Part shown: positions 1 to 64,000 of the stretch, one piece after another | Layout: each line of letters opens with the position of its first letter | Numbering within the stretch: position 1 is the first letter of the stretch | Source of the DNA: Anaeromicrobium sediminis | GTDB lineage: Bacteria; Bacillota; Clostridia; Peptostreptococcales; Thermotaleaceae | DNA length: 64,000 bases | Assembly (NCBI RefSeq): GCF_002270055.1 | Contig: NZ_NIBG01000022.1 | Coordinates: 1-64,000 of the forward strand | Direction of reading: 5' to 3' | Program-made: the position numbers and the translations under genes | Notes under the pieces: model-generated | Told to the model about the DNA's origin: nothing | Database searches by the model: none | The model's input: the letters and a program-made list of their open reading frames with translations, nothing else

Positions 1-378
1 TTCACAAATCCAGGAGATGAAATAGAAGTTAATATTTATGACAAAGGAGATAAAATTCAGATTTCAGTAAAGGATACGGGTGTGGGAATTCCTAAAGAAA
101 AACAAAAAATAATTTTTGAAAAATTTAGCCAAGTTAATCACTTGTATAATAGAAACCATGAAGGAAGTGGCATAGGATTATCCTTAGTAAAATCCTTAGT
201 GGACATGCATTCGGGCGAAATATATGTAAAAAGTGAATTAGGGCAAGGAACTGAAGTAATTATTCAACTGCCTGTTAAGCATGTTTGTGAAGAAGATGAC
301 ATAAACCAAACCGAATATTATAGACAGTCAATTAATGTAGAAAAAATTCAAATTGAATTTTCAGATATATACGAATAA
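1..378 (+). CDS. Sensor histidine kinase, C-terminal ATPase part (5' truncated by window edge)
   Basis: Only the last 125 codons are inside the window; the reading frame is open from base 1. It holds the HATPase_c domain that binds ATP and phosphorylates the kinase's own histidine. Visible boxes are G1 (DTGVGIP), F (FEKFSQV) and G2 (GSGIGLSLVK), then the usual end of the ATPase fold (QGTEVIIQLPV). About 35 charged residues follow, with no receiver domain. The sensor, HAMP/PAS and DHp regions lie upstream, so the signal is unknown. A terminator-like hairpin follows at 419-444. Family assignment is certain; the specific kinase is not identifiable. Confidence 0.93.
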   Translation, partial: FTNPGDEIEVNIYDKGDKIQISVKDTGVGIPKEKQKIIFEKFSQVNHLYNRNHEGSGIGLSLVKSLVDMHSGEIYVKSELGQGTEVIIQLPVKHVCEEDDINQTEYYRQSINVEKIQIEFSDIYE

Positions 379-418
379 GTGTCTGGGTATACAACAAAAA
401 AATTATATTGAGCATTAA

Positions 419-444
419 ATGGTACTCTATTGGGTGCCATTTTT
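419..444 (+). terminator. Rho-independent terminator after the histidine kinase
   Basis: ATGGTACT pairs with GGTGCCAT (8 bp with two G-T pairs, 6-nt loop) and is followed by five T. It lies 40 bases past the kinase stop codon. The rest of the gap to 637 is AT-rich and shows no convincing gene. Confidence 0.6.
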
Positions 445-637
445 ACAGTTTTTGAAACCAAATTTACCTGTTGAATCACCAAAAATAATAATAGAATTAA
501 TTATAAATTATTAAGAGATGGTATTAGATTTGATATGGTTTCATTAGGTATTATTATTGATATTCAATCCAATCAATTATTTTTTAGATTAAAATTTTGC
601 CAATGAAAATATAAAGACATATAGGGAGGATTTAATA

Positions 638-1312
638 ATGAATATTAAAGAAATTTATGAGTATATTGATAAAATTGGATGTGTTTCTTTTTCTACTGTG
701 GACGATGGATATGTACAATCTCGCATTGCTCACTTTTTCGCATTTGATGATGATGGTTTATATTTTAGAACAATGATGGTTAAACCTTTTTATCACCAGC
801 TCAAGGCAAACGGAAATGTGGCTATTTGTGGCATGTACCCGTCAACACAGCTCCTTGGTCATGATGATAATGGTTCACCAAATTTTGTAGGTGGTTATAC
901 TATGAGGCTTGCAGGAGATATTAAAGAGTTAACCACAGAAGAAGTAGAATTAAAAGCAAAAACCAATTCTGATTTTAAAACTGCAATATATGATATGAAT
1001 AAATATCCTGCAACACGATGTTTTTGCATTTACAAAGGAAAGGGAGAAATTTTTGACTATGATTTTAAGTTAGAAAAGCGCGATCACAAGCTTTTGAGAA
1101 CAAGATTTTCCTTTGGTGGAATGACTTATAATAATGCAGGATGCATTATTACCAATAAGTGTATAGAATGTGGAAAATGTCATAAAGTCTGTACATTTGC
1201 AGCAGTAAAAAAGGGCTCACCATATAAAATTAATGGAGCACGTTGTGATGAATGTGGTTCATGTTATTTGGCCTGTCCAGTGGGAGCTATTGAAAAACCC
1301 TTAACTTTTTAG
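638..1312 (+). CDS. Pyridoxamine 5'-phosphate oxidase-like flavoprotein fused to a 2[4Fe-4S] ferredoxin domain
   Basis: This is a 224-aa cytosolic protein. Residues 1-130 look like the FMN-binding split-barrel (PNPOx-like) fold, with the family-typical early segment (VSFSTVDDGYVQSRI) and a run containing QLKANGNVAICG. The C-terminus carries two ferredoxin cluster motifs, CIECGKCHKVC and CDECGSCYLAC followed by PVGAIE, so the protein probably passes electrons between flavin and iron-sulfur clusters. Such fusions are common in anaerobes and usually uncharacterised. The start is supported by AGGGAGGA seven bases upstream. It is a single gene that converges on the CDF gene across a shared hairpin. 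The substrate is unknown. Confidence 0.85.
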   Translation: MNIKEIYEYIDKIGCVSFSTVDDGYVQSRIAHFFAFDDDGLYFRTMMVKPFYHQLKANGNVAICGMYPSTQLLGHDDNGSPNFVGGYTMRLAGDIKELTTEEVELKAKTNSDFKTAIYDMNKYPATRCFCIYKGKGEIFDYDFKLEKRDHKLLRTRFSFGGMTYNNAGCIITNKCIECGKCHKVCTFAAVKKGSPYKINGARCDECGSCYLACPVGAIEKPLTF

Positions 1313-1380
1313 TGTTTAGAGAAAAAACAAAAAAAGATGGTTCCAAAAAGGGAAGCCTATGAATGGGAAAACAAAAGAAA

Positions 1381-1413
1381 GAGCTATTGGCATATTCATA
1401 TGGCCAATAGCTC
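1381..1413. terminator. Bidirectional terminator between convergent genes
   Basis: GAGCTATTGGC and GCCAATAGCTC form a perfect 11-bp stem with an 11-base loop. An A-rich tract lies on the left (a T tract for the minus strand) and an AT-rich tract on the right. It sits between the PNPOx-like gene and the CDF gene, which face each other. Confidence 0.7.
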
Positions 1414-1438
1414 AATCTTATCTAAAATTATTCAAAAC

Positions 1439-2353
1439 TTAAACTATATTAACAAAGGTACGGTTATATTCATAAATTTCATTAATAGATTTTCTAATAT
1501 TATCAGTATATTCTTTTAGCTTTTCTTTCTCTAGTTCATTCCTATTCATATCTATATCCACTGAAATATAAGCAGTTTTACCGATTTTTTGAATCCTAAC
1601 ATTTGATATGATAGAAGGTGTTTTCTTAATAGAGTTAAGCTCACTGGCTAACGAATTTGCTAAAGTGTTTACTTCTTCAGAATCAGCACCTTTCCCACCA
1701 AGAACTTTAATGGAGTTTATAAAAAGCTTCAAAGTGTCGATTATAACCATTACGGCTATGACTAGTACAATTAGTGAATCACTTATGGGTACTAAAAAGC
1801 TTAGTGGAGTAAACTTCAGGAGTCCTATTATTAGGAAAGAAGCACCAACTCCTAGCATTAAATATGAATTTGACTTTGCATTGAACTTCTCAGCTAGTAG
1901 AAGTTCTGATTTTCCATTAGCTATAGTATAATAATGTCCATATAACTTATTCAAAAGTACGTACATTATAGCTATAAAAATTACATATATCATAAATACA
2001 TTAGCATTTACAATTGGAACTGTTCCAGTAGTAATATAAAGAATAATTTTTGAGATACTATCAACAAGGGCTAATGAAACTGTGACCAATAATAAAAATG
2101 ATCTAAAAATTACATACAATGTTTCGTATCCAGCAAAACCAAAGGGATAATTTTTATCTTCCTTTTCAAGTAGAGAGGACACTTTTATGGCTAGTAGGGT
2201 GCTAAATGCAGAAATTAAACTAAAAATTCCATCTATTAGAATAGCCACTGAATTTGAAAAATTATATACGACTATTCCAAGTGCTGCCATAATACATAAC
2301 ATTAAAAATGCGTTTTTCATAGCTTTTTTTTCAATTGATTGTAATGAGCTCAT
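1439..2353 (-). CDS. Cation diffusion facilitator (CDF)-family membrane protein, atypical metal site
   Basis: This 304-aa integral membrane protein has about six transmembrane segments in residues 10-215, then a cytoplasmic C-terminal domain of the CDF type with the closing pattern VNIV. CDF proteins export divalent metals by proton antiport. The second helix keeps the ILIDG..SL pattern, but the usual second acidic or histidine ligand positions (HxxxD) read as hydrophobic or serine residues. The fifth helix has KSNSYLML where HxxxD is expected. Transport of Zn, Fe or Mn is therefore doubtful. The gene starts 8 bases after the Ldh_2 gene with a good AGGAGGT and is probably co-transcribed with it. 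Confidence 0.8.
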   Translation of the reverse strand: MSSLQSIEKKAMKNAFLMLCIMAALGIVVYNFSNSVAILIDGIFSLISAFSTLLAIKVSSLLEKEDKNYPFGFAGYETLYVIFRSFLLLVTVSLALVDSISKIILYITTGTVPIVNANVFMIYVIFIAIMYVLLNKLYGHYYTIANGKSELLLAEKFNAKSNSYLMLGVGASFLIIGLLKFTPLSFLVPISDSLIVLVIAVMVIIDTLKLFINSIKVLGGKGADSEEVNTLANSLASELNSIKKTPSIISNVRIQKIGKTAYISVDIDMNRNELEKEKLKEYTDNIRKSINEIYEYNRTFVNIV

Positions 2354-2361
2354 GGGACCTC

Positions 2362-3492
2362 CTATTTGTTGTTCTCATTCCACTCTTTTTCAAGATCAGA
2401 ATATTCAACACCATAATTATTAAGGAATCCTTTAAAAGCAGTTAAGTGATCTTCCATTATATCTACAATTGGATCATTTGCCTTAATTTTCTTTAAACCC
2501 CACTCATCTGGAATGTATATCTCATCCACGTCAGGTCTTTTCTTAGTATTCTTTATTGTTCTAACAAATTTATCTGACTTAGCTTTTACATTTGCCAGAG
2601 GACCAAAATGACTTGGATCAATAACGATTATATATGATCCACCAACAGTAGTTGGAGCGCCAGGTTTTAAGAAGTCAGATGGTATTGCAGGTAGATCTGA
2701 ACAAAGAACTCCCTTTGGATTAATTATTGATGTTAAAACTTCATTCCATATATTTAAAGAATAAAGTCTTGGGTTAGAGAAAATCCATGGGGCAGTACAA
2801 TCACTAACACGACCGTAACCTTCTATAAGGCTTGCATAAGGCTTAACATCATCAGTAAGTTCACCTGTATTTGGATCAACTATTAATTTTCCTTTTAGCT
2901 TTTTTTCACCTATCAATGCTTCTGTAATATCTGCATCATATCCTTCACATAGCTTTGTACTTACTACTAAGGGAAGTTCTTCTCCACCAGGACATGCTGC
3001 ATCAAATGGAGGAACAGACATGGCAAAGTCCATACCGCCAAATGGAGCACTTAGTGGCACTGAATTGTTTGAAGCCATTGCAAACATTCCTTGTTCTAAT
3101 GCTAAAGAAGTAAATCCAAAGAAGGAACCTCCATCATTATGATTATGGCCAAAGGCTATTGCAATTCCATATTCTCTAGCTTTTTCTATTGCCAGTTCTG
3201 TCATTTTCGTGATTGTATAGTATCCAGAAGATCTCATTCCGTTATACACTAACCATGTTGGACCTTCAGCTTCAAGGATAGGTTCAGCTTTAATATCAAG
3301 AATTCCGCCTTGAAGGGGAATTAGAAGTGCTTCAATTACTCCCATTCCTTGATAAAGTTTTCCTTGTCTATCACCAAGAGATATATTTCTTGCAACAGCT
3401 TTTGCATGACTTTCTGATGCACCAGCAGCCTGCCATAATCTCCTGTAACAAAACTCAAGAAAATCTGCATTCATTTTTAATAGTTTTGACAT
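2362..3492 (-). CDS. Malate/L-lactate dehydrogenase family (Ldh_2) oxidoreductase
   Basis: This 376-aa cytosolic NAD(P)-dependent 2-oxoacid/2-hydroxyacid oxidoreductase belongs to the Ldh_2 (YlbC/ComC/Dpk) family, which is unrelated to classical lactate dehydrogenase. Visible features are the N-terminal helical cap with the GDRQGK..QGM segment, the conserved region around HNHNDGGSFFGF, the NNSVPLSAPFGG block and a C-terminal PSHFGPL segment. Members reduce substrates as different as sulfopyruvate, ureidoglycolate and delta-1-piperideine-2-carboxylate, so the substrate cannot be named. AAAGGAG precedes the ATG. It is the first gene of a two-gene unit with the CDF-like transporter and is divergent from a MerR regulator whose likely operator overlaps this promoter. 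Confidence 0.85.
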   Translation of the reverse strand: MSKLLKMNADFLEFCYRRLWQAAGASESHAKAVARNISLGDRQGKLYQGMGVIEALLIPLQGGILDIKAEPILEAEGPTWLVYNGMRSSGYYTITKMTELAIEKAREYGIAIAFGHNHNDGGSFFGFTSLALEQGMFAMASNNSVPLSAPFGGMDFAMSVPPFDAACPGGEELPLVVSTKLCEGYDADITEALIGEKKLKGKLIVDPNTGELTDDVKPYASLIEGYGRVSDCTAPWIFSNPRLYSLNIWNEVLTSIINPKGVLCSDLPAIPSDFLKPGAPTTVGGSYIIVIDPSHFGPLANVKAKSDKFVRTIKNTKKRPDVDEIYIPDEWGLKKIKANDPIVDIMEDHLTAFKGFLNNYGVEYSDLEKEWNENNK

Positions 3493-3524
3493 TTTTCATT
3501 CTCCTTTGTTATTTGATTAACATC

Positions 3525-3554
3525 ACTATACATAGTAATAGTTACTTATGTAAA
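3525..3554 (-). promoter_or_regulatory. Promoter of the Ldh_2/CDF operon with a dyad in a long spacer (candidate MerR operator)
   Basis: On the minus strand, TTTACA (3554-3549) and TATAGT (3530-3525) are 18 bases apart. The spacer and its edge hold an imperfect dyad (CATAGTAA, TAG, TTACTTATG). MerR-family activators bind dyads inside over-long promoter spacers, and a MerR gene starts 91 bases away on the other strand. The elements are read directly; regulation is inferred. Confidence 0.5.
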
Positions 3555-3644
3555 AATGGTAAAACAATAACGTAGGTCATGGTCAAGAAAAAGTTTAAAA
3601 CAAATTAAATTAATATATAATATTGTAAAGGAGGAGTGGTTATT

Positions 3645-4469
3645 ATGAAAAAAGAAAGGGAATATCTTATAAGTGACTTTGCCAAAATGTTCAATATAAC
3701 AAAGAGAACTTTGCAGTACTACGATAAAATAGACCTCCTAAAACCTGCATATGTTAAGGAAAATGGATATCGCATTTATGGCGAAAATGAGTTGGGAAAA
3801 TTAATAGAAATCCTCATATGGAAAAATATTGGACTAGAAAGTGATCACATAAAAAAGATTTTTAAGGATAAAACAAAAGAGAATATATCAAATATATTAG
3901 AGGAAGCTGAAGAAAAAATTAATGAGGAAATTAGACGGATACAGTATATAAAGGAAAATATAGAAGTGATGAAATCAAATATTAATACTAGAACTAATTC
4001 ATATGATGGAATTCAAATTAAGGAGCTAGAAGAAAGGATTAGTGTAGAGATAATTTCTAAGGGATTCAATCTTAATCAACTAGAAGAAATTATGGCAGAA
4101 GGGACGGAAATCCTAAAGAAAACAATAGCTGAAAGAATTCCATTTATTGAATTTGGACTTATATTTAACAAAGATGCAGTAATATCTGAAAATTATACTA
4201 AATATAAAGGATTTTACTATTCAATTCCATATAACTATAAAAGGAAAGACACAATCTTAATGAAAAAAGGAAAGTATATATGCCAGTGGTATGAAGGAAA
4301 AATAGATGGAATACCAAATGTGATTATGAATTTAATGGCCTGGATAAATTCTAAGGGCTATGATATTACTGGGTATATTTTGTACTCAGAATCATTTAGT
4401 TCCTTGTATCATGATGATTACGAATATACTTATGGAGAAATCCAAATATTAATCAGGGAAAATGAATAA
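3645..4469 (+). CDS. MerR-family transcriptional regulator with GyrI-like effector domain
   Basis: This 274-aa protein has an N-terminal MerR winged helix (residues 5-75: YLISDFAKMFNITKRTLQYYDKIDLLKP then the wing NGYRIYGENELGKL), a coiled-coil linker at about 75-120 rich in E, K and I, and a C-terminal domain of about 150 residues that resembles GyrI/BmrR small-molecule-binding folds (ending YTYGEIQILIRENE). It probably senses a hydrophobic ligand and controls the divergent Ldh_2/CDF genes. The ATG at 3645 was chosen because AAAGGAGG ends ten bases before it; a GTG at 3636 overlaps the ribosome binding site. The effector is unknown. Confidence 0.85.
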   Translation: MKKEREYLISDFAKMFNITKRTLQYYDKIDLLKPAYVKENGYRIYGENELGKLIEILIWKNIGLESDHIKKIFKDKTKENISNILEEAEEKINEEIRRIQYIKENIEVMKSNINTRTNSYDGIQIKELEERISVEIISKGFNLNQLEEIMAEGTEILKKTIAERIPFIEFGLIFNKDAVISENYTKYKGFYYSIPYNYKRKDTILMKKGKYICQWYEGKIDGIPNVIMNLMAWINSKGYDITGYILYSESFSSLYHDDYEYTYGEIQILIRENE

Positions 4470-4500
4470 GTAATTCATATATGAAGAAAAGTTGAGCGTA

Positions 4501-4530
4501 TTGACGATGATTTCAGAAATTTGGTACAAT
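4501..4530 (+). promoter_or_regulatory. Sigma-A type promoter for the 4616 gene
   Basis: TTGACG at 4501-4506 and TACAAT at 4525-4530 are 18 bases apart and lie 86 bases before the start codon of the next gene. Confidence 0.55.
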
Positions 4531-4615
4531 ATGGATATAAGTGTAAAATTACAAATGAACATGGCTTTTTTTTATTTGGAATTATAAATTTTCAATAGAG
4601 ATAGTGGGGGGACAT

Positions 4616-5338
4616 ATGAATATTAATACATTTAGCAAAGTCATATATAAAAAAATAGGTACATTCACATCCATAAATGACATATACTATGGTAGTCACA
4701 GAATATGTACAGAATTTGCCACAGGGAATGTATATAGGCACAAAATAAAGAAACACTATACTATATCAATAGACAATAGTAAATATAAAGACATACCTAT
4801 GGAAAAGACATCTCTAGTGGGGAATTGTGTGTTTCATACTAATGATAAGGATCTTATTTTGTATAATAATAAACTAGAGAATTGGACTTATAATGTGGGA
4901 ATAACTAGGGAATATAAGAAATCCATATTTAATGGAATAACATTTTTAAATGGAATATTAGATAAGGTCTATGAGATGGATTATGTAAAGATGCAAAAGA
5001 TTAACTATTGTGCAGGTTTATATGAAACAAAGTATTACCAACAAATTGGAGAAAATGTGAATAGGAGTGAGCCACTTTTCTTAAATGCCATACTCGTAGA
5101 TATCTACAACAGATATAATGAAACAACCTATTCATACATAGAAGAAGTATTTTCTGATAAGAATTTTTGGAATGTGATAACAAGCTTGAAGAAATTTGAA
5201 GGTATAAGTTTAGGAGCACAACTTAAATTAGAAGGAAGTGATCAGGTATATAAGGAATATCCTTGGTATTCAGTACTTAAAGATATGACCCTTCCAAAAG
5301 TAACTATAGAACTTTTAAATGAGAGCAAAACAAACTAA
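4616..5338 (+). CDS. Unknown cytosolic protein, 240 aa
   Basis: I do not recognise this protein. It has 240 residues with no signal peptide, transmembrane segment or metal-binding cluster. It is rich in Tyr, Lys, Asn and Ile, with mixed alpha/beta character. ATG at 4616 follows a G-rich ribosome binding site (GTGGGGGG); GTG at 4604 overlaps that site and is rejected. It is a single-gene unit with its own promoter. Copies of a short sequence (AATTATAAATTTT plus C or G plus AA) lie just upstream at 4580 and 97 bases downstream at 5435, so it might have arrived as a cassette. No function is proposed. Confidence 0.7.
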   Translation: MNINTFSKVIYKKIGTFTSINDIYYGSHRICTEFATGNVYRHKIKKHYTISIDNSKYKDIPMEKTSLVGNCVFHTNDKDLILYNNKLENWTYNVGITREYKKSIFNGITFLNGILDKVYEMDYVKMQKINYCAGLYETKYYQQIGENVNRSEPLFLNAILVDIYNRYNETTYSYIEEVFSDKNFWNVITSLKKFEGISLGAQLKLEGSDQVYKEYPWYSVLKDMTLPKVTIELLNESKTN

Positions 5339-5434
5339 ATATAGGTAATGTATAAAGTTTTGTGTAGAAGGTATTTCTAAATGAGTAAGAATTAAGGAGA
5401 TATTTTTTAAACAAAACTTTTTTAGTTACTAGAG

Positions 5435-5499
5435 AATTATAAATTTTGAAAACTGTAGATAAGTAAATAACTAAGCATACAACGTATGCCTTTTTTATA
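5435..5499 (+). repeat. Copy 1 (short form) of a two-copy intergenic element
   Basis: The first 33 bases match 22240-22272 with one mismatch. After a short AT-rich spacer comes a hairpin (CATAC, AAC, GTATG) and a T-rich tail, matching the 3' end of the longer copy (CATAC, GAA, GTATG, then CTTTTTATAT). The hairpin extended to GCATAC/GTATGC with six T (5475-5496) could also end transcription from the 4616 gene. A 16-base fragment of the same start is at 4580-4595. Confidence 0.6.
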
Positions 5500-5587
5500 T
5501 TATTTCTTTCTTAGTAAGCACATACAGAATAATAAATCCTACTATTATAAACACAACGGTAAATATAGCTTCATAAAGTAAATTCAT
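5495..5587 (-). CDS. Small single-pass membrane protein, 30 aa
   Basis: Reading leftward from ATG at 5587 gives 30 codons ending in TAA: a short N-terminus (MNLLYEA), one strongly hydrophobic helix (residues 7-24) and a charged tail (TKKEII). GGGAG lies nine bases before the start, which is good support for translation. It resembles the size and shape of regulatory small membrane proteins such as KdpF, but shares no motif I can name. It is divergent from the DUF421 gene at 5685, separated by 97 bases. Coding is probable; the function is unknown. Confidence 0.55.
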   Translation of the reverse strand: MNLLYEAIFTVVFIIVGFIILYVLTKKEII

Positions 5588-5684
5588 ATTCTTTCACTCC
5601 CTTAATAAATTTTTATTATATTTAAGCATAGTATTCTCAAATAGTAACAAAATAATATATGAATATAAACGGGAGTTGATTTTA

Positions 5685-6413
5685 ATGAAATTATATTTAG
5701 AGATTATAATTCAGACATTTTTAGCATTTTTCTCCATATTATTTATTACTAGACTTTTAGGAAGACAGCAGGTATCCCAGTTAGCCTTTCATGATTATAT
5801 AAACGGTATAACTTTTGGCTCAATAGCGGCAACATTGGCAACTGACCTTGAGAATAGAACAATGCAGCATTTTCTTGGACTCATCTTATTTGGCATACTT
5901 ACATGGTTAATTTCAAGTATTTCTTTAAAAAATAGAAGTTTTAGAAAAGTAGTAGAAGGAGAGCCTGTATTAATTATACAGAATGGTAAGATATTGGAAA
6001 AGAACTTAAAGCGAGTTAGATATAATATTGATGAACTTAATATACTTCTGAGGCAGAATGATTGTTTATCCCCAGAAGACATTGAATATGGGTTATTAGA
6101 GGCAAATGGAAAGCTAAGTGTATTTAAAAAAAGTGATAAAAATACAGTAACACTAGGAGACTTAAATATAATATCTAAAGTTGAAAGCATACCTACGGAA
6201 ATAATTATAGGAGGGCAAATTATATACGAGAATTTAAGAAAAAGAAAATTAAGTGGTAAAGATCTAATAAGTAAACTTAAAGGTAATGGGGTAAAGAGAA
6301 TTGAAGAAGTTATGTATGCAACTATAGATGAAGACGGCAACATGTATGTTGATAAATATGAAGATAAATTACAAGACAAGGTGGATTTTAGTGAAAACAA
6401 TAAAGACGTATAA
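5685..6413 (+). CDS. DUF421/YetF-family membrane protein
   Basis: This 242-aa protein has three transmembrane segments in the first 85 residues (LFITRLLGRQQVSQLAFHD is the family-typical loop after the first helix), then a soluble YetF domain with GEPVLIIQNGKILEKNLKR and the LLRQND...EDIEYGLLEANGKLSVFKK stretch. An acidic tail follows. Relatives include Bacillus YetF/YdfR/YkjA and are linked to spore germination and envelope functions, but the molecular role is not established. ATG at 5685 follows GGGAG by nine bases. It is a single gene, followed 110 bases later by the COG3580-type gene. Confidence 0.88.
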   Translation: MKLYLEIIIQTFLAFFSILFITRLLGRQQVSQLAFHDYINGITFGSIAATLATDLENRTMQHFLGLILFGILTWLISSISLKNRSFRKVVEGEPVLIIQNGKILEKNLKRVRYNIDELNILLRQNDCLSPEDIEYGLLEANGKLSVFKKSDKNTVTLGDLNIISKVESIPTEIIIGGQIIYENLRKRKLSGKDLISKLKGNGVKRIEEVMYATIDEDGNMYVDKYEDKLQDKVDFSENNKDV

Positions 6414-6523
6414 AGAATAAAATAGAGTAGGTGTATCTTAGGACTTTAATAGACAGACTTAGTATAAGTATTTAAGAATTTGCTAATAATGACAAAGTAT
6501 GAAAAATTAGTTGGAGGTACTAT

Positions 6524-7522
6524 ATGTCAGTGAAAGTCGGAATTCCAAGAGCTCTACTTTTTTATGAATATTATCCATTATGGAAAGCTTTCTTTGAAGA
6601 ATTAGGAGCACAGGTAATAGTATCGCAAAAAACAAATAAGGAAATTTTTAATAATGGAATAAAAAGTGCCGTAAATGAAGCTTGTATTCCCGTTAAAATA
6701 TATCATGGACATGTGTTAGATATAAAAGATAAGGTGGACTATCTCTTTATTCCTCGCTTAAAGAGTATATGCAAAGGTGAATATATTTGTCCAAAGTTTT
6801 GTGGTCTTCCTGAAATGATTAAGTACTCAATAAATGATTTACCACCAATGATTTATCCTGAAATAGACTTTATGAAAGATAAAAAAAATCTAAAGGAAAT
6901 TATTTGTGAAGTGGGTAAATATTTTACTGGTGATTCTACACGTATTTTGTCTGCCTATGATAAGGCGTATTTAAATTATAAAGCATACAAAGAAAGTGTA
7001 AATAAGGGTATGATTCCAATGGATGGTGAATCCATTATAAAAGAAACTTCTTGTTCTAAAGTGAAGACAGAAGATACAAAAAAGATTATGATTATGGCCC
7101 ATTCATATAATTTATATGATACATATATGAACATGAGTATTATAAATAAAATCCAATCAAGGGGAGTAGAGGTACTTACTCCAGAAATGATAGATGAGGA
7201 ATACATAAATGATTATGTTCATAAATTTAAAGGCAATATATATTGGACTTTTGCCAGAAAGCTTATTGGCACGGCCATGTATTCAATAGACACAAAAAAT
7301 GTTCATGGAATAATTTATATTTCAACCTTTGGGTGTGGCATTGATTCTGTTGTAGGTGATATGGTTGAAAAGCATATTCGAAAAGAAAGTAATATTCCTT
7401 TTGTGCTTGTAACATTAGATGAACATAGTGGTGAAGCTGGAATCAATACTAGAATGGAAGCCTTTATTGATATGATTAAATGGAGGGATACAAGTGAAAA
7501 TAACATTTCCGCTAATGGGTAA
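6524..7522 (+). CDS. COG3580/DUF2229 family protein, 2-hydroxyacyl-CoA dehydratase-like subunit (locus 1)
   Basis: This 332-aa protein is related to the alpha-type component of 2-hydroxyacyl-CoA dehydratases and double-cubane-cluster proteins. It starts VGIPRALLFYEYYPLWKAFF and carries conserved cysteines likely to bind Fe-S: EACIP near residue 52, and CKGEYICPKFCG near 84-95. A Gly/Cys block (STFGCGIDSVVGDMVEKH) lies near 265. It ends with a DEHSGEAGINTRMEAFIDMIK motif shared with its partner. In many Clostridia this domain and the next are fused in one large protein with a BadF activase; here they are separate and overlap by 29 bases. A paralogue lies at 46501-47481 on the other strand. The reaction is unknown. 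Confidence 0.85.
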   Translation: MSVKVGIPRALLFYEYYPLWKAFFEELGAQVIVSQKTNKEIFNNGIKSAVNEACIPVKIYHGHVLDIKDKVDYLFIPRLKSICKGEYICPKFCGLPEMIKYSINDLPPMIYPEIDFMKDKKNLKEIICEVGKYFTGDSTRILSAYDKAYLNYKAYKESVNKGMIPMDGESIIKETSCSKVKTEDTKKIMIMAHSYNLYDTYMNMSIINKIQSRGVEVLTPEMIDEEYINDYVHKFKGNIYWTFARKLIGTAMYSIDTKNVHGIIYISTFGCGIDSVVGDMVEKHIRKESNIPFVLVTLDEHSGEAGINTRMEAFIDMIKWRDTSENNISANG

Positions 7523-8588
7523 TATGTATATTGCATTAAAGGCTGTATTTGAAGAATTAGGAGCAGAAGTGATTATTCCTCCAAAATGCAATAAAAGGAC
7601 CCTAGAACTTGGAACACTACATTCTCCCGAATTAATTTGTATACCCTTTAAAATTACTTTAGGAAATTACTTAGAAAGTATCGAAAAGGGAGCTGATACA
7701 CTTTTTATGTGGGGAGGAAGTGATCCCTGCAGAATTGGATACTACAATATGATTCAAGAAGAAATATTAAATACTTTGGGATATGACATAGAGATGATTT
7801 GCGGAGAACCTTTTAAAAACTTGAAAGAAATAAAATCTTTCCTTAATAAATTAAGTAAGGTATCAAATACATCTAATTACTTTAAGCTTTTACCTGCATT
7901 TATTAAGGGTATAAAGCTTATATATGAAATAGATGAATTTGATGATCTAGTCATAAAGACACGACCTAGGGAAATGATAAAGGGAGAAGTGGATAAATTA
8001 TATTCCAAATTTGAAGAGGAAGTAAATGGTGCAAAGGGATATAAGGAAACATTAAATATAATTAGGAAAAAGAAAGAGGAATTAAAAAATGTATTAATTG
8101 ATAAGAATAAACAGGTTATTAGGATTGGCATTGTAGGAGAAATATATACGGTTTTAGAACCTTATATAAATTTAGACATAATAAAAAAATTAGGGAATAT
8201 GGGCGTTGAAGTTCATAGATCAGTAACTTCAAGTGAATTTATTAAGGAACAAATAGACTTTCTTCCTTTTATAAACTCAAATAAGGAAGAAGTACACAGA
8301 GCAGCAGAGCCCTATTTGAATACGGAAATTGGAGGACATGCAAGGCACACTATAGGGAATACTGTCCTTTATAGTGAGAAAGATTTTGATGGGGTTATCC
8401 ACCTGTTACCTTTTACGTGTATGCCTGAAATAGTTGCACAAAGTATATTACCCACTATAGAAAAGGAAAAGAACATTCCCGTTTTAAAATTAATACTAGA
8501 TGAGATGACAGGGGAGGCAGGATACTCTACTCGCATAGAGGCTTTTGTTGATTTATTACAAAGAAAGAAGGAAGCATATACTCAATAA
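7494..8588 (+). CDS. COG3581 family protein, partner 2-hydroxyacyl-CoA dehydratase-like subunit (locus 1)
   Basis: This 364-aa protein uses a GTG start with GGAGGG eight bases upstream, inside the end of the preceding gene, so the two are translationally coupled. It begins KITFPLMGNMYIALKAVFEELG. Candidate cluster cysteines are LICIPFK (near 45), SDPCRIGYY (near 78) and FTCMPEIV (near 308). It ends with DEMTGEAGYSTRIEAFVDLL, mirroring its partner. Together they look like a two-subunit Fe-S enzyme that needs ATP-driven activation, yet no activase gene is adjacent; one is present at 44474 with the second locus. A paralogue is at 45429-46529. Confidence 0.85.
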   Translation: MKITFPLMGNMYIALKAVFEELGAEVIIPPKCNKRTLELGTLHSPELICIPFKITLGNYLESIEKGADTLFMWGGSDPCRIGYYNMIQEEILNTLGYDIEMICGEPFKNLKEIKSFLNKLSKVSNTSNYFKLLPAFIKGIKLIYEIDEFDDLVIKTRPREMIKGEVDKLYSKFEEEVNGAKGYKETLNIIRKKKEELKNVLIDKNKQVIRIGIVGEIYTVLEPYINLDIIKKLGNMGVEVHRSVTSSEFIKEQIDFLPFINSNKEEVHRAAEPYLNTEIGGHARHTIGNTVLYSEKDFDGVIHLLPFTCMPEIVAQSILPTIEKEKNIPVLKLILDEMTGEAGYSTRIEAFVDLLQRKKEAYTQ

Positions 8589-8590
8589 AA

Positions 8591-8627
8591 AAAGGCTATT
8601 AGATTAATTAATCTCATAGCTTTTTTT
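8591..8627 (+). terminator. Terminator of the locus-1 dehydratase-like operon
   Basis: AAAGGCTAT...ATAGCTTT stem, extended by AGATT/AATCT, followed by seven T, immediately after the stop codon. Confidence 0.8.
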
Positions 8628-8776
8628 CAATACATTTTATTGCGAATTATGACGGGGATATGTCAATTGTAGAAAAATGTTGAAATGTTCCGAAAATGGG
8701 TATAACATATAATATATAGACAAAAAATCATATTAATCTCTGATACTTAGGGAATTATAGATAGGAGAGAGTTATT

Positions 8777-10378
8777 ATGAATTTAAAAAACTTTATGATA
8801 AAAAAATCTTATTTTATAAAATACTTTTTTCTATTATTTATAGGCATTAGCATATTATATACTTTTTTCTTTACAATACTTCAGTTAAATACTATTAAGG
8901 TTAAAAGAAATGAAATTGAGTTAAATGAAAAGAGGATAGTAGAATTAGAAAAAAATCTCATTGGTAAAGAATTTGATAATGTCATATCTGATTTACTGTA
9001 TATATCAGATTCTATTAATGAATATGATTCTATGGAAAAAACATACGATCATCTGGCAAAGGAATGGCTAATTTTTGGTAATAGGAAAAAAATATACGAC
9101 CAAATTAGATTTATTGACATTTCTGGAAATGAAATAATAAGGATTAACTATTATGATAATTTTGCCAATATTGTACACAAATCAGAACTGCAAAATAAAA
9201 AAGACAGATACTACTTTAAAGAAACAATGGGCTTAAAAAAGGGTCAAATATATATTTCTAAAATTGATTTAAATTTAGAAAATAAAAAGGTTCAAGAACC
9301 TATAAAACCAATGATTAGATTTTCAACCCCAGTATTTACAAAGAAAGGTGAAGTAAAAGGAATTGTAATACTTAACTATTATGCAAAATATTTGTTGCAA
9401 AACTTTAAAAGTATTTCAGCAACTAGTGATGGAGAATTATTTTTATTAAACTCTAATGGATATTGGATTTCAAATAATGATAAGAATAAAGAATGGACTT
9501 TCATGTATGAGGATAAGGCTCATATAAATTTTAAGAATGAATACTCTAGGGAATGGGATCATATTAGAAGGAATGACAAGGGTATGATATATACGAATAA
9601 GGGGTTATTTGTATTTTCAAACATTTCAGCTATTGATAATTTGTTTTTTAATGATGAATATTTTATAGATAAAAGAATTGTATTAGAGGAAGGGAATTGG
9701 AAAGCAGTTTCCCATATATCTAAAGATAGTATAAAAGGTGATTTTGCAGAAGCTAATGACCTAAAAATACTATTTGCCCTATTAGGAAGACATAAGCTGG
9801 ATTTTTTACTAATATTGATTATCTCCACTGGTTTAGCAGTTTTAATGGTAAAAAACAAAATCAATAAGGAAGAAATAAAATACTTTTCTGAATATGATGC
9901 CATGACTAATGTATTAAATAGAAGAGCTGGATTGGCACTATTAAATGAGAAGATTAAAAAGGCATTAAATGATAAGGATAAAATTAGTATATGTTTTATT
10001 GATATAAATGGGTTAAAAGAAGTAAATGATGTTTTAGGCCACGACGCTGGAGATGAATTAATACTTACAGTTGTAGATGGAATTAAATCTTGTATAAGAC
10101 AAACAGACTTTGTAATGAGATTAGGTGGAGATGAATTCTTAATAGTTTTCAATAACTCTACTACTGAGCAAGCAGAACATATATGGGAAAGAATTAACAA
10201 TGAATATAATAAAATCAATGATGAAGAAAACAGGGAATATCTTGTGAGTGTAAGCCATGGTATAGCAGAGTTTGAAGCATGTGAAAGCAAATATATAGAT
10301 AGTATAATTAGTATGGCTGATGAAAGAATGTACAATGAAAAAAGGGAGATTAAAAAAGACATAAAAATTATTAGATAA
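8777..10378 (+). CDS. Membrane diguanylate cyclase (dCache sensor plus GGDEF)
   Basis: This 533-aa protein makes the second messenger c-di-GMP from two GTP. The first transmembrane helix is at about 14-35, an extracytoplasmic dCache-like sensor at 36-345 (with the strand pattern IRFIDISGNEIIRINYYDN), the second helix at 350-372 (FLLILIISTGLAVLMV), and a GGDEF domain at 385-530 preceded by YDAMTNVLNRRAG. The catalytic motif is intact (LGGDEF), and RQTD lies five residues before it, so the product-inhibition I-site is also present. It should therefore be active and feedback-controlled. GGAGAG precedes the ATG. It is monocistronic. An HD-GYP c-di-GMP hydrolase is encoded at 56677. Confidence 0.93.
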   Translation: MNLKNFMIKKSYFIKYFFLLFIGISILYTFFFTILQLNTIKVKRNEIELNEKRIVELEKNLIGKEFDNVISDLLYISDSINEYDSMEKTYDHLAKEWLIFGNRKKIYDQIRFIDISGNEIIRINYYDNFANIVHKSELQNKKDRYYFKETMGLKKGQIYISKIDLNLENKKVQEPIKPMIRFSTPVFTKKGEVKGIVILNYYAKYLLQNFKSISATSDGELFLLNSNGYWISNNDKNKEWTFMYEDKAHINFKNEYSREWDHIRRNDKGMIYTNKGLFVFSNISAIDNLFFNDEYFIDKRIVLEEGNWKAVSHISKDSIKGDFAEANDLKILFALLGRHKLDFLLILIISTGLAVLMVKNKINKEEIKYFSEYDAMTNVLNRRAGLALLNEKIKKALNDKDKISICFIDINGLKEVNDVLGHDAGDELILTVVDGIKSCIRQTDFVMRLGGDEFLIVFNNSTTEQAEHIWERINNEYNKINDEENREYLVSVSHGIAEFEACESKYIDSIISMADERMYNEKREIKKDIKIIR

Positions 10379-10402
10379 GTTAAATTTAAAATCAAAGTAT
10401 AT

Positions 10403-10455
10403 AAAAGGGGATCACTTGAAAATGATTAAAAAATCAATTTCAGGTGATTCCTTTT
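10403..10455 (+). terminator. Terminator of the diguanylate cyclase gene
   Basis: Long stem AAAAGG-GATCAC-TGAAA with TTTCA-GGTGAT-CCTTTT, 25 bases after the stop codon, followed by a T-rich tract. Confidence 0.7.
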
Positions 10456-10625
10456 GCTATTTTTTACATATATATAATTTGTATCATTGCATTGTTTATA
10501 ATACATGAGGGAATTATAATACTATAAAATCAAATTTATTGAATATATTCCCAGAAAGCTTTTAATTGTTTTGTAACTACTTTATTTAGGATTTAAATTA
10601 CAATATAAATAAAAGGGAGAACTCT

Positions 10626-11981
10626 ATGAAGAAAAAAGCATTTCTATTATTTGTAATATTTTCCATATTCTTTACAGGGTGTAACATAAATGAAGTTTTA
10701 TCCAGTAAAGATAAAAGTAATGGAGGAGATACCTCTACCACAAGAGATATAGAGGAGGACGTAAATAGTGTTAACATAAAAGAAGATGAAGATTTAACAG
10801 AAAAAGCAGAAGCTGAAAATAAAACAGAAGAGGATACCCTAATTTCTCAGGAAGAAGTAAAAGAGGATGCAAATATAGAAAATATACAAAAGGAAGAATA
10901 TGTTACTATAGAAACTTTTAATACACAATTACCTGATAGTATTAATGAAGACATTAAATATAATAAATATTCTACAAGTTATAATTATTTTCTAATATTA
11001 TCTAAAAGTATAAATATAAGAGAAAAACCAACAACGAATTCAAAGGTATTGGGAAAAGGATCTTATTTTGAAAAGATTAATATAATAGAATCTGTAAAAG
11101 GACAGTATATAAAAAAATATAATAATGATTTATGGTATAAGGTATTTTGGAAAGAGGGAGGAAACATTAAATATGGATATGTATTTAGTCTTTTAGGTCA
11201 AGCCCGTGAATTTCAATTTCACAAAATGGTGGAATCTTTAAATATTTTAAAGAATGAAGTAGAAAATAATAAAACGGCCTATATTGCTAATTACAAAAAT
11301 AGAAATGGAAAAGCCCCTTATTATAAAGGAAAGACTACTGATAATTATGGAGAAAGAAGATATCAATCAGCACCAGCCTATGCAAAACCTAGTGCTAAAT
11401 CTAAATTTAGATATATTCCTGATGGCACTTTAGTGTCCATAGTAGGAAAATCAGATAAATATTACAAAATTACTACCCTTAATTTTAAAGGTGAATACTG
11501 GGTACCTAAAAGGTTTGTATCCTTTAGGAATTCCATTAAAAATTTAAAAAAAGTAGTTGTTGTAGATAGGAAAAATCAAAACGAAGCAGTTTTTCAATAT
11601 GGAGAAGGTAAATGGAATCTCATATCCTATGTATTTGCCACTACTGGAGAAAAATCAAAATATAAACTTGAAACACCATTAGGCCACTTTATGGCAATAG
11701 AAAAGAAAACTAAATTCTTATATTTTAAGGATGGGACAAGAGAAATTGCTGGATATGCACCATATGCCATAAGGTTTATGGGTGGGTCATATATTCATGG
11801 GGTTCCTGTTAGTTTTAAAATAGTTGATGATAAAAGGATTGATCCTGGTATGAGGGAATATTTATTTACAATAGGAACAGTTCCCCGCTCCCATAGATGC
11901 GTTAGAAATTATACAAGTCATGCAAAATTTTTATATGATTGGATAACAATAGGTGAAAGTGCTGTGATTGTTATTGAATAA
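10626..11981 (+). CDS. Lipoprotein with SH3 domains and L,D-transpeptidase (YkuD) catalytic domain
   Basis: This 451-aa secreted protein has a lipoprotein signal peptide ending in the lipobox FFTGC (Cys 19). A low-complexity acidic linker (about 25-100) is followed by a bacterial SH3 domain (about 118-190, SINIREKPTTNSKVLG), a second SH3-like segment near 255-300, and a C-terminal YkuD domain (about 315-451). YkuD enzymes make 3-3 peptide crosslinks in the cell wall. The catalytic region reads IHGVP...GTVPRSHRCVRN: His and the nucleophile Cys are present, but the usual SHGC is SHRC, an Arg replacing Gly. Single gene with its own terminator. Activity is likely but the substitution deserves note. 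Confidence 0.88.
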   Translation: MKKKAFLLFVIFSIFFTGCNINEVLSSKDKSNGGDTSTTRDIEEDVNSVNIKEDEDLTEKAEAENKTEEDTLISQEEVKEDANIENIQKEEYVTIETFNTQLPDSINEDIKYNKYSTSYNYFLILSKSINIREKPTTNSKVLGKGSYFEKINIIESVKGQYIKKYNNDLWYKVFWKEGGNIKYGYVFSLLGQAREFQFHKMVESLNILKNEVENNKTAYIANYKNRNGKAPYYKGKTTDNYGERRYQSAPAYAKPSAKSKFRYIPDGTLVSIVGKSDKYYKITTLNFKGEYWVPKRFVSFRNSIKNLKKVVVVDRKNQNEAVFQYGEGKWNLISYVFATTGEKSKYKLETPLGHFMAIEKKTKFLYFKDGTREIAGYAPYAIRFMGGSYIHGVPVSFKIVDDKRIDPGMREYLFTIGTVPRSHRCVRNYTSHAKFLYDWITIGESAVIVIE

Positions 11982-11996
11982 ACCTTATTTAGTTAA

Positions 11997-12025
11997 AACC
12001 TTGTACTTAAGTGCAAGGTTATTTT
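11997..12025 (+). terminator. Terminator of the L,D-transpeptidase gene
   Basis: AACCTTGTAC pairs with GTGCAAGGTT (one G-T pair) around a TTAA loop, followed by ATTTTT. Confidence 0.8.
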
Positions 12026-12092
12026 TGTTTATGTAATAAAAAGTTAGGGAAAGATATTTTACAAAGGCTTTTTTTAATTTCGTAAAAAATAC

Positions 12093-12121
12093 TTGTAAAA
12101 TCAGTTGCAAAAAAATATAAA
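12093..12121 (+). promoter_or_regulatory. Promoter of the ars operon
   Basis: TTGTAA at 12093-12098 and TATAAA at 12116-12121 with a 17-base spacer, 49 bases before the arsR start codon. Confidence 0.6.
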
Positions 12122-12130
12122 TATGATATC

Positions 12131-12158
12131 ATATGAGTAAATTCAAATATACTCATAT
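12131..12158 (+). promoter_or_regulatory. ArsR operator (inverted repeat)
   Basis: ATATGAGTA and TACTCATAT form a perfect 9-bp inverted repeat with a 10-base spacer, between the -10 box and the arsR ribosome binding site. Its position fits autorepression by ArsR that is relieved by As(III). Confidence 0.65.
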
Positions 12159-12169
12159 AAGGAGGTGAT

Positions 12170-12553
12170 ATGGTACAAATGATAAAATTATTCAAGGCAT
12201 TAGGAGATGAAAATAGATTAAGAATACTAAATCTACTTATGTATGATGAATTATGTGTTTGTGAAATTGAAGTTCTATTAGAAATGACCCAATCTAATGT
12301 ATCTAGACATTTAAGTAAGCTAAAGGATGTTAATCTTATTAGTTCATCAAAGGATGCTCAATGGGTTCATTATAAGCTTAATTCTAAATTTGAAGAGAAA
12401 AATCAATTGATTATTGAATTTTTGAAGGAAAGATTCAAAATAGATCCTTTGTATGAAAATGATACAAATAGGTATTTAAAGTACAAAGAAAATAATTTGA
12501 ATTGTCAATTCATTACTGAAGATAAAGAGAAAGTATTAAATATGATTAAATAG
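12170..12553 (+). CDS. arsR: ArsR/SmtB-family arsenical-responsive repressor
   Basis: This 127-aa winged-helix repressor has the helix-turn-helix at about 30-75, with MTQSNVSRHLSKLKD as recognition helix. The metal site is the ELCVCEI motif at the start of the DNA-binding region, matching the CVC box by which ArsR proteins bind As(III)/Sb(III) and leave DNA. It heads the arsR-arsD-arsA-reductase operon; an inverted repeat lies just upstream. GGAGGTGAT abuts the ATG at 12170 (4-base spacing); ATG at 12179 would leave 13 bases, so the first is preferred, though not decisively. Confidence 0.93.
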   Translation: MVQMIKLFKALGDENRLRILNLLMYDELCVCEIEVLLEMTQSNVSRHLSKLKDVNLISSSKDAQWVHYKLNSKFEEKNQLIIEFLKERFKIDPLYENDTNRYLKYKENNLNCQFITEDKEKVLNMIK

Positions 12554-12565
12554 GAGAGATTGATT

Positions 12566-12937
12566 ATGAAAAGAATGATAATTTTTGACCCGGCTATGTG
12601 TTGTTCAACAGGTGTTTGTGGACCAGGAGTAGATCCTGAGCTTTTAAGAGTTGCAACAGTTTTAAATAATTTAAAGAAAAGAGGAATCCTAGTTGAAAGA
12701 TATAATTTAACTGATAATCCTCAAATCTTTGTAGACAATAAAACTATCAATGAGATTATCAATAAGGATGGCGTGAATGTGCTACCGGTAACTATTTTAG
12801 ACAATGAAGTAGTTAAGACTAAAGCCTATCCTACAAACGAAGAATTTACTAAGCTACTTGAAATACCAGAAGATTACTTAAAAGCAGGGACTGAAACTAA
12901 ATCCCAAGGTTGCGGTTGTGACGATGGTTGTTGTTAA
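12566..12937 (+). CDS. arsD: Arsenic metallochaperone ArsD
   Basis: This 123-aa cytosolic chaperone binds As(III) and hands it to the ArsA ATPase. The essential cysteines are intact: C12, C13 and C18 in DPAMCCSTGVCGPG. A C-terminal cysteine-rich tail (GCGCDDGCC) adds two vicinal pairs, as in long-form ArsD. The fold is thioredoxin-like. ATG at 12566 follows TAGGAGAG by seven bases; a TTG six bases earlier is rejected. It sits 12 bases after arsR and 21 before arsA, so it is operonic. Confidence 0.95.
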   Translation: MKRMIIFDPAMCCSTGVCGPGVDPELLRVATVLNNLKKRGILVERYNLTDNPQIFVDNKTINEIINKDGVNVLPVTILDNEVVKTKAYPTNEEFTKLLEIPEDYLKAGTETKSQGCGCDDGCC

Positions 12938-12958
12938 TTTAGGAAAGAGGTGACCCAG

Positions 12959-14704
12959 ATGATAAAAGCTTATAATCCTAATGAAATGAACTTGACTAAA
13001 TATATATTTTTCACAGGGAAAGGGGGAGTTGGTAAAACTTCCACTGCCTGTGCAACAGCCATTACATTAGCAGATATGGGAAAAAAAGTTATGCTTATAA
13101 GTACTGACCCTGCATCTAACCTTCAAGATGTTTTTAATAGGGATTTAAATAATAAGGGGGTACCTATTAAAGAGGTACCAAATTTAGTAGTAGCCAACTT
13201 TGATCCAGAACAAGCTGCAGCGGAGTATAGGGAAGGTGTCATTGGGCCCTTTAGAGGGAAGCTTCCAGAGGTTGTTTTAAAGAGCATGGAAGAGCAACTT
13301 TCTGGTTCTTGTACTGTTGAGATAGCTGCCTTTAATGAGTTTTCATCCTTTATAACGGATAAAAAGGTACAAGAGGAATTTGACCATATTATATTTGATA
13401 CGGCACCTACAGGTCATACTTTAAGAATGCTTCAACTCCCATCAGCTTGGAGCAACTTCATAAGTGAAAATACCCATGGAGCATCCTGTTTAGGCCAGCT
13501 GTCAGGCCTTGAGAGTAAAAAGGAAGTTTACCAAAATGCCGTAGAAACTCTTGCAGATAAAGATAAAACTACTTTAGTCCTTGTTTCTAGACCAGAACAT
13601 ACTCCCCTTAAAGAAGCAGAGAGGGCCTCTGTGGAGCTGAAAGATATAGGAGTTACTAATCAAATATTGGTCATAAATGGTGTTCTTAAAATCCATAATG
13701 ATTCCCTTTCAAATGGAATTTATAAAAAGCAACAAGAGGAACTTAGTGCCATGCCACCATGTTTAAATGACCTTAATACCTATGAAATACCATTAAGACC
13801 TTATAATATAACAGGAATTGAAAATATAAGGGGATTCTTAAAGGATGACAAAATAAATTACAGGGAAAGAAAATTGGCCAGTACCAGTATTCCAAAATTA
13901 AAGGATGTGGTAGATGACCTGTTTCATGAGGATAAAAAAGTTATCTTTGCCATGGGAAAGGGTGGAGTAGGTAAAACTACAATTGCGGCTTCCATAGCCT
14001 TAGGACTTGCAAAGAAGGGAAAAAAAGTTCATCTTACAACTACAGATCCTGCAGCCCATTTAAAATTTGTCTTAGATGAAGGATACGGTATTACCCTAAG
14101 CAACGTGGATGAGAAAAGGGAACTTGAAAAATATAGGGAAGAAGTTTTAAGAAAAGCTAGAGAAACAATGGGTGAAGAAGATATAGCTTATATTGAAGAA
14201 GATTTAAGATCTCCTTGTACTCAAGAAATTGCAGTATTTAGGGCCTTTGCTGAAATAGTTGAGAAATCTAAAGATGAAGTTGTAGTTATAGATACGGCAC
14301 CAACGGGCCATACATTACTTTTACTAGATTCAACTCAAAGTTACCATAAAGAAATTGAACGATCTTCAGGAGATATACCTGAGTCTGTTAAAAACTTACT
14401 TCCAAAGCTGAGAAATCCAGAAGAAACAGAAGTTATCATTGTAACTTTAGCTGAAACAACACCTGTTTATGAAGCCATGAGGCTAGAGTCCGATCTAAAA
14501 AGGGCAGGTATAACTAGTAAATGGTGGGTTGTAAATTCAAGTCTTTATGGAACTAATACGGAAAATGAAATATTAAAGGCAAAAGCAAATAATGAAATAG
14601 AGTGGATAGATAAAGTAAATGAAATTTCAAAGGGTAATTTTGCCATTGTTTCCTGGAAGGAAGAAGACCTTAAGGGAGAAAAATTATTAGAGCTTATAAA
14701 CTAA
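12959..14704 (+). CDS. arsA: Arsenite-stimulated ATPase ArsA (two fused ATPase halves)
   Basis: This 581-aa cytosolic ATPase normally drives an arsenite efflux pump. The two homologous halves each hold a deviant Walker A (GKGGVGKT near residue 20 and again near 325), a switch II DTAPTGHT motif, and metal-site cysteines (SGSCTVEIAAF and LRSPCTQEIAVF, plus HGASCLGQL). The length matches classical two-half ArsA. ATG at 12959 lies eight bases after AGGAAAGAGG; a GTG at 12950 is an alternative. ArsD is immediately upstream. No arsB or acr3 pump gene is in the operon, so the membrane partner must be elsewhere or absent. Confidence 0.95.
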   Translation: MIKAYNPNEMNLTKYIFFTGKGGVGKTSTACATAITLADMGKKVMLISTDPASNLQDVFNRDLNNKGVPIKEVPNLVVANFDPEQAAAEYREGVIGPFRGKLPEVVLKSMEEQLSGSCTVEIAAFNEFSSFITDKKVQEEFDHIIFDTAPTGHTLRMLQLPSAWSNFISENTHGASCLGQLSGLESKKEVYQNAVETLADKDKTTLVLVSRPEHTPLKEAERASVELKDIGVTNQILVINGVLKIHNDSLSNGIYKKQQEELSAMPPCLNDLNTYEIPLRPYNITGIENIRGFLKDDKINYRERKLASTSIPKLKDVVDDLFHEDKKVIFAMGKGGVGKTTIAASIALGLAKKGKKVHLTTTDPAAHLKFVLDEGYGITLSNVDEKRELEKYREEVLRKARETMGEEDIAYIEEDLRSPCTQEIAVFRAFAEIVEKSKDEVVVIDTAPTGHTLLLLDSTQSYHKEIERSSGDIPESVKNLLPKLRNPEETEVIIVTLAETTPVYEAMRLESDLKRAGITSKWWVVNSSLYGTNTENEILKAKANNEIEWIDKVNEISKGNFAIVSWKEEDLKGEKLLELIN

Positions 14705-14746
14705 AGAATAATTTTAATATATAAACTGATAAAGAGGAGAATTAAA

Positions 14747-16387
14747 ATGAGAATAATAGTTATAGGAGCTGTTGCTGCTGGAACCTCTGCTGCTACCAAG
14801 GCAAGAAGAAATAATGATAATGCGGAGATTGTCATTTACGAAAAGGATAAGGATATATCCTACTCAGGTTGCGGCCTTCCCTATTATATAGGTGGAGAAA
14901 TATCAGATGTGGGAGAACTTACACCAAGAGACTCAGCTTTTTTTAAGAAAAAATATAATATAGACATATTTACAGGACATGAAGTTTTAAAAATTCACAG
15001 TGATAAAAAGGAAGTAACTGTAAAGAACCTATTAACCAATGAGATATTTAATGACTCTTATGATGAACTAGTAATAGGCACAGGTGCAGTTCCCTTTGTT
15101 CCGACCGTGGAGGGAATAGATAAAAGTCATGTATTCTTTTTAAGAAATGTGCAAAGCGCAAGAAACATAAGAAATTTTATAACAACTAATAAACCAAAGA
15201 AGGCCATAATAGCAGGAACAGGTTTCATAGGATTTGAAATGCTTGAAAATCTTATGGATGATGGAATATCTGTAACTGTAGTTGAAAAGCAAAACCAAAT
15301 AACTCCAAATCTAGATGAAGATATGGCAGCTTATCTTGAAAGCCAATTAATTAAAAAGAACATAACCATAATAAAAGATAATAGTATAGTTAAGATAGAT
15401 GAAGATTCAGCTACCCTAGAGGATGGTACTATAGTTGAAAGTGAAATGATCATTATGGCAACAGGTGTTAGACCTAATGTGGCTTTAGCTAAGGAAGCTG
15501 GTGTGGAGATTGGAGTCACAGGTGCCATAAAGGTTGACAAAAAAATGAAGACTAATGTGGATCACATATATGCTTGCGGTGACTGTATAGAAACTTACTC
15601 GCAAATAACGGGAAAATCCGTATATAGACCTCTTGGTTCTACTGCTAATAAAACGGGTAGAATTGCTGGAGATGTGTTAACAGGTGGAACTTTAGAATAT
15701 AGAGGAAATTTAGGTACAGGGATATTTAAGCTATTTAATATGGCCATAGCTAATACTGGATTAAGCGAAAGGGAAGCAATTAAGGAAGGTTATGATGTTT
15801 TAGTATGTCATAATATTAAGCCAGATAAAGCAGCATATTTTAATGGGACAGAAATGGTCATAAAGGCCATAGCTGATAAAAAAAGTGAACGAATATTAGG
15901 TGTACAAATAGTAGGATATGAAGGAGTAGATAAAAGGATTGATGTATTTGCTACCCTAATAACCTATGGTGCAAAGGTAGATGAACTATTTCATTTAGAC
16001 CTTGCCTATGCTCCACCATTTTCAACCACAAAGGACCCTGTTCATTATACGGGAATGATTTTAGATAATGCATTAAATAAGAATATACCTATTAAGACAT
16101 CTAATGAAATTAGACAATTAATTCATAAGGATAAAAAAGTGCAGATAATTGATGCAAGGGTAGAGAAGCAATATGGGGAAAGTCATGTGGATACTGCAAT
16201 GAATATACCTCATGCTAAATTAAGGGAAAAAATGAAGACCTTAGATAAAGACGTTACCACAATTACTTATTGTAATAAGGGAGTAACAGGTAATGCTGCT
16301 CAAAACATTTTACTTAATCATGGATTTAAAGAGGTTTACAACCTTTCAGGAGGACATAGATTTTACAAGGGAACTAAAAAGAAATAG
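14747..16387 (+). CDS. CoA-disulfide reductase-type flavoprotein with C-terminal rhodanese domain
   Basis: This 546-aa FAD/NAD(P)H enzyme belongs to the CoADR-RHD family. The N-terminal dinucleotide motif (GAVAAGTSAA, residues 7-16) is followed by the single redox cysteine C42 in SGCGLPYYIG, as in CoA-disulfide and polysulfide reductases. A second nucleotide fold (AGTGFIGFEM) lies near 155, and the FAD-binding IYACGDC motif near 275. Residues 455-546 form a rhodanese domain with active-site Cys in YCNKGVTG. In ars operons such proteins are thought to supply thiol reduction or persulfide chemistry; the exact role here is inferred. RBS GAGGAG. It ends the operon. Confidence 0.9.
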   Translation: MRIIVIGAVAAGTSAATKARRNNDNAEIVIYEKDKDISYSGCGLPYYIGGEISDVGELTPRDSAFFKKKYNIDIFTGHEVLKIHSDKKEVTVKNLLTNEIFNDSYDELVIGTGAVPFVPTVEGIDKSHVFFLRNVQSARNIRNFITTNKPKKAIIAGTGFIGFEMLENLMDDGISVTVVEKQNQITPNLDEDMAAYLESQLIKKNITIIKDNSIVKIDEDSATLEDGTIVESEMIIMATGVRPNVALAKEAGVEIGVTGAIKVDKKMKTNVDHIYACGDCIETYSQITGKSVYRPLGSTANKTGRIAGDVLTGGTLEYRGNLGTGIFKLFNMAIANTGLSEREAIKEGYDVLVCHNIKPDKAAYFNGTEMVIKAIADKKSERILGVQIVGYEGVDKRIDVFATLITYGAKVDELFHLDLAYAPPFSTTKDPVHYTGMILDNALNKNIPIKTSNEIRQLIHKDKKVQIIDARVEKQYGESHVDTAMNIPHAKLREKMKTLDKDVTTITYCNKGVTGNAAQNILLNHGFKEVYNLSGGHRFYKGTKKK

Positions 16388-16422
16388 TTATATGATAAGA
16401 ATGGTGAAATCGAAATTAATAT

Positions 16423-16467
16423 GACCTACATAATGGATATTACTATCCATTATGTAGGTCTTTGTTT
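16423..16467 (+). terminator. Terminator of the ars operon
   Basis: A perfect 16-bp stem (GACCTACATAATGGAT with ATCCATTATGTAGGTC) with a short loop and a following TTTGTTTT marks the end of the operon. Confidence 0.85.
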
Positions 16468-16608
16468 TATACTTAAAATTCCTGTCTGGAGATACAAAAG
16501 ATTTTCTATGTCTATTTTTTTTTTCAAGTTTTGTATTATAATAAATGATGGATGAAGGAAAAATGAAAAGAATTCTTAAAGAATTAAAATATGATGAGGT
16601 GTATGGAC

Positions 16609-17391
16609 ATGGATAAAAGAAGAATATATTTTATTTTTAATGAGAATAATGAAATATTAGTAAATACATCAAATAAAGAAATATTATTACCTAGTGATGA
16701 GCACATGAAGAATTTAAATATAAGCTTGAACAATATGAATTTATTAATAGAAAAGGAAAATGAGGAATTTCTATTTGGAAAAGTAGAAGATTTAATTAAT
16801 CTACCTAAAGATTTTCAGTTTTATAGGCTTATTTCACTCATAGATTTAATGGGAAAGGAAATATATAATTTAGGAAGCAAAGCTCTACACTTAATTAATT
16901 GGCATAATGATTATAAGTATTGTAGCAAATGTGGAACTTTAGTTGAGGAAAAGAAAGACGAGAGAGCAAAAATATGTCCTAAATGCGGACTTGTAAATTA
17001 TCCTACTATTTCTCCTGCTATAATAACAGCTGTTATAAAGGAAGATAAACTATTGCTTGCACATAATACTAGATTTCAAAATGATATGCACAGTGTTATT
17101 GCAGGATTTGTGGATCCAGGAGAAACCTTTGAGGACTGTGTTAGGAGAGAAGTAAAAGAAGAGGTAGGAATAGATGTTAAGAATATAAAATACTTTGGAA
17201 ATCAACCATGGCCTTTCCCATATTCCTTAATGGTTGCATTCACATGTGAATATGAAAAGGGAGAAATAAAAGTAGATGGGAATGAAATAGACAAGGCAAA
17301 TTGGTATAGTGTAGATAATATGCCTAATGTACCATCTAAAGGAAGTGTAGCTAGGGAACTTATTGACTGGTTTATTGAAAATTATAAATAG
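16609..17391 (+). CDS. nudC: NADH pyrophosphatase / NAD-cap decapping Nudix hydrolase
   Basis: This 260-aa cytosolic NudC-type enzyme hydrolyses NAD(H) and removes NAD caps from RNA. It has a variable N-terminal domain (1-100), a four-cysteine zinc ribbon (CSKCGTL...CPKCGL, about 105-125), the Nudix box GFVDPGETFEDCVRREVKEEVGI-type region at about 165-187, and the diagnostic NQPWPFPYSLM motif (SQPWPFPxS family signature) at about 198. ATG at 16609 follows GAGGT by eight bases; ATGs at 16591 and 16603 overlap that site. It is a single gene between the ars operon and nrdDG. Confidence 0.92.
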   Translation: MDKRRIYFIFNENNEILVNTSNKEILLPSDEHMKNLNISLNNMNLLIEKENEEFLFGKVEDLINLPKDFQFYRLISLIDLMGKEIYNLGSKALHLINWHNDYKYCSKCGTLVEEKKDERAKICPKCGLVNYPTISPAIITAVIKEDKLLLAHNTRFQNDMHSVIAGFVDPGETFEDCVRREVKEEVGIDVKNIKYFGNQPWPFPYSLMVAFTCEYEKGEIKVDGNEIDKANWYSVDNMPNVPSKGSVARELIDWFIENYK

Positions 17392-17458
17392 ATTTTATAA
17401 ACAAAAGAATAGAAGAGAAATCGTAGATAAAAATACTATTTAATGGACCATATGGAAC

Positions 17459-17487
17459 TTGACACACGACCTAATTCCTATTAATAT
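17459..17487 (+). promoter_or_regulatory. Near-consensus promoter reading toward nrdD
   Basis: TTGACA at 17459 and TAATAT at 17482 with a 17-base spacer. Between it and nrdD lie a TAGGCA-CATA-TGCCTA hairpin (around 17518) and a terminator (17560-17587), so this promoter may make a short untranslated RNA or an attenuated leader. Confidence 0.55.
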
Positions 17488-17559
17488 AGACAAAGTACGA
17501 CAAATACGAAATTTTATAGGCACATATGCCTAAAATAGATAATATTAAAAATTAATTAG

Positions 17560-17587
17560 GCCCTTATAACAAAAAAGGGCATTTTTT
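17560..17587 (+). terminator. Terminator/attenuator upstream of nrdD
   Basis: GCCCTT pairs with AAGGGC, followed by ATTTTTTATT. It is 168 bases past the nudC stop and before the nrdD promoter region. Confidence 0.65.
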
Positions 17588-17591
17588 ATTG

Positions 17592-17643
17592 TATAATAAT
17601 CTATATATAGTATGAGAGAAGAATTATAGACACAACATATAGA
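17592..17643 (+). promoter_or_regulatory. nrdD promoter with two candidate NrdR boxes
   Basis: A TATAAT at 17592-17597 is followed by AATCTATATATAGT (17598-17611) and ACACAACATATAGA (17630-17643). Both resemble the recalled NrdR consensus (ACACWATATWTWGT), and their starts are 32 bases apart, the three-helical-turn spacing typical of paired NrdR boxes. They lie between the -10 box and the nrdD ribosome binding site, fitting repression by the dATP/ATP-sensing NrdR. Confidence 0.55.
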
Positions 17644-17659
17644 GAAAAGGGGTTTGGAA

Positions 17660-20020
17660 ATGGTTGAGAAAATTAAAAAAAGAGATGGTAGAATTATTGG
17701 GTTTGAGCCTGAGAAAATTACTCTAGCCATATATAAGTCTGCCAAAGAAGTAGCTAATGAAGAGGGGAAAAATCCAAATTACCAAATGGCTGAAAGCTTA
17801 ACTAATAATGTTATAGAACTGCTAGATGAAAAATACACAGGACACATACCAACAGTTGAAGAAATACAAGACGTGGTTATAAAGACTCTAATAGAAACAG
17901 GACATGCAAAGACAAGTGAAGCGTACATTTTATATAGAGCTGAAAGAAGTAGATGCAGAGAATCTAAGACTCGATTAATGAAGACTATACATAATCTTAC
18001 ATTAAAAGATGCAAAAGAAAGTGATACAAAAAGGGAAAATGCTAACATAGATGGGAATACGGCCATGGGGACTATGCTTCAATATGGAAGTACCGTATCA
18101 AAGGAATTCTGTAAAACTCACATGTTAAACAAAGAACATTCCTTATCCCATGACAATGGAGACATTCATATTCATGACTTAGATTTCTTCAACATGGGAA
18201 CTTTAACTTGTTCACAAATAGATATTCGAAAATTATTTAAGGGTGGTTTTTCTACAGGCCATGGTTTTTTAAGAGAGCCACAGGACATAGGAAGTTATGC
18301 AGCACTTGCGGCCATTACTATACAGTCTAATCAAAACGATCAACATGGAGGACAAAGTATTCCATTCTTAGATTATGGATTAGCTCCAGGTGTGAAAAAA
18401 ACTTATAAAAAGCTTTATTGTTCTAATTTATCAAAGGCTCTTTCATTAAACTTTAATATGGAAGATGAGGATGCAGATAAACTAGTTATAGAGGTTGTAG
18501 AGAAAGCTGAGAAAGATTCAGGTAAAGATATAGAATTAAAGGGAACAGAAATATATGAAGCCATAATAGGCATCTTAATGGATAAGCTTAATATTAATAA
18601 AGATGAAGCTACTAGAATACATGATTTTGCAAAAAAACATGCTTATAAGGAGACGGATAGAAAAACTTATCAAGCCATGGAGGCCTTTATTCATAACTTA
18701 AATACTATGCACTCAAGGGCCGGTGCACAAGTTCCATTTAGTAGTATTAATTTCGGAACAGATATTTCAGAAGAGGGAAGAATGGTTTCTAAAAACTTAC
18801 TTCTATCAACGGAAGCTGGTCTTGGAAACGGAGAAACAGCCATATTCCCTATATCCATATTTAAAGTAAAAGAGGGAGTAAATTATAATCAAGAAGACCC
18901 TAACTACGATTTATTTAAATTAGCATGTAGAGTATCTGCTAAAAGATTATTCCCTAACTTTAGTTTTATAGATGCTCCATTTAATAAAAAGTACTATGTG
19001 CCAAATTGTCCAGAGACAGAGGCAACTTATATGGGTTGTAGAACAAGAGTTGTGGGTAATTCCTATGATCCATCAAGAAATATAGTAACTGGAAGGGGTA
19101 ACTTATCATTCACATCTATTAACCTTCCGAGGTTAGCTATAGAATATGGTCATGTATTAAATAAAGAGGCTGATATAGATGGATTCTTTAAGGGGTTAGG
19201 CGAAAAGATAGACTTAGTAATGAATCAATTATTAGAAAGAATGGAAGTACAAAAGAATAAGAAGGTTAAAAACTTCCCATTCCTTATGGGTCAAGGCGTT
19301 TGGTTAGATTCTGATAACTTAAATCCAGAAGATGACTTAAGTGAAATAATAAAACATGGAACATTAACTGTAGGCTTCATAGGTTTAGCAGAGTGTTTAA
19401 AAGCATTAATAGGAAAACATCACGGAGAAAGTGAAGAAGCCCAAGCGTTAGGAATAAAGATTATAAAATATATGAGAGATAAATTAGATAAGGCATCAGA
19501 AGAGCAGAAACTTAATTTCTCTTTAATAGGAACACCAGCAGAAGGTCTTTCTGGAAGGTTTACAAAATCAGATAGGGAAAAATACGGTGAAATAAAGGGA
19601 ATAACAGATAAGGAATATTATACTAATTCATTCCATGTTCCTGTATATCATAAAATAAGTGCTTACGATAAAATCCAAAAGGAAGCTCCTTATCATGAAT
19701 TTACCAATGCAGGTCATATTACCTATATTGAGTTAGATGGAAAACCATCAGACAACATAGAGGCCTTTGAAACTATTGTAAGAGCCATGCATGAAGCTGG
19801 AATAGGCTATGGATCTGTAAATCATCCTGTAGATAGGGACCCTGTATGTGGATACAATGGAGTAATAGATGAGGTTTGCCCTAAATGTGGAAGAACAGAG
19901 GAAGACGGAATTAAATTTGACAGAATAAGAAGAATAACAGGATACTTAGTTGGAACTGTTGAAAGATTTAATAATGCAAAGCAAGCAGAAGTAAGGGATA
20001 GAACTAAACACAATATGTAA
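17660..20020 (+). CDS. nrdD: Anaerobic ribonucleoside-triphosphate reductase, class III large subunit
   Basis: This 786-aa glycyl-radical enzyme converts NTPs to dNTPs without oxygen. An ATP-cone allosteric domain occupies residues 4-95 (IKKRDGRIIGFEPEKITLAI). The catalytic barrel contains the HDLDFFNMGTLTCSQ region and the MGCRTRVVGN segment. The C-terminal zinc site is CGYNGVIDEVCPKCG, and the glycyl radical loop is RITGYLVG, with Gly near 761. ATG at 17660 lies seven bases after AAAAGGGG; the in-frame TTG at 17654 overlaps it. nrdG follows after 16 bases. Expression is probably under NrdR. Confidence 0.96.
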   Translation: MVEKIKKRDGRIIGFEPEKITLAIYKSAKEVANEEGKNPNYQMAESLTNNVIELLDEKYTGHIPTVEEIQDVVIKTLIETGHAKTSEAYILYRAERSRCRESKTRLMKTIHNLTLKDAKESDTKRENANIDGNTAMGTMLQYGSTVSKEFCKTHMLNKEHSLSHDNGDIHIHDLDFFNMGTLTCSQIDIRKLFKGGFSTGHGFLREPQDIGSYAALAAITIQSNQNDQHGGQSIPFLDYGLAPGVKKTYKKLYCSNLSKALSLNFNMEDEDADKLVIEVVEKAEKDSGKDIELKGTEIYEAIIGILMDKLNINKDEATRIHDFAKKHAYKETDRKTYQAMEAFIHNLNTMHSRAGAQVPFSSINFGTDISEEGRMVSKNLLLSTEAGLGNGETAIFPISIFKVKEGVNYNQEDPNYDLFKLACRVSAKRLFPNFSFIDAPFNKKYYVPNCPETEATYMGCRTRVVGNSYDPSRNIVTGRGNLSFTSINLPRLAIEYGHVLNKEADIDGFFKGLGEKIDLVMNQLLERMEVQKNKKVKNFPFLMGQGVWLDSDNLNPEDDLSEIIKHGTLTVGFIGLAECLKALIGKHHGESEEAQALGIKIIKYMRDKLDKASEEQKLNFSLIGTPAEGLSGRFTKSDREKYGEIKGITDKEYYTNSFHVPVYHKISAYDKIQKEAPYHEFTNAGHITYIELDGKPSDNIEAFETIVRAMHEAGIGYGSVNHPVDRDPVCGYNGVIDEVCPKCGRTEEDGIKFDRIRRITGYLVGTVERFNNAKQAEVRDRTKHNM

Positions 20021-20036
20021 AGAAGGATGTTTGAAT

Positions 20037-20582
20037 ATGGATATTCGGTTATCTCATGAAATTACAAAGGATAGTATAGTAGATGGACCTGGTTTTAGGG
20101 CCGTTATTTGGACTCAAGGATGCAAACATAAATGTATAGGATGCCACAACCAATCAACCCATGATTTTAAAGGGGGATTTGTAGTGGATACGGAACAAAT
20201 AAAAGAAGAATTAAGATCCTTAAGACTTCATAAAGGAATTACCCTATCGGGAGGAGATCCCTTTGAACAGCCTATGCCTTGTATAGAAATAGCTAAAGAA
20301 GCTAAAAGTTTAGGTTTAGATGTATGGGCATATACAGGGTATACTTTTGAAGAATTAATAAATTATAAAGCATCAACATATAAAGAGGGATGGAAAGAGT
20401 TACTTGGGTATGTGGATGTATTAGTGGATGGTCCCTTTATCATGGAAGAAAAAAATATGCTTTTAAGATTTAGAGGTTCTGAGAATCAAAGGATTATAGA
20501 TGTAAAAAAATCAGTAGCTGCTAAAGTGGTAATGATCAAAGAAGAGTATTATGACATAGAAGAAATAGCTATGACAATATAA
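20037..20582 (+). CDS. nrdG: Anaerobic ribonucleotide reductase activating protein (radical SAM)
   Basis: This 181-aa radical SAM enzyme installs the glycyl radical on NrdD using S-adenosylmethionine and a [4Fe-4S] cluster. The cluster motif is CKHKCIGC near residue 32, preceded by the family pattern DGPGFRAVIWTQG. The GGDPFEQ segment near 80 contacts SAM. It is of normal length and has no extra ferredoxin domain, which separates it from pyruvate formate-lyase activases. ATG at 20037 follows AGAAGGA by nine bases. It is in an operon with nrdD. Confidence 0.95.
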   Translation: MDIRLSHEITKDSIVDGPGFRAVIWTQGCKHKCIGCHNQSTHDFKGGFVVDTEQIKEELRSLRLHKGITLSGGDPFEQPMPCIEIAKEAKSLGLDVWAYTGYTFEELINYKASTYKEGWKELLGYVDVLVDGPFIMEEKNMLLRFRGSENQRIIDVKKSVAAKVVMIKEEYYDIEEIAMTI

Positions 20583-20589
20583 GATATGA

Positions 20590-20627
20590 AAGTTCCTAGG
20601 GAAAAATTTTTCCTAGGAACTTTTTTA
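20590..20627 (+). terminator. Terminator of nrdDG
   Basis: AGTTCCTAGG with TCCTAGGAAC plus A-T extensions, followed by six T. A similar hairpin sequence ends the gene at 36112. Confidence 0.85.
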
Positions 20628-20742
20628 TTGCATTTTTTATTTCCTCGGAAATTGCAAATGTACCTATAAATATGTATATGTCACGTCTCAAAATATTCAT
20701 CATAAATTAATAGTATAGGGAAAAAAGGAGGGATATGACTTT

Positions 20743-22158
20743 ATGCTTATTCATACGGTAAAGCCAGGTGAATCACTTTGGCAAATTTCAACAGCTTATG
20801 GTGTACCAATTAAAAAAATAATAGAAGTAAATAAGTTACCAAATCCAAACCAATTAGTTAATGGTCAATCATTAGTTATTCCAAAAGAAGACGTTGTTCA
20901 TATAGTAAGGCCAGGAGAAAACTTATGGAAAATTGCTAAAGATTATGGAACAACAGTACAAACCATTATTAAGGTAAATAAAATTACTGATCCTAAATCC
21001 ATTTATCCAGGTAAGAGGTTATATATTCCAGCACCTCGACACTATGTTAAAACAGGAGAAAGGGCATGGGAAATTGCTAAGCGTTATGGAGTTCCATTGG
21101 AAGCTCTCTTAAAGGTAAACCATATAGAAGATCCACGTTCCATATATCCAGGTATGGTTTTAATCATTCCTAGAAAACAAAAACCACCTATGGATGTTAA
21201 TGCATATATTTATAATTTGGATAAAGAGGCAATACCAATTGTAAGGGAGGATGGAAAATATCTAACTTACCTAAGCCCCTTTGCATATCTGATTAAAGAA
21301 GATGGAAGTCTGCAGCCAATAAAAGATGTTCCAGCTATTAAGACTGCCTATGAGGAAAATGTAGTTCCTATGATGTCAATTACGAACTTTACTTCAACGG
21401 AGAAAGGGGAAAATGTTGCAAATATTATTTTAAACAGTAATGAAATTCAAGAAAAGTTATTGACGAATATTATAAATATTATGAAAGAAAAAGGTTATCA
21501 AGGATTAAACGTTGACTTTGAAAATGTACTTCCTAAAGATCGGGAGCCTTATAATAAGTTCATGCAGCGTACTGTAGATCGCCTACATCCAGAAGGATTC
21601 TTCGTTTCAAGTGCCCTAGCACCAAAGGTTAGCGCAGAACAACCTGGGTTATTGTATGAAGCACATGATTATGAGGCCCATGGCAGAATTGCTGATTTTG
21701 TCGTGTTAATGACATATGAATGGGGAGCTAGAGTTGGACCACCTCAAGCTATTTCACCACTAAATCAGATTAAGAGAGTACTTGATTATGCAGTTACTGT
21801 TATTCCTAAAGAAAAGATATACTTTGGTTTTCAAATATATGCACGAGATTGGTTACTTCCTCACAAAAAAGGTCAAGAGGCAAGGACGTTTAGTCCACAG
21901 GAAGCAATATTACAGGCAGCAAAATATGGTGCAACAATTAAATACGATCCAGTAGCTCAATCACCATATTATCGTTATAGGGATGAACAAGGAAGAATGC
22001 ACGAAGTTTGGTTTGAAGATGCCCGTAGTGCCCAAGCAAAATTTGATACGGTAAAGGATTATGGTTTAAGTGGTATTAGCTATTGGGTTTTAGGTTATCC
22101 ATTTCCACAAAACTGGGTTTTACTTGAGGATAATTTTAATATTAGAAAACAATTATAA
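20743..22158 (+). CDS. Triple-LysM glycoside hydrolase family 18 protein (spore cortex/wall hydrolase, YaaH/SleL type)
   Basis: This 471-aa protein has three LysM peptidoglycan-binding modules at about 3-46, 50-95 and 98-142 (each with GE.LW or GERAW and a closing Y/VNGQ-I/LVIP pattern), then a GH18 barrel at about 150-460. The catalytic strand reads GLNVDFEN, keeping the key acid (Glu) of GH18 DxxDxDxE. The architecture matches Bacillus YaaH/SleL, N-acetylglucosaminidases that act on spore cortex, and it likewise lacks a signal peptide. This supports a spore-forming host. It uses somewhat more G/C-ending codons (CGT, CCT, GCC) than its neighbours, possibly a sign of transfer. Confidence 0.9.
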   Translation: MLIHTVKPGESLWQISTAYGVPIKKIIEVNKLPNPNQLVNGQSLVIPKEDVVHIVRPGENLWKIAKDYGTTVQTIIKVNKITDPKSIYPGKRLYIPAPRHYVKTGERAWEIAKRYGVPLEALLKVNHIEDPRSIYPGMVLIIPRKQKPPMDVNAYIYNLDKEAIPIVREDGKYLTYLSPFAYLIKEDGSLQPIKDVPAIKTAYEENVVPMMSITNFTSTEKGENVANIILNSNEIQEKLLTNIINIMKEKGYQGLNVDFENVLPKDREPYNKFMQRTVDRLHPEGFFVSSALAPKVSAEQPGLLYEAHDYEAHGRIADFVVLMTYEWGARVGPPQAISPLNQIKRVLDYAVTVIPKEKIYFGFQIYARDWLLPHKKGQEARTFSPQEAILQAAKYGATIKYDPVAQSPYYRYRDEQGRMHEVWFEDARSAQAKFDTVKDYGLSGISYWVLGYPFPQNWVLLEDNFNIRKQL

Positions 22159-22189
22159 GTGATTTTATATGGGCAATACCTAATATATA

Positions 22190-22229
22190 AAAGTTCTTAG
22201 TGAAGATTCTTTACTGGGAACTTTTTTTA
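22190..22229 (+). terminator. Terminator of the LysM/GH18 gene
   Basis: AAAGTTC-TTAGT with ACT-GGGAACTTT and seven T, 32 bases past the stop codon. Confidence 0.75.
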
Positions 22230-22239
22230 CGTTATAGAA

Positions 22240-22397
22240 AATTATAAATTTTCAAAACTGTAGATAAGTAAAAAAATAAGGGGGTGTGGGGGAAGGATTC
22301 CTCTGCCTATTTAAAGAAAGGTGTTCAGATTGCGAGAGCAATCGTCGAAGGGAACCATAGGGTTCCATAACGAATCATACGAAGTATGACTTTTTAT
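22240..22397 (+). ncRNA. Candidate structured RNA / intergenic element, copy 2 (long form)
   Basis: The gap 22159-22531 has no ORF. After the LysM terminator, the first 33 bases repeat 5435-5467 with one mismatch. Then come a G-rich stretch and three successive hairpins: GATTGC-GAGA-GCAATC (22329-22344), GGAACC-ATAG-GGTTCC (about 22352-22367) and CATAC-GAA-GTATG (22376-22388), followed by CTTTTTATAT. The last hairpin and tail also match copy 1. This could be a structured RNA with a terminator or a non-autonomous repeat. I cannot match it to a known family. Confidence 0.4.
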
Positions 22398-22531
22398 ATG
22401 TGATAATAACTCATAGTAAAATATTTACAACCTTGGCAAGAGAAAAGATAAATGATAATGTATTAATACATATGGATGAATGTAAAAATAAAAAAACATA
22501 GTTATTTTATAATCAAGGGAGAGGACTTTAA

Positions 22532-23095
22532 ATGATAAATGAAACTTTACAAGTAATAAAAAATAGAAGGAGTACAAGGAAGTTTAAACCAGAGCAAATA
22601 AAAGAAGAGGAATTAGAAGCCATATTAGAAGCTGGTATTTACGCACCAAGTGCCCATAATGACCAGCCTTGGAATTTCACTGTAATTCAAAACAAAGAAT
22701 TAATGGAAGAATTAAACGTGGAGTCAAAGGAGAAGTGTAAAGACTTTCCAGATGAATTGATTAGGAAAATGGCTAACAATGAGAGATTTAATATTTTTTA
22801 TGGAGCACCAACAGTTATAATAGTCTCTGGTAGAGATAACGCTATTATGCCACAAGTAGATTGTGCAGCTGCAACAGAAAATATGCTATTGGCAGCTGAA
22901 TCTCTAGATATAGGAGGATGTTGGAATGGATTTGTAAGCTTTTTATTTAATAGTGAAAAGGGCGATGAATACAAGGAAAAATTAAATATACCAAGGGGAT
23001 ATACGCCTTATTATGGAGTAGCACTTGGGTATAAAAAAGTTAGAGTATTTAATGCACCAGCAAGAAAGGGAAATGTAGTTCAATATATTAAGTAA
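22532..23095 (+). CDS. Nitroreductase-family FMN oxidoreductase
   Basis: This 187-aa cytosolic flavoprotein shows the family pattern RRSTRKFKPEQIKEEELEAILEAG near the N-terminus, SAHNDQPWNFTVI (FMN/phosphate contact) near 40-52, and the DCAAATENMLLAAESLDIGGCWNG stretch in the second half. Such enzymes reduce nitro groups, quinones or enones with NAD(P)H; the physiological substrate is not predictable. It is monocistronic with AGGGAGAGG upstream and a terminator that overlaps its stop codon. It follows the structured element at 22240-22397. Confidence 0.9.
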   Translation: MINETLQVIKNRRSTRKFKPEQIKEEELEAILEAGIYAPSAHNDQPWNFTVIQNKELMEELNVESKEKCKDFPDELIRKMANNERFNIFYGAPTVIIVSGRDNAIMPQVDCAAATENMLLAAESLDIGGCWNGFVSFLFNSEKGDEYKEKLNIPRGYTPYYGVALGYKKVRVFNAPARKGNVVQYIK

Positions 23096-23120
23096 AGTCC
23101 ATGATTTCATGGGCTTTTTT
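23094..23120 (+). terminator. Terminator of the nitroreductase gene
   Basis: AAAGTCCATG with CATGGGCTTT and six T; the stem begins inside the stop codon. Confidence 0.8.
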
Positions 23121-23214
23121 GATATAGAAAATTATGAATATGACATGCTGTTGTCATGATTATTTTGATATTATAGTTATATGAGTACTAAAATAATCAT
23201 ATGGAGGATTTACA

Positions 23215-24105
23215 ATGGATTATATACAGACCAAAACAATGATAACTAAAAATAAGAATCCACACTATTGGTTTGGACATGACTACAATATGAATATTTA
23301 TAAGGGGTGCAATCATGGCTGTATCTATTGTGATTCCAGAAGTGAATGTTATAGAATAGATAATTTTGATAAAGTAAGAGCAAAGGAAAATGCCATAGAT
23401 ATTTTAAGTAAAGATTTAGGTAGAAAGAGAAAAAAGGGAGTGATAGGTACGGGGGCCATGAGTGATCCTTATAATCCCTTTGAGGAAGAGTTATGTCTAA
23501 CTAGGGAATCCTTAAGGCTTATTAATGAATATGGTTTTGGAGTAAGTATATTAACTAAGAGTGAACTGATTGAGAGGGATATGGATATTATAGAGAAAAT
23601 AAATAAAACTTCTCCCGTATGTATTATGATGACCATAACTACCTTTCATGATGAGCTTTGTGAGAGGATAGAGCCAAATGTTAGTGTAACATCTAAACGG
23701 CTACAAGTAATTAAAAAATTTGCTGAACGTGGAATTTTTACAGGAGTAGTATTAGTACCCATACTGCCATTTATAAATGATACAAGGGAAAATATATTAG
23801 GAATTACAAAGGCAGCCTATGACAATGGAGCAAAATTTGTATATGGTAGTTTTGGAGTAACACTTCGCCAAAATCAAAGAATATATTTTTATAATAAATT
23901 AGATGAATTCTTTCCTGGCATAAAGGAAAAGTATATTAGACATTATGGTGAAAAGTATAATTGTAATAGTTTTAACTATAAAATATTAAGAGAATCATTT
24001 AAAGATACATGCAAAGAATTAAAGCTCTTATACAAGATGAAAGACATAATAAATTCATATAAACCGGAGAAACCTGTAGGTAGACAAATTAGTATTTTCG
24101 ATTAA
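23215..24105 (+). CDS. SPL-like radical SAM protein (COG1533)
   Basis: This 296-aa radical SAM protein has the cluster motif CNHGCIYC near residue 32, preceded by NIYKGC. Its overall layout is like the spore photoproduct lyase family (GAMSDPYNPFEEELCLTRESL, then SILTKSELIERD). It lacks the C-terminal cysteine used by true SplB for hydrogen transfer, so repair of spore photoproduct is not assured. Relatives of unknown function are common in Clostridia. It is monocistronic with a TGGAGGA ribosome binding site. A LexA-like box lies just downstream but after its terminator, so it does not control this gene. Confidence 0.85.
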   Translation: MDYIQTKTMITKNKNPHYWFGHDYNMNIYKGCNHGCIYCDSRSECYRIDNFDKVRAKENAIDILSKDLGRKRKKGVIGTGAMSDPYNPFEEELCLTRESLRLINEYGFGVSILTKSELIERDMDIIEKINKTSPVCIMMTITTFHDELCERIEPNVSVTSKRLQVIKKFAERGIFTGVVLVPILPFINDTRENILGITKAAYDNGAKFVYGSFGVTLRQNQRIYFYNKLDEFFPGIKEKYIRHYGEKYNCNSFNYKILRESFKDTCKELKLLYKMKDIINSYKPEKPVGRQISIFD

Positions 24106-24140
24106 GATTTAGGCACAATTACAATTAAATAAATATAAAT

Positions 24141-24180
24141 AAGACTATGAAGAAACCTATAAAATCTTCATGGTCTTTTT
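24141..24180 (+). terminator. Terminator of the SPL-like gene
   Basis: GACTATGAAGA with TCTTCATGGTC (one G-T pair), followed by five T. Confidence 0.8.
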
Positions 24181-24198
24181 GTATGTTAGCAAAAAACT

Positions 24199-24226
24199 AG
24201 AACAAATGTTCTAAGTGTGGTATAAT
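24199..24226 (+). promoter_or_regulatory. LexA/SOS-type box at an extended -10 promoter
   Basis: AGAACAAATGTTCT (24199-24212) has perfect GAAC-N4-GTTC symmetry, the form of Gram-positive LexA operators. Eight bases later TG-G-TATAAT (24218-24226) is an extended -10, which puts the box over the -35 position. The next gene to the right is the Spo0E-like gene at 24509; the intervening 280 bases hold no supported ORF. Confidence 0.5.
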
Positions 24227-24508
24227 AAAAGAGAATCAAAGGAATGACATAAATTTATAAGTATAGTGAAAATCTAACATTTTGTAGATTAAACATTATA
24301 AGTATGGGTATATAGTAAAATATATTTACAAAAAAGGGGATATAAAGTTATTTTAAATACATAGTCACAGAACTAAGTAATTATTAAGATCTTAACAGGA
24401 ATATGAATTTAAACTTAAGAAGATATTTAATAGTAACTTTATTCAAAGACATGATATTTTTCTCTAGTAATACTATCAAAGCTTATAGTAAAAAAGGGGG
24501 ATTAATAC

Positions 24509-24679
24509 ATGAATAAGAAAAAAATAGTAAAGGGACAAATCGAAAGATATAAGGAAACGTTCAATGCTATTTTTAGGGACGATAATGTGGACATGCTAGA
24601 TGAAGAAATTTTAAAACAAAGTAAATATTTAGATAAACTAATAATTGAATATTATAGAGAAAATAAACAATGTGAATGA
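24509..24679 (+). CDS. Spo0E-like aspartyl-phosphate phosphatase, copy 1
   Basis: This 56-aa protein is of the small helical-hairpin Spo0E family that dephosphorylates Spo0A~P and delays sporulation. The signature is SKYLDKLI (Ser38, Asp42), matching the SxELD-type active motif, inside DEEILKQSKYLDKLIIEYYRENK. AAAAAGGGGG precedes the ATG by seven bases. A second copy at 26028 is identical at 38 of 56 positions in my hand alignment, and both are followed by similar hairpins, so the unit was duplicated. A LexA-like box lies 300 bases upstream. Confidence 0.85.
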   Translation: MNKKKIVKGQIERYKETFNAIFRDDNVDMLDEEILKQSKYLDKLIIEYYRENKQCE

Positions 24680-24682
24680 AGT

Positions 24683-24720
24683 AAGCTCTTGCTAGATTAG
24701 AATCTAGTCAGGAGCTTTTT
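24683..24720 (+). terminator. Terminator of Spo0E-like copy 1
   Basis: AAGCTC..CTAGATT with AATCTAG..GAGCTT and five T. It resembles the hairpin at 26209-26246 after copy 2. Confidence 0.8.
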
Positions 24721-24809
24721 AAATTAATATGAAAAAATATTGGATTGTAAATATATGGATGTGATATGATAAAGATGGTTAAGGCTTTAGATAAGGGTAG
24801 GGATATTTT

Positions 24810-25871
24810 ATGAAGAAAATAGAGAACCAGTTATTAAAATATAAAAAGATGAATAAGACTATAATTACCATAATATTAATTGTATTTGCTTGTGTAATTA
24901 CATATAGGGGATCAGTGATGGGGTCCTTATCATTGATGGTTATTATTCCTTTTGTCTGTAGAATGTTCTATGACCAAACAGCTCATATTGTGGCCATATC
25001 CTTAATTATAGGAGCTATTAGTGGATTTTTTAATGTTCTTGGATTTGGTATTTTATTTCCTCTAATTTTTAGTATTTCTTCCCTATGTGGAGTATTTGGT
25101 GCAATGAGTTTGAAAAAAGTATACAATGAACCTATAAAAAAGAAAAAAATATTATATTTAATCTTGAGCATTATACTTCTGCGGGCAGGCATATCTATTA
25201 ATGTAGAAGCCACTGGTACACCTTGGGGTTACATGGAGGCTAAGGAAAAAATAAATTCTTATGTGAAAAAAAATTATGAGGATGGAACTTTAAAGTATAA
25301 AAAAACGTCATATAATTGGTACATGGATAATTACTATAATGTGTATGAATATTTTGTTAGAGGATCATCACAAGAAGTTCATATAGACTATAGTAAGCGT
25401 AAAGAAATATATGATCAATTTAAGTTTGAAATGGAACAATTATATACATATGAAAGGGAAATAGAATTACAAGGGATTTTAAATGGTCTTATGGATAAGA
25501 ATTTAAGGGTATCAGCTGGTATAGAAACAGAGGACTATATAACTAGGGATGAATTAAATGATCATTATTATAATCTAACCTATGATATGGAAAAATTCAA
25601 CAAGACTAAAGAGAAAAGAGAAAAATTAAATAATAAAATAACCTATATCATAAGAATTAAAGATAATGAAATGAAAGACTTAATACTATCTAAAGAAGAA
25701 TTAACAGATTTAGCAATTAAGATACGAAATACAATAGGTGTACATGAAATAAATTTTTTAAGGGTGACCGTAAAATGCTCTAATGGAGAGGATAGTTCCT
25801 ATGAAGTTTGGTTTGACAAAAATACAGACGAGGAAGGTATAATAAAAAACTATAAGTATGAAAAAAAGTAA
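24810..25871 (+). CDS. Membrane protein of unknown function between the two Spo0E-like genes
   Basis: This 353-aa protein has about four transmembrane helices in residues 17-137 (TIITIILIVFACVITY; SLMVIIPFVC; VAISLIIGAISGFFNVLGFGILFPLIFSI; ILYLILSIILLRAG), then a hydrophilic domain of about 215 residues rich in Lys, Glu and Tyr with a repeated-strand feel (YYNVYEYFVRGSSQEVHIDY...). I recognise no family. Its weak ribosome binding site (GGGTAGGG) and position between duplicated Spo0E-like units suggest that it was moved or kept with them. It could be a sensor or envelope protein; nothing in the sequence proves this. Confidence 0.7.
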   Translation: MKKIENQLLKYKKMNKTIITIILIVFACVITYRGSVMGSLSLMVIIPFVCRMFYDQTAHIVAISLIIGAISGFFNVLGFGILFPLIFSISSLCGVFGAMSLKKVYNEPIKKKKILYLILSIILLRAGISINVEATGTPWGYMEAKEKINSYVKKNYEDGTLKYKKTSYNWYMDNYYNVYEYFVRGSSQEVHIDYSKRKEIYDQFKFEMEQLYTYEREIELQGILNGLMDKNLRVSAGIETEDYITRDELNDHYYNLTYDMEKFNKTKEKREKLNNKITYIIRIKDNEMKDLILSKEELTDLAIKIRNTIGVHEINFLRVTVKCSNGEDSSYEVWFDKNTDEEGIIKNYKYEKK

Positions 25872-26027
25872 TCTTTATTGGAATATAATCCTGTTTATAA
25901 TATGTAGGACTTAGGAACTAAAAAGGATTTTTTGCATTTCATATTACAAAATACTACATTTTTTTTATGTTTTTAATATTAGAATGTATAAAGTATACTA
26001 AGTTAAAGTTGGAAAGGAGACTAATTA

Positions 26028-26198
26028 TTGAGCAAAGAAAAAATAGTAAAAGGTCAGATAGAAAAATATAAAGAGAACCTTAATACTGTTTTAGAGGACG
26101 ACAACGTTAATTTAGTTGATGAAGAAATTTTAAAAATAAGTGAACATCTAGATAAATTAATAGTTGAATATTATAGAGAAAATAAAAAGTGTGAATAA
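26028..26198 (+). CDS. Spo0E-like aspartyl-phosphate phosphatase, copy 2
   Basis: This 56-aa paralogue of the gene at 24509 starts with TTG (the only start in frame near GGAAAGGAG, eight bases upstream). The motif reads SEHLDKLI within DEEILKISEHLDKLIVEYYRENK. The conserved ends (KIVKGQIE and YYRENK-CE) are identical to copy 1 apart from one residue; the middle has diverged. It probably also acts on Spo0A~P or a related response regulator. It has its own upstream region without a LexA-like box, so the two copies may answer different signals. Confidence 0.83.
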   Translation: MSKEKIVKGQIEKYKENLNTVLEDDNVNLVDEEILKISEHLDKLIVEYYRENKKCE

Positions 26199-26208
26199 AT
26201 TGATGCAA

Positions 26209-26246
26209 CGAGCTCTTACTAGATTGAAAACTAGTTAAGAGCTTTT
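26209..26246 (+). terminator. Terminator of Spo0E-like copy 2
   Basis: AGCTCTTACTAG with CTAGTTAAGAGCT and five T; paralogous to the hairpin at 24683. Confidence 0.8.
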
Positions 26247-26357
26247 TAGATTATTAAAGTTTTATCTATATATGTGGAGGAATAGTGGGTGTAAAGGGAT
26301 AAATAAAGAAGTATAACTTTTCGTAATATAATAAGAAATTTTAAAAGGAGGTTAATT

Positions 26358-27539
26358 ATGAATAGAGATTTTAACAAAGTAATATGTAGAAAGAATAATT
26401 ATGCAGCAAAATATGATGAGTTAGAGTTGAAATTTGGAAGGGATGATCTAGTGTCCATGTGGGTTGCAGATATGGATTTTGAGTCGGCTAAACCCATAAA
26501 AGATGCCATAATAAAAAGGGCAGAGCAAGGTATATTTGGTTATACTTCAAGACCTGATTCCTATTACGAGGCCATGACCCAGTGGTATAAGAGAAGATAT
26601 GATTGGAATATTGATAAATCAAAATTAATCCACAGTATAGGAGTATGTACATCCCTAAGCATTATAGTGGATAAATTTACTAAACCAGGAGATAAAATAA
26701 TTGTTCAATCTCCTGTCTATTATCCATTTTTTGACGTGGTAGTAGATAATGAAAGAGAATTAGTTTTAAATCCCCTAAAGAAAATAGATGATAATTATGT
26801 TATGGACTATGAAGATTTAGAAAATAAAATGGATGAAAATATTAAATTTCTAATTCTATGTAATCCTCATAATCCAGTTGGAAGAGTCTGGACAAAGGAA
26901 GAGTTAACTAGGTTAGGAGAAATTTGCCTAAAGCATAATGTGATGGTCATATCCGATGAGATCCATGGAGACCTAGTATATGGAGATAAAGTATATACTC
27001 CCTTTGCATCCATATCAGAAGAATTAAACAATAATACTATTACATGTTTATCAGCTACAAAGACTTTCAATATTGCAGGCCTTCAAGCATCCTTTGCCAT
27101 ATTCCCAGATGAGAGTATGTATAATATCTTTGAAAGGACCCTTGGTATATTAGATATTAAGAGAAATAATTGCTTTAGTTTAGTAGCTGTAGAAGCAGCT
27201 TATAGATATGGGGAAGAATGGTTAAATGATCTATTAGTATACTTAAAATCTAATATGGATTTCTTAAAAGAATACTGTGAGAAAAACATACCAGAAATTG
27301 TGACTAATAGACCGGAAGGAACCTATTTAGCATGGCTAAACTGTGAAGGATTAGGTTTATCTGATGAAGATTTAGTTGACTTTATGATAAATAAAGCTAA
27401 GGTTGGATTAGATGCTGGAAATTGGTTTGGTGAAGAGGGGAAGGGATATATGAGAATAAATGTAGCTTGTCCTAGAACCATGTTGGAGCAGGGTCTTAAA
27501 AATATTGAAGAGGCAGTAAAGAAATACATTAGAAAATAG
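26358..27539 (+). CDS. MalY/PatB-family PLP-dependent C-S lyase (aminotransferase fold I)
   Basis: This 393-aa cytosolic enzyme is related to cystathionine beta-lyase PatB/MalY. Characteristic stretches are VSMWVADMDFESAKPI near 35, GIFGYTSRPDSYYEAM near 65, ILCNPHNPVGRVWTKEEL near 165-182, and the PLP lysine in SATKTFNIAGLQ near 233. The C-terminal GYMRINVACPR arginine binds the substrate carboxylate. It releases homocysteine or thiols from cystathionine or cysteine conjugates. AAAGGAGG precedes the ATG. It converges with the hpd operon across a bidirectional terminator. Confidence 0.93.
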   Translation: MNRDFNKVICRKNNYAAKYDELELKFGRDDLVSMWVADMDFESAKPIKDAIIKRAEQGIFGYTSRPDSYYEAMTQWYKRRYDWNIDKSKLIHSIGVCTSLSIIVDKFTKPGDKIIVQSPVYYPFFDVVVDNERELVLNPLKKIDDNYVMDYEDLENKMDENIKFLILCNPHNPVGRVWTKEELTRLGEICLKHNVMVISDEIHGDLVYGDKVYTPFASISEELNNNTITCLSATKTFNIAGLQASFAIFPDESMYNIFERTLGILDIKRNNCFSLVAVEAAYRYGEEWLNDLLVYLKSNMDFLKEYCEKNIPEIVTNRPEGTYLAWLNCEGLGLSDEDLVDFMINKAKVGLDAGNWFGEEGKGYMRINVACPRTMLEQGLKNIEEAVKKYIRK

Positions 27540-27543
27540 GTAA

Positions 27544-27573
27544 AAGGGTATCTTAGTTTTTTAAGATACCCTT
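27544..27573. terminator. Bidirectional terminator between the PatB-like gene and the hpd operon
   Basis: AAGGGTATCTTA with TAAGATACCCTT around a loop of six T (six A on the other strand). Confidence 0.75.
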
Positions 27574-27578
27574 AACAT

Positions 27579-28514
27579 TTAAAATGGAGTTTCGTGGCCT
27601 ATATAACAGGCAATATCATTATCTAAGAAGATAGTCTGTATTTTTTCCAATTTATCATGGGAAGTGGGTTCTTCATTTTTATACTTGTATTCATATCCAA
27701 GCTGAGTCCACTTAGAGTCTCCCATTCTATGAAAGGGAAGGATATTTATTTCAAATAAATCTAATTCTTTCATGAAACTAACCATATGATTTATATTATC
27801 TTGTGTATCGTTAAAATCTTTTATGACAGGCATTCTAAGAACTAATCTTCCAGGCCATTTAGATTCTTTTAAACTTCTTATGTTTTCAAGGATCCTATCA
27901 TTATAAACTCCAGTTTTTTCTTTGTGTTTATTTTTATCCATGTGTTTTACATCTATAAAGGCAAAATCAACATAATTCATCACATTTAAAAATATGGAAT
28001 TGTCCACATAACCAGTAGTTTCTATGGCCGTATGAATATATCTATCTCTGCATTTTTTTAGTATTTTTAGTAAGAAGTCATGTTGCACAAATGGCTCTCC
28101 TCCACTAAAGGTGACTCCTCCATTTTCTCCCCAATATTGTCTATCCCTATCCATTATTTTTAATAGTTCATCTACTTCATAATACTTTCCACACAATTTT
28201 AAAGCCTCATAAAAACACGCTTTTGTACATGAAAAGGTAGTACATTTTCTGCAAAGGTCCCAATTTAATACTAATTTATTTTCTTTAATAGTAATGGAAT
28301 CATGGGGGCATTTATCTATACATCTACTACATCCTTTAGAAACCTTACATTTACTAGATGCAAACATTACTTTTTCACATAATCTCCAGCTCTCTGGATT
28401 TGCACACCATTCACAATGGAGGGGACATCCTGATAAAAAAAATAAGGTTCTACATCCAGGACCATCATGAACTGAATAACTTTGTATATCAAACAATAAT
28501 CCCTTTGCACTCAA
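27579..28514 (-). CDS. hpdA: 4-hydroxyphenylacetate decarboxylase activating enzyme (radical SAM)
   Basis: This 311-aa activase generates the glycyl radical on HpdB. The radical SAM motif is CPLHCEWC in FDIQSYSVHDGPGCRTLFF context. An inserted ferredoxin-like region supplies two further clusters (CKVSKGCSRCIDKC and CRKCTTFSCTKAC). GGVTFSGGEP near 150 contacts SAM. Its C-terminus (SKWTQLGYEY...IACYIGHETPF) closely follows what I recall of Clostridioides difficile HpdA. TTG at 28514 lies eight bases after AAGGAG; GTG at 28523, overlapping the MFS stop codon, is the alternative. Last gene of the operon. Confidence 0.92.
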   Translation of the reverse strand: MSAKGLLFDIQSYSVHDGPGCRTLFFLSGCPLHCEWCANPESWRLCEKVMFASSKCKVSKGCSRCIDKCPHDSITIKENKLVLNWDLCRKCTTFSCTKACFYEALKLCGKYYEVDELLKIMDRDRQYWGENGGVTFSGGEPFVQHDFLLKILKKCRDRYIHTAIETTGYVDNSIFLNVMNYVDFAFIDVKHMDKNKHKEKTGVYNDRILENIRSLKESKWPGRLVLRMPVIKDFNDTQDNINHMVSFMKELDLFEINILPFHRMGDSKWTQLGYEYKYKNEEPTSHDKLEKIQTIFLDNDIACYIGHETPF

Positions 28515-28519
28515 TTTAA

Positions 28520-29782
28520 TCACTCCTTAGGTTTAGCTGAAAGGGGCAAGAAGAATGCTACTATGGAGGAGACAGCAAAGGAACAAGTTGCAAATATTAT
28601 GGAATATTTATAGTTTCCAGATGAATCGTATAAATAACCACCCATATAACTTCCTACAGCAGGGCCAATACCCATAACAACTAAGGTTGCTGCACCCCAA
28701 ATTTTTCCTAGGGTTTTTCTTCCATATATGGCACCAGCATATCCGGCCACTCCACCTGGTTCTATGGCCCAATAAATTGCAAATAAAATACAAGCAATTA
28801 AACCAAATACAATGGTGGATTTAGTCATTAAGAGTAATATGCATGCTACTACTCCCACTAGAGGAGCAAATATGAGCATCTTCTTTCTTCCTAAAGATTC
28901 TACAGGAGAATTAATTACTACCTTATCAGCTATTTTCCCCATAAGGGGCATGGTAAATATACCAGCAACCCCAATCATTACATATAGATTAGTGGCAGTT
29001 GAAAGGGATAGTTTAACATCTCTTGTCCAATACATGACAACCTGAGTCCAAATCAAAAACTCGGCTACCATACTAGTTAAAAATGCTATTATGGCACCCC
29101 AAATAGCACCTTGTGAATAAGCCTCTTTAAGACTCCATACATATTCAGTAGAGTCTTTTTTACCCCCTGATTTATCCATACCAAAGGGTGCAATTCCATA
29201 ATCCTCTGGATTTTTCTTAGCAACTAATGATGCTATTACTAAGGCTACAAATACAACTATAGCCAAACCTTTCATGGCAAGGCGCCAATCCATAGTTAAA
29301 AGAACCTTTTTAACTCCTAAACTCAAAATTACTTGAGCTACAGGGGCTCCCATAAAAGCTATTCCCCACATGGTACCATAGGATTTTCCCGTATACCATT
29401 TTCGGACAGATATGGTAGATGAAACCCACAGCATACCAGTTCCAATTCCAGCAAAGATTACATAGGGAATTAAATAGGCCATATAAGTATGGGCATTACT
29501 AGTAATATAAAAGCCCAGGGCAGCACAAACAGAGCCAATGGCATAAGCTGGTTTCGTTCCCCATTTATCTATGATCATACCACTGAAAAATGCTGTTATG
29601 GCATATACTGTCATCATTAAGGAGTACCCTAAGGATAACTGAGATATACTCCATCCCAAGTCTTTAGACATTGGTCCCAACAAAACTGAGAAGGTTGCCC
29701 TATATCCAAAGAGACAAAACACTGCAAGCCAAGAGGCTAAAACTACCATATGACCCAAATGTCTACTTTGTTTTTCGTCCAT
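28520..29782 (-). CDS. MFS transporter of the oxalate/formate antiporter type, in the hpd operon
   Basis: This 420-aa protein has 12 predicted transmembrane helices. The major facilitator loop motif appears after helix 2 (GMIIDKWGTKPAYAIG), and family features include LGPMSKDLGWSISQLSLGYSL and GIGTGMLWVSSTISVRKW. Position between hpdC and hpdA suggests import of 4-hydroxyphenylacetate or export of p-cresol, but this is inference. AAAGGAGG precedes the ATG. The stop overlaps the alternative hpdA GTG. A 9-bp inverted repeat at 29801-29840 separates it from hpdC and may tune relative expression. Confidence 0.85.
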   Translation of the reverse strand: MDEKQSRHLGHMVVLASWLAVFCLFGYRATFSVLLGPMSKDLGWSISQLSLGYSLMMTVYAITAFFSGMIIDKWGTKPAYAIGSVCAALGFYITSNAHTYMAYLIPYVIFAGIGTGMLWVSSTISVRKWYTGKSYGTMWGIAFMGAPVAQVILSLGVKKVLLTMDWRLAMKGLAIVVFVALVIASLVAKKNPEDYGIAPFGMDKSGGKKDSTEYVWSLKEAYSQGAIWGAIIAFLTSMVAEFLIWTQVVMYWTRDVKLSLSTATNLYVMIGVAGIFTMPLMGKIADKVVINSPVESLGRKKMLIFAPLVGVVACILLLMTKSTIVFGLIACILFAIYWAIEPGGVAGYAGAIYGRKTLGKIWGAATLVVMGIGPAVGSYMGGYLYDSSGNYKYSIIFATCSFAVSSIVAFFLPLSAKPKE

Positions 29783-29800
29783 AAAAAAACCTCCTTTAGT

Positions 29801-29840
29801 AGGGTTAGATATTAATTAATAAAATTTAATGTCTAACCCT
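29801..29840 (-). promoter_or_regulatory. Intercistronic inverted repeat between hpdC and the MFS gene
   Basis: AGGGTTAGA and TCTAACCCT form a perfect 9-bp stem with a 22-base AT-rich loop in a 147-base gap within the operon. There is no strong T tract, so it is more likely a processing, stability or partial-attenuation hairpin than a full terminator. Confidence 0.5.
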
Positions 29841-29929
29841 GTTATTTAACTTTGAAATAAATTACTTCCAATCTTAATTTATATGACTGAAGTAAGTTCA
29901 CATACCTTTAGCTTGTAAACTGTATATAA

Positions 29930-30196
29930 CTATATCTTTTCATACCCATTACAAGTAATAGCATTTAAATCTCCATAGGTCCAGCTTCTATCTTCAAGGC
30001 CACTGCATGTGCCAATATTATCTTCATTAGGATTAGAGAAGTGAGCACAATTTTTACACTTAGATGATTGAGAAAACTTAGGGCATATATCCGTATCAGT
30101 GAGTATTACTTCATTAGTAACTCTGCAAAATCCTTTAGCCACATCAATAGTAGCGAAATTTAAACAATCACTGTGATTAAACTTTTTAGTTTCCAT
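29930..30196 (-). CDS. hpdC: 4-hydroxyphenylacetate decarboxylase small subunit
   Basis: This 88-aa iron-sulfur subunit binds HpdB and is needed for decarboxylase assembly and radical control. His8, Cys11, Cys24, Cys38, Cys47, Cys50, Cys64 and Cys82 give exactly one His plus seven Cys, the ligand set for the two [4Fe-4S] clusters (HisCys3 and Cys4) known for HpdC. HSDCLNF and LNAITCNGYE match the family ends. The ATG shares its A with the hpdB TAA stop (TAATG), so translation is coupled. This subunit separates true HpdB from indoleacetate and phenylacetate decarboxylases, which lack it. Confidence 0.93.
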   Translation of the reverse strand: METKKFNHSDCLNFATIDVAKGFCRVTNEVILTDTDICPKFSQSSKCKNCAHFSNPNEDNIGTCSGLEDRSWTYGDLNAITCNGYEKI

Positions 30197-32916
30197 TATA
30201 TCACTCCTTCGTATTCAGTTCTTGCAATAACTTCGTCTTGAATAGGTTTACCAATTTCACACCAATATTGCGTGAACCCTGCAACACGAACCATTAAATC
30301 CCTATAATTTTCAGGTTTTTTCTGAGCATCCCTAAGCATCTTAGAATCTACAATATTATATTGAATATGGAATCCTCCCTTTCTCATATAAGCGCGAGTA
30401 AGGTCTAATAACTTTCTAGAACCAGCTATGCCCTGTATTGCACTTGGATGAACCTTTAAGTTCATCTGAGAGTTTTGAGATTTAGTATGATCCCATACGG
30501 TTGCAGAATTAAATAATGCATAAGGTCCATTTTTATCTGTACCAGGATATGCAGACATGGAACCATCAGCATAAGTGGTACCACCTAGGCGACCATCAGC
30601 ACTTGCCAAAGTTGCTCTACCTTGAGCACCATGGGTTGATACGGATATTTGACAAGCATATAATGGTTTTGCATAAAGGGACTCATAATTATGGCACATT
30701 TTACAGAACCAATCTTCATATTCCTTTAATATGGAGTCCGCATAAATATTATCATTGCCATATTTAGGAGCTAGTAGACAATCACCGTAAATATCATCAT
30801 AGTCATGACCTCCAGGAAGCTTAACCTGATCTGCTAGGGAGTAACTACCAATCTTCTCTGCATTTTCAAAACCGAAATTATTAAGGATTGAATTAGTCAT
30901 TTCCTCAATTGTGTATTTTTTATCTTCATATACTAATTTTTTAAGGGCAACTAAAGAGTTGACCATATTAGTAGTACCACAACTTTCAATATTATAGGTG
31001 CCATTATATCTATATCCTAAATGACCAATATGGTGACCCGTATCCAAACAATCAGGCTTTAACATGGAACTAAATATGGACATGTTGTGTCTTCTCCAAA
31101 TATCGTGTTGGACGTTATTAGTCGTAGTTAAACAATCACAAGTCATTTCATAGTAATTTTTAAATACTTTCCATAATTCTTCATAAGTATGAAGTTTTTT
31201 GTTGTGAGGTGGATACACTTGAATTCCTGTTCTATGGTCTTTACCATTAGAAAGGACTAATTCTAATACCTTAGGATTAGCTATAAAATGCACTCCTACG
31301 CTAGTAGGTTGACCAGCACCACCAGGAATGTGATAGTTTTTATTATTTAAATGGAGTTCCTTCCAGCAACATGGGGAGGTTTCTAAACATCCACCTATGG
31401 CAAAGGAACGAGCTTTACTTATGGTCATACCTTCAGGTCCATATTGGTCCATTATAAATTGAATTCCACCCTGATTATTCATCCATGCAGGATAACCAGT
31501 ACCTGTCTTATCACATTCAATACATTTTAATAAGAATTCTTCTGGCAATTTTTCATCATATAATACGGATAGGGTAGGTTGTGGAGTGGCACAGGTAATT
31601 CCTGCTTCTACTATTAACATTTCAAGATCATTTGCAGCAGATACTCCATCCTTTGTAAGACCACCAAGACTTAGATTGTTAAAGGTATTACCAGATAAAA
31701 CGCCTCCAACTACTCCCATGGAAGCAAAACAATCTATACAAGTCATTTTAACCCTATGAAGTTCTAATAATTCTAATACTTCATCTTCAGTAATCCTATC
31801 AGCTTCCATATCCTGTTCAAACCATGGATATAGTACTTGGCCTAATCTTCCTGGAGACAATCCAGATATGGCATCTTCATTTAAACAGGCAATATGTACT
31901 ATATAAGTTAATTGAAGGGCCTCTCTGAAGGTACGAGGTTTATTATGGGCTATCCAATCTAAACAATTGAAAATTTCTTCATATTCATTCTTTTGAGTAG
32001 GATCTTCAGTTATATTAGAAAGTCTCTTAGCTTCTTTAGCATAGTTTAATATCCAGGTTTGAATTCCTTCTAAAACTAGTCTAACGGCTTCGTAGAAATA
32101 TAGTCTGTCCATACCTACTAATCCATCTCCACCAGCTCGACCGGCCACTTCTCCTCGACAATCTTTAGCTATTTCTATAAGCTTGTCAAATCCATATTCA
32201 AGGGGATAATAGTAGTTTATAACTTCACGACCTTGAGGAAGTGTATATCCTGAATCAAACATACAAATGAGTGTACGCATGATATTTTCTTTCATTTTAT
32301 ATTCTGGAACCATCTGTTCATATTTGTGGCCCACATCATCTACAGATTTACCAACCCACATTTTAGCAAGCTTAACTAGTACGGGAACTTCTTCCTTTCT
32401 CATTCCAAATTTTCCTGCTATTGATACTATATTTCCAAAGCTCTCCGTAACATTTCCGCCTCCTGTACCAAATTTAGAAAGTTCGTCAGCACTTGTACTA
32501 CCTCTTTCTAAAGCATCCTGGTAAAGTTCATCTTCTTTGGCAACGAAAAAACCTTCAGATAGCCAAGGCATAGGAAAAGAACCCCTATAGAAACTAGCCT
32601 TTTGCATTACTAATTTTTCACCAGGAAAGATTATTGGAGTCAAATGTGAGAAAGCACACTTTAAACTTTCAGCTCTTCTTACTACAGTCACTTCACCCTC
32701 AAGTTCGTTCCACTTTCTTGTATACCAATAAGGAAATTCTATATTAGCAGAAGATAAAGTATCATAATAAATATTTCTGAGTTTTTCTGCCCTTGGTGTT
32801 GGCTTTTTAACTATCTCCCTGTTTATCATTTCATTAGGAGCCTTTCCTCCCGATTGAAAGTTGATGGGTAGACCCTTCGCTGCTAAAATATCAGCTAATT
32901 TTTTTGTATTACCCAT
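30196..32916 (-). CDS. hpdB: 4-hydroxyphenylacetate decarboxylase glycyl radical subunit (p-cresol forming)
   Basis: This 906-aa glycyl-radical enzyme decarboxylates 4-hydroxyphenylacetate, the product of tyrosine fermentation, to p-cresol. The active-site thiyl Cys510 and acid Glu512 stand in IGGCLETSP. The glycyl radical loop is RVAGFTQYW with Gly near 880. Both match the HPAD pattern rather than pyruvate formate-lyase or choline lyase. The C-terminal [10 protein letters not shown] is also HPAD-like. GGGGG precedes the ATG. Gene order is hpdB-hpdC-MFS-hpdA, whereas C. difficile, as I recall it, has hpdB-C-A without the transporter. No regulator gene is adjacent. Confidence 0.95.
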
Positions 32917-33117
32917 TTTTTAAACCCCCTTTACCTATTAAAAAAAATCTGCTCACCCAAAATTATTATATTCGAATAAAATTGGCTTATGCCATAAATG
33001 TGATTTTATTTAGATATTAGTTATTAAATAGACAACTTTGTGATTATTATCATTGTATTGATAAATTTCCTCATGTATAATTTATATAAAAATATTAAAA
33101 AGGCTGGGATAGTTCAA

Positions 33118-33465
33118 ATGAAAATAGCAATAATTATTAGAAAAGAAACGGCAGATAGATGTACTGGTAAAGGTTGTATGAGGGCTTTTTTCAAAAAAGA
33201 AGATTCCTTTAAAAGATATGAAGGAATGGAAGATGTGGAACTTGTGGCATTCATGCACAGTGGTGGAGATTTGGAGTATAAGATAAATAAGTTAAAGGAA
33301 TTAGGTGTAGATGTAATTCATGTTTCAACTTGTATGAGGGGAAAATATGAAAATTATGAAGGGTTAGTTCATGAACTTGCTAAAGATTTTGATGTTATAG
33401 GTTATACCCATGGTTCAGAGAATGGAAAAAGTAGAGATACTGTAAGTATAATAAGAGAAAAATAG
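33118..33465 (+). CDS. CGGC-domain small protein
   Basis: This 115-aa cytosolic protein starts MKIAIIIRKETADRCTGKGCM, typical of the CGGC domain found in anaerobes, thought to bind metal through conserved cysteines. Further features are FMHSGGD near 50 and VSTCMRGK near 77, which give the usual Cys set. An upstream in-frame start at 33040 would add a hydrophobic extension with no ribosome binding site, so ATG at 33118 is preferred (weak AGGCTGGGA upstream). It is divergent from hpdB, but a link is not established. A strong terminator follows. Confidence 0.8.
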   Translation: MKIAIIIRKETADRCTGKGCMRAFFKKEDSFKRYEGMEDVELVAFMHSGGDLEYKINKLKELGVDVIHVSTCMRGKYENYEGLVHELAKDFDVIGYTHGSENGKSRDTVSIIREK

Positions 33466-33471
33466 GGTTCT

Positions 33472-33515
33472 AAAAGGATTTGTTGGTTAATATTAACTAA
33501 TAATTCCTTTTTAGT
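33472..33515 (+). terminator. Terminator of the CGGC gene
   Basis: AAAAGGA...TTAGTTAATA/TATTAACTAA...TCCTTTTT imperfect long stem ending in T-rich DNA, just after the stop codon. Confidence 0.7.
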
Positions 33516-33551
33516 TTATATATTAAAAGTTATACAGAAGGGGGATTGATC

Positions 33552-33767
33552 ATGAAGTGTATAGAATGTGGGGGAAATATGAAGGGGCGAGGCTCAAGAT
33601 TTAGTTGTGAAAAATGTCACATAGACTATGAAATAAAATTTAAGTGTGAGAAATGTGGATCAAAGCCTGATGAATTATCATCCTGTGCAGCTATTAATTA
33701 TTTTTGTCCAACTTGTAAGGAATTAAAATCTAGAGAGAAAATGGATAAAGCGTTTATAAAAATATAG
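33552..33767 (+). CDS. Small zinc-ribbon protein (YfgJ-like)
   Basis: This 71-aa protein has three CxxC pairs plus a cysteine in the middle: CIECGG, CEKCH, CEKCG and CPTCK, spaced as in small double zinc-ribbon proteins annotated YfgJ. ATG at 33552 follows AAGGGGG by nine bases; a TTG six bases earlier is rejected. Role unknown; such proteins probably bind zinc and nucleic acid or protein. Single gene with its own terminator. Confidence 0.8.
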   Translation: MKCIECGGNMKGRGSRFSCEKCHIDYEIKFKCEKCGSKPDELSSCAAINYFCPTCKELKSREKMDKAFIKI

Positions 33768-33774
33768 AATTATA

Positions 33775-33810
33775 AAAAAGTCCTAGTTAAATTTAACTAG
33801 GACTTTTTTA
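33775..33810 (+). terminator. Terminator of the zinc-ribbon gene
   Basis: AAAGTCCTAGTTAAAT with ATTTAACTAGGACTTT, a near-perfect palindrome with A and T tracts on both sides. Confidence 0.85.
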
Positions 33811-33895
33811 TTTTTAGCGTTGCTCCTAAATTACATTAATATATCACCTATGTGTAACATACTAGGGAAAATTTGAATATAAATATATTATCAAA

Positions 33896-33910
33896 TGAAA
33901 ATGATTATCG
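33896..33910 (+). promoter_or_regulatory. Fur-box-like sequence upstream of asnB
   Basis: TGAAAATGATTATCG matches the 7-1-7 Fur consensus TGATAATNATTATCA except at two positions, 25 bases before the asnB start. It lies in AT-rich DNA, where chance matches are common. Confidence 0.3.
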
Positions 33911-33934
33911 AATGATAAAAGAGGAGGAAGAAAT

Positions 33935-35779
33935 ATGTGCGGAATTGCTGGATGGGTAAATTATGAAAGAAATATTAATAGTGAAATAAATATAATGGAA
34001 AATATGACAGAGATGCTTAAGAAGAGAGGACCTGACGATACTGGTTTTTATGTATCTAACAACGCATTATTAGGTCATAGACGTTTAGTAATTGTGGATC
34101 CAGAAGGTGGAAGACAACCAATGACAAGGCAACTAGGAGATAATAAATATACAATTGTATATAATGGTGAATTATACAATACAGAAGAAGTAAGAGAAAA
34201 ATTAAAGGCAAAGGGACATAAATTTGAAGCATATTCGGATACGGAAGTTCTTTTGGTTTCTTATATGGAATGGGGGGCAGATTGTCTAAAGCATATTAAT
34301 GGAATTTTTGCCTTTGGAGTATGGGATGAAAAAAATAAGAGTTTGTTTTTAGCTAGAGATCCCCTGGGAGTAAAGCCCTTATTTTATACTCAGAAAAATC
34401 ATACATTAATCTTTGCTTCCGAGTTAAAAGCCCTATTAGAACATCCTATGGTAGAGCCTGTTATAGATAGGGAAGGGTTACTCGAAATTTTTGGACTTGG
34501 GCCTGCAAGATCATTGGGAAGTGGAGTTTTTAAATATATTAAGGAAATTCCTCCAGCCCACTATCTAGTATATAAGGATGAAACTTTCTTATTAAAAGAA
34601 TATTGGAAATTAGAAGCTAAACCCCATGGGGAAGATATTAATACTACAGTTGATCACACAAGAAGTTTGCTAATAGATGCCATTGAAAGACAATTAGTAT
34701 CTGATGTCCCCGTATGTACTTTTCTATCAGGAGGATTAGACTCTAGCGCCATATCAGCTATTGTGGCAAATTATTATAAAAGAAATAAAAAGGGTACATT
34801 AAATACTTTTTCAATTGAATATGAAGACAATGATAAATATTTTAAAGCCAATGAATATCAACCTAATTCAGATGATGTATGGGCAGGGAAAATGGCTCAA
34901 TTTATTAATAGTAATCACCACAGTATAGTAATTGATAATTTACAGTTGGTATCAGCACTGAAAGATGCTGTTAATGCCAGTGATTTACCTGGTATGGCAG
35001 ACATAGATTCATCTCTGTATCTTTTTTGCAAAGAAGTTAGAAAGAAATCAACGGTAGCCCTTTCGGGAGAATGTGCCGATGAAATATTTGGAGGATACCC
35101 CTGGTATAGACGAGAGGCTGACATAAATGCCAATACTTTTCCCTGGTCAAAGTATGTAAAGGAACGGAGAAATATTTTGGCCAAAGGACTAAAAAATTTG
35201 CCCCTAGAAGAGTATGTGGCTCAAAAATATGAAGACACTATAAAGCGAGTTCCTAAGCTGGAAGGTGAAACACAAGAGGAAGCTAGGATGAGAGAACTTT
35301 TTTATCTCAATATGAAATGGTTCATGGTGACCTTGTTAAATAGAAAAGATCGTATGAGTATGGCAAATAGTTTAGAAGTTAGAGTACCCTTTGCAGATTA
35401 TAGACTTGTTGAATATGCATTTAATATTCCAAACAAAATGAAGTTTTGTGATGGAAGAGAGAAAGGTATTTTAAGAAGAGCATTAAAGGGAATTTTGCCA
35501 AGGGATATTATAGAAAGAAGAAAGAGCCCATATCCTAAAACACACCATTATATATATACAAAAGCTGTACAAAAATGGATGGGAGAAATTTTACAGGATA
35601 AAAATTCACCTATACTAGAAATTATAGATAGGGATAAAGTATATGACATTGTTAAAACAGGAGGGAAATCATTTAATAAACCATGGTTTGGTCAACTCAT
35701 GACAGGGCCACAATTAATTGCATATTTAATTCAGATGGATACATGGATGAGGGAATATAAAGTGAAAATTATAGAATAA
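33935..35779 (+). CDS. asnB: Glutamine-hydrolysing asparagine synthetase B
   Basis: This 614-aa enzyme makes asparagine from aspartate, ATP and glutamine. The N-terminal glutaminase domain uses Cys2 (MCGIAGW) as nucleophile, with GHRRL, YNGELYN and SDTEVLL motifs. The synthetase domain starts near 240 with the PPi loop LSGGLDSS near 263 and SGECADEIFGGYPW near 380. Some clostridial AsnB-type proteins amidate cell-wall or other metabolites, so plain asparagine synthesis is likely but not exclusive. GAGGAGGAAG precedes the ATG. A Fur-like box lies upstream. Confidence 0.92.
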   Translation: MCGIAGWVNYERNINSEINIMENMTEMLKKRGPDDTGFYVSNNALLGHRRLVIVDPEGGRQPMTRQLGDNKYTIVYNGELYNTEEVREKLKAKGHKFEAYSDTEVLLVSYMEWGADCLKHINGIFAFGVWDEKNKSLFLARDPLGVKPLFYTQKNHTLIFASELKALLEHPMVEPVIDREGLLEIFGLGPARSLGSGVFKYIKEIPPAHYLVYKDETFLLKEYWKLEAKPHGEDINTTVDHTRSLLIDAIERQLVSDVPVCTFLSGGLDSSAISAIVANYYKRNKKGTLNTFSIEYEDNDKYFKANEYQPNSDDVWAGKMAQFINSNHHSIVIDNLQLVSALKDAVNASDLPGMADIDSSLYLFCKEVRKKSTVALSGECADEIFGGYPWYRREADINANTFPWSKYVKERRNILAKGLKNLPLEEYVAQKYEDTIKRVPKLEGETQEEARMRELFYLNMKWFMVTLLNRKDRMSMANSLEVRVPFADYRLVEYAFNIPNKMKFCDGREKGILRRALKGILPRDIIERRKSPYPKTHHYIYTKAVQKWMGEILQDKNSPILEIIDRDKVYDIVKTGGKSFNKPWFGQLMTGPQLIAYLIQMDTWMREYKVKIIE

Positions 35780-35830
35780 TGGATCATTCCCCGTAATATT
35801 TATAAGTTAAAAGAGTTATGGGGGGATTAT

Positions 35831-36112
35831 ATGATTTGTCATGAGGGAATATCCTATCTGGATTCAGATGATGTATATTATTACTATTGTCACGTTAATA
35901 AGAATGAAATTGAGAAATATAGAAATAAGTGGTATAAGGTAAAATGTGTAATTAGACTTGGAAATATACCTGATCATATGAATATATATTTTATACCTCA
36001 GCCAAAATTAGAACACTTCTTAAAGAACAACCCAGAAAAACTATTAGATATTCAGCCTACATCATACGAAGAAATAAAAGAATTATTATTAAAATATAAT
36101 GTACAAATTTGA
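35831..36112 (+). CDS. Hypothetical protein, 93 aa
   Basis: I do not recognise this protein. It is 93 residues and soluble, with a Tyr-rich stretch (DDVYYYYCHVNK) and a C-terminal amphipathic helix (SYEEIKELLLKYN). Three cysteines are scattered (Cys3, Cys20 and Cys39) and form no CxxC pair. GGGGGG precedes the ATG by six bases, so translation is likely. It lies 51 bases after asnB and may be co-transcribed with it; the next strong terminator follows its stop. Confidence 0.65.
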   Translation: MICHEGISYLDSDDVYYYYCHVNKNEIEKYRNKWYKVKCVIRLGNIPDHMNIYFIPQPKLEHFLKNNPEKLLDIQPTSYEEIKELLLKYNVQI

Positions 36113-36120
36113 AAAAATAA

Positions 36121-36160
36121 AAAAGTTCCTAGTGAAAAAAAATTCCTAGGAACTTTTTTC
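36121..36160 (+). terminator. Terminator after the 93-aa gene
   Basis: AAAGTTCCTAG...CTAGGAACTTT with an A-rich loop and six T; similar in sequence to the nrdG terminator. Confidence 0.85.
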
Positions 36161-36190
36161 TATGTAATTGATAAGTAAAAGAAAAATAAA

Positions 36191-36334
36191 TTGTATCGGT
36201 TAAGCAATGAAGAAAAACGATACAATAAAAAATAAAAAGGTACAATTTTGAAAAATGTATTGATAAAACCCTATGAATATGCAATAATATAAAACAAGAA
36301 GACGGATACAATACATAATATACCGATACAATAT
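36191..36334 (+). promoter_or_regulatory. pdxST promoter with repeated GATACAAT operators
   Basis: A promoter (TTGATA at 36260, 17-base spacer, AATAAT at 36283) is flanked by copies of a GATACAAT motif: inverted TTGTATCGG at 36191, CGATACAATA at 36218, degenerate GGTACAAT at 36239, GGATACAATA at 36304 and CCGATACAAT at 36323. Clustered direct and inverted repeats fit a MocR/PdxR-type regulator, which in many Gram-positives activates pdxST. No regulator gene is nearby, so the protein is inferred. Confidence 0.55.
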
Positions 36335-36354
36335 AAAGTTAAGGGGGAATTGTA

Positions 36355-37233
36355 ATGGATACTAGATATGAATTGAATAAAAATCTTGCTCAAATGTTAA
36401 AGGGTGGAGTTATTATGGATGTAACAACTCCTGAAGAAGCAAAAATTGCTGAAGAAGCGGGTGCTTGTGCTGTTATGGCTCTTGAAAGAGTTCCTGCTGA
36501 TATAAGAAAAGATGGTGGAGTTGCAAGAGCTTCAGATCCACAAATGATTAAAGGTATCAGGGAGGCTGTTTCTATTCCAGTTATGGCAAAAGTAAGAATA
36601 GGACATTTCGTGGAAGCTCAAATCTTAGAAGCTCTAAATGTTGACTATATTGATGAAAGTGAAGTTTTAACACCTGCTGATCCAACTCTACATATTGATA
36701 AAAAAGATTTTAAAGTTCCTTTTGTTTGTGGGGCTAAAAACCTAGGCGAAGCTCTAAGAAGAATTGGAGAAGGGGCTTCGATGATTAGAACTAAAGGTGA
36801 GCCTGGAACGGGAGATGTTATAGAAGCTGTTAAACATATGAGAATGATGAACTCTGAAATCAGAAGAATTCAAGGTTTATCAAAAGAAGAGCTAATGAAT
36901 GCAGCTAAGGAATTACAAGCACCTATTCATTTAGTAGAATATGTTCATGAACATGGAGAACTTCCAGTTGTAAATTTTGCCGCTGGTGGTGTTGCTACTC
37001 CTGCTGATGCTGCAATGATGATACAACTTGGTTGTGACGGAGTATTCGTTGGTTCTGGAATTTTTAAATCTGGAGACCCAAGAAAAAGAGCTAGTGCTAT
37101 AGTTAAAGCCGTTACAAACTTCAATGATGCAAAAATATTAGCTGAAGTATCTGAGGACCTTGGAGAAGCAATGGTTGGAATCAATGTGTACTCAATTGAT
37201 GAAGAAGAAAAAATGGCTAATAGAGGATACTAA
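36355..37233 (+). CDS. pdxS: Pyridoxal 5'-phosphate synthase, synthase subunit
   Basis: This 292-aa (beta/alpha)8-barrel subunit condenses ribose 5-phosphate, glyceraldehyde 3-phosphate and ammonia to vitamin B6 (PLP). Motifs are GGVIMDV near 17, the catalytic lysine in MAKVRIGHF near 80, the [11 protein letters not shown] phosphate loop near 150, and the C-terminal [29 protein letters not shown]. It forms a 12+12 complex with PdxT, which supplies ammonia. AAGGGGGAA precedes the ATG. pdxT starts one base after the stop codon. Confidence 0.97.
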
Positions 37234-37234
37234 A

Positions 37235-37813
37235 ATGAAAAATATTGGTGTTTTAGCACTTCAAGGTGCATTTAAAGAGCATATAAAGATAATTAAATCA
37301 CTAGGTCACAATGGAATTGAGATAAGAAAAGTCCAACAACTAGACGATTTGGATGGAATTATTTTACCTGGTGGAGAAAGTACAGTAATGGGAAAATTAC
37401 TTGATGATTATCAAATTAAAGAAGTATTAGTAGATAAAATCAAAAAGGGTTTACCTGTATGGGGAACATGCGCTGGAATGATTTTGCTTGCAAATGAACT
37501 GGATGGTCATGAAGATGCTCACTTAAAAGTTATGGACATTAAAGTGAAACGAAATGCATATGGTTCTCAACTAGAGAGCTTCGTCATCAAAGAAGTGATT
37601 AAAGGAGTATCGGAAAAGGAAATTCCTATGGTCTTTATTAGAGCTCCATACATTGTTCATATAGGTGAAAATGTTGAATTACTTCATATGGTTGATGGGA
37701 ATATGGTAGCTGCACGTGAAGGTAATATGCTTGCAACTTCCTTTCATCCTGAACTTACAGATGATACTAATTTCCATAAATACTTTATTAATATGATAGA
37801 TGAATATAAGTAA
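37235..37813 (+). CDS. pdxT: Pyridoxal 5'-phosphate synthase, glutaminase subunit
   Basis: This 192-aa class I glutaminase delivers ammonia to PdxS. The N-terminus NIGVLALQGAFKEH, the oxyanion/GGES segment ILPGGEST near 46, the nucleophile Cys in VWGTCAGMILLA near 78, and the His-Glu pair in SFHPELT near 169-171 form the complete triad. The first ATG at 37235 matches the normal family start; longer in-frame starts lie inside pdxS and are not used. Translation is coupled to pdxS. Confidence 0.96.
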   Translation: MKNIGVLALQGAFKEHIKIIKSLGHNGIEIRKVQQLDDLDGIILPGGESTVMGKLLDDYQIKEVLVDKIKKGLPVWGTCAGMILLANELDGHEDAHLKVMDIKVKRNAYGSQLESFVIKEVIKGVSEKEIPMVFIRAPYIVHIGENVELLHMVDGNMVAAREGNMLATSFHPELTDDTNFHKYFINMIDEYK

Positions 37814-38138
37814 GCCGTAATTCTAAATGATATAAAGATTTATCAATTAGAAACCAGCTTTATGTGAACCTACAATTCTAAAAATTTTCAATATATTTTC
37901 CCTCATAGGCAAGTTGCTGTATAGGGAAAGCCTGAATTTGACAAATGTATAAAAGAAAAAACTTCGTCATTTTATAGGAAAAGTCCTTATTTTAAAGAAA
38001 AACTAAGGACTTTTTTTATATTTGAACAAAAACTATATATTATGGAGTGTAGGCATGTCCAGGGAGTGTTTGCTAGTTATACAAAAAGGTGTATAATTAC
38101 CATGTTTGAAAAAATAACTTCGTGAGGATGGACAAATA
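37814..38138 (+). other. 325-base intergenic region with terminator; no gene seen
   Basis: The region is AT-rich with no supported ORF. It holds a weak stem (TTTCCCT-C-AT with AT-AGGGAAA, around 37899-37931) of unknown meaning, and a strong terminator at 37979-38017 (AAGTCCTTA with TAAGGACTT and seven T) ending pdxST transcription. The SulP gene follows 120 bases later. Confidence 0.6.
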
Positions 38139-39791
38139 ATGTTTAAACCAAAACTTTTTACGTGTTTAAAATCATATTCAAAAGATCAGTTTTATAAGGA
38201 CATAATAGCAGGAATTATAGTGGCTATTATAGCCATACCCCTATCAGTAGCATTAGGTATAGCATCAGGTGTAGGACCAGAACAAGGTCTTATTACTGCC
38301 ACCATAGGAGGCTTTTTAGTATCCCTATTAGGAGGAAGCCGTGTTCAGGTTGCAGGACCTACGGGAGCATTTGTAGTTATCGTTTATGGAATAATAGAGA
38401 AATATGGTATAGAAGGATTAGCTATAGCTACCATAATGGGAGGGATGATCCTTGTTTTAATGGGATTTGCTAAATTAGGAAGTCTAATAAAGTTTATTCC
38501 ATATCCTATTACTACAGGTTTTACTAGTGGTATAGCCGTAGTAATATTCTCTACCCAGATAAAGGACTTTTTAGGATTAAATATGGAAAAAGTTCCATCT
38601 GAGTTTATTGAAAAATGGTTAGCGTATATAGAAAACTTTTCTTCTCTAAACCTGTGGGCTCTATTACTTGGAGTTTTAACCATATGCATATTGATTATAG
38701 TTCCTAAGATAAATAAAAAAATACCAGGTGCACTAGTTGCAATTATAATAACTACTCTTATAGCCAATATATTTAAATTAGATGTGAATACTATAGGATT
38801 ACAATTTGGAACTATCAAGTCTCAAGGGTTACATATAAGAGCCATGTCGGTAGACTTTAATACTATACAAATGTTATTTATGCCAGCTGTAGCTATTGCC
38901 CTATTAGGAGGAGTAGAATCTCTATTATCAGCAGTTGTAGCAGATGGTATGATAGGTGGGAATCATAGGTCTAATACAGAATTAATAGGCCAAGGAATTG
39001 CAAATGTATTTTCAGGTTTATTTGGAGGTATTCCAGTAACAGGTGCCATAGCAAGGACTTCTGCTAATGTTAAACTAGGGGGGCGTACACCTGTGGCTGG
39101 TATAGTTCATGCCCTAGTGGTATTTATAATTATGACTTTTTTTATGCCTCTATTTAGTTATGTACCTATGGCCACGTTAGCTGGAATTTTAATAATTGTA
39201 GCTTACAATATGGGAGAGTGGCATGGATTTACTAATTTACATAAGTATCCTAAAAGTGATGCATTTGTGTTTTTAACAACTTTCATATTAACAGTAATTA
39301 TAGATTTAATAGTGGCAATAGAGGTGGGAATGGTATTGGCTTCGTTCCTATTTATGATAAGAATGGCTAGAATATCAAATACATCTTTAATTGTTCATTC
39401 AGAAAGTAGTTGGGGAGATGAGTTACGTATACCTAAGGATAAAATCTTTCAAGAACATGTAATGTATTATGAAATAGAAGGGCCCTTTTTCTTTGGAGCT
39501 GCGGATAAATTCATACAGGCCATAAAGGAGATACATTCCATGCCTAAAGTATTGATGTTAAGTTTAAAGGACGTACCAACTATAGATGCCACAGGATATT
39601 ATGCATTAGAACAATTTTGTAATGAGTGTTTAAGAAGCAATACAGAACCTATATTTTTGAGTCTAAATGAAGAGCTAGAGACCAGATTAAATAAATATGG
39701 ATTTATAGAGAAGGTAGGAGAGCATCGTTTCTATAAGAACTTAAATGAAGCAAAAAAGTATTTAAATCAATTAGAATTTAATAAAAATTAA
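38139..39791 (+). CDS. SulP-family anion transporter with STAS domain
   Basis: This 550-aa inner-membrane protein has a SulP/SLC26 transport domain (residues 15-410, about 12-14 helices; AIPLSVALGIASGVGPEQGLITATIGGF and GSRVQVAGPTGAFVVIV are family signatures) followed by a cytoplasmic STAS domain (about 430-545; MLSLKDVPTIDATGYYALEQ). Family members carry sulfate, bicarbonate, dicarboxylates or chloride; the substrate is not readable from sequence. The TSANVKLGGRTPVAGIVHALV block is intact. GAGGATGG precedes the ATG. Monocistronic. Confidence 0.92.
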   Translation: MFKPKLFTCLKSYSKDQFYKDIIAGIIVAIIAIPLSVALGIASGVGPEQGLITATIGGFLVSLLGGSRVQVAGPTGAFVVIVYGIIEKYGIEGLAIATIMGGMILVLMGFAKLGSLIKFIPYPITTGFTSGIAVVIFSTQIKDFLGLNMEKVPSEFIEKWLAYIENFSSLNLWALLLGVLTICILIIVPKINKKIPGALVAIIITTLIANIFKLDVNTIGLQFGTIKSQGLHIRAMSVDFNTIQMLFMPAVAIALLGGVESLLSAVVADGMIGGNHRSNTELIGQGIANVFSGLFGGIPVTGAIARTSANVKLGGRTPVAGIVHALVVFIIMTFFMPLFSYVPMATLAGILIIVAYNMGEWHGFTNLHKYPKSDAFVFLTTFILTVIIDLIVAIEVGMVLASFLFMIRMARISNTSLIVHSESSWGDELRIPKDKIFQEHVMYYEIEGPFFFGAADKFIQAIKEIHSMPKVLMLSLKDVPTIDATGYYALEQFCNECLRSNTEPIFLSLNEELETRLNKYGFIEKVGEHRFYKNLNEAKKYLNQLEFNKN

Positions 39792-39798
39792 ATATATA

Positions 39799-39837
39799 AA
39801 AATAGACCCTTAGCTAAATCTAAGGGTCTATTTTTAT
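39799..39837. terminator. Bidirectional terminator after the SulP gene
   Basis: AAATAGACCCTTAG with CTAAGGGTCTATTT, T-rich on the right and A-rich on the left; it serves SulP and probably the convergent HD gene. Confidence 0.8.
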
Positions 39838-39892
39838 AGGTATATATCCAATCTCATATTAACTTACTTCGGTCATATGAATAAAAAATATT

Positions 39893-40534
39893 TTAACTTT
39901 TCTCTCCGTTTAGATAGTCCTTACATTTTTGAATAAATATTTCCACATTTCTTTCTTCCGCAGCGATGGCTTCCCTTGAGGTTTGACCTCTTCCTAGTCT
40001 GTCACAGAGACAAAGTAGTGCCATATCATCTGGGTTCGTTTCGGCCACCATTCTCTTTATATTAGCAAAGGGTAGACTTTTTACAACAAAAAGAATCTGC
40101 ATATGCCATCTCACCATTTTAGATACCATGTTAATAATATCTTCATCAGCACCTAACTCTTTTAAGAAATCTTGTGATAGCCTTTTTCCAAATTTGTCAT
40201 GGTCATAGGCCGTAATCCTACCTTTTCTAATTTTTGTGGCAGGAACCTTCCCAAGATCATGTAGTAATGCTGCCCACATAAAAGCCTTTGGATTAGTACT
40301 GTTATCCTTTCTAATAGCTGCATTATCTACTACAAGCATAGTATGGTTCCAAACATTCCCTTCAGGATGATGTTTAGGGGACTGTTCTATTTTTTTTAAG
40401 TCACTTAGCATGGTAAATGGATATTTACTTAATGCTGGTTCTTCTTCAAATATCCTATTAAAATAATCAGAAGGTTTTTCATCTTCCATTAAATGTTTTT
40501 CAAAATCCTTATATATATTTTGTAGTTCATTCAT
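39893..40534 (-). CDS. HD-domain phosphohydrolase
   Basis: This 213-aa cytosolic protein has one HD domain: metal ligands are H in VWNHTMLVVDNA, the HD pair in ALLHDLGKVPAT, and a later D in LCLCDRLGRGQ. The extra helix segment ITAYDHDKFGKRLSQDFLKELG matches the HD domains of the tRNA-nucleotidyltransferase-like family (COG0617/COG2844-type), but no nucleotidyltransferase domain is present. Substrate unknown, probably a nucleotide phosphate. ATG at 40534 has GGGGG eleven bases upstream; ATG at 40552 overlaps that stretch and has no site of its own. Confidence 0.82.
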   Translation of the reverse strand: MNELQNIYKDFEKHLMEDEKPSDYFNRIFEEEPALSKYPFTMLSDLKKIEQSPKHHPEGNVWNHTMLVVDNAAIRKDNSTNPKAFMWAALLHDLGKVPATKIRKGRITAYDHDKFGKRLSQDFLKELGADEDIINMVSKMVRWHMQILFVVKSLPFANIKRMVAETNPDDMALLCLCDRLGRGQTSREAIAAEERNVEIFIQKCKDYLNGEKS

Positions 40535-40614
40535 ATGTTTATTTACCCCCATAAGTAGTAATAGGAAAATTTATTATAATAGTTTTATTTTAATAAAGGG
40601 ATAGAGTTTTTAAA

Positions 40615-40824
40615 TTAAGAATATTGCCATGAACCATCTTCAGTACATACTAGTCTTGTGCCATCTGGTTTTTCAAGTGTTGACCCCACTCCATATTGGG
40701 AACCTTCGAAGGTACAATAAGCACCTTTAGTTCCTGCGGCAACATTTTTAGAAGTAATATTTATATTATTTTCAAGTTGTACCACATTTACAGTAGTGTC
40801 ATTTTTAATTTTATTATTATCCAT
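40615..40824 (-). CDS. Small unknown protein, 69 aa
   Basis: This 69-aa protein has a polar Asn/Thr-rich first half and a compact second half: GAYCTFEGSQYGVGSTLEKPDGTRLVCTEDGSWQYS. The two cysteines, conserved-looking glycines and closing W suggest a small beta-domain, possibly DUF1496-like, but I am not sure. GAAAGGAA precedes the ATG by eight bases. It is oriented like its neighbours and may be expressed from its own promoter in the 180-base gap to the DUF1540-like gene. Confidence 0.65.
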   Translation of the reverse strand: MDNNKIKNDTTVNVVQLENNINITSKNVAAGTKGAYCTFEGSQYGVGSTLEKPDGTRLVCTEDGSWQYS

Positions 40825-40978
40825 TTTAACATTCCTTTCATATTTTTTATGAAGATATATGAGAGTATATTATAAGTATGTGTAATTCTTTTTTTAAAAT
40901 TCAATTTTAGAAATTGTAATATTTTAATAATCTTAGTAAGTGGGAAAAATAAATGTAATTTTAGTAAAATAAATAAAA

Positions 40979-41005
40979 GCCTTCACTAGGGTGAAGGCTA
41001 GATTT
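40979..41005. terminator. Terminator after the DUF1540-like ORF
   Basis: GCCTTCAC-TAGG-GTGAAGGC perfect stem, starting directly after the ORF stop at 41006 and T-rich on the minus-strand 3' side. Confidence 0.75.
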
Positions 41006-41161
41006 TTATTGATGTACAAAACTTGCACAATCTGTGCACTTGGGTCATGTGGCAGGCACTTTGTTTTTAATAATGTCAATATGATCAAGTGTACATTGAT
41101 TAATAGTTTTAGCATGGTGTTTACATTCTGTTGCGCTGCATCCAATACTACTATTCGGCAT
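41006..41161 (-). pseudogene. DUF1540-like cysteine-rich small protein with in-frame TGA at codon 39
   Basis: Reading leftward from ATG at 41161 (GGAGGTGA eight bases upstream) gives a DUF1540-type protein: GCSATECKHHAKT, CTLDHIDI, then after codon 38 a TGA (41047-41045), and in the same frame PKCTDCASFVHQ followed by TAA at 41006. The part after TGA is the expected C-terminal CTDC.SF motif of the family, so the TGA interrupts a real gene. Options are a nonsense mutation, readthrough or selenocysteine. A small perfect hairpin (TGCACA-GAT-TGTGCA, 41038-41024) begins six bases after the TGA, but it also encodes the conserved CTDCA, so it may be coincidence. The status is unresolved. Confidence 0.6.
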
Positions 41162-41294
41162 AAATTCACCTCCAATGTATTTGTTAATATTATTAGAGTT
41201 TTAAAGAGCAAATATTCAATGGATTTATCTTATATAATTGAGAGAAGTTGCGAAAAATAAGACTGAAACAGATGATATAGGAAAAGGAGATAAG

Positions 41295-43250
41295 ATGACA
41301 ATTCTTAAAATAAACAATGTTAATAAATATTATAAAATAAGTAAAAAAGAAACATTTCAAGTGTTAAAAAATGTGAATTTGTCCTTCTATAAGGGTGAAT
41401 TTGTATCAATAATAGGAGAATCAGGTAGTGGGAAATCTACACTAATGAACTTAATTGGAGGATTAGATTCAGATTTTCATGGAGATATTTTATTCCATGG
41501 TAAGTCAATTTCAAAATTTAAAGAAAAAGAATTAGATGCATATAGGAAAAATAATATAGGATTTATATTTCAAAGTTTCAATTTAATACCACATTTATCC
41601 GTATTAGACAATATAACTATTGCAATGACTTTATCTAATGCTTCAAAGGAAGAACAATTTAGTCGTGCTAAAGAATTATTAGAAGAAGTGGGATTAGAAG
41701 ATCAAATTTATAAAAAACCTAATCAATTATCCGGTGGACAAAAGCAACGGGTGGCTATTGCCAGGGCATTGGCAAATGATCCAGATATAATATTGGCCGA
41801 TGAACCAACGGGAGCCCTAGATTCTAAAACATCAGAGCAAATATTAGAATTATTACAAAAAATTGGGAAAAGGGGAAAATTAATTATTGCTGTTACTCAC
41901 TCATCAAAAGTTGCAAATTTTGGTACTCGCATTGTATCTATTAGTGATGGTGAAATAATTAAGGACGATATTATAAAAGAAAAGATAGATCTAAAAGAAG
42001 AAAGAGCACATATTAAAAAAGGAAAACAAAATCTAAGCTTTTTCTCAGCAATTAAATTAGCTTTAAATAATATGAGGTTAAATACATGGCGAAATATTTT
42101 AATATCCTTTGGTGCATCTATTGGTATTACTAGTGTTATTATAATGTTAGCCCTAGGAAGTGGAGTAAAGTCATATATTCAGGGGGAAATCCAAGGGAAC
42201 GTTGATCCTCTCATGATAGAAGTGACCAAACCAAGTAAAGAGGAAATGAGGGGGCCCATTACAGCGGGAAACCCATTCACTACAGAGGATATAAAAGAAA
42301 TAGAAGGAATAGAAAATGCTAGGGAAATAGAAAAAAGTAGTACAATTTCCATGAAAACCAGGATAGAATACAAGGATAAAAGTAATGATGTATTAATACT
42401 TGAAACATTGACAAAATCCTTTGATGAATCAAGTGTTACATATGGACAAATGCCTAAACATGATGAAATTATAATTTCTAAGAATGTTGCCGAAAATTTA
42501 ATGGAAGAAGGGGAACCTGTTAAAAATTTAGTTGGAACCACAGTAAAATTATTAATTGTGGAACAAAAGGATAATAAGCCGGTACAGATTGAGGAAGAAT
42601 TTACTATTAGTGGCATAATGGAAACTAGTGGTCAAGGAATGATGGGTAATTTTACTTTAACCTATTTGAATTATGATGATTTAAACCAATTATATAGGGA
42701 CAATGGAGTAGAGTTTGGACCAACAACCCTATATGTATATGGGACCAATGAAAAATATATTGCACATATAAAAGAAGAAATAAAGGAATTAGGTTATGAA
42801 GGTTCCAGGGAAGAGGCAATCTTAGAACAATTAATGGTGTATCTAAATATTGCTACAGCAGTATTGGCTGGTATAGCAGGCATTTCATTAATTGTATCAG
42901 GTATAATGATATTAGTAGTATTATATATTAGTGTCATTGAACGAACGAAAGAAATTGGAGTATTAAAAGCTATTGGTGCAAGAAGAAAGGATATTAAACG
43001 CATTTTCTTCTCAGAAGCTGCCTTGGTGGGAGTGATTGCTGGTTTAATTGGTGTTATTTGTGCTATTTTCATAGGAAACATTGGAAATGGAATTTTAAAT
43101 AGGCAGTTTGGTGTAAAGTTAATAGAGGTTAAAATTGACTATATGATTTTGGGGTTATTAGTAAGTACTATTGTTAGTGTAGTAGCAGGTTTGAGTCCTG
43201 CAAGTAAAGCTGCAAAATTAGATCCAATACAGTCCTTGCGTCATGAGTAA
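41295..43250 (+). CDS. MacB-type ABC exporter, ATPase fused to FtsX-like permease
   Basis: This 651-aa protein has an N-terminal ABC ATPase (residues 1-235): Walker A GESGSGKST, signature LSGGQKQRVAIARAL, Walker B IILADEPTGALD and the H-loop AVTHS. A permease half has one helix near 275-295, a long extracytoplasmic MacB domain (about 300-520) and three C-terminal helices of the FtsX type ending DPIQSLRHE. This is a type VII (mechanotransmission) exporter of peptides, lipoproteins or antibiotics. No MacA-like adaptor gene is adjacent. ATG at 41295 follows AAAAGGAG by seven bases; upstream in-frame starts lack sites. Confidence 0.9.
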   Translation: MTILKINNVNKYYKISKKETFQVLKNVNLSFYKGEFVSIIGESGSGKSTLMNLIGGLDSDFHGDILFHGKSISKFKEKELDAYRKNNIGFIFQSFNLIPHLSVLDNITIAMTLSNASKEEQFSRAKELLEEVGLEDQIYKKPNQLSGGQKQRVAIARALANDPDIILADEPTGALDSKTSEQILELLQKIGKRGKLIIAVTHSSKVANFGTRIVSISDGEIIKDDIIKEKIDLKEERAHIKKGKQNLSFFSAIKLALNNMRLNTWRNILISFGASIGITSVIIMLALGSGVKSYIQGEIQGNVDPLMIEVTKPSKEEMRGPITAGNPFTTEDIKEIEGIENAREIEKSSTISMKTRIEYKDKSNDVLILETLTKSFDESSVTYGQMPKHDEIIISKNVAENLMEEGEPVKNLVGTTVKLLIVEQKDNKPVQIEEEFTISGIMETSGQGMMGNFTLTYLNYDDLNQLYRDNGVEFGPTTLYVYGTNEKYIAHIKEEIKELGYEGSREEAILEQLMVYLNIATAVLAGIAGISLIVSGIMILVVLYISVIERTKEIGVLKAIGARRKDIKRIFFSEAALVGVIAGLIGVICAIFIGNIGNGILNRQFGVKLIEVKIDYMILGLLVSTIVSVVAGLSPASKAAKLDPIQSLRHE

Positions 43251-43349
43251 AAAAGGCATACTTTTTTAAAGAGTCAGGGGAGGTTTGTCCACAACCCTTT
43301 AATTTTTTACTATACATAGTTTTGAAAGTTTATAATTGTATAGGAAGTA

Positions 43350-43403
43350 TAAAATTCCTTCTGTTGGTAGATAAAAGATTAAATCTACTTAACAGAAGGA
43401 ATA
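43350..43403. terminator. Large hairpin between convergent genes
   Basis: ATTCCTTCTGTT..TAGAT with ATCTA..AACAGAAGGAAT forms a long stem in the gap between the MacB-type gene and ymaF, so it can end transcription from both sides. Confidence 0.65.
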
Positions 43404-43435
43404 AATATTTTGAAAAATAAATTGTTTAAGAATTC

Positions 43436-43861
43436 TTAGTCTTCTTCAAATTTGAGCCAATCACTGGAATCAGGAGGAAAGGCTATGCATCCAATAGGAG
43501 CTAGTGGGTTTTGAATTAATGTGGTTCCTTTAAAGTCATGAGTGTGGAAGAACGTACATGAAGTAGTACCAATAATAGCATGAACGTGACCAATTATATT
43601 TCCGTCTCCATCTCTTATCAGTATTGCAGGTCCTGTTGTTACAGTAACTTCATGGAAATGATTAAAGAAAAAGTCTGTGTTGACGAATATTTGGTGCACA
43701 TGTCCACCACCTGGAGTTGGTATTACAGATCCAGTTACCCCAGCTACTCGGTGATTGTGAAGCAATTTTGTTTTATCAAAGGGAGCTGCCAGCATGGTAC
43801 TAAATAGAAATTCATGAACATGCTCTTGAAAGCTATCACATGTGTTTTTATCCTTTTCCAC
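43436..43861 (-). CDS. YmaF-family His-rich protein
   Basis: This 141-aa protein matches the YmaF family (B. subtilis YmaF): repeated H.H motifs in HVHEF..ST, LLHNHRVAGVTG, GGGHVHQIF, FNHFHEVTVTTG and GHVHAIIG. The histidines are arranged like a metal-binding beta-barrel; function is not established. GTG start with GAGGAGG upstream. It is single and convergent with the MacB-type gene, sharing a hairpin. Confidence 0.88.
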   Translation of the reverse strand: MEKDKNTCDSFQEHVHEFLFSTMLAAPFDKTKLLHNHRVAGVTGSVIPTPGGGHVHQIFVNTDFFFNHFHEVTVTTGPAILIRDGDGNIIGHVHAIIGTTSCTFFHTHDFKGTTLIQNPLAPIGCIAFPPDSSDWLKFEED

Positions 43862-44002
43862 GTAAAAACCTCCTCTATTTTACTAAATAAATTAATATAG
43901 AATATAAAACAAGTTGTATACTTGTCTTTATTCTAATTTAAAATATGCAAAATAAAAGAGATTTGTTCTTTATAAAGAGGCTTTTTTTAAACTTTGTACA
44001 TT

Positions 44003-44314
44003 TTACCCTAAAAATTCAGGATTTGTAGTATGATCTGAGCGAATAGCCTTTTGTAGAATGGTAAAATCAATTTCTTTACCGTCCATTTTAAGATCGCAAG
44101 GATATTGGGATCCACAATCTTCACACTCTATATATTCTTTAGAGTTAGTTTGTTCCCTATTATCAAATAAAAAGGGAAGAGGTTCTGTTTCCTCCTTTGA
44201 ATTTTCACTATTATCTTTATTGAGTTTATAGCTGTACAAATAGGTCGCTTCACGTTTTGCTATAAAATCATTGCTCTTGCACTTGGGACATACTAAGGTC
44301 TTTGTTATGAACAA
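44003..44314 (-). CDS. Hypothetical zinc-ribbon-like protein
   Basis: This 103-aa protein starts with TTG at 44314, nine bases after GAAAGGAAG; a longer in-frame start at 44362 has no site and would place this ribosome binding site inside the gene. Two CxxC pairs (VCPKCKSND near residue 8; CEDCGSQYPC near 65) suggest one zinc ribbon split by an acidic, polar insert (NKDNSENSKEETEP). No family recognised. Confidence 0.6.
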   Translation of the reverse strand: MFITKTLVCPKCKSNDFIAKREATYLYSYKLNKDNSENSKEETEPLPFLFDNREQTNSKEYIECEDCGSQYPCDLKMDGKEIDFTILQKAIRSDHTTNPEFLG

Positions 44315-44400
44315 GATTATGACTTCCTTTCTATTTATTAGTATATAGACAGTATGCCACAATCATTAATTCATATACTATTTTGTCTGGAATAAAAAAA

Positions 44401-44430
44401 TCTGACATCTGTAGAATTTAGATGTCAGAT
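44401..44430 (-). terminator. Terminator of the locus-2 activase operon
   Basis: TCTGACATCT with AGATGTCAGA perfect stem. On the minus strand it is followed by seven T, and it lies 44 bases past the activase stop codon. Confidence 0.85.
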
Positions 44431-44473
44431 AAAAGTAGGATAGGGTTCTTTTGTTAGGTCTATACCTTTATAG

Positions 44474-45454
44474 TTATGCAAATTTTTCATCGGTACAAGA
44501 AGAATTGCTCCAACGGCCACATTTATCGCCCCAGTTAGAGATTAAAGTATCATCCTTATAGAATTTAACTACTTCACATAAATTTGGACAATGGTTGCAC
44601 TCAAAGGTACTAACCGTATACTCACTATTAGCTATTTCAAAACCAGTGAAATTAGTACGTTTAGTTTTGGCCACTTCCTCTTTTGCAAGAAGGGCTACAC
44701 CTACGGCTCCCATCACATGGTGATAGGGTGGAACTAGGATTTTTTCTCCTAGTAGTTCCTCAAAGGCTCGTACTATTCCCTTGTTAGCAGCTACTCCTCC
44801 TTGGAATACTATAGGTCCATTTAGAGTCTTACCCTTTCCAAGGTTATTTAAATAATTTCTGGCAAGGGCTTCGCAAAGACCATTTATTATATCTTCTTGA
44901 TTATGTCCAAGTTGTTGTTTATGAATCATGTCTGATTCGGCAAAAACGGCACATCTACCTGCTATTCTAATCTTAGATTTTGAATTAAGAGCCATATGGC
45001 CAAAGTCTTCTATGGGGATTCCAAGTCTCTCTGCCTGTCTATCTAAGAAAGAACCTGTTCCGGCGGCACAAACCGTATTCATACCAAAGTCGTGTAATAT
45101 GCCATCTCTTAATAGGATTATTTTTGAATCCTGACCTCCTATCTCTAGGATGGTATTTACATTTGGCACAAAGTGAATGGCAGCACGGGCATGGGCTGTA
45201 ATTTCATTTTTCACCACATCGGAACCTACCATTATTCCACCTAAATTTCTACCGCTACCTGTAGTACCTACTCCAGAGACTTTTAACTCCTCAGTCATAT
45301 TATCTTTTAGTTTCTTTAATCCATTTTTTATGGTATTTATGGGATTTCCTTGAGTTCTTATGTAAAGGGAATCTAAAACATTGTTTTTTTCGTCTATTAG
45401 GACTAGATTAGTACTAACAGAACCAATATCAATTCCAAGATATGCTTTTTTCAT
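44474..45454 (-). CDS. BadF/BadG-type 2-hydroxyacyl-CoA dehydratase activase (ASKHA ATPase)
   Basis: This 326-aa ATP-driven electron donor of the HgdC/BadG family hydrolyses ATP to push one low-potential electron from its [4Fe-4S] cluster into a partner enzyme. Seen: phosphate-1 GIDIGSVSTNLVLID at the start, the cluster-region cysteine in NTVCAAGTGSFLDRQ near 125-145 and a second in AGRCAVFAESDM near 166, GGVAANKGIV near 217, and an unusual C-terminal CNHCPNLCEVVKF...DKCGRW cysteine region. It overlaps the upstream COG3581 gene by 26 bases, so the three genes form one coupled operon with the locus-2 subunits as its evident partner. Confidence 0.9.
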   Translation of the reverse strand: MKKAYLGIDIGSVSTNLVLIDEKNNVLDSLYIRTQGNPINTIKNGLKKLKDNMTEELKVSGVGTTGSGRNLGGIMVGSDVVKNEITAHARAAIHFVPNVNTILEIGGQDSKIILLRDGILHDFGMNTVCAAGTGSFLDRQAERLGIPIEDFGHMALNSKSKIRIAGRCAVFAESDMIHKQQLGHNQEDIINGLCEALARNYLNNLGKGKTLNGPIVFQGGVAANKGIVRAFEELLGEKILVPPYHHVMGAVGVALLAKEEVAKTKRTNFTGFEIANSEYTVSTFECNHCPNLCEVVKFYKDDTLISNWGDKCGRWSNSSCTDEKFA

Positions 45455-46529
45455 TTTTTAAATTATCCCTCCTGCTTGATAGAAGATCTATATAGGCTTC
45501 AAGCCTAGTTAAATAACCTGCTTCTCCTGTCATTTCATCTATTATTAAACTAAGTACTGGTATATTATATTTTTCTTGTACCTTAGGGAAAACACTCATG
45601 GAAACAATTTCAGGCATACAAGAAAAGGGCATTAGGTGTATTACACCATCTAAATTAGCCTGAGAATATAGGATGGAATTTCCAATGGTCTCTCTGCAAT
45701 GGCCTCCTACTCCAGTAGATACAAAGGGTTTGGCCGCCTTTGTTACATGATTATCCTTAAATCCTAATGATCCTAAAACTACATGTTCCCAAAACCATTT
45801 TGAAATGGATAGAGATTTATGAACTTCCACTCCCATGGTGTTTAATTTCCTAAATAGGTCCAAGTTGGAAAAATTGTCAATTACAGTATAAATTTCTCCC
45901 ACAACACCTATTTTTAGAGGATTAGCTTTTTTATTTAAATTAAAATCATTTAATTTATTTTTAGCAATTTTAACTTTTTTAAACATTTCTTTTGTACCAT
46001 ATGAATTTTCTAAATCAGTTTTTAATTCATCAAAAAATTCATGCAAGGGAAAATCACAATAGGGTGAATTTTTTAAAATCCAATCTTCTATATATTCTAA
46101 TTCCCTGAGTACATTAACTGCTCTTAAAACAACTTTAGATATTTTAAGGGGATTTCTAAGAGGAGTAACACTATATACCCTATTGAGAAACTCACTATAT
46201 TTTTTATCGGGAGATTCTAATAATACGAACTCCACCTCGTGGTTTAAATCCTTTAGTATTTCCTTTAGAACTTGGCTATAGAGACCAAATCTACAAGGTC
46301 CAAAGCTAGTAGTCATAATAACCGTATCTGCTCCTTGTTCTATGGACTCTATAATATTTCCCAAATTTAGTTTCATGGGAAGACACATGAGTTCAGGCGA
46401 ATATCGTGTACCTAGTTCTAATGTTTTTTTACTACTCTTAGGTGGTATTACCACATCAACTTTTAAATCTTCCGCCATGGCCTTTACGGGTAAGTACATA
46501 TTACCCATGTGAGGAAAAGTTAGTTTCAT
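45429..46529 (-). CDS. COG3581 family protein, dehydratase-like subunit (locus 2)
   Basis: This 366-aa paralogue of the product of 7494-8588 begins KLTFPHMGNMYLPVKAMAEDL. Conserved cysteines match: LMCLPMKLNLG near 45, SFGPCRFGLYSQ near 79, and FSCMPEIVSMS near 306; it ends DEMTGEAGYLTRLEAYIDLL. It overlaps its partner upstream by 29 bases and the activase downstream by 26 bases. This is a probable Fe-S enzyme component activated by the adjacent ATPase. Substrate unknown; related double-cubane-cluster proteins reduce small molecules rather than dehydrate acyl-CoA. Confidence 0.85.
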   Translation of the reverse strand: MKLTFPHMGNMYLPVKAMAEDLKVDVVIPPKSSKKTLELGTRYSPELMCLPMKLNLGNIIESIEQGADTVIMTTSFGPCRFGLYSQVLKEILKDLNHEVEFVLLESPDKKYSEFLNRVYSVTPLRNPLKISKVVLRAVNVLRELEYIEDWILKNSPYCDFPLHEFFDELKTDLENSYGTKEMFKKVKIAKNKLNDFNLNKKANPLKIGVVGEIYTVIDNFSNLDLFRKLNTMGVEVHKSLSISKWFWEHVVLGSLGFKDNHVTKAAKPFVSTGVGGHCRETIGNSILYSQANLDGVIHLMPFSCMPEIVSMSVFPKVQEKYNIPVLSLIIDEMTGEAGYLTRLEAYIDLLSSRRDNLKNEKSISWN

Positions 46530-47481
46530 AATCTTGCCTCCATTTAATCATATCTATAAAAGCTTCAATCCTAGTATTTAATCCTGCTTCTCCCGTATGC
46601 TCATCTAAGTTGATTAACATAAATCCTTTGTTAGTATGTCTCCTTACTTTTCTTTCTATTATTTCTGAAATTACAGAATCAACTCCGCAACCAAAGGATG
46701 AGAGATATACTATACCCTTTATATTATCCATATCTAGGGCACATAGGGCAGAACCTAGGGTATGTCTAGCTAAGGTCCAAAAGATTTTTTTGTCCCTATC
46801 GAAATCAAGACCTTTAATGTGTTTAAAATCCATGTTATCTTGGGTAATCACCTGAAAACCAAAGGAATGGATTTTGTTTATTAAATTCATACTTAAATAA
46901 TGATCATAAAGTATGTAACTATGTCCTAATACTAATATTTTTTCTGGTAATTCATTTTTAGTAAAACCTGTATAAGAGGAAGATTCTTCTAAGGGTAACA
47001 TATTTAAGCTAAATTTATGTCTATAATCCTTTAAAGCATTTAAACCATCATTAAAAGCACTTTTTAAAAGTCTTTTATTGGAAGTTATGGGACTACCTAT
47101 TTCATATACGGTTTTTAACAGATTGCTACGAGACTTATGGAAATCTACATTTGTATAAATGGTGGGTGGAAGTTCATCTATAGAACTTTTTACTAATTCT
47201 GGTACAGAACAGAATTTAGGACATATATATTCACCCTTACTTACACTAGTTAGTTTAGGTAAAAACAACATATCAACCTTATCCTTTAAGTTTAAAACGT
47301 GACCAAGATAAACTTTTAAGGGAAGGCAGGCTTCATCTATACAATGGAGTGTACCATCATCTAAAATTTGTTTATTAGTGGGATCAGAAAAAACAACATC
47401 AGCACCTAAGGACTCAAAAAATCCTTTCCAAAGGGGATGATACATGTAGTATCCTAATCCTCTAGGAATTCCAATTTTCAT
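46501..47481 (-). CDS. COG3580/DUF2229 family protein, dehydratase-like subunit (locus 2)
   Basis: This 326-aa paralogue of the product of 6524-7522 begins KIGIPRGLGYYMYHPLWKGFFESLG and keeps the cysteine pattern (DEACLPLK near 50, SKGEYICPKFCSVPE near 84-95, SSFGCGVDSVISE near 260), ending DEHTGEAGLNTRIEAFIDMIK. ATG at 47481 follows AAGGTGAT by eight bases; a GTG four codons upstream overlaps it. First gene of the three-gene locus-2 operon. Confidence 0.85.
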   Translation of the reverse strand: MKIGIPRGLGYYMYHPLWKGFFESLGADVVFSDPTNKQILDDGTLHCIDEACLPLKVYLGHVLNLKDKVDMLFLPKLTSVSKGEYICPKFCSVPELVKSSIDELPPTIYTNVDFHKSRSNLLKTVYEIGSPITSNKRLLKSAFNDGLNALKDYRHKFSLNMLPLEESSSYTGFTKNELPEKILVLGHSYILYDHYLSMNLINKIHSFGFQVITQDNMDFKHIKGLDFDRDKKIFWTLARHTLGSALCALDMDNIKGIVYLSSFGCGVDSVISEIIERKVRRHTNKGFMLINLDEHTGEAGLNTRIEAFIDMIKWRQDYETNFSSHG

Positions 47482-47625
47482 AAAACATATCACCTTTTTA
47501 AATTATTTTATACTTTTGTAGTATTAACATTTTTTAAAATTATAAACATAATTTACATTTTTAATTGTAATTTAATAGGCCTACTCAATGAGCCTAGATG
47601 GGAACTGGAAACTATAATATAACAA

Positions 47626-47645
47626 TTGCCACAATGTTATGGCAA
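47626..47645 (+). promoter_or_regulatory. Inverted repeat upstream of the PTS promoter (candidate activator site)
   Basis: TTGCCA-N8-TGGCAA, ending 17 bases upstream of the -35 box of the PTS operon. The operon encodes a PRD-type activator (50073), and this position is typical for activator binding. The link is inferred. Confidence 0.45.
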
Positions 47646-47662
47646 GAGTAGTAATTATTAGA

Positions 47663-47691
47663 TTGAATCATAAATGATATTATGAATATAA
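47663..47691 (+). promoter_or_regulatory. Promoter of the PTS operon
   Basis: TTGAAT at 47663 and ATATAA at 47686 with a 17-base spacer, 40 bases before the EIIA start codon. Confidence 0.5.
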
Positions 47692-47730
47692 GCAAAGGAA
47701 AAGCTTTTCTTAAAAGAAAGAGGTGACAGC

Positions 47731-48195
47731 ATGGATAAAATAATAGTTAAAGATTTGATAAATTTATCATTAAGAGCAAAGGATAAGGAAAATGCTATAA
47801 AGGAAATGGCAAGTATGATGGAATCCTGCCAAAGATTAAATGACAAGGAAGAATATATAAGGGTAGTTATGGAGAGGGAAGGATTATCCACTACTGGAAT
47901 AGGCTTTGGAGTAGGGATTCCCCATGGCAAAAGTAATTCGGTAAATATTCCTACTTTAGCCTTTGGTAGGTCTAGGGAAGGGATTGAGTGGCAGTCTCTA
48001 GATGATAAACCAGTTCATATGGTATTTTTAATTGGGGTTCCAGAGAGTTCAGCTTCAAATGAGCACTTAAGAATATTAGCCCTATTGTCTAGAAAATTAA
48101 TGGATGAAAATTTTAGAAAAAATTTGATGGAAATTGAAAACGAGGATGAATTATTAAGTATTTTAGGAGAAGTATTTAAGCATATTGCAGCTTAG
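47731..48195 (+). CDS. PTS fructose/mannose-family EIIA
   Basis: This 154-aa phosphocarrier passes phosphate from HPr to EIIB. The active histidine is in GVGIPHGKSNSV near residue 68. Typical helices MASMMESCQRLNDKEEYIRVV and ESSASNEHLRILALLSRKL are present. It is separate from EIIB and EIIC, unlike the fused FruA proteins. AAAGAGGTG precedes the ATG. First gene of the operon EIIA-EIIC-EIIB-HPr-regulator-ManA. Confidence 0.92.
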   Translation: MDKIIVKDLINLSLRAKDKENAIKEMASMMESCQRLNDKEEYIRVVMEREGLSTTGIGFGVGIPHGKSNSVNIPTLAFGRSREGIEWQSLDDKPVHMVFLIGVPESSASNEHLRILALLSRKLMDENFRKNLMEIENEDELLSILGEVFKHIAA

Positions 48196-48241
48196 GATTT
48201 AGAGCGTATGAAAATATAAAAAATATTAAAGGAGGGTACTT

Positions 48242-49300
48242 ATGAGTAATGAGTTAAAGAATTTAAGAACTTATCTGATGACAGGGGTTTCTTATATGAT
48301 ACCTATAGTTGTTATTGGTGGTGTTTTAATAGCCCTATCCATAGCCCTAAGTGGTGTAGAAGCTGGAACGGGAGCGAATGTAACAAATCCAATCTTATCT
48401 AAAATGTTAAATATAGGTGTAAAAGCCTTTGGACTTATGGTTCCTGTTTTAGCTGGATTTATTGCCTTTGGTATTGCAGAAAGGCCAGGTTTAGCACCAG
48501 GCCTCGTAGGTGGAGCACTGGCCAATGAAATAGGAGCAGGATTTTTAGGTGGAATCATAGCAGGATTTGTGGCTGGATATACGGCTAAATGGATTAAAAC
48601 TTGGAAGGTTCCTACTCAATTAAGAGCAATTATGCCCATATTTGTTATACCACTTTTAGGATCACTAGTTGTGGGAACTGTCATGTATATAATAGGAGCG
48701 CCTATTAGTAGTTTAATGGAATCCATGACAAATGGATTAAAAAGCATGGGTACTTCTAATGCTGTAATATTAGCAATTATTATGGGTGCCATGATAGCCT
48801 TTGATATGGGAGGTCCAGTGAACAAGGTTGCATTCATGTTTGGTGCAGCTATGATAGGAGAAGGCGTATATACTGTAATGGGACCTGTGGCTGTAGCCAT
48901 ATGTATTCCTCCCCTTGCCATGGGAGTTGCAACTTTACTTAGTCCTAAAAAGTATTCTGAAGCTGAGAAAGAAGCTGGAAAGGGTGCCATTGCCATGGGC
49001 CTTATAGGAATTACAGAAGGTGCCATACCTTTTGCAGCAGCAGATCCTATAAGGGTTATTCCATCTATTGTAACAGGTTCTGCAATTGGAGCAGCCATTG
49101 CTGCCATGGGAAAGGTGGGAGACCATGCGCCCCATGGTGGACCAATAGTATTACCCGTAGTAGACAATAAGGTAATGTTCATGGTGGCCGTAATAGTTGG
49201 TGTAGCAGTAGCAGCCTTCATGGTAAATGCCCTTAAGAAGGAAGTTCAGGAAGAAATAATTGAAAATGATGATCCAGGAGAAATAGATATAGAATTTTAA
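48242..49300 (+). CDS. PTS fructose-family EIIC permease
   Basis: This 352-aa permease has 8-9 transmembrane helices and the family features RTYLMTGVSYMIPIVVIGGVLIALSIALSG at the start, AERPGLAPGLVGGALANEIGAGFLGGIIAGFVAGY near 80, and the substrate-binding GITEGAIPFAAADP near 262. It carries and phosphorylates sugar with EIIA/EIIB. The neighbouring ManA points to mannose (or a mannose-containing sugar entering as mannose-6-phosphate) rather than fructose. GGAGGG precedes the ATG. A hairpin separates it from the EIIB gene. Confidence 0.92.
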   Translation: MSNELKNLRTYLMTGVSYMIPIVVIGGVLIALSIALSGVEAGTGANVTNPILSKMLNIGVKAFGLMVPVLAGFIAFGIAERPGLAPGLVGGALANEIGAGFLGGIIAGFVAGYTAKWIKTWKVPTQLRAIMPIFVIPLLGSLVVGTVMYIIGAPISSLMESMTNGLKSMGTSNAVILAIIMGAMIAFDMGGPVNKVAFMFGAAMIGEGVYTVMGPVAVAICIPPLAMGVATLLSPKKYSEAEKEAGKGAIAMGLIGITEGAIPFAAADPIRVIPSIVTGSAIGAAIAAMGKVGDHAPHGGPIVLPVVDNKVMFMVAVIVGVAVAAFMVNALKKEVQEEIIENDDPGEIDIEF

Positions 49301-49307
49301 CATGATA

Positions 49308-49350
49308 CCTGTGAAAGCAAACTAGGAAAACTTCTAGTTTGCTTAACAGG
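49308..49350 (+). promoter_or_regulatory. Intercistronic hairpin between the EIIC and EIIB genes
   Basis: GCAAACTAG with CTAGTTTGC, enclosed by CCTGT/ACAGG, in the 80-base gap. It is not followed by a T tract, so it is more likely an mRNA stability or processing element than a terminator. Confidence 0.55.
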
Positions 49351-49380
49351 CCTTTAAATATAGTAGAGGGGAGATAAATT

Positions 49381-49698
49381 ATGAAAATATTAGCAGTAAC
49401 AGCTTGTCCAACAGGAATAGCACATACTTATATGTCAGCAGAGGCATTAGAAAAGGAATGTAAGGCTAGGGGATTTGAAGTAAAAGTAGAAACACAAGGA
49501 TCCATAGGTGTGGAGAATAAAATAACGGAAGATGATTTAAAGGGAGCCCATGTAGTTATATTAACTAAGGATATGTCCATTAAGGGAAAAGAAAGATTTA
49601 AAGGAATTCCAACTGTAAATGTGGCCATAGGAGATTTAATAAAGAAGACTGGACCATTACTGGATAAAATAATTGACCATTTAAATAAGAATAAGTAG
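49381..49698 (+). CDS. PTS fructose-family EIIB
   Basis: This 105-aa protein starts MKILAVTACPTGIAHTYMSAEALE, with the phosphorylated Cys9 in the family signature CPTGIAHT. TKDMSIKGKERFKG near 60 is also typical. It accepts phosphate from EIIA and donates it to the sugar bound by EIIC. GAGGGGAG precedes the ATG. It lies 11 bases before the HPr gene. Confidence 0.93.
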   Translation: MKILAVTACPTGIAHTYMSAEALEKECKARGFEVKVETQGSIGVENKITEDDLKGAHVVILTKDMSIKGKERFKGIPTVNVAIGDLIKKTGPLLDKIIDHLNKNK

Positions 49699-49709
49699 GG
49701 AGTGGAAGA

Positions 49710-49973
49710 ATGTATAGTAATGAAGTTATAATAAAAAATAGTACGGGAATTCATGCCAGACCTGCCCAAATGTTAGTACAAGAAAGTGCTAAATATAAAT
49801 CATCTATTAATATTTTAAAAGATGATGTAGTTTATAATGCTAAAAGTATAATGAATATTATGAGTATGGGAGCAATAAAGGGAGATAAAATAATTATTGA
49901 AGCCCAGGGAGAGGACGAGAAGTTAGCAGTTGAAGGTTTAATTAAGATTGTGGAAAATGGATTTGGAGAGTAA
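49710..49973 (+). CDS. HPr-family phosphocarrier protein
   Basis: This 87-aa protein has phosphorylatable His16 in NSTGIHARPAQM and a serine region SIMNIMSMG (regulatory Ser near 47), both as in Gram-positive HPr/Crh. Residence inside a PTS operon suggests a dedicated carrier in addition to a general HPr elsewhere. AGGGAGTGG precedes the ATG. Confidence 0.9.
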   Translation: MYSNEVIIKNSTGIHARPAQMLVQESAKYKSSINILKDDVVYNAKSIMNIMSMGAIKGDKIIIEAQGEDEKLAVEGLIKIVENGFGE

Positions 49974-50072
49974 TATAGTAGATAGAAAGTAAATAATTTA
50001 AGAGGCGGTACTCCGTCTCTTTTTATCCTATATAATATTATGGATTTTGTTTTTTAGTATGGAGGAAATCAT

Positions 50073-52034
50073 ATGAAAAGACTTATGGAAATGGCAAAGA
50101 TATTACTTGAAAGTGAGAAACCCATAACTATAAAGGAAATAGCTAATGAATTAAACATATCTAATAAAACTGTACGAAATGATTTAAAAAAACTACAGGA
50201 TTTTATAGAAAAGGAAGGGCTAAGACTTACGAAAAAGACAGGGGTAGGAACTAGTATAGAAGGCCCTGAAGATAATAAATTACAACTTTTAAGAACTGTA
50301 AAAAAGAGTGTGGATTATATACAACCCTATTCTCCAGGGGGCAGACAAAAATATATATTAAAAAAGTTATTTATGGATGGGGGAAATATGACTTCTTATG
50401 AATTGGCAGATGAACTATATGTTTCCACTGGAACCATACATAAGGATATTAAGGAAATAGAAAAATGGATAAATGACTTTAACTTAAAATTAGTTAAAAA
50501 AAGAAATTATGGAATTGAAATAATAGGTGAGGAAGATAATTATAGAAAAGCCATATCGGCCTTAATAGATCATATAAAGGAGACGGATGAAATAAAGGGC
50601 TTATTACAAGCCAATTATAAAGGGAGAATAGATGAAAAAACTTTATGCCAATTAAAGGCGTTGATTAATATAGATTATTTAAAACTAGAAGGCCTAGTAA
50701 GTCATGTGGAAGAACAATTAAATTTTAGATTTTCCCATGAAGCATATATTAGTTTAATAATACACATAGCCATATCTATTAAGAGAATTAAAAAGGGCTA
50801 TGATATATTTTTATCTGAGAAAATATTAGAAAATATTAAGGATACAAAGGCCTTTTACTATGCAGAAAAAATGAGCTGTCATATGGAAAAGTATTTTAAT
50901 GTTAAAATACCCACATCGGAAGTGGGATATATAACATTGCACATATTAGGGAGCAAAATGCATGGAAGGGATTTAGCCACACTTACTTTTGAGAGTGCTG
51001 AAGAGCTAGATTTGGCTGTGGAGATTGGAAAGGATATAACGAAAATAGCCAGTGAGGCCCTTCATATGAATTTAATAGAAGATCAGGTATTATTAAATGG
51101 ACTCATATTACATTTACGTCCTACCATAAACAGGATAAAATATGGTCTAACCCTAAAAAACCCCATAATAGAAGAGATTAAAAGTAATTATCCAGATGTA
51201 TTTGGAGTAGCGTGGATGTGTAGCCGTGTTTTCCAAAAATATTTAGATGTGAATATACCAGAGTCAGAAATAGGGTATATAGCCCTTCATTTAGGAGCTG
51301 CAGTAGAAAGAAATAGTCATAAGGTAAAGACCATAATAGTTTGTCATAGTGGCATAGGAACATCTCAATTGCTATCGGCACGATTTAAAAGGTGTTTTAA
51401 GGAAATAGATGTGATAGGAATATATTCTTCTGCTGGCCTAACTAAAGATATAATGGATGAAGCACAAATGATAATATCTACAGTACCTATAAAAGTAGAT
51501 AGACCAGTAATATTAGTAAGTCCACTCTTTACTCAAATGGATGTAAAAAAAGTAGAAAAACATATAGACTCTATTCAGATGAGGATTAGGGGTGAAGAAG
51601 AGAAGGAATTCATATGTAAGGAAGTTTTCCATAGGAGCAAGAGATTTAATAATAGAAGTGAGATTATTGAAGAAATGTGTGAAAACCTAGAAAAAAAGGA
51701 GTATATAAAAAAGTCCTTCAAGGGTACAGTTTTAAAGAGGGAATCCTTAATGGCAACAGAAATAGGAAATTCCATAGCTATACCCCATGGAGAACCTAGT
51801 GAAGTGAAAAAATCATGTATTGCCTTAACAGTCTTAGAAGAGCCTGTAAAATGGGAATCTGAATGGGTAAAATATGTTTTTCTAATTTGTTTAGCTAAGA
51901 AGGATATATTTAAGACTAAAAATATTATCAAAAACTTATATAATAGGATGGATGATAAAGAATTTATAAATAGCCTAAATGGCCATATAGAAAGGGTTAA
52001 AACAAGTCTTAATAATTTAGAAAATACCATGTAA
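50073..52034 (+). CDS. PRD-domain transcriptional activator with EIIB- and EIIA-like domains (MtlR/LicR/ManR type)
   Basis: This 653-aa regulator has HTH domains at 1-140 (MEMAKILLESEKPITIKEIANELNISNKTVRNDLKKL, then a second YELADELYVSTGTIHKDIKEIEKW), two PTS regulation domains (about 185-290 and 300-405, with conserved His such as HEAYISLIIHIAISI and ESEIGYIALHLGAA), an EIIB-like domain (TIIVCHSGIGTSQLLSARF, Cys near 427), and an EIIA-like domain (NSIAIPHGEPSEV, His near 570). Phosphorylation of these sites by HPr and the EII proteins tells it whether the sugar is being imported. It probably activates its own operon. Confidence 0.92.
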   Translation: MKRLMEMAKILLESEKPITIKEIANELNISNKTVRNDLKKLQDFIEKEGLRLTKKTGVGTSIEGPEDNKLQLLRTVKKSVDYIQPYSPGGRQKYILKKLFMDGGNMTSYELADELYVSTGTIHKDIKEIEKWINDFNLKLVKKRNYGIEIIGEEDNYRKAISALIDHIKETDEIKGLLQANYKGRIDEKTLCQLKALINIDYLKLEGLVSHVEEQLNFRFSHEAYISLIIHIAISIKRIKKGYDIFLSEKILENIKDTKAFYYAEKMSCHMEKYFNVKIPTSEVGYITLHILGSKMHGRDLATLTFESAEELDLAVEIGKDITKIASEALHMNLIEDQVLLNGLILHLRPTINRIKYGLTLKNPIIEEIKSNYPDVFGVAWMCSRVFQKYLDVNIPESEIGYIALHLGAAVERNSHKVKTIIVCHSGIGTSQLLSARFKRCFKEIDVIGIYSSAGLTKDIMDEAQMIISTVPIKVDRPVILVSPLFTQMDVKKVEKHIDSIQMRIRGEEEKEFICKEVFHRSKRFNNRSEIIEEMCENLEKKEYIKKSFKGTVLKRESLMATEIGNSIAIPHGEPSEVKKSCIALTVLEEPVKWESEWVKYVFLICLAKKDIFKTKNIIKNLYNRMDDKEFINSLNGHIERVKTSLNNLENTM

Positions 52035-52062
52035 ATATAATTTCGAAAGAAGGGGGCATTTC

Positions 52063-53037
52063 ATGTATCCGTTAAAGTTTAAACCATATTATGTAGAAAA
52101 GGTTTGGGGTGGAGAGAAATTATCTTCATTTAAGATAGATGTACCAAAGGGAAATATAGGAGAAAGCTGGGAGTTATCCTATCATAAGGATCATATAAGT
52201 GAAATATGTAATGGTATATTTAAAGGAAAAAAACTAGATGAAATAATAGATTTAAAGAAAGAAAAACTATTGGGAACGGAAGTGAAAAGTCATAGGTTTC
52301 CCTTACTTATAAAGTTTTTAGATGCTCAACAGAAATTATCAGTTCAAGTCCATCCAGGAGATGACTATGCCCTAAAGAATGAGGATGACCTGGGTAAAAC
52401 AGAAGTGTGGGTAATATTAGATGCAAAGGAAGATGCTAGGTTAGTATTAGGAACAGAAGAGGTAAATAGAGAAGAATTTAAAAGATCTATAGAAGAGGGG
52501 GATTTAGAAAAGTATCTTAAATATATACCTGTTAAAAAGGGTGAGATATACTTTATTAAAAGTGGATTAATCCATACAATGGAAGGAGTCTTAGTGGCAG
52601 AGATTCAACAAAATAGTAATGTTACCTATAGGGTATATGATTATAATAGGGGAAGGGAATTACATGTGGATAAAGCCCTAGATGTAATAGACTTTAACCT
52701 TGTGGGAAAAAATGCAAAGGGCCTTACCTTGAAAGAAGAAGGCTATGAAAAGACCTATTACTGTTATGATAAAAACTTTGTCCTTAAAAAATATGATGTA
52801 AAAGGGGTTTGTAAAGAAGAAAGTGACTTGGAAAGATTCTTCATATTTATGTGTATAGATGGGGACGGTAAAATAATATATACTGATGGAGAAGAAACAA
52901 TAAAAACTGGAGAAACCTTATTAATACCAGCTTCCCTAGGGAAATATTCTTTAGAAGGTAGCATGAGTCTTTTAAAGACTTATGTTCCAAACCTAGAAAA
53001 GTTTGAAAAGGATATACTAAATAGGATTAAATATTAA
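52063..53037 (+). CDS. manA: Mannose-6-phosphate isomerase, class I (short form)
   Basis: This 324-aa zinc enzyme converts mannose-6-phosphate to fructose-6-phosphate for glycolysis. It starts PLKFKPYYVEKVWGGEKL; zinc ligands lie in SVQVHPGDDYAL (near 98-105) and TEVWVILDAK (Glu near 117), with a later His in SGLIHTMEG. The length fits Firmicute ManA/YvyI. It is the last gene of the PTS operon and the best clue to its substrate. GAAGGGGGC precedes the ATG. Confidence 0.93.
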   Translation: MYPLKFKPYYVEKVWGGEKLSSFKIDVPKGNIGESWELSYHKDHISEICNGIFKGKKLDEIIDLKKEKLLGTEVKSHRFPLLIKFLDAQQKLSVQVHPGDDYALKNEDDLGKTEVWVILDAKEDARLVLGTEEVNREEFKRSIEEGDLEKYLKYIPVKKGEIYFIKSGLIHTMEGVLVAEIQQNSNVTYRVYDYNRGRELHVDKALDVIDFNLVGKNAKGLTLKEEGYEKTYYCYDKNFVLKKYDVKGVCKEESDLERFFIFMCIDGDGKIIYTDGEETIKTGETLLIPASLGKYSLEGSMSLLKTYVPNLEKFEKDILNRIKY

Positions 53038-53067
53038 AAAACTATAGGAAAATATCCTATAGTTTTT
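53036..53067. terminator. Bidirectional terminator between manA and the ABC-F gene
   Basis: AAAACTATAGGA with TCCTATAGTTTT perfect stem flanked by A and T tracts; it serves both convergent genes. Confidence 0.85.
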
Positions 53068-53071
53068 ATAA

Positions 53072-54622
53072 TTAAACGATTTTAGTTGTCCAATCTTCTA
53101 TGTTCCATACATCTTCTACTATATCCATGTAGAATTCTGGCTCATGGGAAACTAGTAAAACAGTTCCCTTAAAGGCTTGAATAGCTCTTTTCAATTCTTC
53201 CTTAGCATCTACATCTAAGTGGTTAGTAGGCTCATCAAGTACAAGGAAGTTAATGTCCCTAAGCATTATTTTACAAAGTCTTACTTTAGCAGCTTCACCA
53301 CCACTTAATACCTTCATTTGACTAGTAATATGATCATTTGTAAGACCGCATTTAGCTAAGGCTTGTCTTACTTCAAAGTTTGACATACTAGGATAAGTAT
53401 TCCAAATCTCATCTATAGCAGTATTTGAATTATCCCTTGAAGATTCTTGTTCGAAATATCCAATCTCTAAATAATCTCCTAATTCAACTTTACCGTCAAA
53501 GGGTTTTATTTTTCCTATTAAAGTCTTAAGTAGTGTAGACTTTCCAAGACCATTAACTCCTTTTAATGCGATCTTTTTACCACGTATTAATTGAACGTTT
53601 AAAGGACTTGTTAAGGCTTCATCATATCCTAAAACTAGATCGTTAGCTTCAAATACAATCTTTGAAGGAACTCTAGCCTCATTAAATCTAAATTCAGGCT
53701 TTACTTTATCTCTAGGTCTTTCTATTTTAACCATCTTATCTAATTTTTTCTGCCTACTTTTAGCCATGTTTGTAGTAGCTACTCTAGCTTTATTTTTAGC
53801 TATGAAAGTTTCTAAGTGTTTGATTTCCTTTTGTTGTTTTACAAAGGCTTGTTCTACTTGTCTTTTCTTTAAATTGTACATATTTTGGAAGTCGTCATAG
53901 TTCCCCTTATACCTGGTAATACTTCCATTTTCCATATGATATATAACTGTGGATACGGAATTTACAAAGGCAATATCATGGGATACTAAAATGAAACTGT
54001 TCTCATAATTTTGTAAATAATTCTTTAACCATTCAATATGATCCTCATCTAAATAGTTAGTAGGCTCATCTAGGATTAATATGGTAGGACTTTCTAATAA
54101 TAATTTAGTAAGTAAAACTTTAGTCCTTTGTCCACCACTTAGTTGAGATACATCCTTATCAAGACCAATATCTCTAAGTCCTAATCCATTTGCAACCTCA
54201 TCTATTTTAGAATCTATGGCATAAAATCCACTTAATTCTAAAGTATCCTGGATAGTAGAAGTTTCTTCCATAAGCTTTGCCATTTCTTCATCAGTAGCAC
54301 TACCCATTTTGTCATACATTTCAAGCATGTCCTTTTCTAATTGGAACATACCGTCAAAGGCAGTTCTTAATACGTCTCTTATGGACTTTCCCTTTTCAAG
54401 TACTGTGTGCTGATCTAAATATCCAACACTTACTTTGTTAGCCCAACGAATAGTTCCCTCGTCTGGCATTAATTTTTTTGTAATTATATTTAAGAAAGTA
54501 GATTTCCCTTCTCCATTTGCACCTACTAAGGTAATGTGTTCTCCCTTTTTTAATCTAAAGGTTACATCTTCTAGTATGACTCTTGAACCAAATCCGTGAT
54601 TTACATTTTCTACTAATAACAT
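53072..54622 (-). CDS. ABC-F family ATPase (ribosome-associated)
   Basis: This 516-aa protein has two ABC domains and no membrane segment: Walker A GANGEGKST and GVNGLGKST, signatures LSGGQRTKV and LSGGEAAKV, Walker B LILDEPTNYLDEDH and FLVLDEPTNHLD. The inter-domain linker (about 230-310, Lys-rich with NKARVATTNMAKSRQKKLDKM) is the ABCF tail that enters the ribosome. Members regulate translation or protect ribosomes from antibiotics; this one looks like the housekeeping YkpA/YbiT-like group, but the subgroup is uncertain. A perfect hairpin sits upstream at 54685-54721. Confidence 0.9.
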   Translation of the reverse strand: MLLVENVNHGFGSRVILEDVTFRLKKGEHITLVGANGEGKSTFLNIITKKLMPDEGTIRWANKVSVGYLDQHTVLEKGKSIRDVLRTAFDGMFQLEKDMLEMYDKMGSATDEEMAKLMEETSTIQDTLELSGFYAIDSKIDEVANGLGLRDIGLDKDVSQLSGGQRTKVLLTKLLLESPTILILDEPTNYLDEDHIEWLKNYLQNYENSFILVSHDIAFVNSVSTVIYHMENGSITRYKGNYDDFQNMYNLKKRQVEQAFVKQQKEIKHLETFIAKNKARVATTNMAKSRQKKLDKMVKIERPRDKVKPEFRFNEARVPSKIVFEANDLVLGYDEALTSPLNVQLIRGKKIALKGVNGLGKSTLLKTLIGKIKPFDGKVELGDYLEIGYFEQESSRDNSNTAIDEIWNTYPSMSNFEVRQALAKCGLTNDHITSQMKVLSGGEAAKVRLCKIMLRDINFLVLDEPTNHLDVDAKEELKRAIQAFKGTVLLVSHEPEFYMDIVEDVWNIEDWTTKIV

Positions 54623-54684
54623 TTAAACACCTCATTAAATATAGTCCATATAATTTTATAAAAAATCTTGCATAATTTCAAATG

Positions 54685-54721
54685 GAAAATAGAGAAACTT
54701 TTAAAAGTTTCTCTATTTTTG
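54685..54721 (-). promoter_or_regulatory. Leader hairpin upstream of the ABC-F gene
   Basis: AAATAGAGAAACTTTT and AAAAGTTTCTCTATTT form a perfect palindrome 63 bases before the ABC-F start codon. On the minus strand a promoter-like TTTACA-17-CATATA lies just before it (about 54756-54728), so the hairpin would be at the 5' end of the mRNA: either a stability hairpin or an attenuator. The rest of the 335-base gap (54623-54957) shows no gene. Confidence 0.45.
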
Positions 54722-54957
54722 TAAATATATGCAATTGACTAAAAGCTTTGTAAATCCTTGTTTTTAATGTCACATATTAACATATTTATTTTCTGTAATA
54801 TGTCTAACTTCTATATTATTATCTAATAGGGCTGATTCAAAGGTGAAAGTACAACCTAGTATAAAGAACTTAAAAAATAAAGTTTATATTTTTGTAACCA
54901 TAGACAATCTTATTAAATAGGATATAGTATGAGATAATTGTAGGGGATGGGTGATAT

Positions 54958-55254
54958 ATGATTGGTGATATCAAAATAAAGGTGGAGGCCTACAAGGGTG
55001 TGATCGGAGAATACAGAGAAGAAAGGGAGAAACTAATAAAGACACTCTCAGAAAAAAAGAAAGAATATTATGTACTAGAGATTAGAAAGAGGATAGAAGA
55101 AGCTATAAGTGGTAGTGATAGATTAGAGAAAGTATCTGAGGAGTATAAGCATATTAGAGATGAAGTATCTAAAATAGAAAATCATATTGATGAACTTGGA
55201 AAGGTTATTAAATCTATTGAAAAGGAATTAAACGGTATACAAAAATTTATTTAA
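54958..55254 (+). CDS. Hypothetical coiled-coil protein, 98 aa
   Basis: This 98-aa, almost entirely helical protein is rich in Glu, Lys and Ile, with heptad-like spacing across residues 10-95 (EEREKLIKTLSEKKKEY, VSKIENHIDELGKVIKSIEKEL). No signal peptide or membrane segment. I recognise no family. GGGGATGGGTG precedes the ATG. It is divergent from the ABC-F gene; a remnant of a permease lies after it on the opposite strand. Confidence 0.65.
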   Translation: MIGDIKIKVEAYKGVIGEYREEREKLIKTLSEKKKEYYVLEIRKRIEEAISGSDRLEKVSEEYKHIRDEVSKIENHIDELGKVIKSIEKELNGIQKFI

Positions 55255-55274
55255 AGGGGAGAAAAAGCTACCCT

Positions 55275-55557
55275 TTATTTTTTTTTTCGTTGAAAAATCA
55301 AATAACATAGGAAATAAAATATTATTAAGCTTAATCCAGCAATTAGTCCAGAACCTTGTCCTGGAACTAAAGGCATACTTACTATAATTACTATTAAAGC
55401 TATTATGGCTATCCATGAAGTATAAGGATACCAAGGGAGTTGACAGTTACCGGTAGGTGGACAACCCTTTAACTTTCTGAATTTATTATGAGTTAAAACT
55501 ATTACTAAATAAGTAAATAGTAATGAAAAACCTCCAGAGCTAAGTGAAGAATAATTT
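55275..55557 (-). pseudogene. Amino acid permease remnant (C-terminal fragment)
   Basis: Reading the minus strand gives an open stretch of about 93 codons with no usable start, ending in TAA at 55277-55275. It encodes two membrane helices and a loop: FSLLFTYLVIVLTHNKFRKL, a segment with CPPTGNCQLPWYPYTSWIAI, then a helix ending LILFYFLCYLIFQRKKK. This is the C-terminus of an APC-superfamily amino acid permease. A stop codon directly precedes the homologous region and nothing upstream encodes the missing 10 helices, so it is a deletion remnant. 55558-55790 holds no gene. Confidence 0.75.
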
Positions 55558-55790
55558 TAGTTTAAATATACATTAGTATTCACATAAAGGTGGTTTTGTA
55601 TTCTAATAAAAAAGATAGAAGTAAGTATCTGTCAATATAGAGAGAATATATGCAATATGTGAACAAATGTGTTTCGTTGCTATAAAATTTAGAATTTATG
55701 AAGGAAATATAAAAAAAAAGTCGAATATTATTTAGTGTGATTTTTTTCGATTAACTTTTAAATTTTCTTGATGAAGAGGGGAAAGAAAAT

Positions 55791-56432
55791 ATGGAGAACT
55801 TAAATATAGAACAATTAATATTACATATACAGGAATTTATAAACAGTATCCCAGAGGTTATATCATCTAAGGTTGTATTAGATGATGAAAAGGAGCATAT
55901 TGTTGAATTACATATATTGGCTACTAATAAAAGAAATGCCAAGCAAATATCTAGGGATATACAATCCACATTAATGGCTAAATTTAACATCAAAATAGAT
56001 CACAAGAAAATAAGTATAGCCCAAATAGACACTAAGGAAGATGAAGAATTAAATTCTAGATTAGAAGTTGGGTCTATAGCCTACTCTGTAGAAGGAAATT
56101 TAGTAGAAATAAAAGTTGTCCTTAAAAAGGGTGAAGAGGAAAGTTTGAGCGTAGCAAGTGGTACTAATGCTACTAGAAATGTATATAGGTTAGTGGCACA
56201 AGCCACATTAAATTGCGTCCATGAATTTTTAGGTGTGGACAATGTGTTTATAGTTGAGGATATAGAAAAGTCAATTTTAGCTAAAAAAGAAATTATAAAT
56301 GTGGCAATTACATTTATATCTGATAGGGGAGAGGACTTACTAGTAGGTTCTTCTATGGTGAGAAAAAATGAGTATGAGGCAGTAATAAAAGCCACATTAG
56401 ATGCCATAAATAGAAAAGTAGGAAAGTTTTAA
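55791..56432 (+). CDS. Conserved hypothetical protein, 213 aa
   Basis: This is a soluble 213-aa protein with two halves. Residues 1-85 (IEQLILHIQEFINSIPEVISSKVVLDD...LHILATNKRNAKQISRDIQSTLMAKFNIKIDHKKISIAQI) resemble a domain I recall from Actinobacteria and Firmicutes of unknown function; residues 95-210 form a second alpha/beta domain (ATRNVYRLVAQATLNCVHEFLG...EAVIKATLDAINRKVGKF). No catalytic motif is visible. GAGGGGAAAG precedes the ATG. It lies directly upstream of the structured leader and HD-GYP gene and may be co-transcribed. Confidence 0.7.
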   Translation: MENLNIEQLILHIQEFINSIPEVISSKVVLDDEKEHIVELHILATNKRNAKQISRDIQSTLMAKFNIKIDHKKISIAQIDTKEDEELNSRLEVGSIAYSVEGNLVEIKVVLKKGEEESLSVASGTNATRNVYRLVAQATLNCVHEFLGVDNVFIVEDIEKSILAKKEIINVAITFISDRGEDLLVGSSMVRKNEYEAVIKATLDAINRKVGKF

Positions 56433-56443
56433 ATTATGCTTAT

Positions 56444-56658
56444 ATTTTAGGTCGGCATATTTAGATGAAATACTTATACATATGAATAGCGAAGCGAATA
56501 TAGGCCTGTGAAGTTAGCGTAGCCGCAGAGTATCTGTGCAAAGGGGGCCATATCCGTGAAAAACAGAGTATTAGTGTTATTAATGTCTTTATTATCATTA
56601 GTATTAGCTGGTGGAGCAAGCTTCAGCTGGAGATAATTTAATTTTACCGACCTAAAAT
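56444..56658 (+). ncRNA. Structured leader with 12-bp enclosing inverted repeat ahead of the HD-GYP gene
   Basis: ATTTTAGGTCGG (56444-56455) and CCGACCTAAAAT (56647-56658) are perfect inverted repeats around about 190 bases. Inside, CGAATATAGGCC (56495-56506) can pair with GGCCATATCCG (56546-56556) around a junction that includes CGCAGA-GTA-TCTGTG (56524-56538). The inner stem reaches the ribosome binding site (GGGGG) and GTG start of a 26-codon ORF at 56556. It matches no riboswitch class that I can recall, including c-di-GMP-I. It could be a novel leader RNA or a small inverted-repeat element. Confidence 0.45.
56556..56636 (+). CDS. 26-aa hydrophobic peptide upstream of the HD-GYP gene
   Basis: GTG start with AAAGGGGG nine bases upstream. 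The 26 codons give a basic N-terminus (MKNR), a hydrophobic core (VLVLLMSLLSLVLAGG) and the tail ASFSWR. It looks like a signal-peptide-like precursor or a leader peptide; there is no cysteine for an AgrD-type thiolactone. Codons are typical of the genome (TTA, AGA). It ends 40 bases before the HD-GYP gene and lies within the inverted-repeat structure. Coding is probable; function unknown. Confidence 0.5.
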   Translation: MKNRVLVLLMSLLSLVLAGGASFSWR

Positions 56659-56676
56659 TATATAAAGGAGATAAAA

Positions 56677-57945
56677 ATGAAGGAGTTACCAACAAGGCTA
56701 AAATTATATGTGATTTTCATAAGCGTCTTAGGACTTGTATCATTATACTTTAGTGTCAATTCAATTACTGTTGATATATTGCCTAAAGTTATTTTTTTTA
56801 TTGCTTTAGGTATAATAGCAGAATCTCTAGCAATAAAGGTTAATGGAACAATCGCGATTTCGGTGGGATTTGGAATTGGGTTAGCGTCTATGTTAATATT
56901 TCAATCTAATATAGTGGTGATAATCGGATTTTTATCTATGCTTTTATTTATAGAAAAAGATAAGGGGAAAATATATTGTATTTTAAATACTCCGCTGTAT
57001 AAGAGGATATTTAATGGATCAGCATATTCTATATCATTACTTGTTGCTACTTGGATATACATATATATAAATAGTTTTGTATCTAATGTCAGGATTGCTG
57101 ATTTTAATATAATAGGAATAATAATGGCTGTAACAGGCTATTTGATTATAAATGTATCAATTTTTACGTGTTTAATGTCTATACTAGAGAATAAACCTCC
57201 TACTATATTTGCTAAGGAGAGTTTGTGGGTTGTATTTAATCTTATAGCAATATCTCCATTAGGGATTTTTATAGCTGTTGTCTATAATTCTTACGGCATG
57301 TTTGGAGTAATATTATTCTTCGGTCCATTATTGTTGGCAAGACATTCATTTCAACTTTATATAAACATGAAACACATGTATATGGAAACTATTAAGTCCT
57401 TATCTAATGCCATGGAGGCAAAGGACGAGTATACTAATGGCCATTCCTACAGGGTTGCAGATTATGCCACTAGTATAGCTAAATGTATGGGTCTTAATAG
57501 TAGCAAAGTGGAAAAAATAAGAATAGCAGCCATATTGCACGACATAGGTAAAATTGGAATACCAGATAATATACTAAATAAATGTGGAAAATTAGATTAT
57601 GAAGAATATATAGAGATACAAAAACATCCATTTATAGGGTGCAAAATCCTATCAGAAGTAGATAGTTTAGCCGAGGTGGCAAGGATAGTTAAACATCACC
57701 ATGAAAGATATGATGGAAAGGGTTATCCTGATGGTATTGGAGGAGATGAGATTCCCATAGAATCTTATATATTAGCTGTGGCAGATGCCTTTGATGCTAT
57801 GACATCAGATAGACCATATAGAAAAGCAATGGACAAATTAAAAGCATTAAGTATTGTAGAAGAAGAATCGGGAACACAGTTCCATCCAAAAGTGGTAGAA
57901 GCTTTTGTAAAATATTCAAATAACTTTAAGGTGGAAAATGTATGA
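56677..57945 (+). CDS. Membrane HD-GYP domain c-di-GMP phosphodiesterase
   Basis: This 422-aa protein has an N-terminal membrane domain of about seven hydrophobic helices (residues 8-225), then a cytoplasmic HD-GYP domain (about 235-415). Key residues: HSYRVADYA, the HD pair in ILHDIGKIGIPDNIL, HHERYDGKGYPDGIGGDEIP (HHExxDGxGYP), and VADAFDAMTSDRPYRKA. The motif set is complete, so c-di-GMP hydrolysis is expected. Its membrane domain is a possible sensor. Translationally coupled to the DUF5317 gene (4-base overlap). AAAGGAG precedes the ATG. Confidence 0.93.
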   Translation: MKELPTRLKLYVIFISVLGLVSLYFSVNSITVDILPKVIFFIALGIIAESLAIKVNGTIAISVGFGIGLASMLIFQSNIVVIIGFLSMLLFIEKDKGKIYCILNTPLYKRIFNGSAYSISLLVATWIYIYINSFVSNVRIADFNIIGIIMAVTGYLIINVSIFTCLMSILENKPPTIFAKESLWVVFNLIAISPLGIFIAVVYNSYGMFGVILFFGPLLLARHSFQLYINMKHMYMETIKSLSNAMEAKDEYTNGHSYRVADYATSIAKCMGLNSSKVEKIRIAAILHDIGKIGIPDNILNKCGKLDYEEYIEIQKHPFIGCKILSEVDSLAEVARIVKHHHERYDGKGYPDGIGGDEIPIESYILAVADAFDAMTSDRPYRKAMDKLKALSIVEEESGTQFHPKVVEAFVKYSNNFKVENV

Positions 57946-58505
57946 TAGTAGAAGCAGTACTAGTTCCCTTAGCAATAGGGAAAATACGAGGGGGCAAGTT
58001 TAAAAACTTAGAAAAGGTTTATATTGAAAAGTGGTATTTATTAGTTTTAAGTGCTCTTATAGAAACTATAGCATCTTTTATACGAATGAGACAAATAGAA
58101 CCTTTGTGGCAATTTTTAGATAAAAATATAATACTTATAGATATAATAATATATTCCCTCATAATAATGACCATTTATGCTAATAGAAACAAAAGGGGAT
58201 TTAAATTAATATTAATAGGAGTAATATTAAATGGATTAGTAATATTTGCAAACAATGGGAAAATGCCTGTGGATGTGAGCTCTATAAAGGAAATGATTTC
58301 CCGGGAAAGTCTTAACTTATTAAATGATGGAAAAGATTTAGTCCATACTGCAACAGGACCTAATACTAAATTAGAATTTTTAGCAGATATTTTACATTTA
58401 AAAAAGCCTTATCCATTTCCTAAAATATTGAGTCTAGGAGATATATTTATGATAGGGGGGACATTTTTATTTATACAGGATAAAATGATTATAGAAAGTG
58501 ACTAA
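57942..58505 (+). CDS. DUF5317-family membrane protein
   Basis: This 187-aa protein has about four transmembrane segments (VEAVLVPLAIGKI; YLLVLSALIETIASFI; IILIDIIIYSLIIMTIYA; FKLILIGVILNGLVIFANNG) and a C-terminal part with NGKMPVD, TATGPNTKLEFLADILHL and PFPKILSLGDIFMIGGTFLFIQ, typical of DUF5317. Role unknown. The ATG overlaps the HD-GYP stop by four bases; the coupling suggests a shared complex or pathway. Confidence 0.85.
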   Translation: MIVEAVLVPLAIGKIRGGKFKNLEKVYIEKWYLLVLSALIETIASFIRMRQIEPLWQFLDKNIILIDIIIYSLIIMTIYANRNKRGFKLILIGVILNGLVIFANNGKMPVDVSSIKEMISRESLNLLNDGKDLVHTATGPNTKLEFLADILHLKKPYPFPKILSLGDIFMIGGTFLFIQDKMIIESD

Positions 58506-58520
58506 TTTAGTCACTTTTTT
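58497..58520 (+). terminator. Terminator of the HD-GYP/DUF5317 operon
   Basis: AGTGACTA-ATT-TAGTCACT with six T; the stem includes the DUF5317 stop codon. Confidence 0.85.
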
Positions 58521-58900
58521 ACTTAGTAGGAGATTATAGGAAAAAATATAAAGGACTAAATGACGAAAAGTACAAATTTAGGCAAAAATATATAAAATAG
58601 GACTTATTTCTGTGGATATAATAATAGAAATGTGGTAAAATAATAAAGTCTTTAGGGTAGACAAATCTAGAACAAAATATATAGCAAGTATATGACTGGG
58701 ATGCTAAGCAATAGGCATCCTCTTTTTTTTTGCAAGAAAAACAAGAATTACAAAATGCTATAAGTAAATTTTAAATATAGACAATGGGGCCAAAAGGGCC
58801 TCTTTTTTTACGAAAAAAGAAAGGATTCAGGACAAATGAACTATCCGTGATGCACCCTAGAAATTGGAAAGTTATTATGATAATATAAAGATGCCAAAAT
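58521..58900 (+). other. Intergenic region with two extra terminator-like hairpins (possible small RNAs)
   Basis: No supported ORF. A TATAAT at about 58617 is followed by a terminator at 58699-58731 (GGATGC with GCATCC, then nine T), which could give a small RNA of about 105 bases. A second hairpin (GGCC-AAAAG-GGCC plus seven T, 58786-58809) follows. The yjdF riboswitch begins at about 58901. Confidence 0.4.
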
Positions 58901-58980
58901 AAAAACACAGTTCTGGTTGGTAGTCCAGACCTACACTCACGTGTAGCAGTAACCTTCCCCCTTTGGGTCGTCCGTTTTTG
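58901..58980 (+). promoter_or_regulatory. yjdF riboswitch (azaaromatic-responsive RNA)
   Basis: It lies directly upstream of a yjdF gene. Outer pairing AAAAAC (58901) with GTTTTT (58974) closes the structure. Hairpins TCTGG-N8-CCAGA and CTACAC-TCAC-GTGTAG follow, then the conserved AACCTTCCCCCTTTGGG segment. This matches my memory of the yjdF motif, which binds planar azaaromatic compounds. CCCCTTTG at 58958-58965 is the exact complement of CAAAGGGG (58995-59002), the yjdF ribosome binding site, so control is probably at translation. Confidence 0.8.
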
Positions 58981-59010
58981 GTAAGTAAATATTTCAAAGG
59001 GGATGACATT

Positions 59011-59436
59011 ATGAATATGGTAAAATCAAGGTTTAATGTGTTATTTGAAAATGGCTTTTGGGTTGGGTATTTAGAGGTCTTTTACAATGAACGATATCAA
59101 GTATCCAGGCATGTATTTGGGCCAGAGCCTACAGAACCGGAAGTCTTTGAATTTATTCTTAACAATCATTATTCTAGGATGAGGCTATCTAAAGGCTTGA
59201 AAGAAAAATCAAAGAAAGACCCAGGAAAGATAAATCCCAAGAGACGACAAAGGGAAGTGTCAAAAGAACGGAAGAAAAAAAGTCCATGTACAAAGGCACA
59301 GGAAGCCCTGAAAATCCATATGGAAGAAGTCAAAAAAGTTAGTAAGAAAAAGAAAAGAGAAAAAAGAGAAAAAGAAAAAGAAGAAAAATATTTAAAAAAA
59401 CAATTAAAGAAAAAAGAGAAGAAAAAAGGACATTAG
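59011..59436 (+). CDS. yjdF: YjdF family protein (DUF2992)
   Basis: This 141-aa cytosolic protein starts MNMVKSRFNVLFENGFWVGYLEVFYNERYQVSRHVFGPEPTEPEVFEFI, the conserved YjdF core, followed by an extremely Lys/Glu/Arg-rich tail (about 75-141) that is probably helical and nucleic-acid or membrane binding. Function is unknown; expression is governed by the upstream azaaromatic riboswitch, suggesting a role in toxin or metabolite stress. ATG at 59011 has AAAGGGG eight bases upstream; an upstream TTG frame runs into the riboswitch and is rejected. Confidence 0.9.
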   Translation: MNMVKSRFNVLFENGFWVGYLEVFYNERYQVSRHVFGPEPTEPEVFEFILNNHYSRMRLSKGLKEKSKKDPGKINPKRRQREVSKERKKKSPCTKAQEALKIHMEEVKKVSKKKKREKREKEKEEKYLKKQLKKKEKKKGH

Positions 59437-59465
59437 GGAAGGCATATGCCTTCCCTAATGTTTTG
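59430..59465. terminator. Bidirectional terminator between yjdF and adhE
   Basis: ACATTAGGGAAGGCAT with ATGCCTTCCCTAATGT perfect palindrome, beginning at the last yjdF codons and followed by TTTT; it separates convergent genes. Confidence 0.85.
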
Positions 59466-59503
59466 GGGTAAATTTCTTATTTGATTATAATCATTAACTG
59501 TCC

Positions 59504-62083
59504 CTATTCAAAGGCATTCATATACATTTGCTTAATCTCGCTAATAAGAGGGTATCTTGGGTTTGCTCCTGTACATTGGTCGTCAAAGGCTTGCTCGCTC
59601 ATTGAATCCAATGATGCATAGAACTTATGCTTAGATACACCAGCTTCATTAATAGATTTTGGAATACCTACTTGAACTTTTAGTTTATCAATGGCTTTAA
59701 TTAATAATTCAACCTTTTCATCATCATTATTACCACCCAATTGTAGATAATCAGCAATTCTTGCATATCTCCATTTAGCATTTGGGTATTTGTATTGTGG
59801 GAATGCCGTTTGTTTTCTTGGATTATCTACTGCGTTAAATCTAATTACTTCATTTATTAAAAGACCATTAGCCACACCATGAGGAACATGATGAGTAGAA
59901 CCTAATTTATGGGCCATAGAGTGACAAACACCTAGGAATGCATTTGCAAAGGCCATACCAGCCACGGTAGATGCATGGGCCATTTTTTCGCGTGCCTTAA
60001 TATTAATAGTTCCTTCATTATAAGCATCTGGTAGATATTTAAATATTAATCTAATGGCCTCTAGGGCTAATCCATTTGTGTATTCAGAAGCAAGTACTGA
60101 TACGTAAGCTTCTAGGGCATGGGTCAATGCATCTATACCAGAAGCAGCAGTTAATCCCTTTGGCATATTCATCATTAATTCTGCATCAACTATGGCCATA
60201 TCCGGTGTTAGTTCATAATCGGCAAGTGGGTATTTAACTCCTGAGTTTTCATCTGTAATAACTGCAAATGGAGTTACTTCAGAACCAGTACCAGCTGTTG
60301 TTGGTACTGCCACCATCATGGCTTTTTCACCTAGTGTAGGGAATTTATATACTCTTTTTCTAATATCCATAAATCTCATGGCTAAATCTTCAAATTTAAC
60401 TTCTGGATGTTCATACATTACCCACATGATTTTAGCTGCATCCATAGGAGAACCTCCACCTAGGGCAATGATAGTATCAGGTTCAAAGCTCTTCATTTCA
60501 TCAGCACCCTTTTTAGCAGTAGCTAATGTAGGGTCTGGTTCCACATCAAAGAATACTTTAAAGTCAATACCAATCTCATCTAATATATGAGTTACTTTAT
60601 CTACGAAGCCTAATTCATATAGAACCTTATCCGTAACTATAAAGGCCTTTTTCTTATTCATATCTTTTAATTCTTTTAAGGCAACTCCCAATGAACCATA
60701 TTTGAAGTATACTTTTTCTGGAACTCTAAACCAAAGCATATTTTCTCTCCTCTCAGCTACACTTTTTATGTTAATTAAGTGTTTAACCCCTACGTTTTCA
60801 GATACGGAGTTTCCACCCCATGATCCACAACCTAGTGTTAGAGAAGGAGCAAGTTTAAAGTTATATATATCTCCTATAGCTCCTTGAGAAGCTGGCATAT
60901 TTATAATAGTTCTACCAGTTTTCATGGCTGCACCGAATTTTTCTATCTTTTCCTTTTCTTTAACTTGATCCACATATAATACGGAAGTGTGACCAAATCC
61001 ACCAAGTTCTACTAACCTAGCAGCTTTTTTAACTCCCTCATCAAAGGTCTTAACTCTATACATTCCTAAAACAGGAGATAATTTTTCATGGGAGAATGGT
61101 TCTTCTAATTCTACAGACTCTACTTCGCCGATTAATATCTTAGTTTGTTTTGGAACTTCAACTCCTGCCATTTTAGCTATTGTATAAGCTGATTGTCCAA
61201 CTATATTAGCATTTAATGAACCATTTATTAATATTACTTTTCTAACCTTATCTATTTCAGCCTTATTTAAGATATAAGCTCCCCTATCAGCAAATTCCTT
61301 TTTAACTTCATCATAGACCTTATCTAGTACAAGGACTGATTGTTCAGATGCACAAATAACTCCGTTGTCAAAACTCTTAGATAACAATATGGAGTTTACA
61401 GCCATCTTGATATGAGCCGTATCATCTATAACAGCTGGTGTATTACCCGCCCCAACACCGATTGCTGGTTTACCTGATGAGTAAGCAGCCTTTACCATTC
61501 CAGGGCCACCTGTTGCTAGGATCATGTCAGCTTCTTTCATTACTAATTGAGATAATTCTAATGATGGTTCATCTATCCAACCCATAATTCCCTTAGGAGC
61601 ACCAGCTGTAACAGCTGCATCTAGAACTATTTTAACAGCTTCTATTGTGGACTTTTTAGCCCTTGGGTGTGGAGAGAATATGATACCATTTCTAGTTTTT
61701 AAAGAAATTAATGCTTTAAATATAGCAGTAGATGTAGGGTTAGTAGTAGGGACTACTGCTGCAATAACTCCTATTGGTTCTGCTACCTTTGTAATTCCAA
61801 AGGAACTATCCTTTTCAATAACTCCACAAGTCTTTTCGTCTTTATACTTATTATATATATATTCAGAAGCAAAGTGGTTTTTAATAACCTTGTCTTCAAC
61901 AATACCCATTCCCGTTTCTTCTACTGCCATCTTAGCTAATTTAATTCTTGAGTTATTAGCTGCAATGGCAGCGGATCTAAATATTTCGTCTACTTGCTCT
62001 TGAGTGAATTTACTAAATTCCCTTTGAGCTTTCCTTACTTCCTCAAATCTTTTTAATAATTCTTCTGGTTTTGTCACTTTCAT
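59504..62083 (-). CDS. adhE: Bifunctional acetaldehyde-CoA/alcohol dehydrogenase
   Basis: This 859-aa protein reduces acetyl-CoA to ethanol in two NADH-dependent steps. The N-terminal aldehyde dehydrogenase (1-440) has its catalytic Cys in NGVICASEQSV near 245 and the VPTTNPTSTAIFKALISLKTRN stretch. The C-terminal iron-dependent alcohol dehydrogenase (450-859) has GGGSPMDAAK, TTAGTGSEVTPFAVI and the iron ligands in CHSMAHKLGSTHHVPHG. AdhE oligomerises into spirosomes. ATG at 62083 follows AGAGAGGTG by seven bases; a TTG three codons earlier overlaps it. A Rex-type operator lies at the promoter. Confidence 0.96.
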   Translation of the reverse strand: MKVTKPEELLKRFEEVRKAQREFSKFTQEQVDEIFRSAAIAANNSRIKLAKMAVEETGMGIVEDKVIKNHFASEYIYNKYKDEKTCGVIEKDSSFGITKVAEPIGVIAAVVPTTNPTSTAIFKALISLKTRNGIIFSPHPRAKKSTIEAVKIVLDAAVTAGAPKGIMGWIDEPSLELSQLVMKEADMILATGGPGMVKAAYSSGKPAIGVGAGNTPAVIDDTAHIKMAVNSILLSKSFDNGVICASEQSVLVLDKVYDEVKKEFADRGAYILNKAEIDKVRKVILINGSLNANIVGQSAYTIAKMAGVEVPKQTKILIGEVESVELEEPFSHEKLSPVLGMYRVKTFDEGVKKAARLVELGGFGHTSVLYVDQVKEKEKIEKFGAAMKTGRTIINMPASQGAIGDIYNFKLAPSLTLGCGSWGGNSVSENVGVKHLINIKSVAERRENMLWFRVPEKVYFKYGSLGVALKELKDMNKKKAFIVTDKVLYELGFVDKVTHILDEIGIDFKVFFDVEPDPTLATAKKGADEMKSFEPDTIIALGGGSPMDAAKIMWVMYEHPEVKFEDLAMRFMDIRKRVYKFPTLGEKAMMVAVPTTAGTGSEVTPFAVITDENSGVKYPLADYELTPDMAIVDAELMMNMPKGLTAASGIDALTHALEAYVSVLASEYTNGLALEAIRLIFKYLPDAYNEGTINIKAREKMAHASTVAGMAFANAFLGVCHSMAHKLGSTHHVPHGVANGLLINEVIRFNAVDNPRKQTAFPQYKYPNAKWRYARIADYLQLGGNNDDEKVELLIKAIDKLKVQVGIPKSINEAGVSKHKFYASLDSMSEQAFDDQCTGANPRYPLISEIKQMYMNAFE

Positions 62084-62186
62084 GATTAACACCTCTCTTA
62101 AAAGTTTGTTATATTTTTAACTAATGATTTGTAAAAAAAATTCACTATTATTATTTTTAAGTATTAAGTTGTTGTTTGCTTGGTAC

Positions 62187-62221
62187 GTGTTAATAATATC
62201 ACAATCTATTTTCTTGCACAA
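62187..62221 (-). promoter_or_regulatory. adhE promoter with Rex-like operator
   Basis: On the minus strand TTGTGC (62221-62216), a 17-base spacer and TATTAT (62198-62193) form a promoter 110 bases before adhE. An 18-base palindrome-like site (plus strand GTGTTAATAATATCACAA, 62187-62204) overlaps the -10 and resembles the Rex consensus TTGTTAAN4TTAACAA at 11 of 14 fixed positions. This fits NADH/NAD-dependent repression by Rex. Confidence 0.55.
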
Positions 62222-62460
62222 GTGCTTAAATAGAATTTTTTTATGAAAAATCATATAATAATCTATGATTAATCTGTAAGAAAGGTGATGAGAAGAAAAT
62301 ATTATCCATGAATTGGTGTTTAAAAATTAACGTTTATTTTTTAACAAAAGTTACTTTGAACATGGGAGAGGTGTATTAAATGAATGTACAGTTCCAAATT
62401 ATTTGACATAGATTGGGTTAAAATATATAATTACTTAAAATTATTTAGGTGGAGGATAAA

Positions 62461-63591
62461 ATGAAACTAAAAGGGAAGTATACGAATGCTAAAATATTTG
62501 CAGACAGGATAGATGATAAGGCTTTTAGTCAAATTGAGAATTTATTAAACCATAAGGCTTTTGAAAATGTAAAGGTTAGGATCATGCCAGATGTTCATGC
62601 TGGTATGGGATGTGTTATAGGATTTACGGCAAATTTAGGGGATAAGGTAATTCCTAATTTAGTAGGGGTAGATATTGGTTGCGGTATGGAGGTTACTAAA
62701 TTAGGAAGAATAAATATAGATTTTGAAAAATTAGATAATATGATTAGAAAAGAAATTCCAAGTGGATTTAGTATCCATAAAAAAGCTCCCATGAGATACG
62801 ACAAGGATTGGAGTGATAGGTTAAGAAGTATTTCTAATAAAACTAAATCGGATTTTAATAGACATATATGTTCCATAGGGACCCTAGGCGGTGGTAATCA
62901 CTTTATTGAGATTAATGAAGGTAAGGATAAAGAAAAGTATTTAGTAATTCATTCAGGCAGTAGAAATTTAGGAAATGTCATAGCTAAATACCATCAAAAT
63001 AAGGCCATAAATTATTGTGAAGAAATGAAAAATAAGAATAGTGTGTATGATGTGACTAAGGATTTGGCATTCTTAGAGAATGAAGATAGATTAGAATATA
63101 TAGAAGATATGAACTTTGCTCAAGAATTTGCAGAATTAAATAGAAAGGTCATATCTAAAAAAATATGTGAGTTTTTAAATATAGATTATGATAGTGCTGA
63201 AAAATTCACTACCATACACAACTATGTTAATATGAAAGATTTTATTATTAGAAAGGGAGCCATATGTGCCAATAAAGATGAAGTGGTTATAATTCCTATG
63301 AATATGAGAGATGGGTCCATTATAGGAATAGGACAGGGCAATGAAGACTGGAACAATTCTGCTCCCCATGGAGCTGGAAGGATCTTATCTAGAAAGGCTG
63401 CTAAAGATAAATTATGTATTAATGAATATAAAAAATCTATGGAAGGGATATGGAGTAGTTCCGTATCAAAATCCACATTAGATGAAAGTCCTATGGCCTA
63501 TAAACCTATGGATGAGGTTAAAAAGCATATGAAAGATACTCTACACATATTAGATCATATAAAACCTTTATATAATTTCAAAGCAAAATAG
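62461..63591 (+). CDS. rtcB: RtcB-type RNA ligase
   Basis: This 376-aa GTP- and manganese-dependent enzyme joins RNA 3'-phosphate (or 2',3'-cyclic phosphate) to 5'-OH ends, in RNA repair. Motifs: MPDVHAGMGCVIGFTA near 45-60, GVDIGCGME near 73-81 (metal Cys/Asp), GTLGGGNHFIEI near 140-150, HSGSRNLG near 168, and the C-terminal SAPHGAGRILSR with the guanylated-His region. It is shorter than E. coli RtcB but of the common short bacterial type. ATG at 62461 follows GGTGGAGG; GTG at 62449 overlaps that site. Confidence 0.92.
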   Translation: MKLKGKYTNAKIFADRIDDKAFSQIENLLNHKAFENVKVRIMPDVHAGMGCVIGFTANLGDKVIPNLVGVDIGCGMEVTKLGRINIDFEKLDNMIRKEIPSGFSIHKKAPMRYDKDWSDRLRSISNKTKSDFNRHICSIGTLGGGNHFIEINEGKDKEKYLVIHSGSRNLGNVIAKYHQNKAINYCEEMKNKNSVYDVTKDLAFLENEDRLEYIEDMNFAQEFAELNRKVISKKICEFLNIDYDSAEKFTTIHNYVNMKDFIIRKGAICANKDEVVIIPMNMRDGSIIGIGQGNEDWNNSAPHGAGRILSRKAAKDKLCINEYKKSMEGIWSSSVSKSTLDESPMAYKPMDEVKKHMKDTLHILDHIKPLYNFKAK

Positions 63592-63597
63592 AAATGA

Positions 63598-63638
63598 AGG
63601 GATGGTTATTTATCTTATTTAATAACAATCCCTATTTT
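63598..63638 (+). terminator. Terminator of rtcB
   Basis: AGGGATGGTTATT with AATAACAATCCCT and a T-rich tail, seven bases past the stop codon. Confidence 0.8.
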
Positions 63639-63788
63639 GGTTATATGAAGAAAAAATGTAATATTTATATTTAATTACATAAGATAATGTGGGAAAAATA
63701 ACATATAGGAAACATTCATATAACATTTACTTTACAAAGATAAGTTAAAATGAAATTACAACACAAGCTTTTTTCTCACTTTACTCTA

Positions 63789-63849
63789 GGGGACGGTCAC
63801 TTAGAAAATTCTACTGACTGGTACTATAACAACTGAAAAAACCGTCCCC
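63789..63849. repeat. Palindromic REP-like element
   Basis: GGGGACGGT (63789-63797) and ACCGTCCCC (63841-63849) are perfect 9-bp inverted repeats 43 bases apart, unusually GC-rich for this window. GGGGACGGT-type ends are known to me from interspersed elements in clostridial genomes associated with REP-type tyrosine transposases, but that link is from memory. Confidence 0.5.
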
Positions 63850-63875
63850 AATATAATACAGATAGGAGATAGGGC

Positions 63876-64000
63876 ATGAAAAATATTATAGATCATCATG
63901 TACACACAGATTTTTCTGCAGATTCTACTACACCACCAGAAGAAATAATTCATAAGGCAAAATCTTTAAATTTAAGTGGGGTCATGTTTACAGATCATGT
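63876..64000 (+). CDS. PHP-domain phosphatase, histidinol-phosphatase-like (3' truncated by window edge)
   Basis: ATG at 63876 (GATAGGAGAT five bases upstream) opens a frame that runs off the window after 41 codons. The start reads MKNIIDHHVHTDFSADS, with the HxH metal motif of the PHP superfamily, followed by TTPPEEIIHKAKSLNLSGVMFTDHV, the second conserved strand. This pattern is typical of monofunctional histidinol-phosphatase HisK and related PHP phosphoesterases. No his genes are visible, so the family is safe but the reaction is not. Confidence 0.8.
   Translation, partial: MKNIIDHHVHTDFSADSTTPPEEIIHKAKSLNLSGVMFTDH

Follow-up and report, generated by a model that had tools for sequence, protein, structure and literature searches.

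A conserved RNA with an embedded hydrophobic peptide ORF upstream of an HD-GYP phosphodiesterase gene in Anaeromicrobium sediminis and other Clostridia

What role can be played by a very short hydrophobic reading frame which is enclosed in an inverted repeat directly in front of a gene for c-di-GMP breakdown? The question is raised by a locus of Anaeromicrobium sediminis in the window, i.e., the whole stretch of 64,000 nucleotides that was analysed (contig NZ_NIBG01000022.1). Here, a module of about 215 nt, consisting of an RNA and a peptide ORF, is placed between a gene designated gene A and the gene of a membrane HD-GYP protein (Table 1). An earlier note on this DNA had described a perfect 12-bp inverted repeat and a 26-codon hydrophobic ORF with HD-GYP and DUF5317 genes directly downstream; all of these were found in place.

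Table 1. Features of the module and its neighbours in the window
Feature	Positions	Strand	Remarks
Gene A	55791..56432	+	213-aa protein; directly 5' of module
P1 5' arm, outer long-range stem	56444..56455	+	ATTTTAGGTCGG; 11 nt past gene A stop codon
Single-stranded motif AGCGNAGCG, near-invariant	56488..56496	+	conservation over 80 distinct rows
P2 5' strand	56498..56505	+	A56502 bulged in window
P3 5' strand	56506..56510	+	
UAGCG of P3 loop, near-invariant	56515..56519	+	
P3 3' strand	56524..56528	+	
Conserved AG 3' of P3	56529..56530	+	A 1.00, G 0.96
Peptide ribosome binding site AAAGGGGG	56540..56547	+	3' end within P2
P2 3' strand	56547..56553	+	
Peptide ORF MKNRVLVLLMSLLSLVLAGGASFSWR	56556..56636 incl. 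stop	+	GTG start, 26 codons
P1 3' arm	56647..56658	+	CCGACCTAAAAT
HD-GYP ribosome binding site AAAGGAG	56664..56670	+	just 3' of P1
Membrane HD-GYP phosphodiesterase	56677..57945	+	HD and GYP residues conserved
DUF5317 membrane protein	57942..58505	+	model: five long helices

The inverted repeat and known RNA families

The two arms of the repeat form the helix P1, which encloses a loop of about 210 nt with the entire peptide ORF inside. The window has one perfect 12-bp repeat with at least five G/C and a loop of 100-250 nt, where 20 local shuffles gave 0.05 on average. When the GC condition is dropped, the window still has one such repeat and the shuffles have 2.2, so the repeat alone is only mildly unusual. 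Folding of the window's copy of the element as a single sequence gave no significant gain over shuffles (z -0.92). A promoter scan was uninformative, with 26 sites against 21.9 in shuffles, and a terminator scan of positions 55250-58700 gave a single site on the minus strand (57871-57883) against 1.1 in shuffles. An intrinsic terminator was also considered and rejected: a T-run follows P1 in some lineages only (e.g., L058 and L088) and is absent in the window.

Comparison of the window with Rfam 15 (4227 families) gave no match in the module; at E up to 5, only mir-71 appeared (E 2), on the other strand. Among the relatives, 15 loci yielded two Rfam matches, both outside the module, and eight further loci searched at E up to 1 yielded none. 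The earlier note knew of no riboswitch or peptide family that fits, and this agrees with the absence of matches at threshold in Rfam, Pfam and NCBIfam. Since the window's copy folds no better than chance and the module lacks a family match, the case rests on comparison between genomes.

Known RNAs were recognised elsewhere in the DNA studied. An azaaromatic (yjdF) riboswitch (RF01764, 91.9 bits) lies at 58889-58991 of the window before a DUF2992 gene, which is a known arrangement, and a Clostridiales-2 RNA (RF02937, 67.7 bits) lies at 22272-22355. In the locus of Geosporobacter subterraneus (L110), a raiA RNA and a c-di-GMP class I riboswitch occupy positions 1220-1757, about 2.2-2.8 kb upstream of gene A, the riboswitch being at 1672-1757.

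Distribution and helices of the RNA

The family was sampled by 16 genomes including the own one, using a DUF5317 protein search and then tblastn on the surrounding stretches. Five other genomes carry HD-GYP beside DUF5317, and in all five the leader and the peptide are directly upstream, with gene A before them. Gene pairs of this kind lacking both stems and peptide, named in the earlier note as evidence against the leader, were sought, and all five genomes have both. The nine other family genomes with a DUF5317 match showed no such HD-GYP next to it, and the RNA models found no match in them. The covariance search proposed earlier was carried out with a model of the core (R1) built from the five relatives with the window excluded; it detects the window independently at E 2.8e-8. 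In 297 genomes of the order, R1 gave matches at E 0.01 or better in 28. One of these (L072, genome G143) was dropped as a module; the match is inside an unrelated coding region, which we take to be aspartokinase-like by its sequence. A second model (R2) was based on 26 loci with the window included. In the order it matches 35 of 393 genomes, and in the class sample 41 of 391, i.e., about a tenth. There is nearly always one match per genome, with two in G181. In the own genome the module is single-copy: the next-best R1 matches have E 6.1 and 8.0. The repeat was also sought there at many unrelated loci, the earlier sign of a mobile element; the 241-base element has one full-length match and the core model one.

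An independent sample was obtained by fetching loci with the gene A protein alone (best 80 of 576 relatives). R2 matches 74 of these best 80 at E up to 5, on the coding strand in all; 51 matches are at E 1e-4 or better, and 23 are weaker (up to E 4) yet situated in the expected interval. In L175, the match is behind the second gene A copy. Of the six loci without a match, L115 and L160 end at a contig edge, L160 showing P1-like sequence and the AGCGAAGCG motif before the edge. In L179 (Symbiobacterium MAG) and L178 (Fimbriimonadia MAG), the AGCGGAGCGG motif and the peptide are recognisable by eye, the tail being long in L178. The remaining two, L147 and L188, are without HD-GYP behind gene A on intact contigs and are also without the module (n = 2). 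HD-GYP follows gene A in 71 of the best 80 loci, and the other nine are seven contig ends plus L147 and L188. DUF5317 is behind HD-GYP in 62 of these 71 loci, and one of the nine exceptions is a contig end. Single loci vary in gene number: gene A is doubled in L175, the clusters of L175 and L189 contain two successive HD-GYP ORFs, and L031-L035 have two tandem DUF5317 genes after HD-GYP, of which the window has one.

In the class sample, gene A was found in 46 of 391 genomes, including all 41 module-positive ones; the other five show the core and the peptide on inspection, with R2 at E 0.002-0.02 when those loci only are searched. Conversely, in 55 of 57 loci anchored on the RNA, the upstream ORF has an end like that of gene A. 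The two exceptions are L074, which is truncated at the contig start, and L107, which has a disturbed reading; the genome of L107 (G739) has a partial match to gene A there. Among the matches listed, the nearest named relatives by gene A are Geosporobacter (a member of Thermotaleaceae), Anaerosolibacter and Thermotalea. Some module-bearing contigs are labelled as Sumerlaeota, Actinomycetota or Fimbriimonadia, all of them MAGs in which a binning error is possible. The module is thus fixed between the same two genes across many families.

The conserved fold consists of three helices: the outer P1, the inner P2 and the hairpin P3 atop P2, followed by the ORF within P1. Pairing in P2 and P3 and base conservation were counted in an alignment of 81 loci (80 distinct rows) matching the model at E 0.01 or better, with more divergent loci outside it. 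Standard pairs fill 95.3% of cells, 12 of 13 pairs are changed on both sides, and none of 500 shuffles equals any of five measures; these values come from an alignment fitted to the model and are biased in favour of the structure. Sliding the partner columns by 1-3 lowers the pairing to 29-50%. The same count in a 26-row alignment gave 92.9% paired cells, double changes in 10 of 13 pairs and again 0 of 500 shuffles; this alignment was fitted to a P2-only model with P3 not imposed, the P3 pairs being picked by eye on it. In the unpaired AGCGNAG, the columns A, G, C, G, A and G are conserved at 1.00 (80 distinct rows), and the following C at 0.80. AGCGNAG (except N), UAGCG of the P3 loop and AG after P3 range within 0.96-1.00, in rows selected by the model. 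The module therefore has the covarying helices and conserved unpaired bases that are looked for in riboswitches.

P1 falls outside the covariance models and was scored separately, by the strongest helix that the two flanks can form. At most 1 of 40 shuffles equals this helix in 50 of the 54 RNA-anchored loci with a complete peptide (the other three of the 57 are cut by contig ends); a convincing P1 was not found in L074 (cut by the contig start), L098, L105 and L106. In the set anchored on gene A (best 80 of 576), at most 2 of 40 shuffles are as good in all 71 scored loci. These are the loci with a scored peptide among the 74 matching ones; the peptide start was chosen wrongly in L118 and internally in L176. 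The sequence of P1 varies between lineages, and the arms nevertheless fit each other. Matched arms have a median score of 33.5 against 17.0 for mismatched arms (97 loci, 3271 mismatched pairs), each 5' arm being set against the 3' arms of a random third of the other loci. Loci with identical peptides were collapsed for this comparison, and L118, L074, L176 and L175 were dropped. In 84 of the 97 loci, the own arms beat 95% of the sampled mismatched partners. Seven of the 13 loci below this mark still score at least 24.5, and the few partners that outrank them presumably are close relatives sharing their arms; the score is 23.5 in L129 and L163, and L079, L098, L105 and L106 are at chance.

The compensatory changes that were to be sought in the stems are therefore seen in P2 and P3, and the matched arms speak for P1. 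A three-way junction, also suggested earlier, did not hold: there is no covarying third arm in the consensus tested. The closing stem had been said to overlap the ribosome binding site and start codon of the peptide. The 3' end of this site (AGGAGG in many relatives) is indeed paired, in P2 and not in P1, whereas the start codon, two bases 3' of P2, is unpaired in this model. Inspection by eye showed a weak or reshaped P2 in Alkaliphilus-type, Thermoanaerobacter and Desulfosporosinus lineages, and AGCG-type units are repeated in Desulfosporosinus loci. Repeated AGCGNANCGG-like units were noted in L180, L184, L186 and L179 (Desulfosporosinus, Symbiobacterium), which suggests multiple binding sites for one factor.

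The geometry was measured in 66 of the 74 loci of the gene A sample (best 80 of 576); three lacked a full peptide, three were dropped by hand, and two with a P1 score below 24 were excluded. The median length of the module is 211 nt. Median spacings are 7 nt from the gene A stop to P1, 8 nt from P1 to the HD-GYP ribosome site and 10 nt from the peptide stop to the P1 3' arm, the last being 12 nt or less in 42 of 66 loci. In Thermoanaerobacter (e.g., L126), the P1 3' arm takes in the peptide stop codon. These spacings indicate that P1 joins the gene A stop with the HD-GYP start site and is within the range of disturbance by a ribosome ending the peptide. In some loci, gene A and P1 are up to 93 nt apart, and this speaks against a coupling role in every case.

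Among known systems, the Downstream-peptide motif senses glutamine. It is likewise a conserved RNA before a short peptide ORF (PMC2864571); for the module, no match was obtained among the 4227 families of Rfam. In the odc1 (uORF-25-1) motif of alpha-proteobacteria (PMC8632094), a short conserved ORF has its ribosome binding site covered by a stem. This motif resembles the module in the structured RNA over this site and in a mostly constant downstream gene, and differs in organisms, gene, structure and the length of the peptide (11 aa). Riboswitches for c-di-GMP of classes I and II would make sense before a c-di-GMP phosphodiesterase gene, yet the module has no Rfam match. No such motif was found in the titles and opening parts of abstracts of the open-access papers listed, nor by a few terms in the texts of PMC11109978, PMC8632094, PMC6429828 and PMC2864571. 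By analogy, the module would work like known RNA elements controlling short ORFs, yet it is outside every family tested. A new leader RNA, as the earlier note had supposed, is strongly supported by the covariation, the near-invariant unpaired bases, the fixed position and the absence of an Rfam match.

The peptide and the neighbouring proteins

Among six family members, the peptide ORF has a pN/pS of 0.235, and the two shifted frames have 1.95 and 1.81. Start and stop codons are conserved and the substitutions follow a protein-coding pattern, as is expected of a functional upstream ORF. The selection check proposed for the 26-codon ORF hence came out in its favour, and, judging by its codon changes, the peptide is a real gene product under purifying selection.

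The 101 unique peptides comprise 21-34 residues. A typical one has a basic start, a hydrophobic helix and L-x-L-A-G-G-A, followed by a variable tail of mostly 4-5 residues, which makes it a sequence of the export or membrane type. K or R is found within the first six residues in 92 of the 101, a hydrophobic stretch of 15 residues in 100 and W somewhere in the tail in 79. A small residue occupies the putative -1 and -3 positions in all 101, this site pattern being imposed by the search. Tail lengths depend on the rule, since the search picked the site by tail or by last position. The tail has five residues in 95 of 101 peptides when the small-residue site nearest to a five-residue tail is chosen; with the last site chosen, it has five in 71 and four in 19 of the 95 peptides that fit (six were left out). 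These 95 peptides carry 2.4-3.7 bits at -7 to -1, the last positions being partly set by the anchor, and 1.0-1.2 bits in the tail except for 2.1 bits at +4 (W in 57 of 95). The final residue is highly variable. Peptides of Alkaliphilus-type loci have 21-22 aa and no basic start or LAGGA, and in one lineage the LAGGA region is replaced. A tie between the loss of adjacent DUF5317 and these 21-22 aa peptides was considered and rejected: in G049 and G118, such peptides occur although DUF5317 lies a short way behind HD-GYP. A DUF5317 gene is present somewhere in all 18 genomes checked.

No Pfam or NCBIfam match was found for the window peptide, and no significant NCBIfam match for 54 peptides of the RNA-anchored loci. 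Below the level of family membership, Phr_nterm (TIGR04429) is matched by 11 of the 54 (best E 0.047), PhrK (NF038040) by nine (best E 0.019) and NprX by three (best E 0.03). Models unrelated to pheromones match equally, namely PID_CTERM in three of 54 (best E 0.004) and LptM in seven (best E 0.079), so the Phr-type matches may only reflect the hydrophobic leader. Phr precursors pair with a Rap-type receptor. They resemble the peptide in being short, with a signal-peptide-like start and a tail of about five residues, but the matches are weak and the neighbours here are HD-GYP and gene A, not such a receptor.

Distances between peptides were compared with those between the neighbouring proteins by partial Mantel tests in 47 non-redundant loci of the 57, with the other parts removed. 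For the peptide, r is 0.212 (p 0.001) against the HD-GYP membrane domain and 0.196 (p 0.001) against DUF5317; no correlation was found for the catalytic domain (0.066, p 0.153) or for gene A (0.094, p 0.073). When the peptide was split in 46 loci, the signal for the HD-GYP membrane domain was 0.244 (p 0.001) for the leader and 0.093 (p 0.037) for the tail; the leader correlates with DUF5317 at 0.161 (p 0.013). Such tests overstate significance on related sequences, and the correlations are therefore a hint that the peptide may co-evolve with the HD-GYP membrane domain.

The proteins encoded downstream are uniform. HD_5/HD-GYP was found in all 51 proteins tested (57 RNA loci minus the contig ends L053, L064, L070 and the redundant L078, L079, L085), and 13 of them match MASE9 too. 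The catalytic residues H288 D289, H341 H342, G349 Y350 P351 and D370 are invariant in the 51 sequences. The short ORF thus has a consistent downstream gene, as upstream ORFs of regulatory function do. The DUF5317 model has five long helices and a pLDDT of 91.6. As to a known peptidase or exporter, comparison of this model with the PDB gave nothing below E 0.001, the best match being at E 4.3, which excludes nothing, and no paper on DUF5317 was found among the open-access papers searched.

The gene A protein has no Pfam or NCBIfam family at threshold. In its AlphaFold2 model (pLDDT 89.6, pTM 0.60), the C-terminal half aligns with 3f6h_B at Z 10.7 over 117 residues (rmsd 3.0) and is predicted to form two beta-beta-beta-alpha units, as in the LeuA_dimer/citramalate-synthase allosteric domain. 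At the sequence level, Pfam LeuA_dimer is matched by six of 49 gene A members (best E 0.0021). In VIA-align 2, the N-terminal part aligns with PrgK (Z 8.5) and the MamM CTD (about 8), which may mean a common arrangement only. Foldseek also returned dsRBD and Pur-alpha chains with low TM-scores. Going by its modelled fold, the gene A protein is at least as close to a metabolite-binding domain as to an RNA binder. With a C-terminal half modelled in a LeuA/citramalate-synthase-like fold, it is a candidate metabolite sensor, or the candidate binding partner of the RNA.

Possible working of the module and other readings

The most likely reading is an unreported RNA of translational control, together with a peptide that functions in the membrane or after export. 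Within the cluster gene A - peptide - HD-GYP - DUF5317, a control module made of RNA and peptide, chromosomal and present in single copy, is given a probability of about 0.5. The four genes would be carried on one shared transcript, on which the AGCG strands and P3 form a putative binding site for a factor, either the gene A protein or a small ligand. Binding of this factor would decide whether P2 hides the start site of the peptide. Because P2 engages the ribosome binding site of the peptide, the module is most simply read as a translational switch between a closed loop with the peptide off and an open loop with the peptide on. With P2 and P1 closed, the peptide would not be made; some 15 nt across the base of P1 would then separate the gene A stop from the HD-GYP ribosome site, a distance that would favour coupled translation. 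With P2 open, ribosomes would translate the peptide, terminate, reach and open the P1 3' arm, and the output of HD-GYP would change; both the trigger of the switch and the direction of this response are conjectural. The peptide itself would most likely go to the membrane and act on the membrane parts of HD-GYP and/or DUF5317. Tentatively, a leader RNA, probably read by gene A, may meter an exported or membrane peptide sensed by the adjacent HD-GYP, i.e., RNA-gated peptide signalling through c-di-GMP.

The other readings differ mainly in what they assign to the peptide. It could be a small membrane protein, a regulatory subunit of HD-GYP or DUF5317 whose L-x-L-A-G-G-A face packs on their helices. 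The nearly universal hydrophobic stretch, the small-residue motif and the correlation of the leader with both membrane partners fit this somewhat unlikely reading, which is weakened by the loci where DUF5317 is not behind HD-GYP and by the caveats of the Mantel tests. The alternative of an exported pheromone would make the peptide a precursor with a signal peptide; its C-terminal five or so residues would be set free and perceived by the membrane domain of HD-GYP, so that cell density or confinement could set c-di-GMP, while the RNA would only meter the precursor. It draws on the basic start, the hydrophobic core, L-A-G-G-A as the putative cleavage site, the short tail with low information apart from +4, the weak Phr_nterm, PhrK and NprX matches, and the tracking of the HD-GYP membrane domain beyond the catalytic domain, gene A and DUF5317. 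However, PID_CTERM and LptM match as well, the correlation is weak, prone to false positives and located more in the leader than in the tail, and some lineages lack both the basic start and LAGGA. Pheromone genes are not usually known as one copy in a fixed cluster, which counts against this reading, and it is regarded as rather improbable.

A leader peptide acting purely in cis is decidedly unlikely. It would open P1 and switch HD-GYP by metabolite-responsive stalling of the ribosome, and the released peptide would have no role. In its favour, the P1 3' arm is within the reach of a ribosome stalled at the stop codon in 42 of 66 loci and Trp is common in the tail; residues near the stop are poorly conserved except for the Trp position, and the replacement of the LAGGA region in one lineage also speaks against it. 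The mRNAs of type I toxins such as hok and AapA1 likewise fold from 5' to 3' round a small hydrophobic ORF, which lends something to the view that the locus is an ordinary inverted repeat, a mobile element or a toxin cassette. This view is barely credible: mobile or multi-copy occurrence was not observed, given the copy number and the fixed place, and the window sequence as a query found no match in plasmid or phage collections.

If this RNA-gated peptide signalling is real, it would represent a four-part signalling cluster common to Clostridia and found in MAGs labelled as other phyla. The module adds to c-di-GMP signalling an RNA class of wide conservation, a peptide family and the gene A protein family, none of which has a match at threshold in the libraries compared. 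A long-range helix round a whole peptide gene, kept between the same two genes over such distances, calls for a mechanism linking the translation of a membrane peptide to the breakdown of c-di-GMP.
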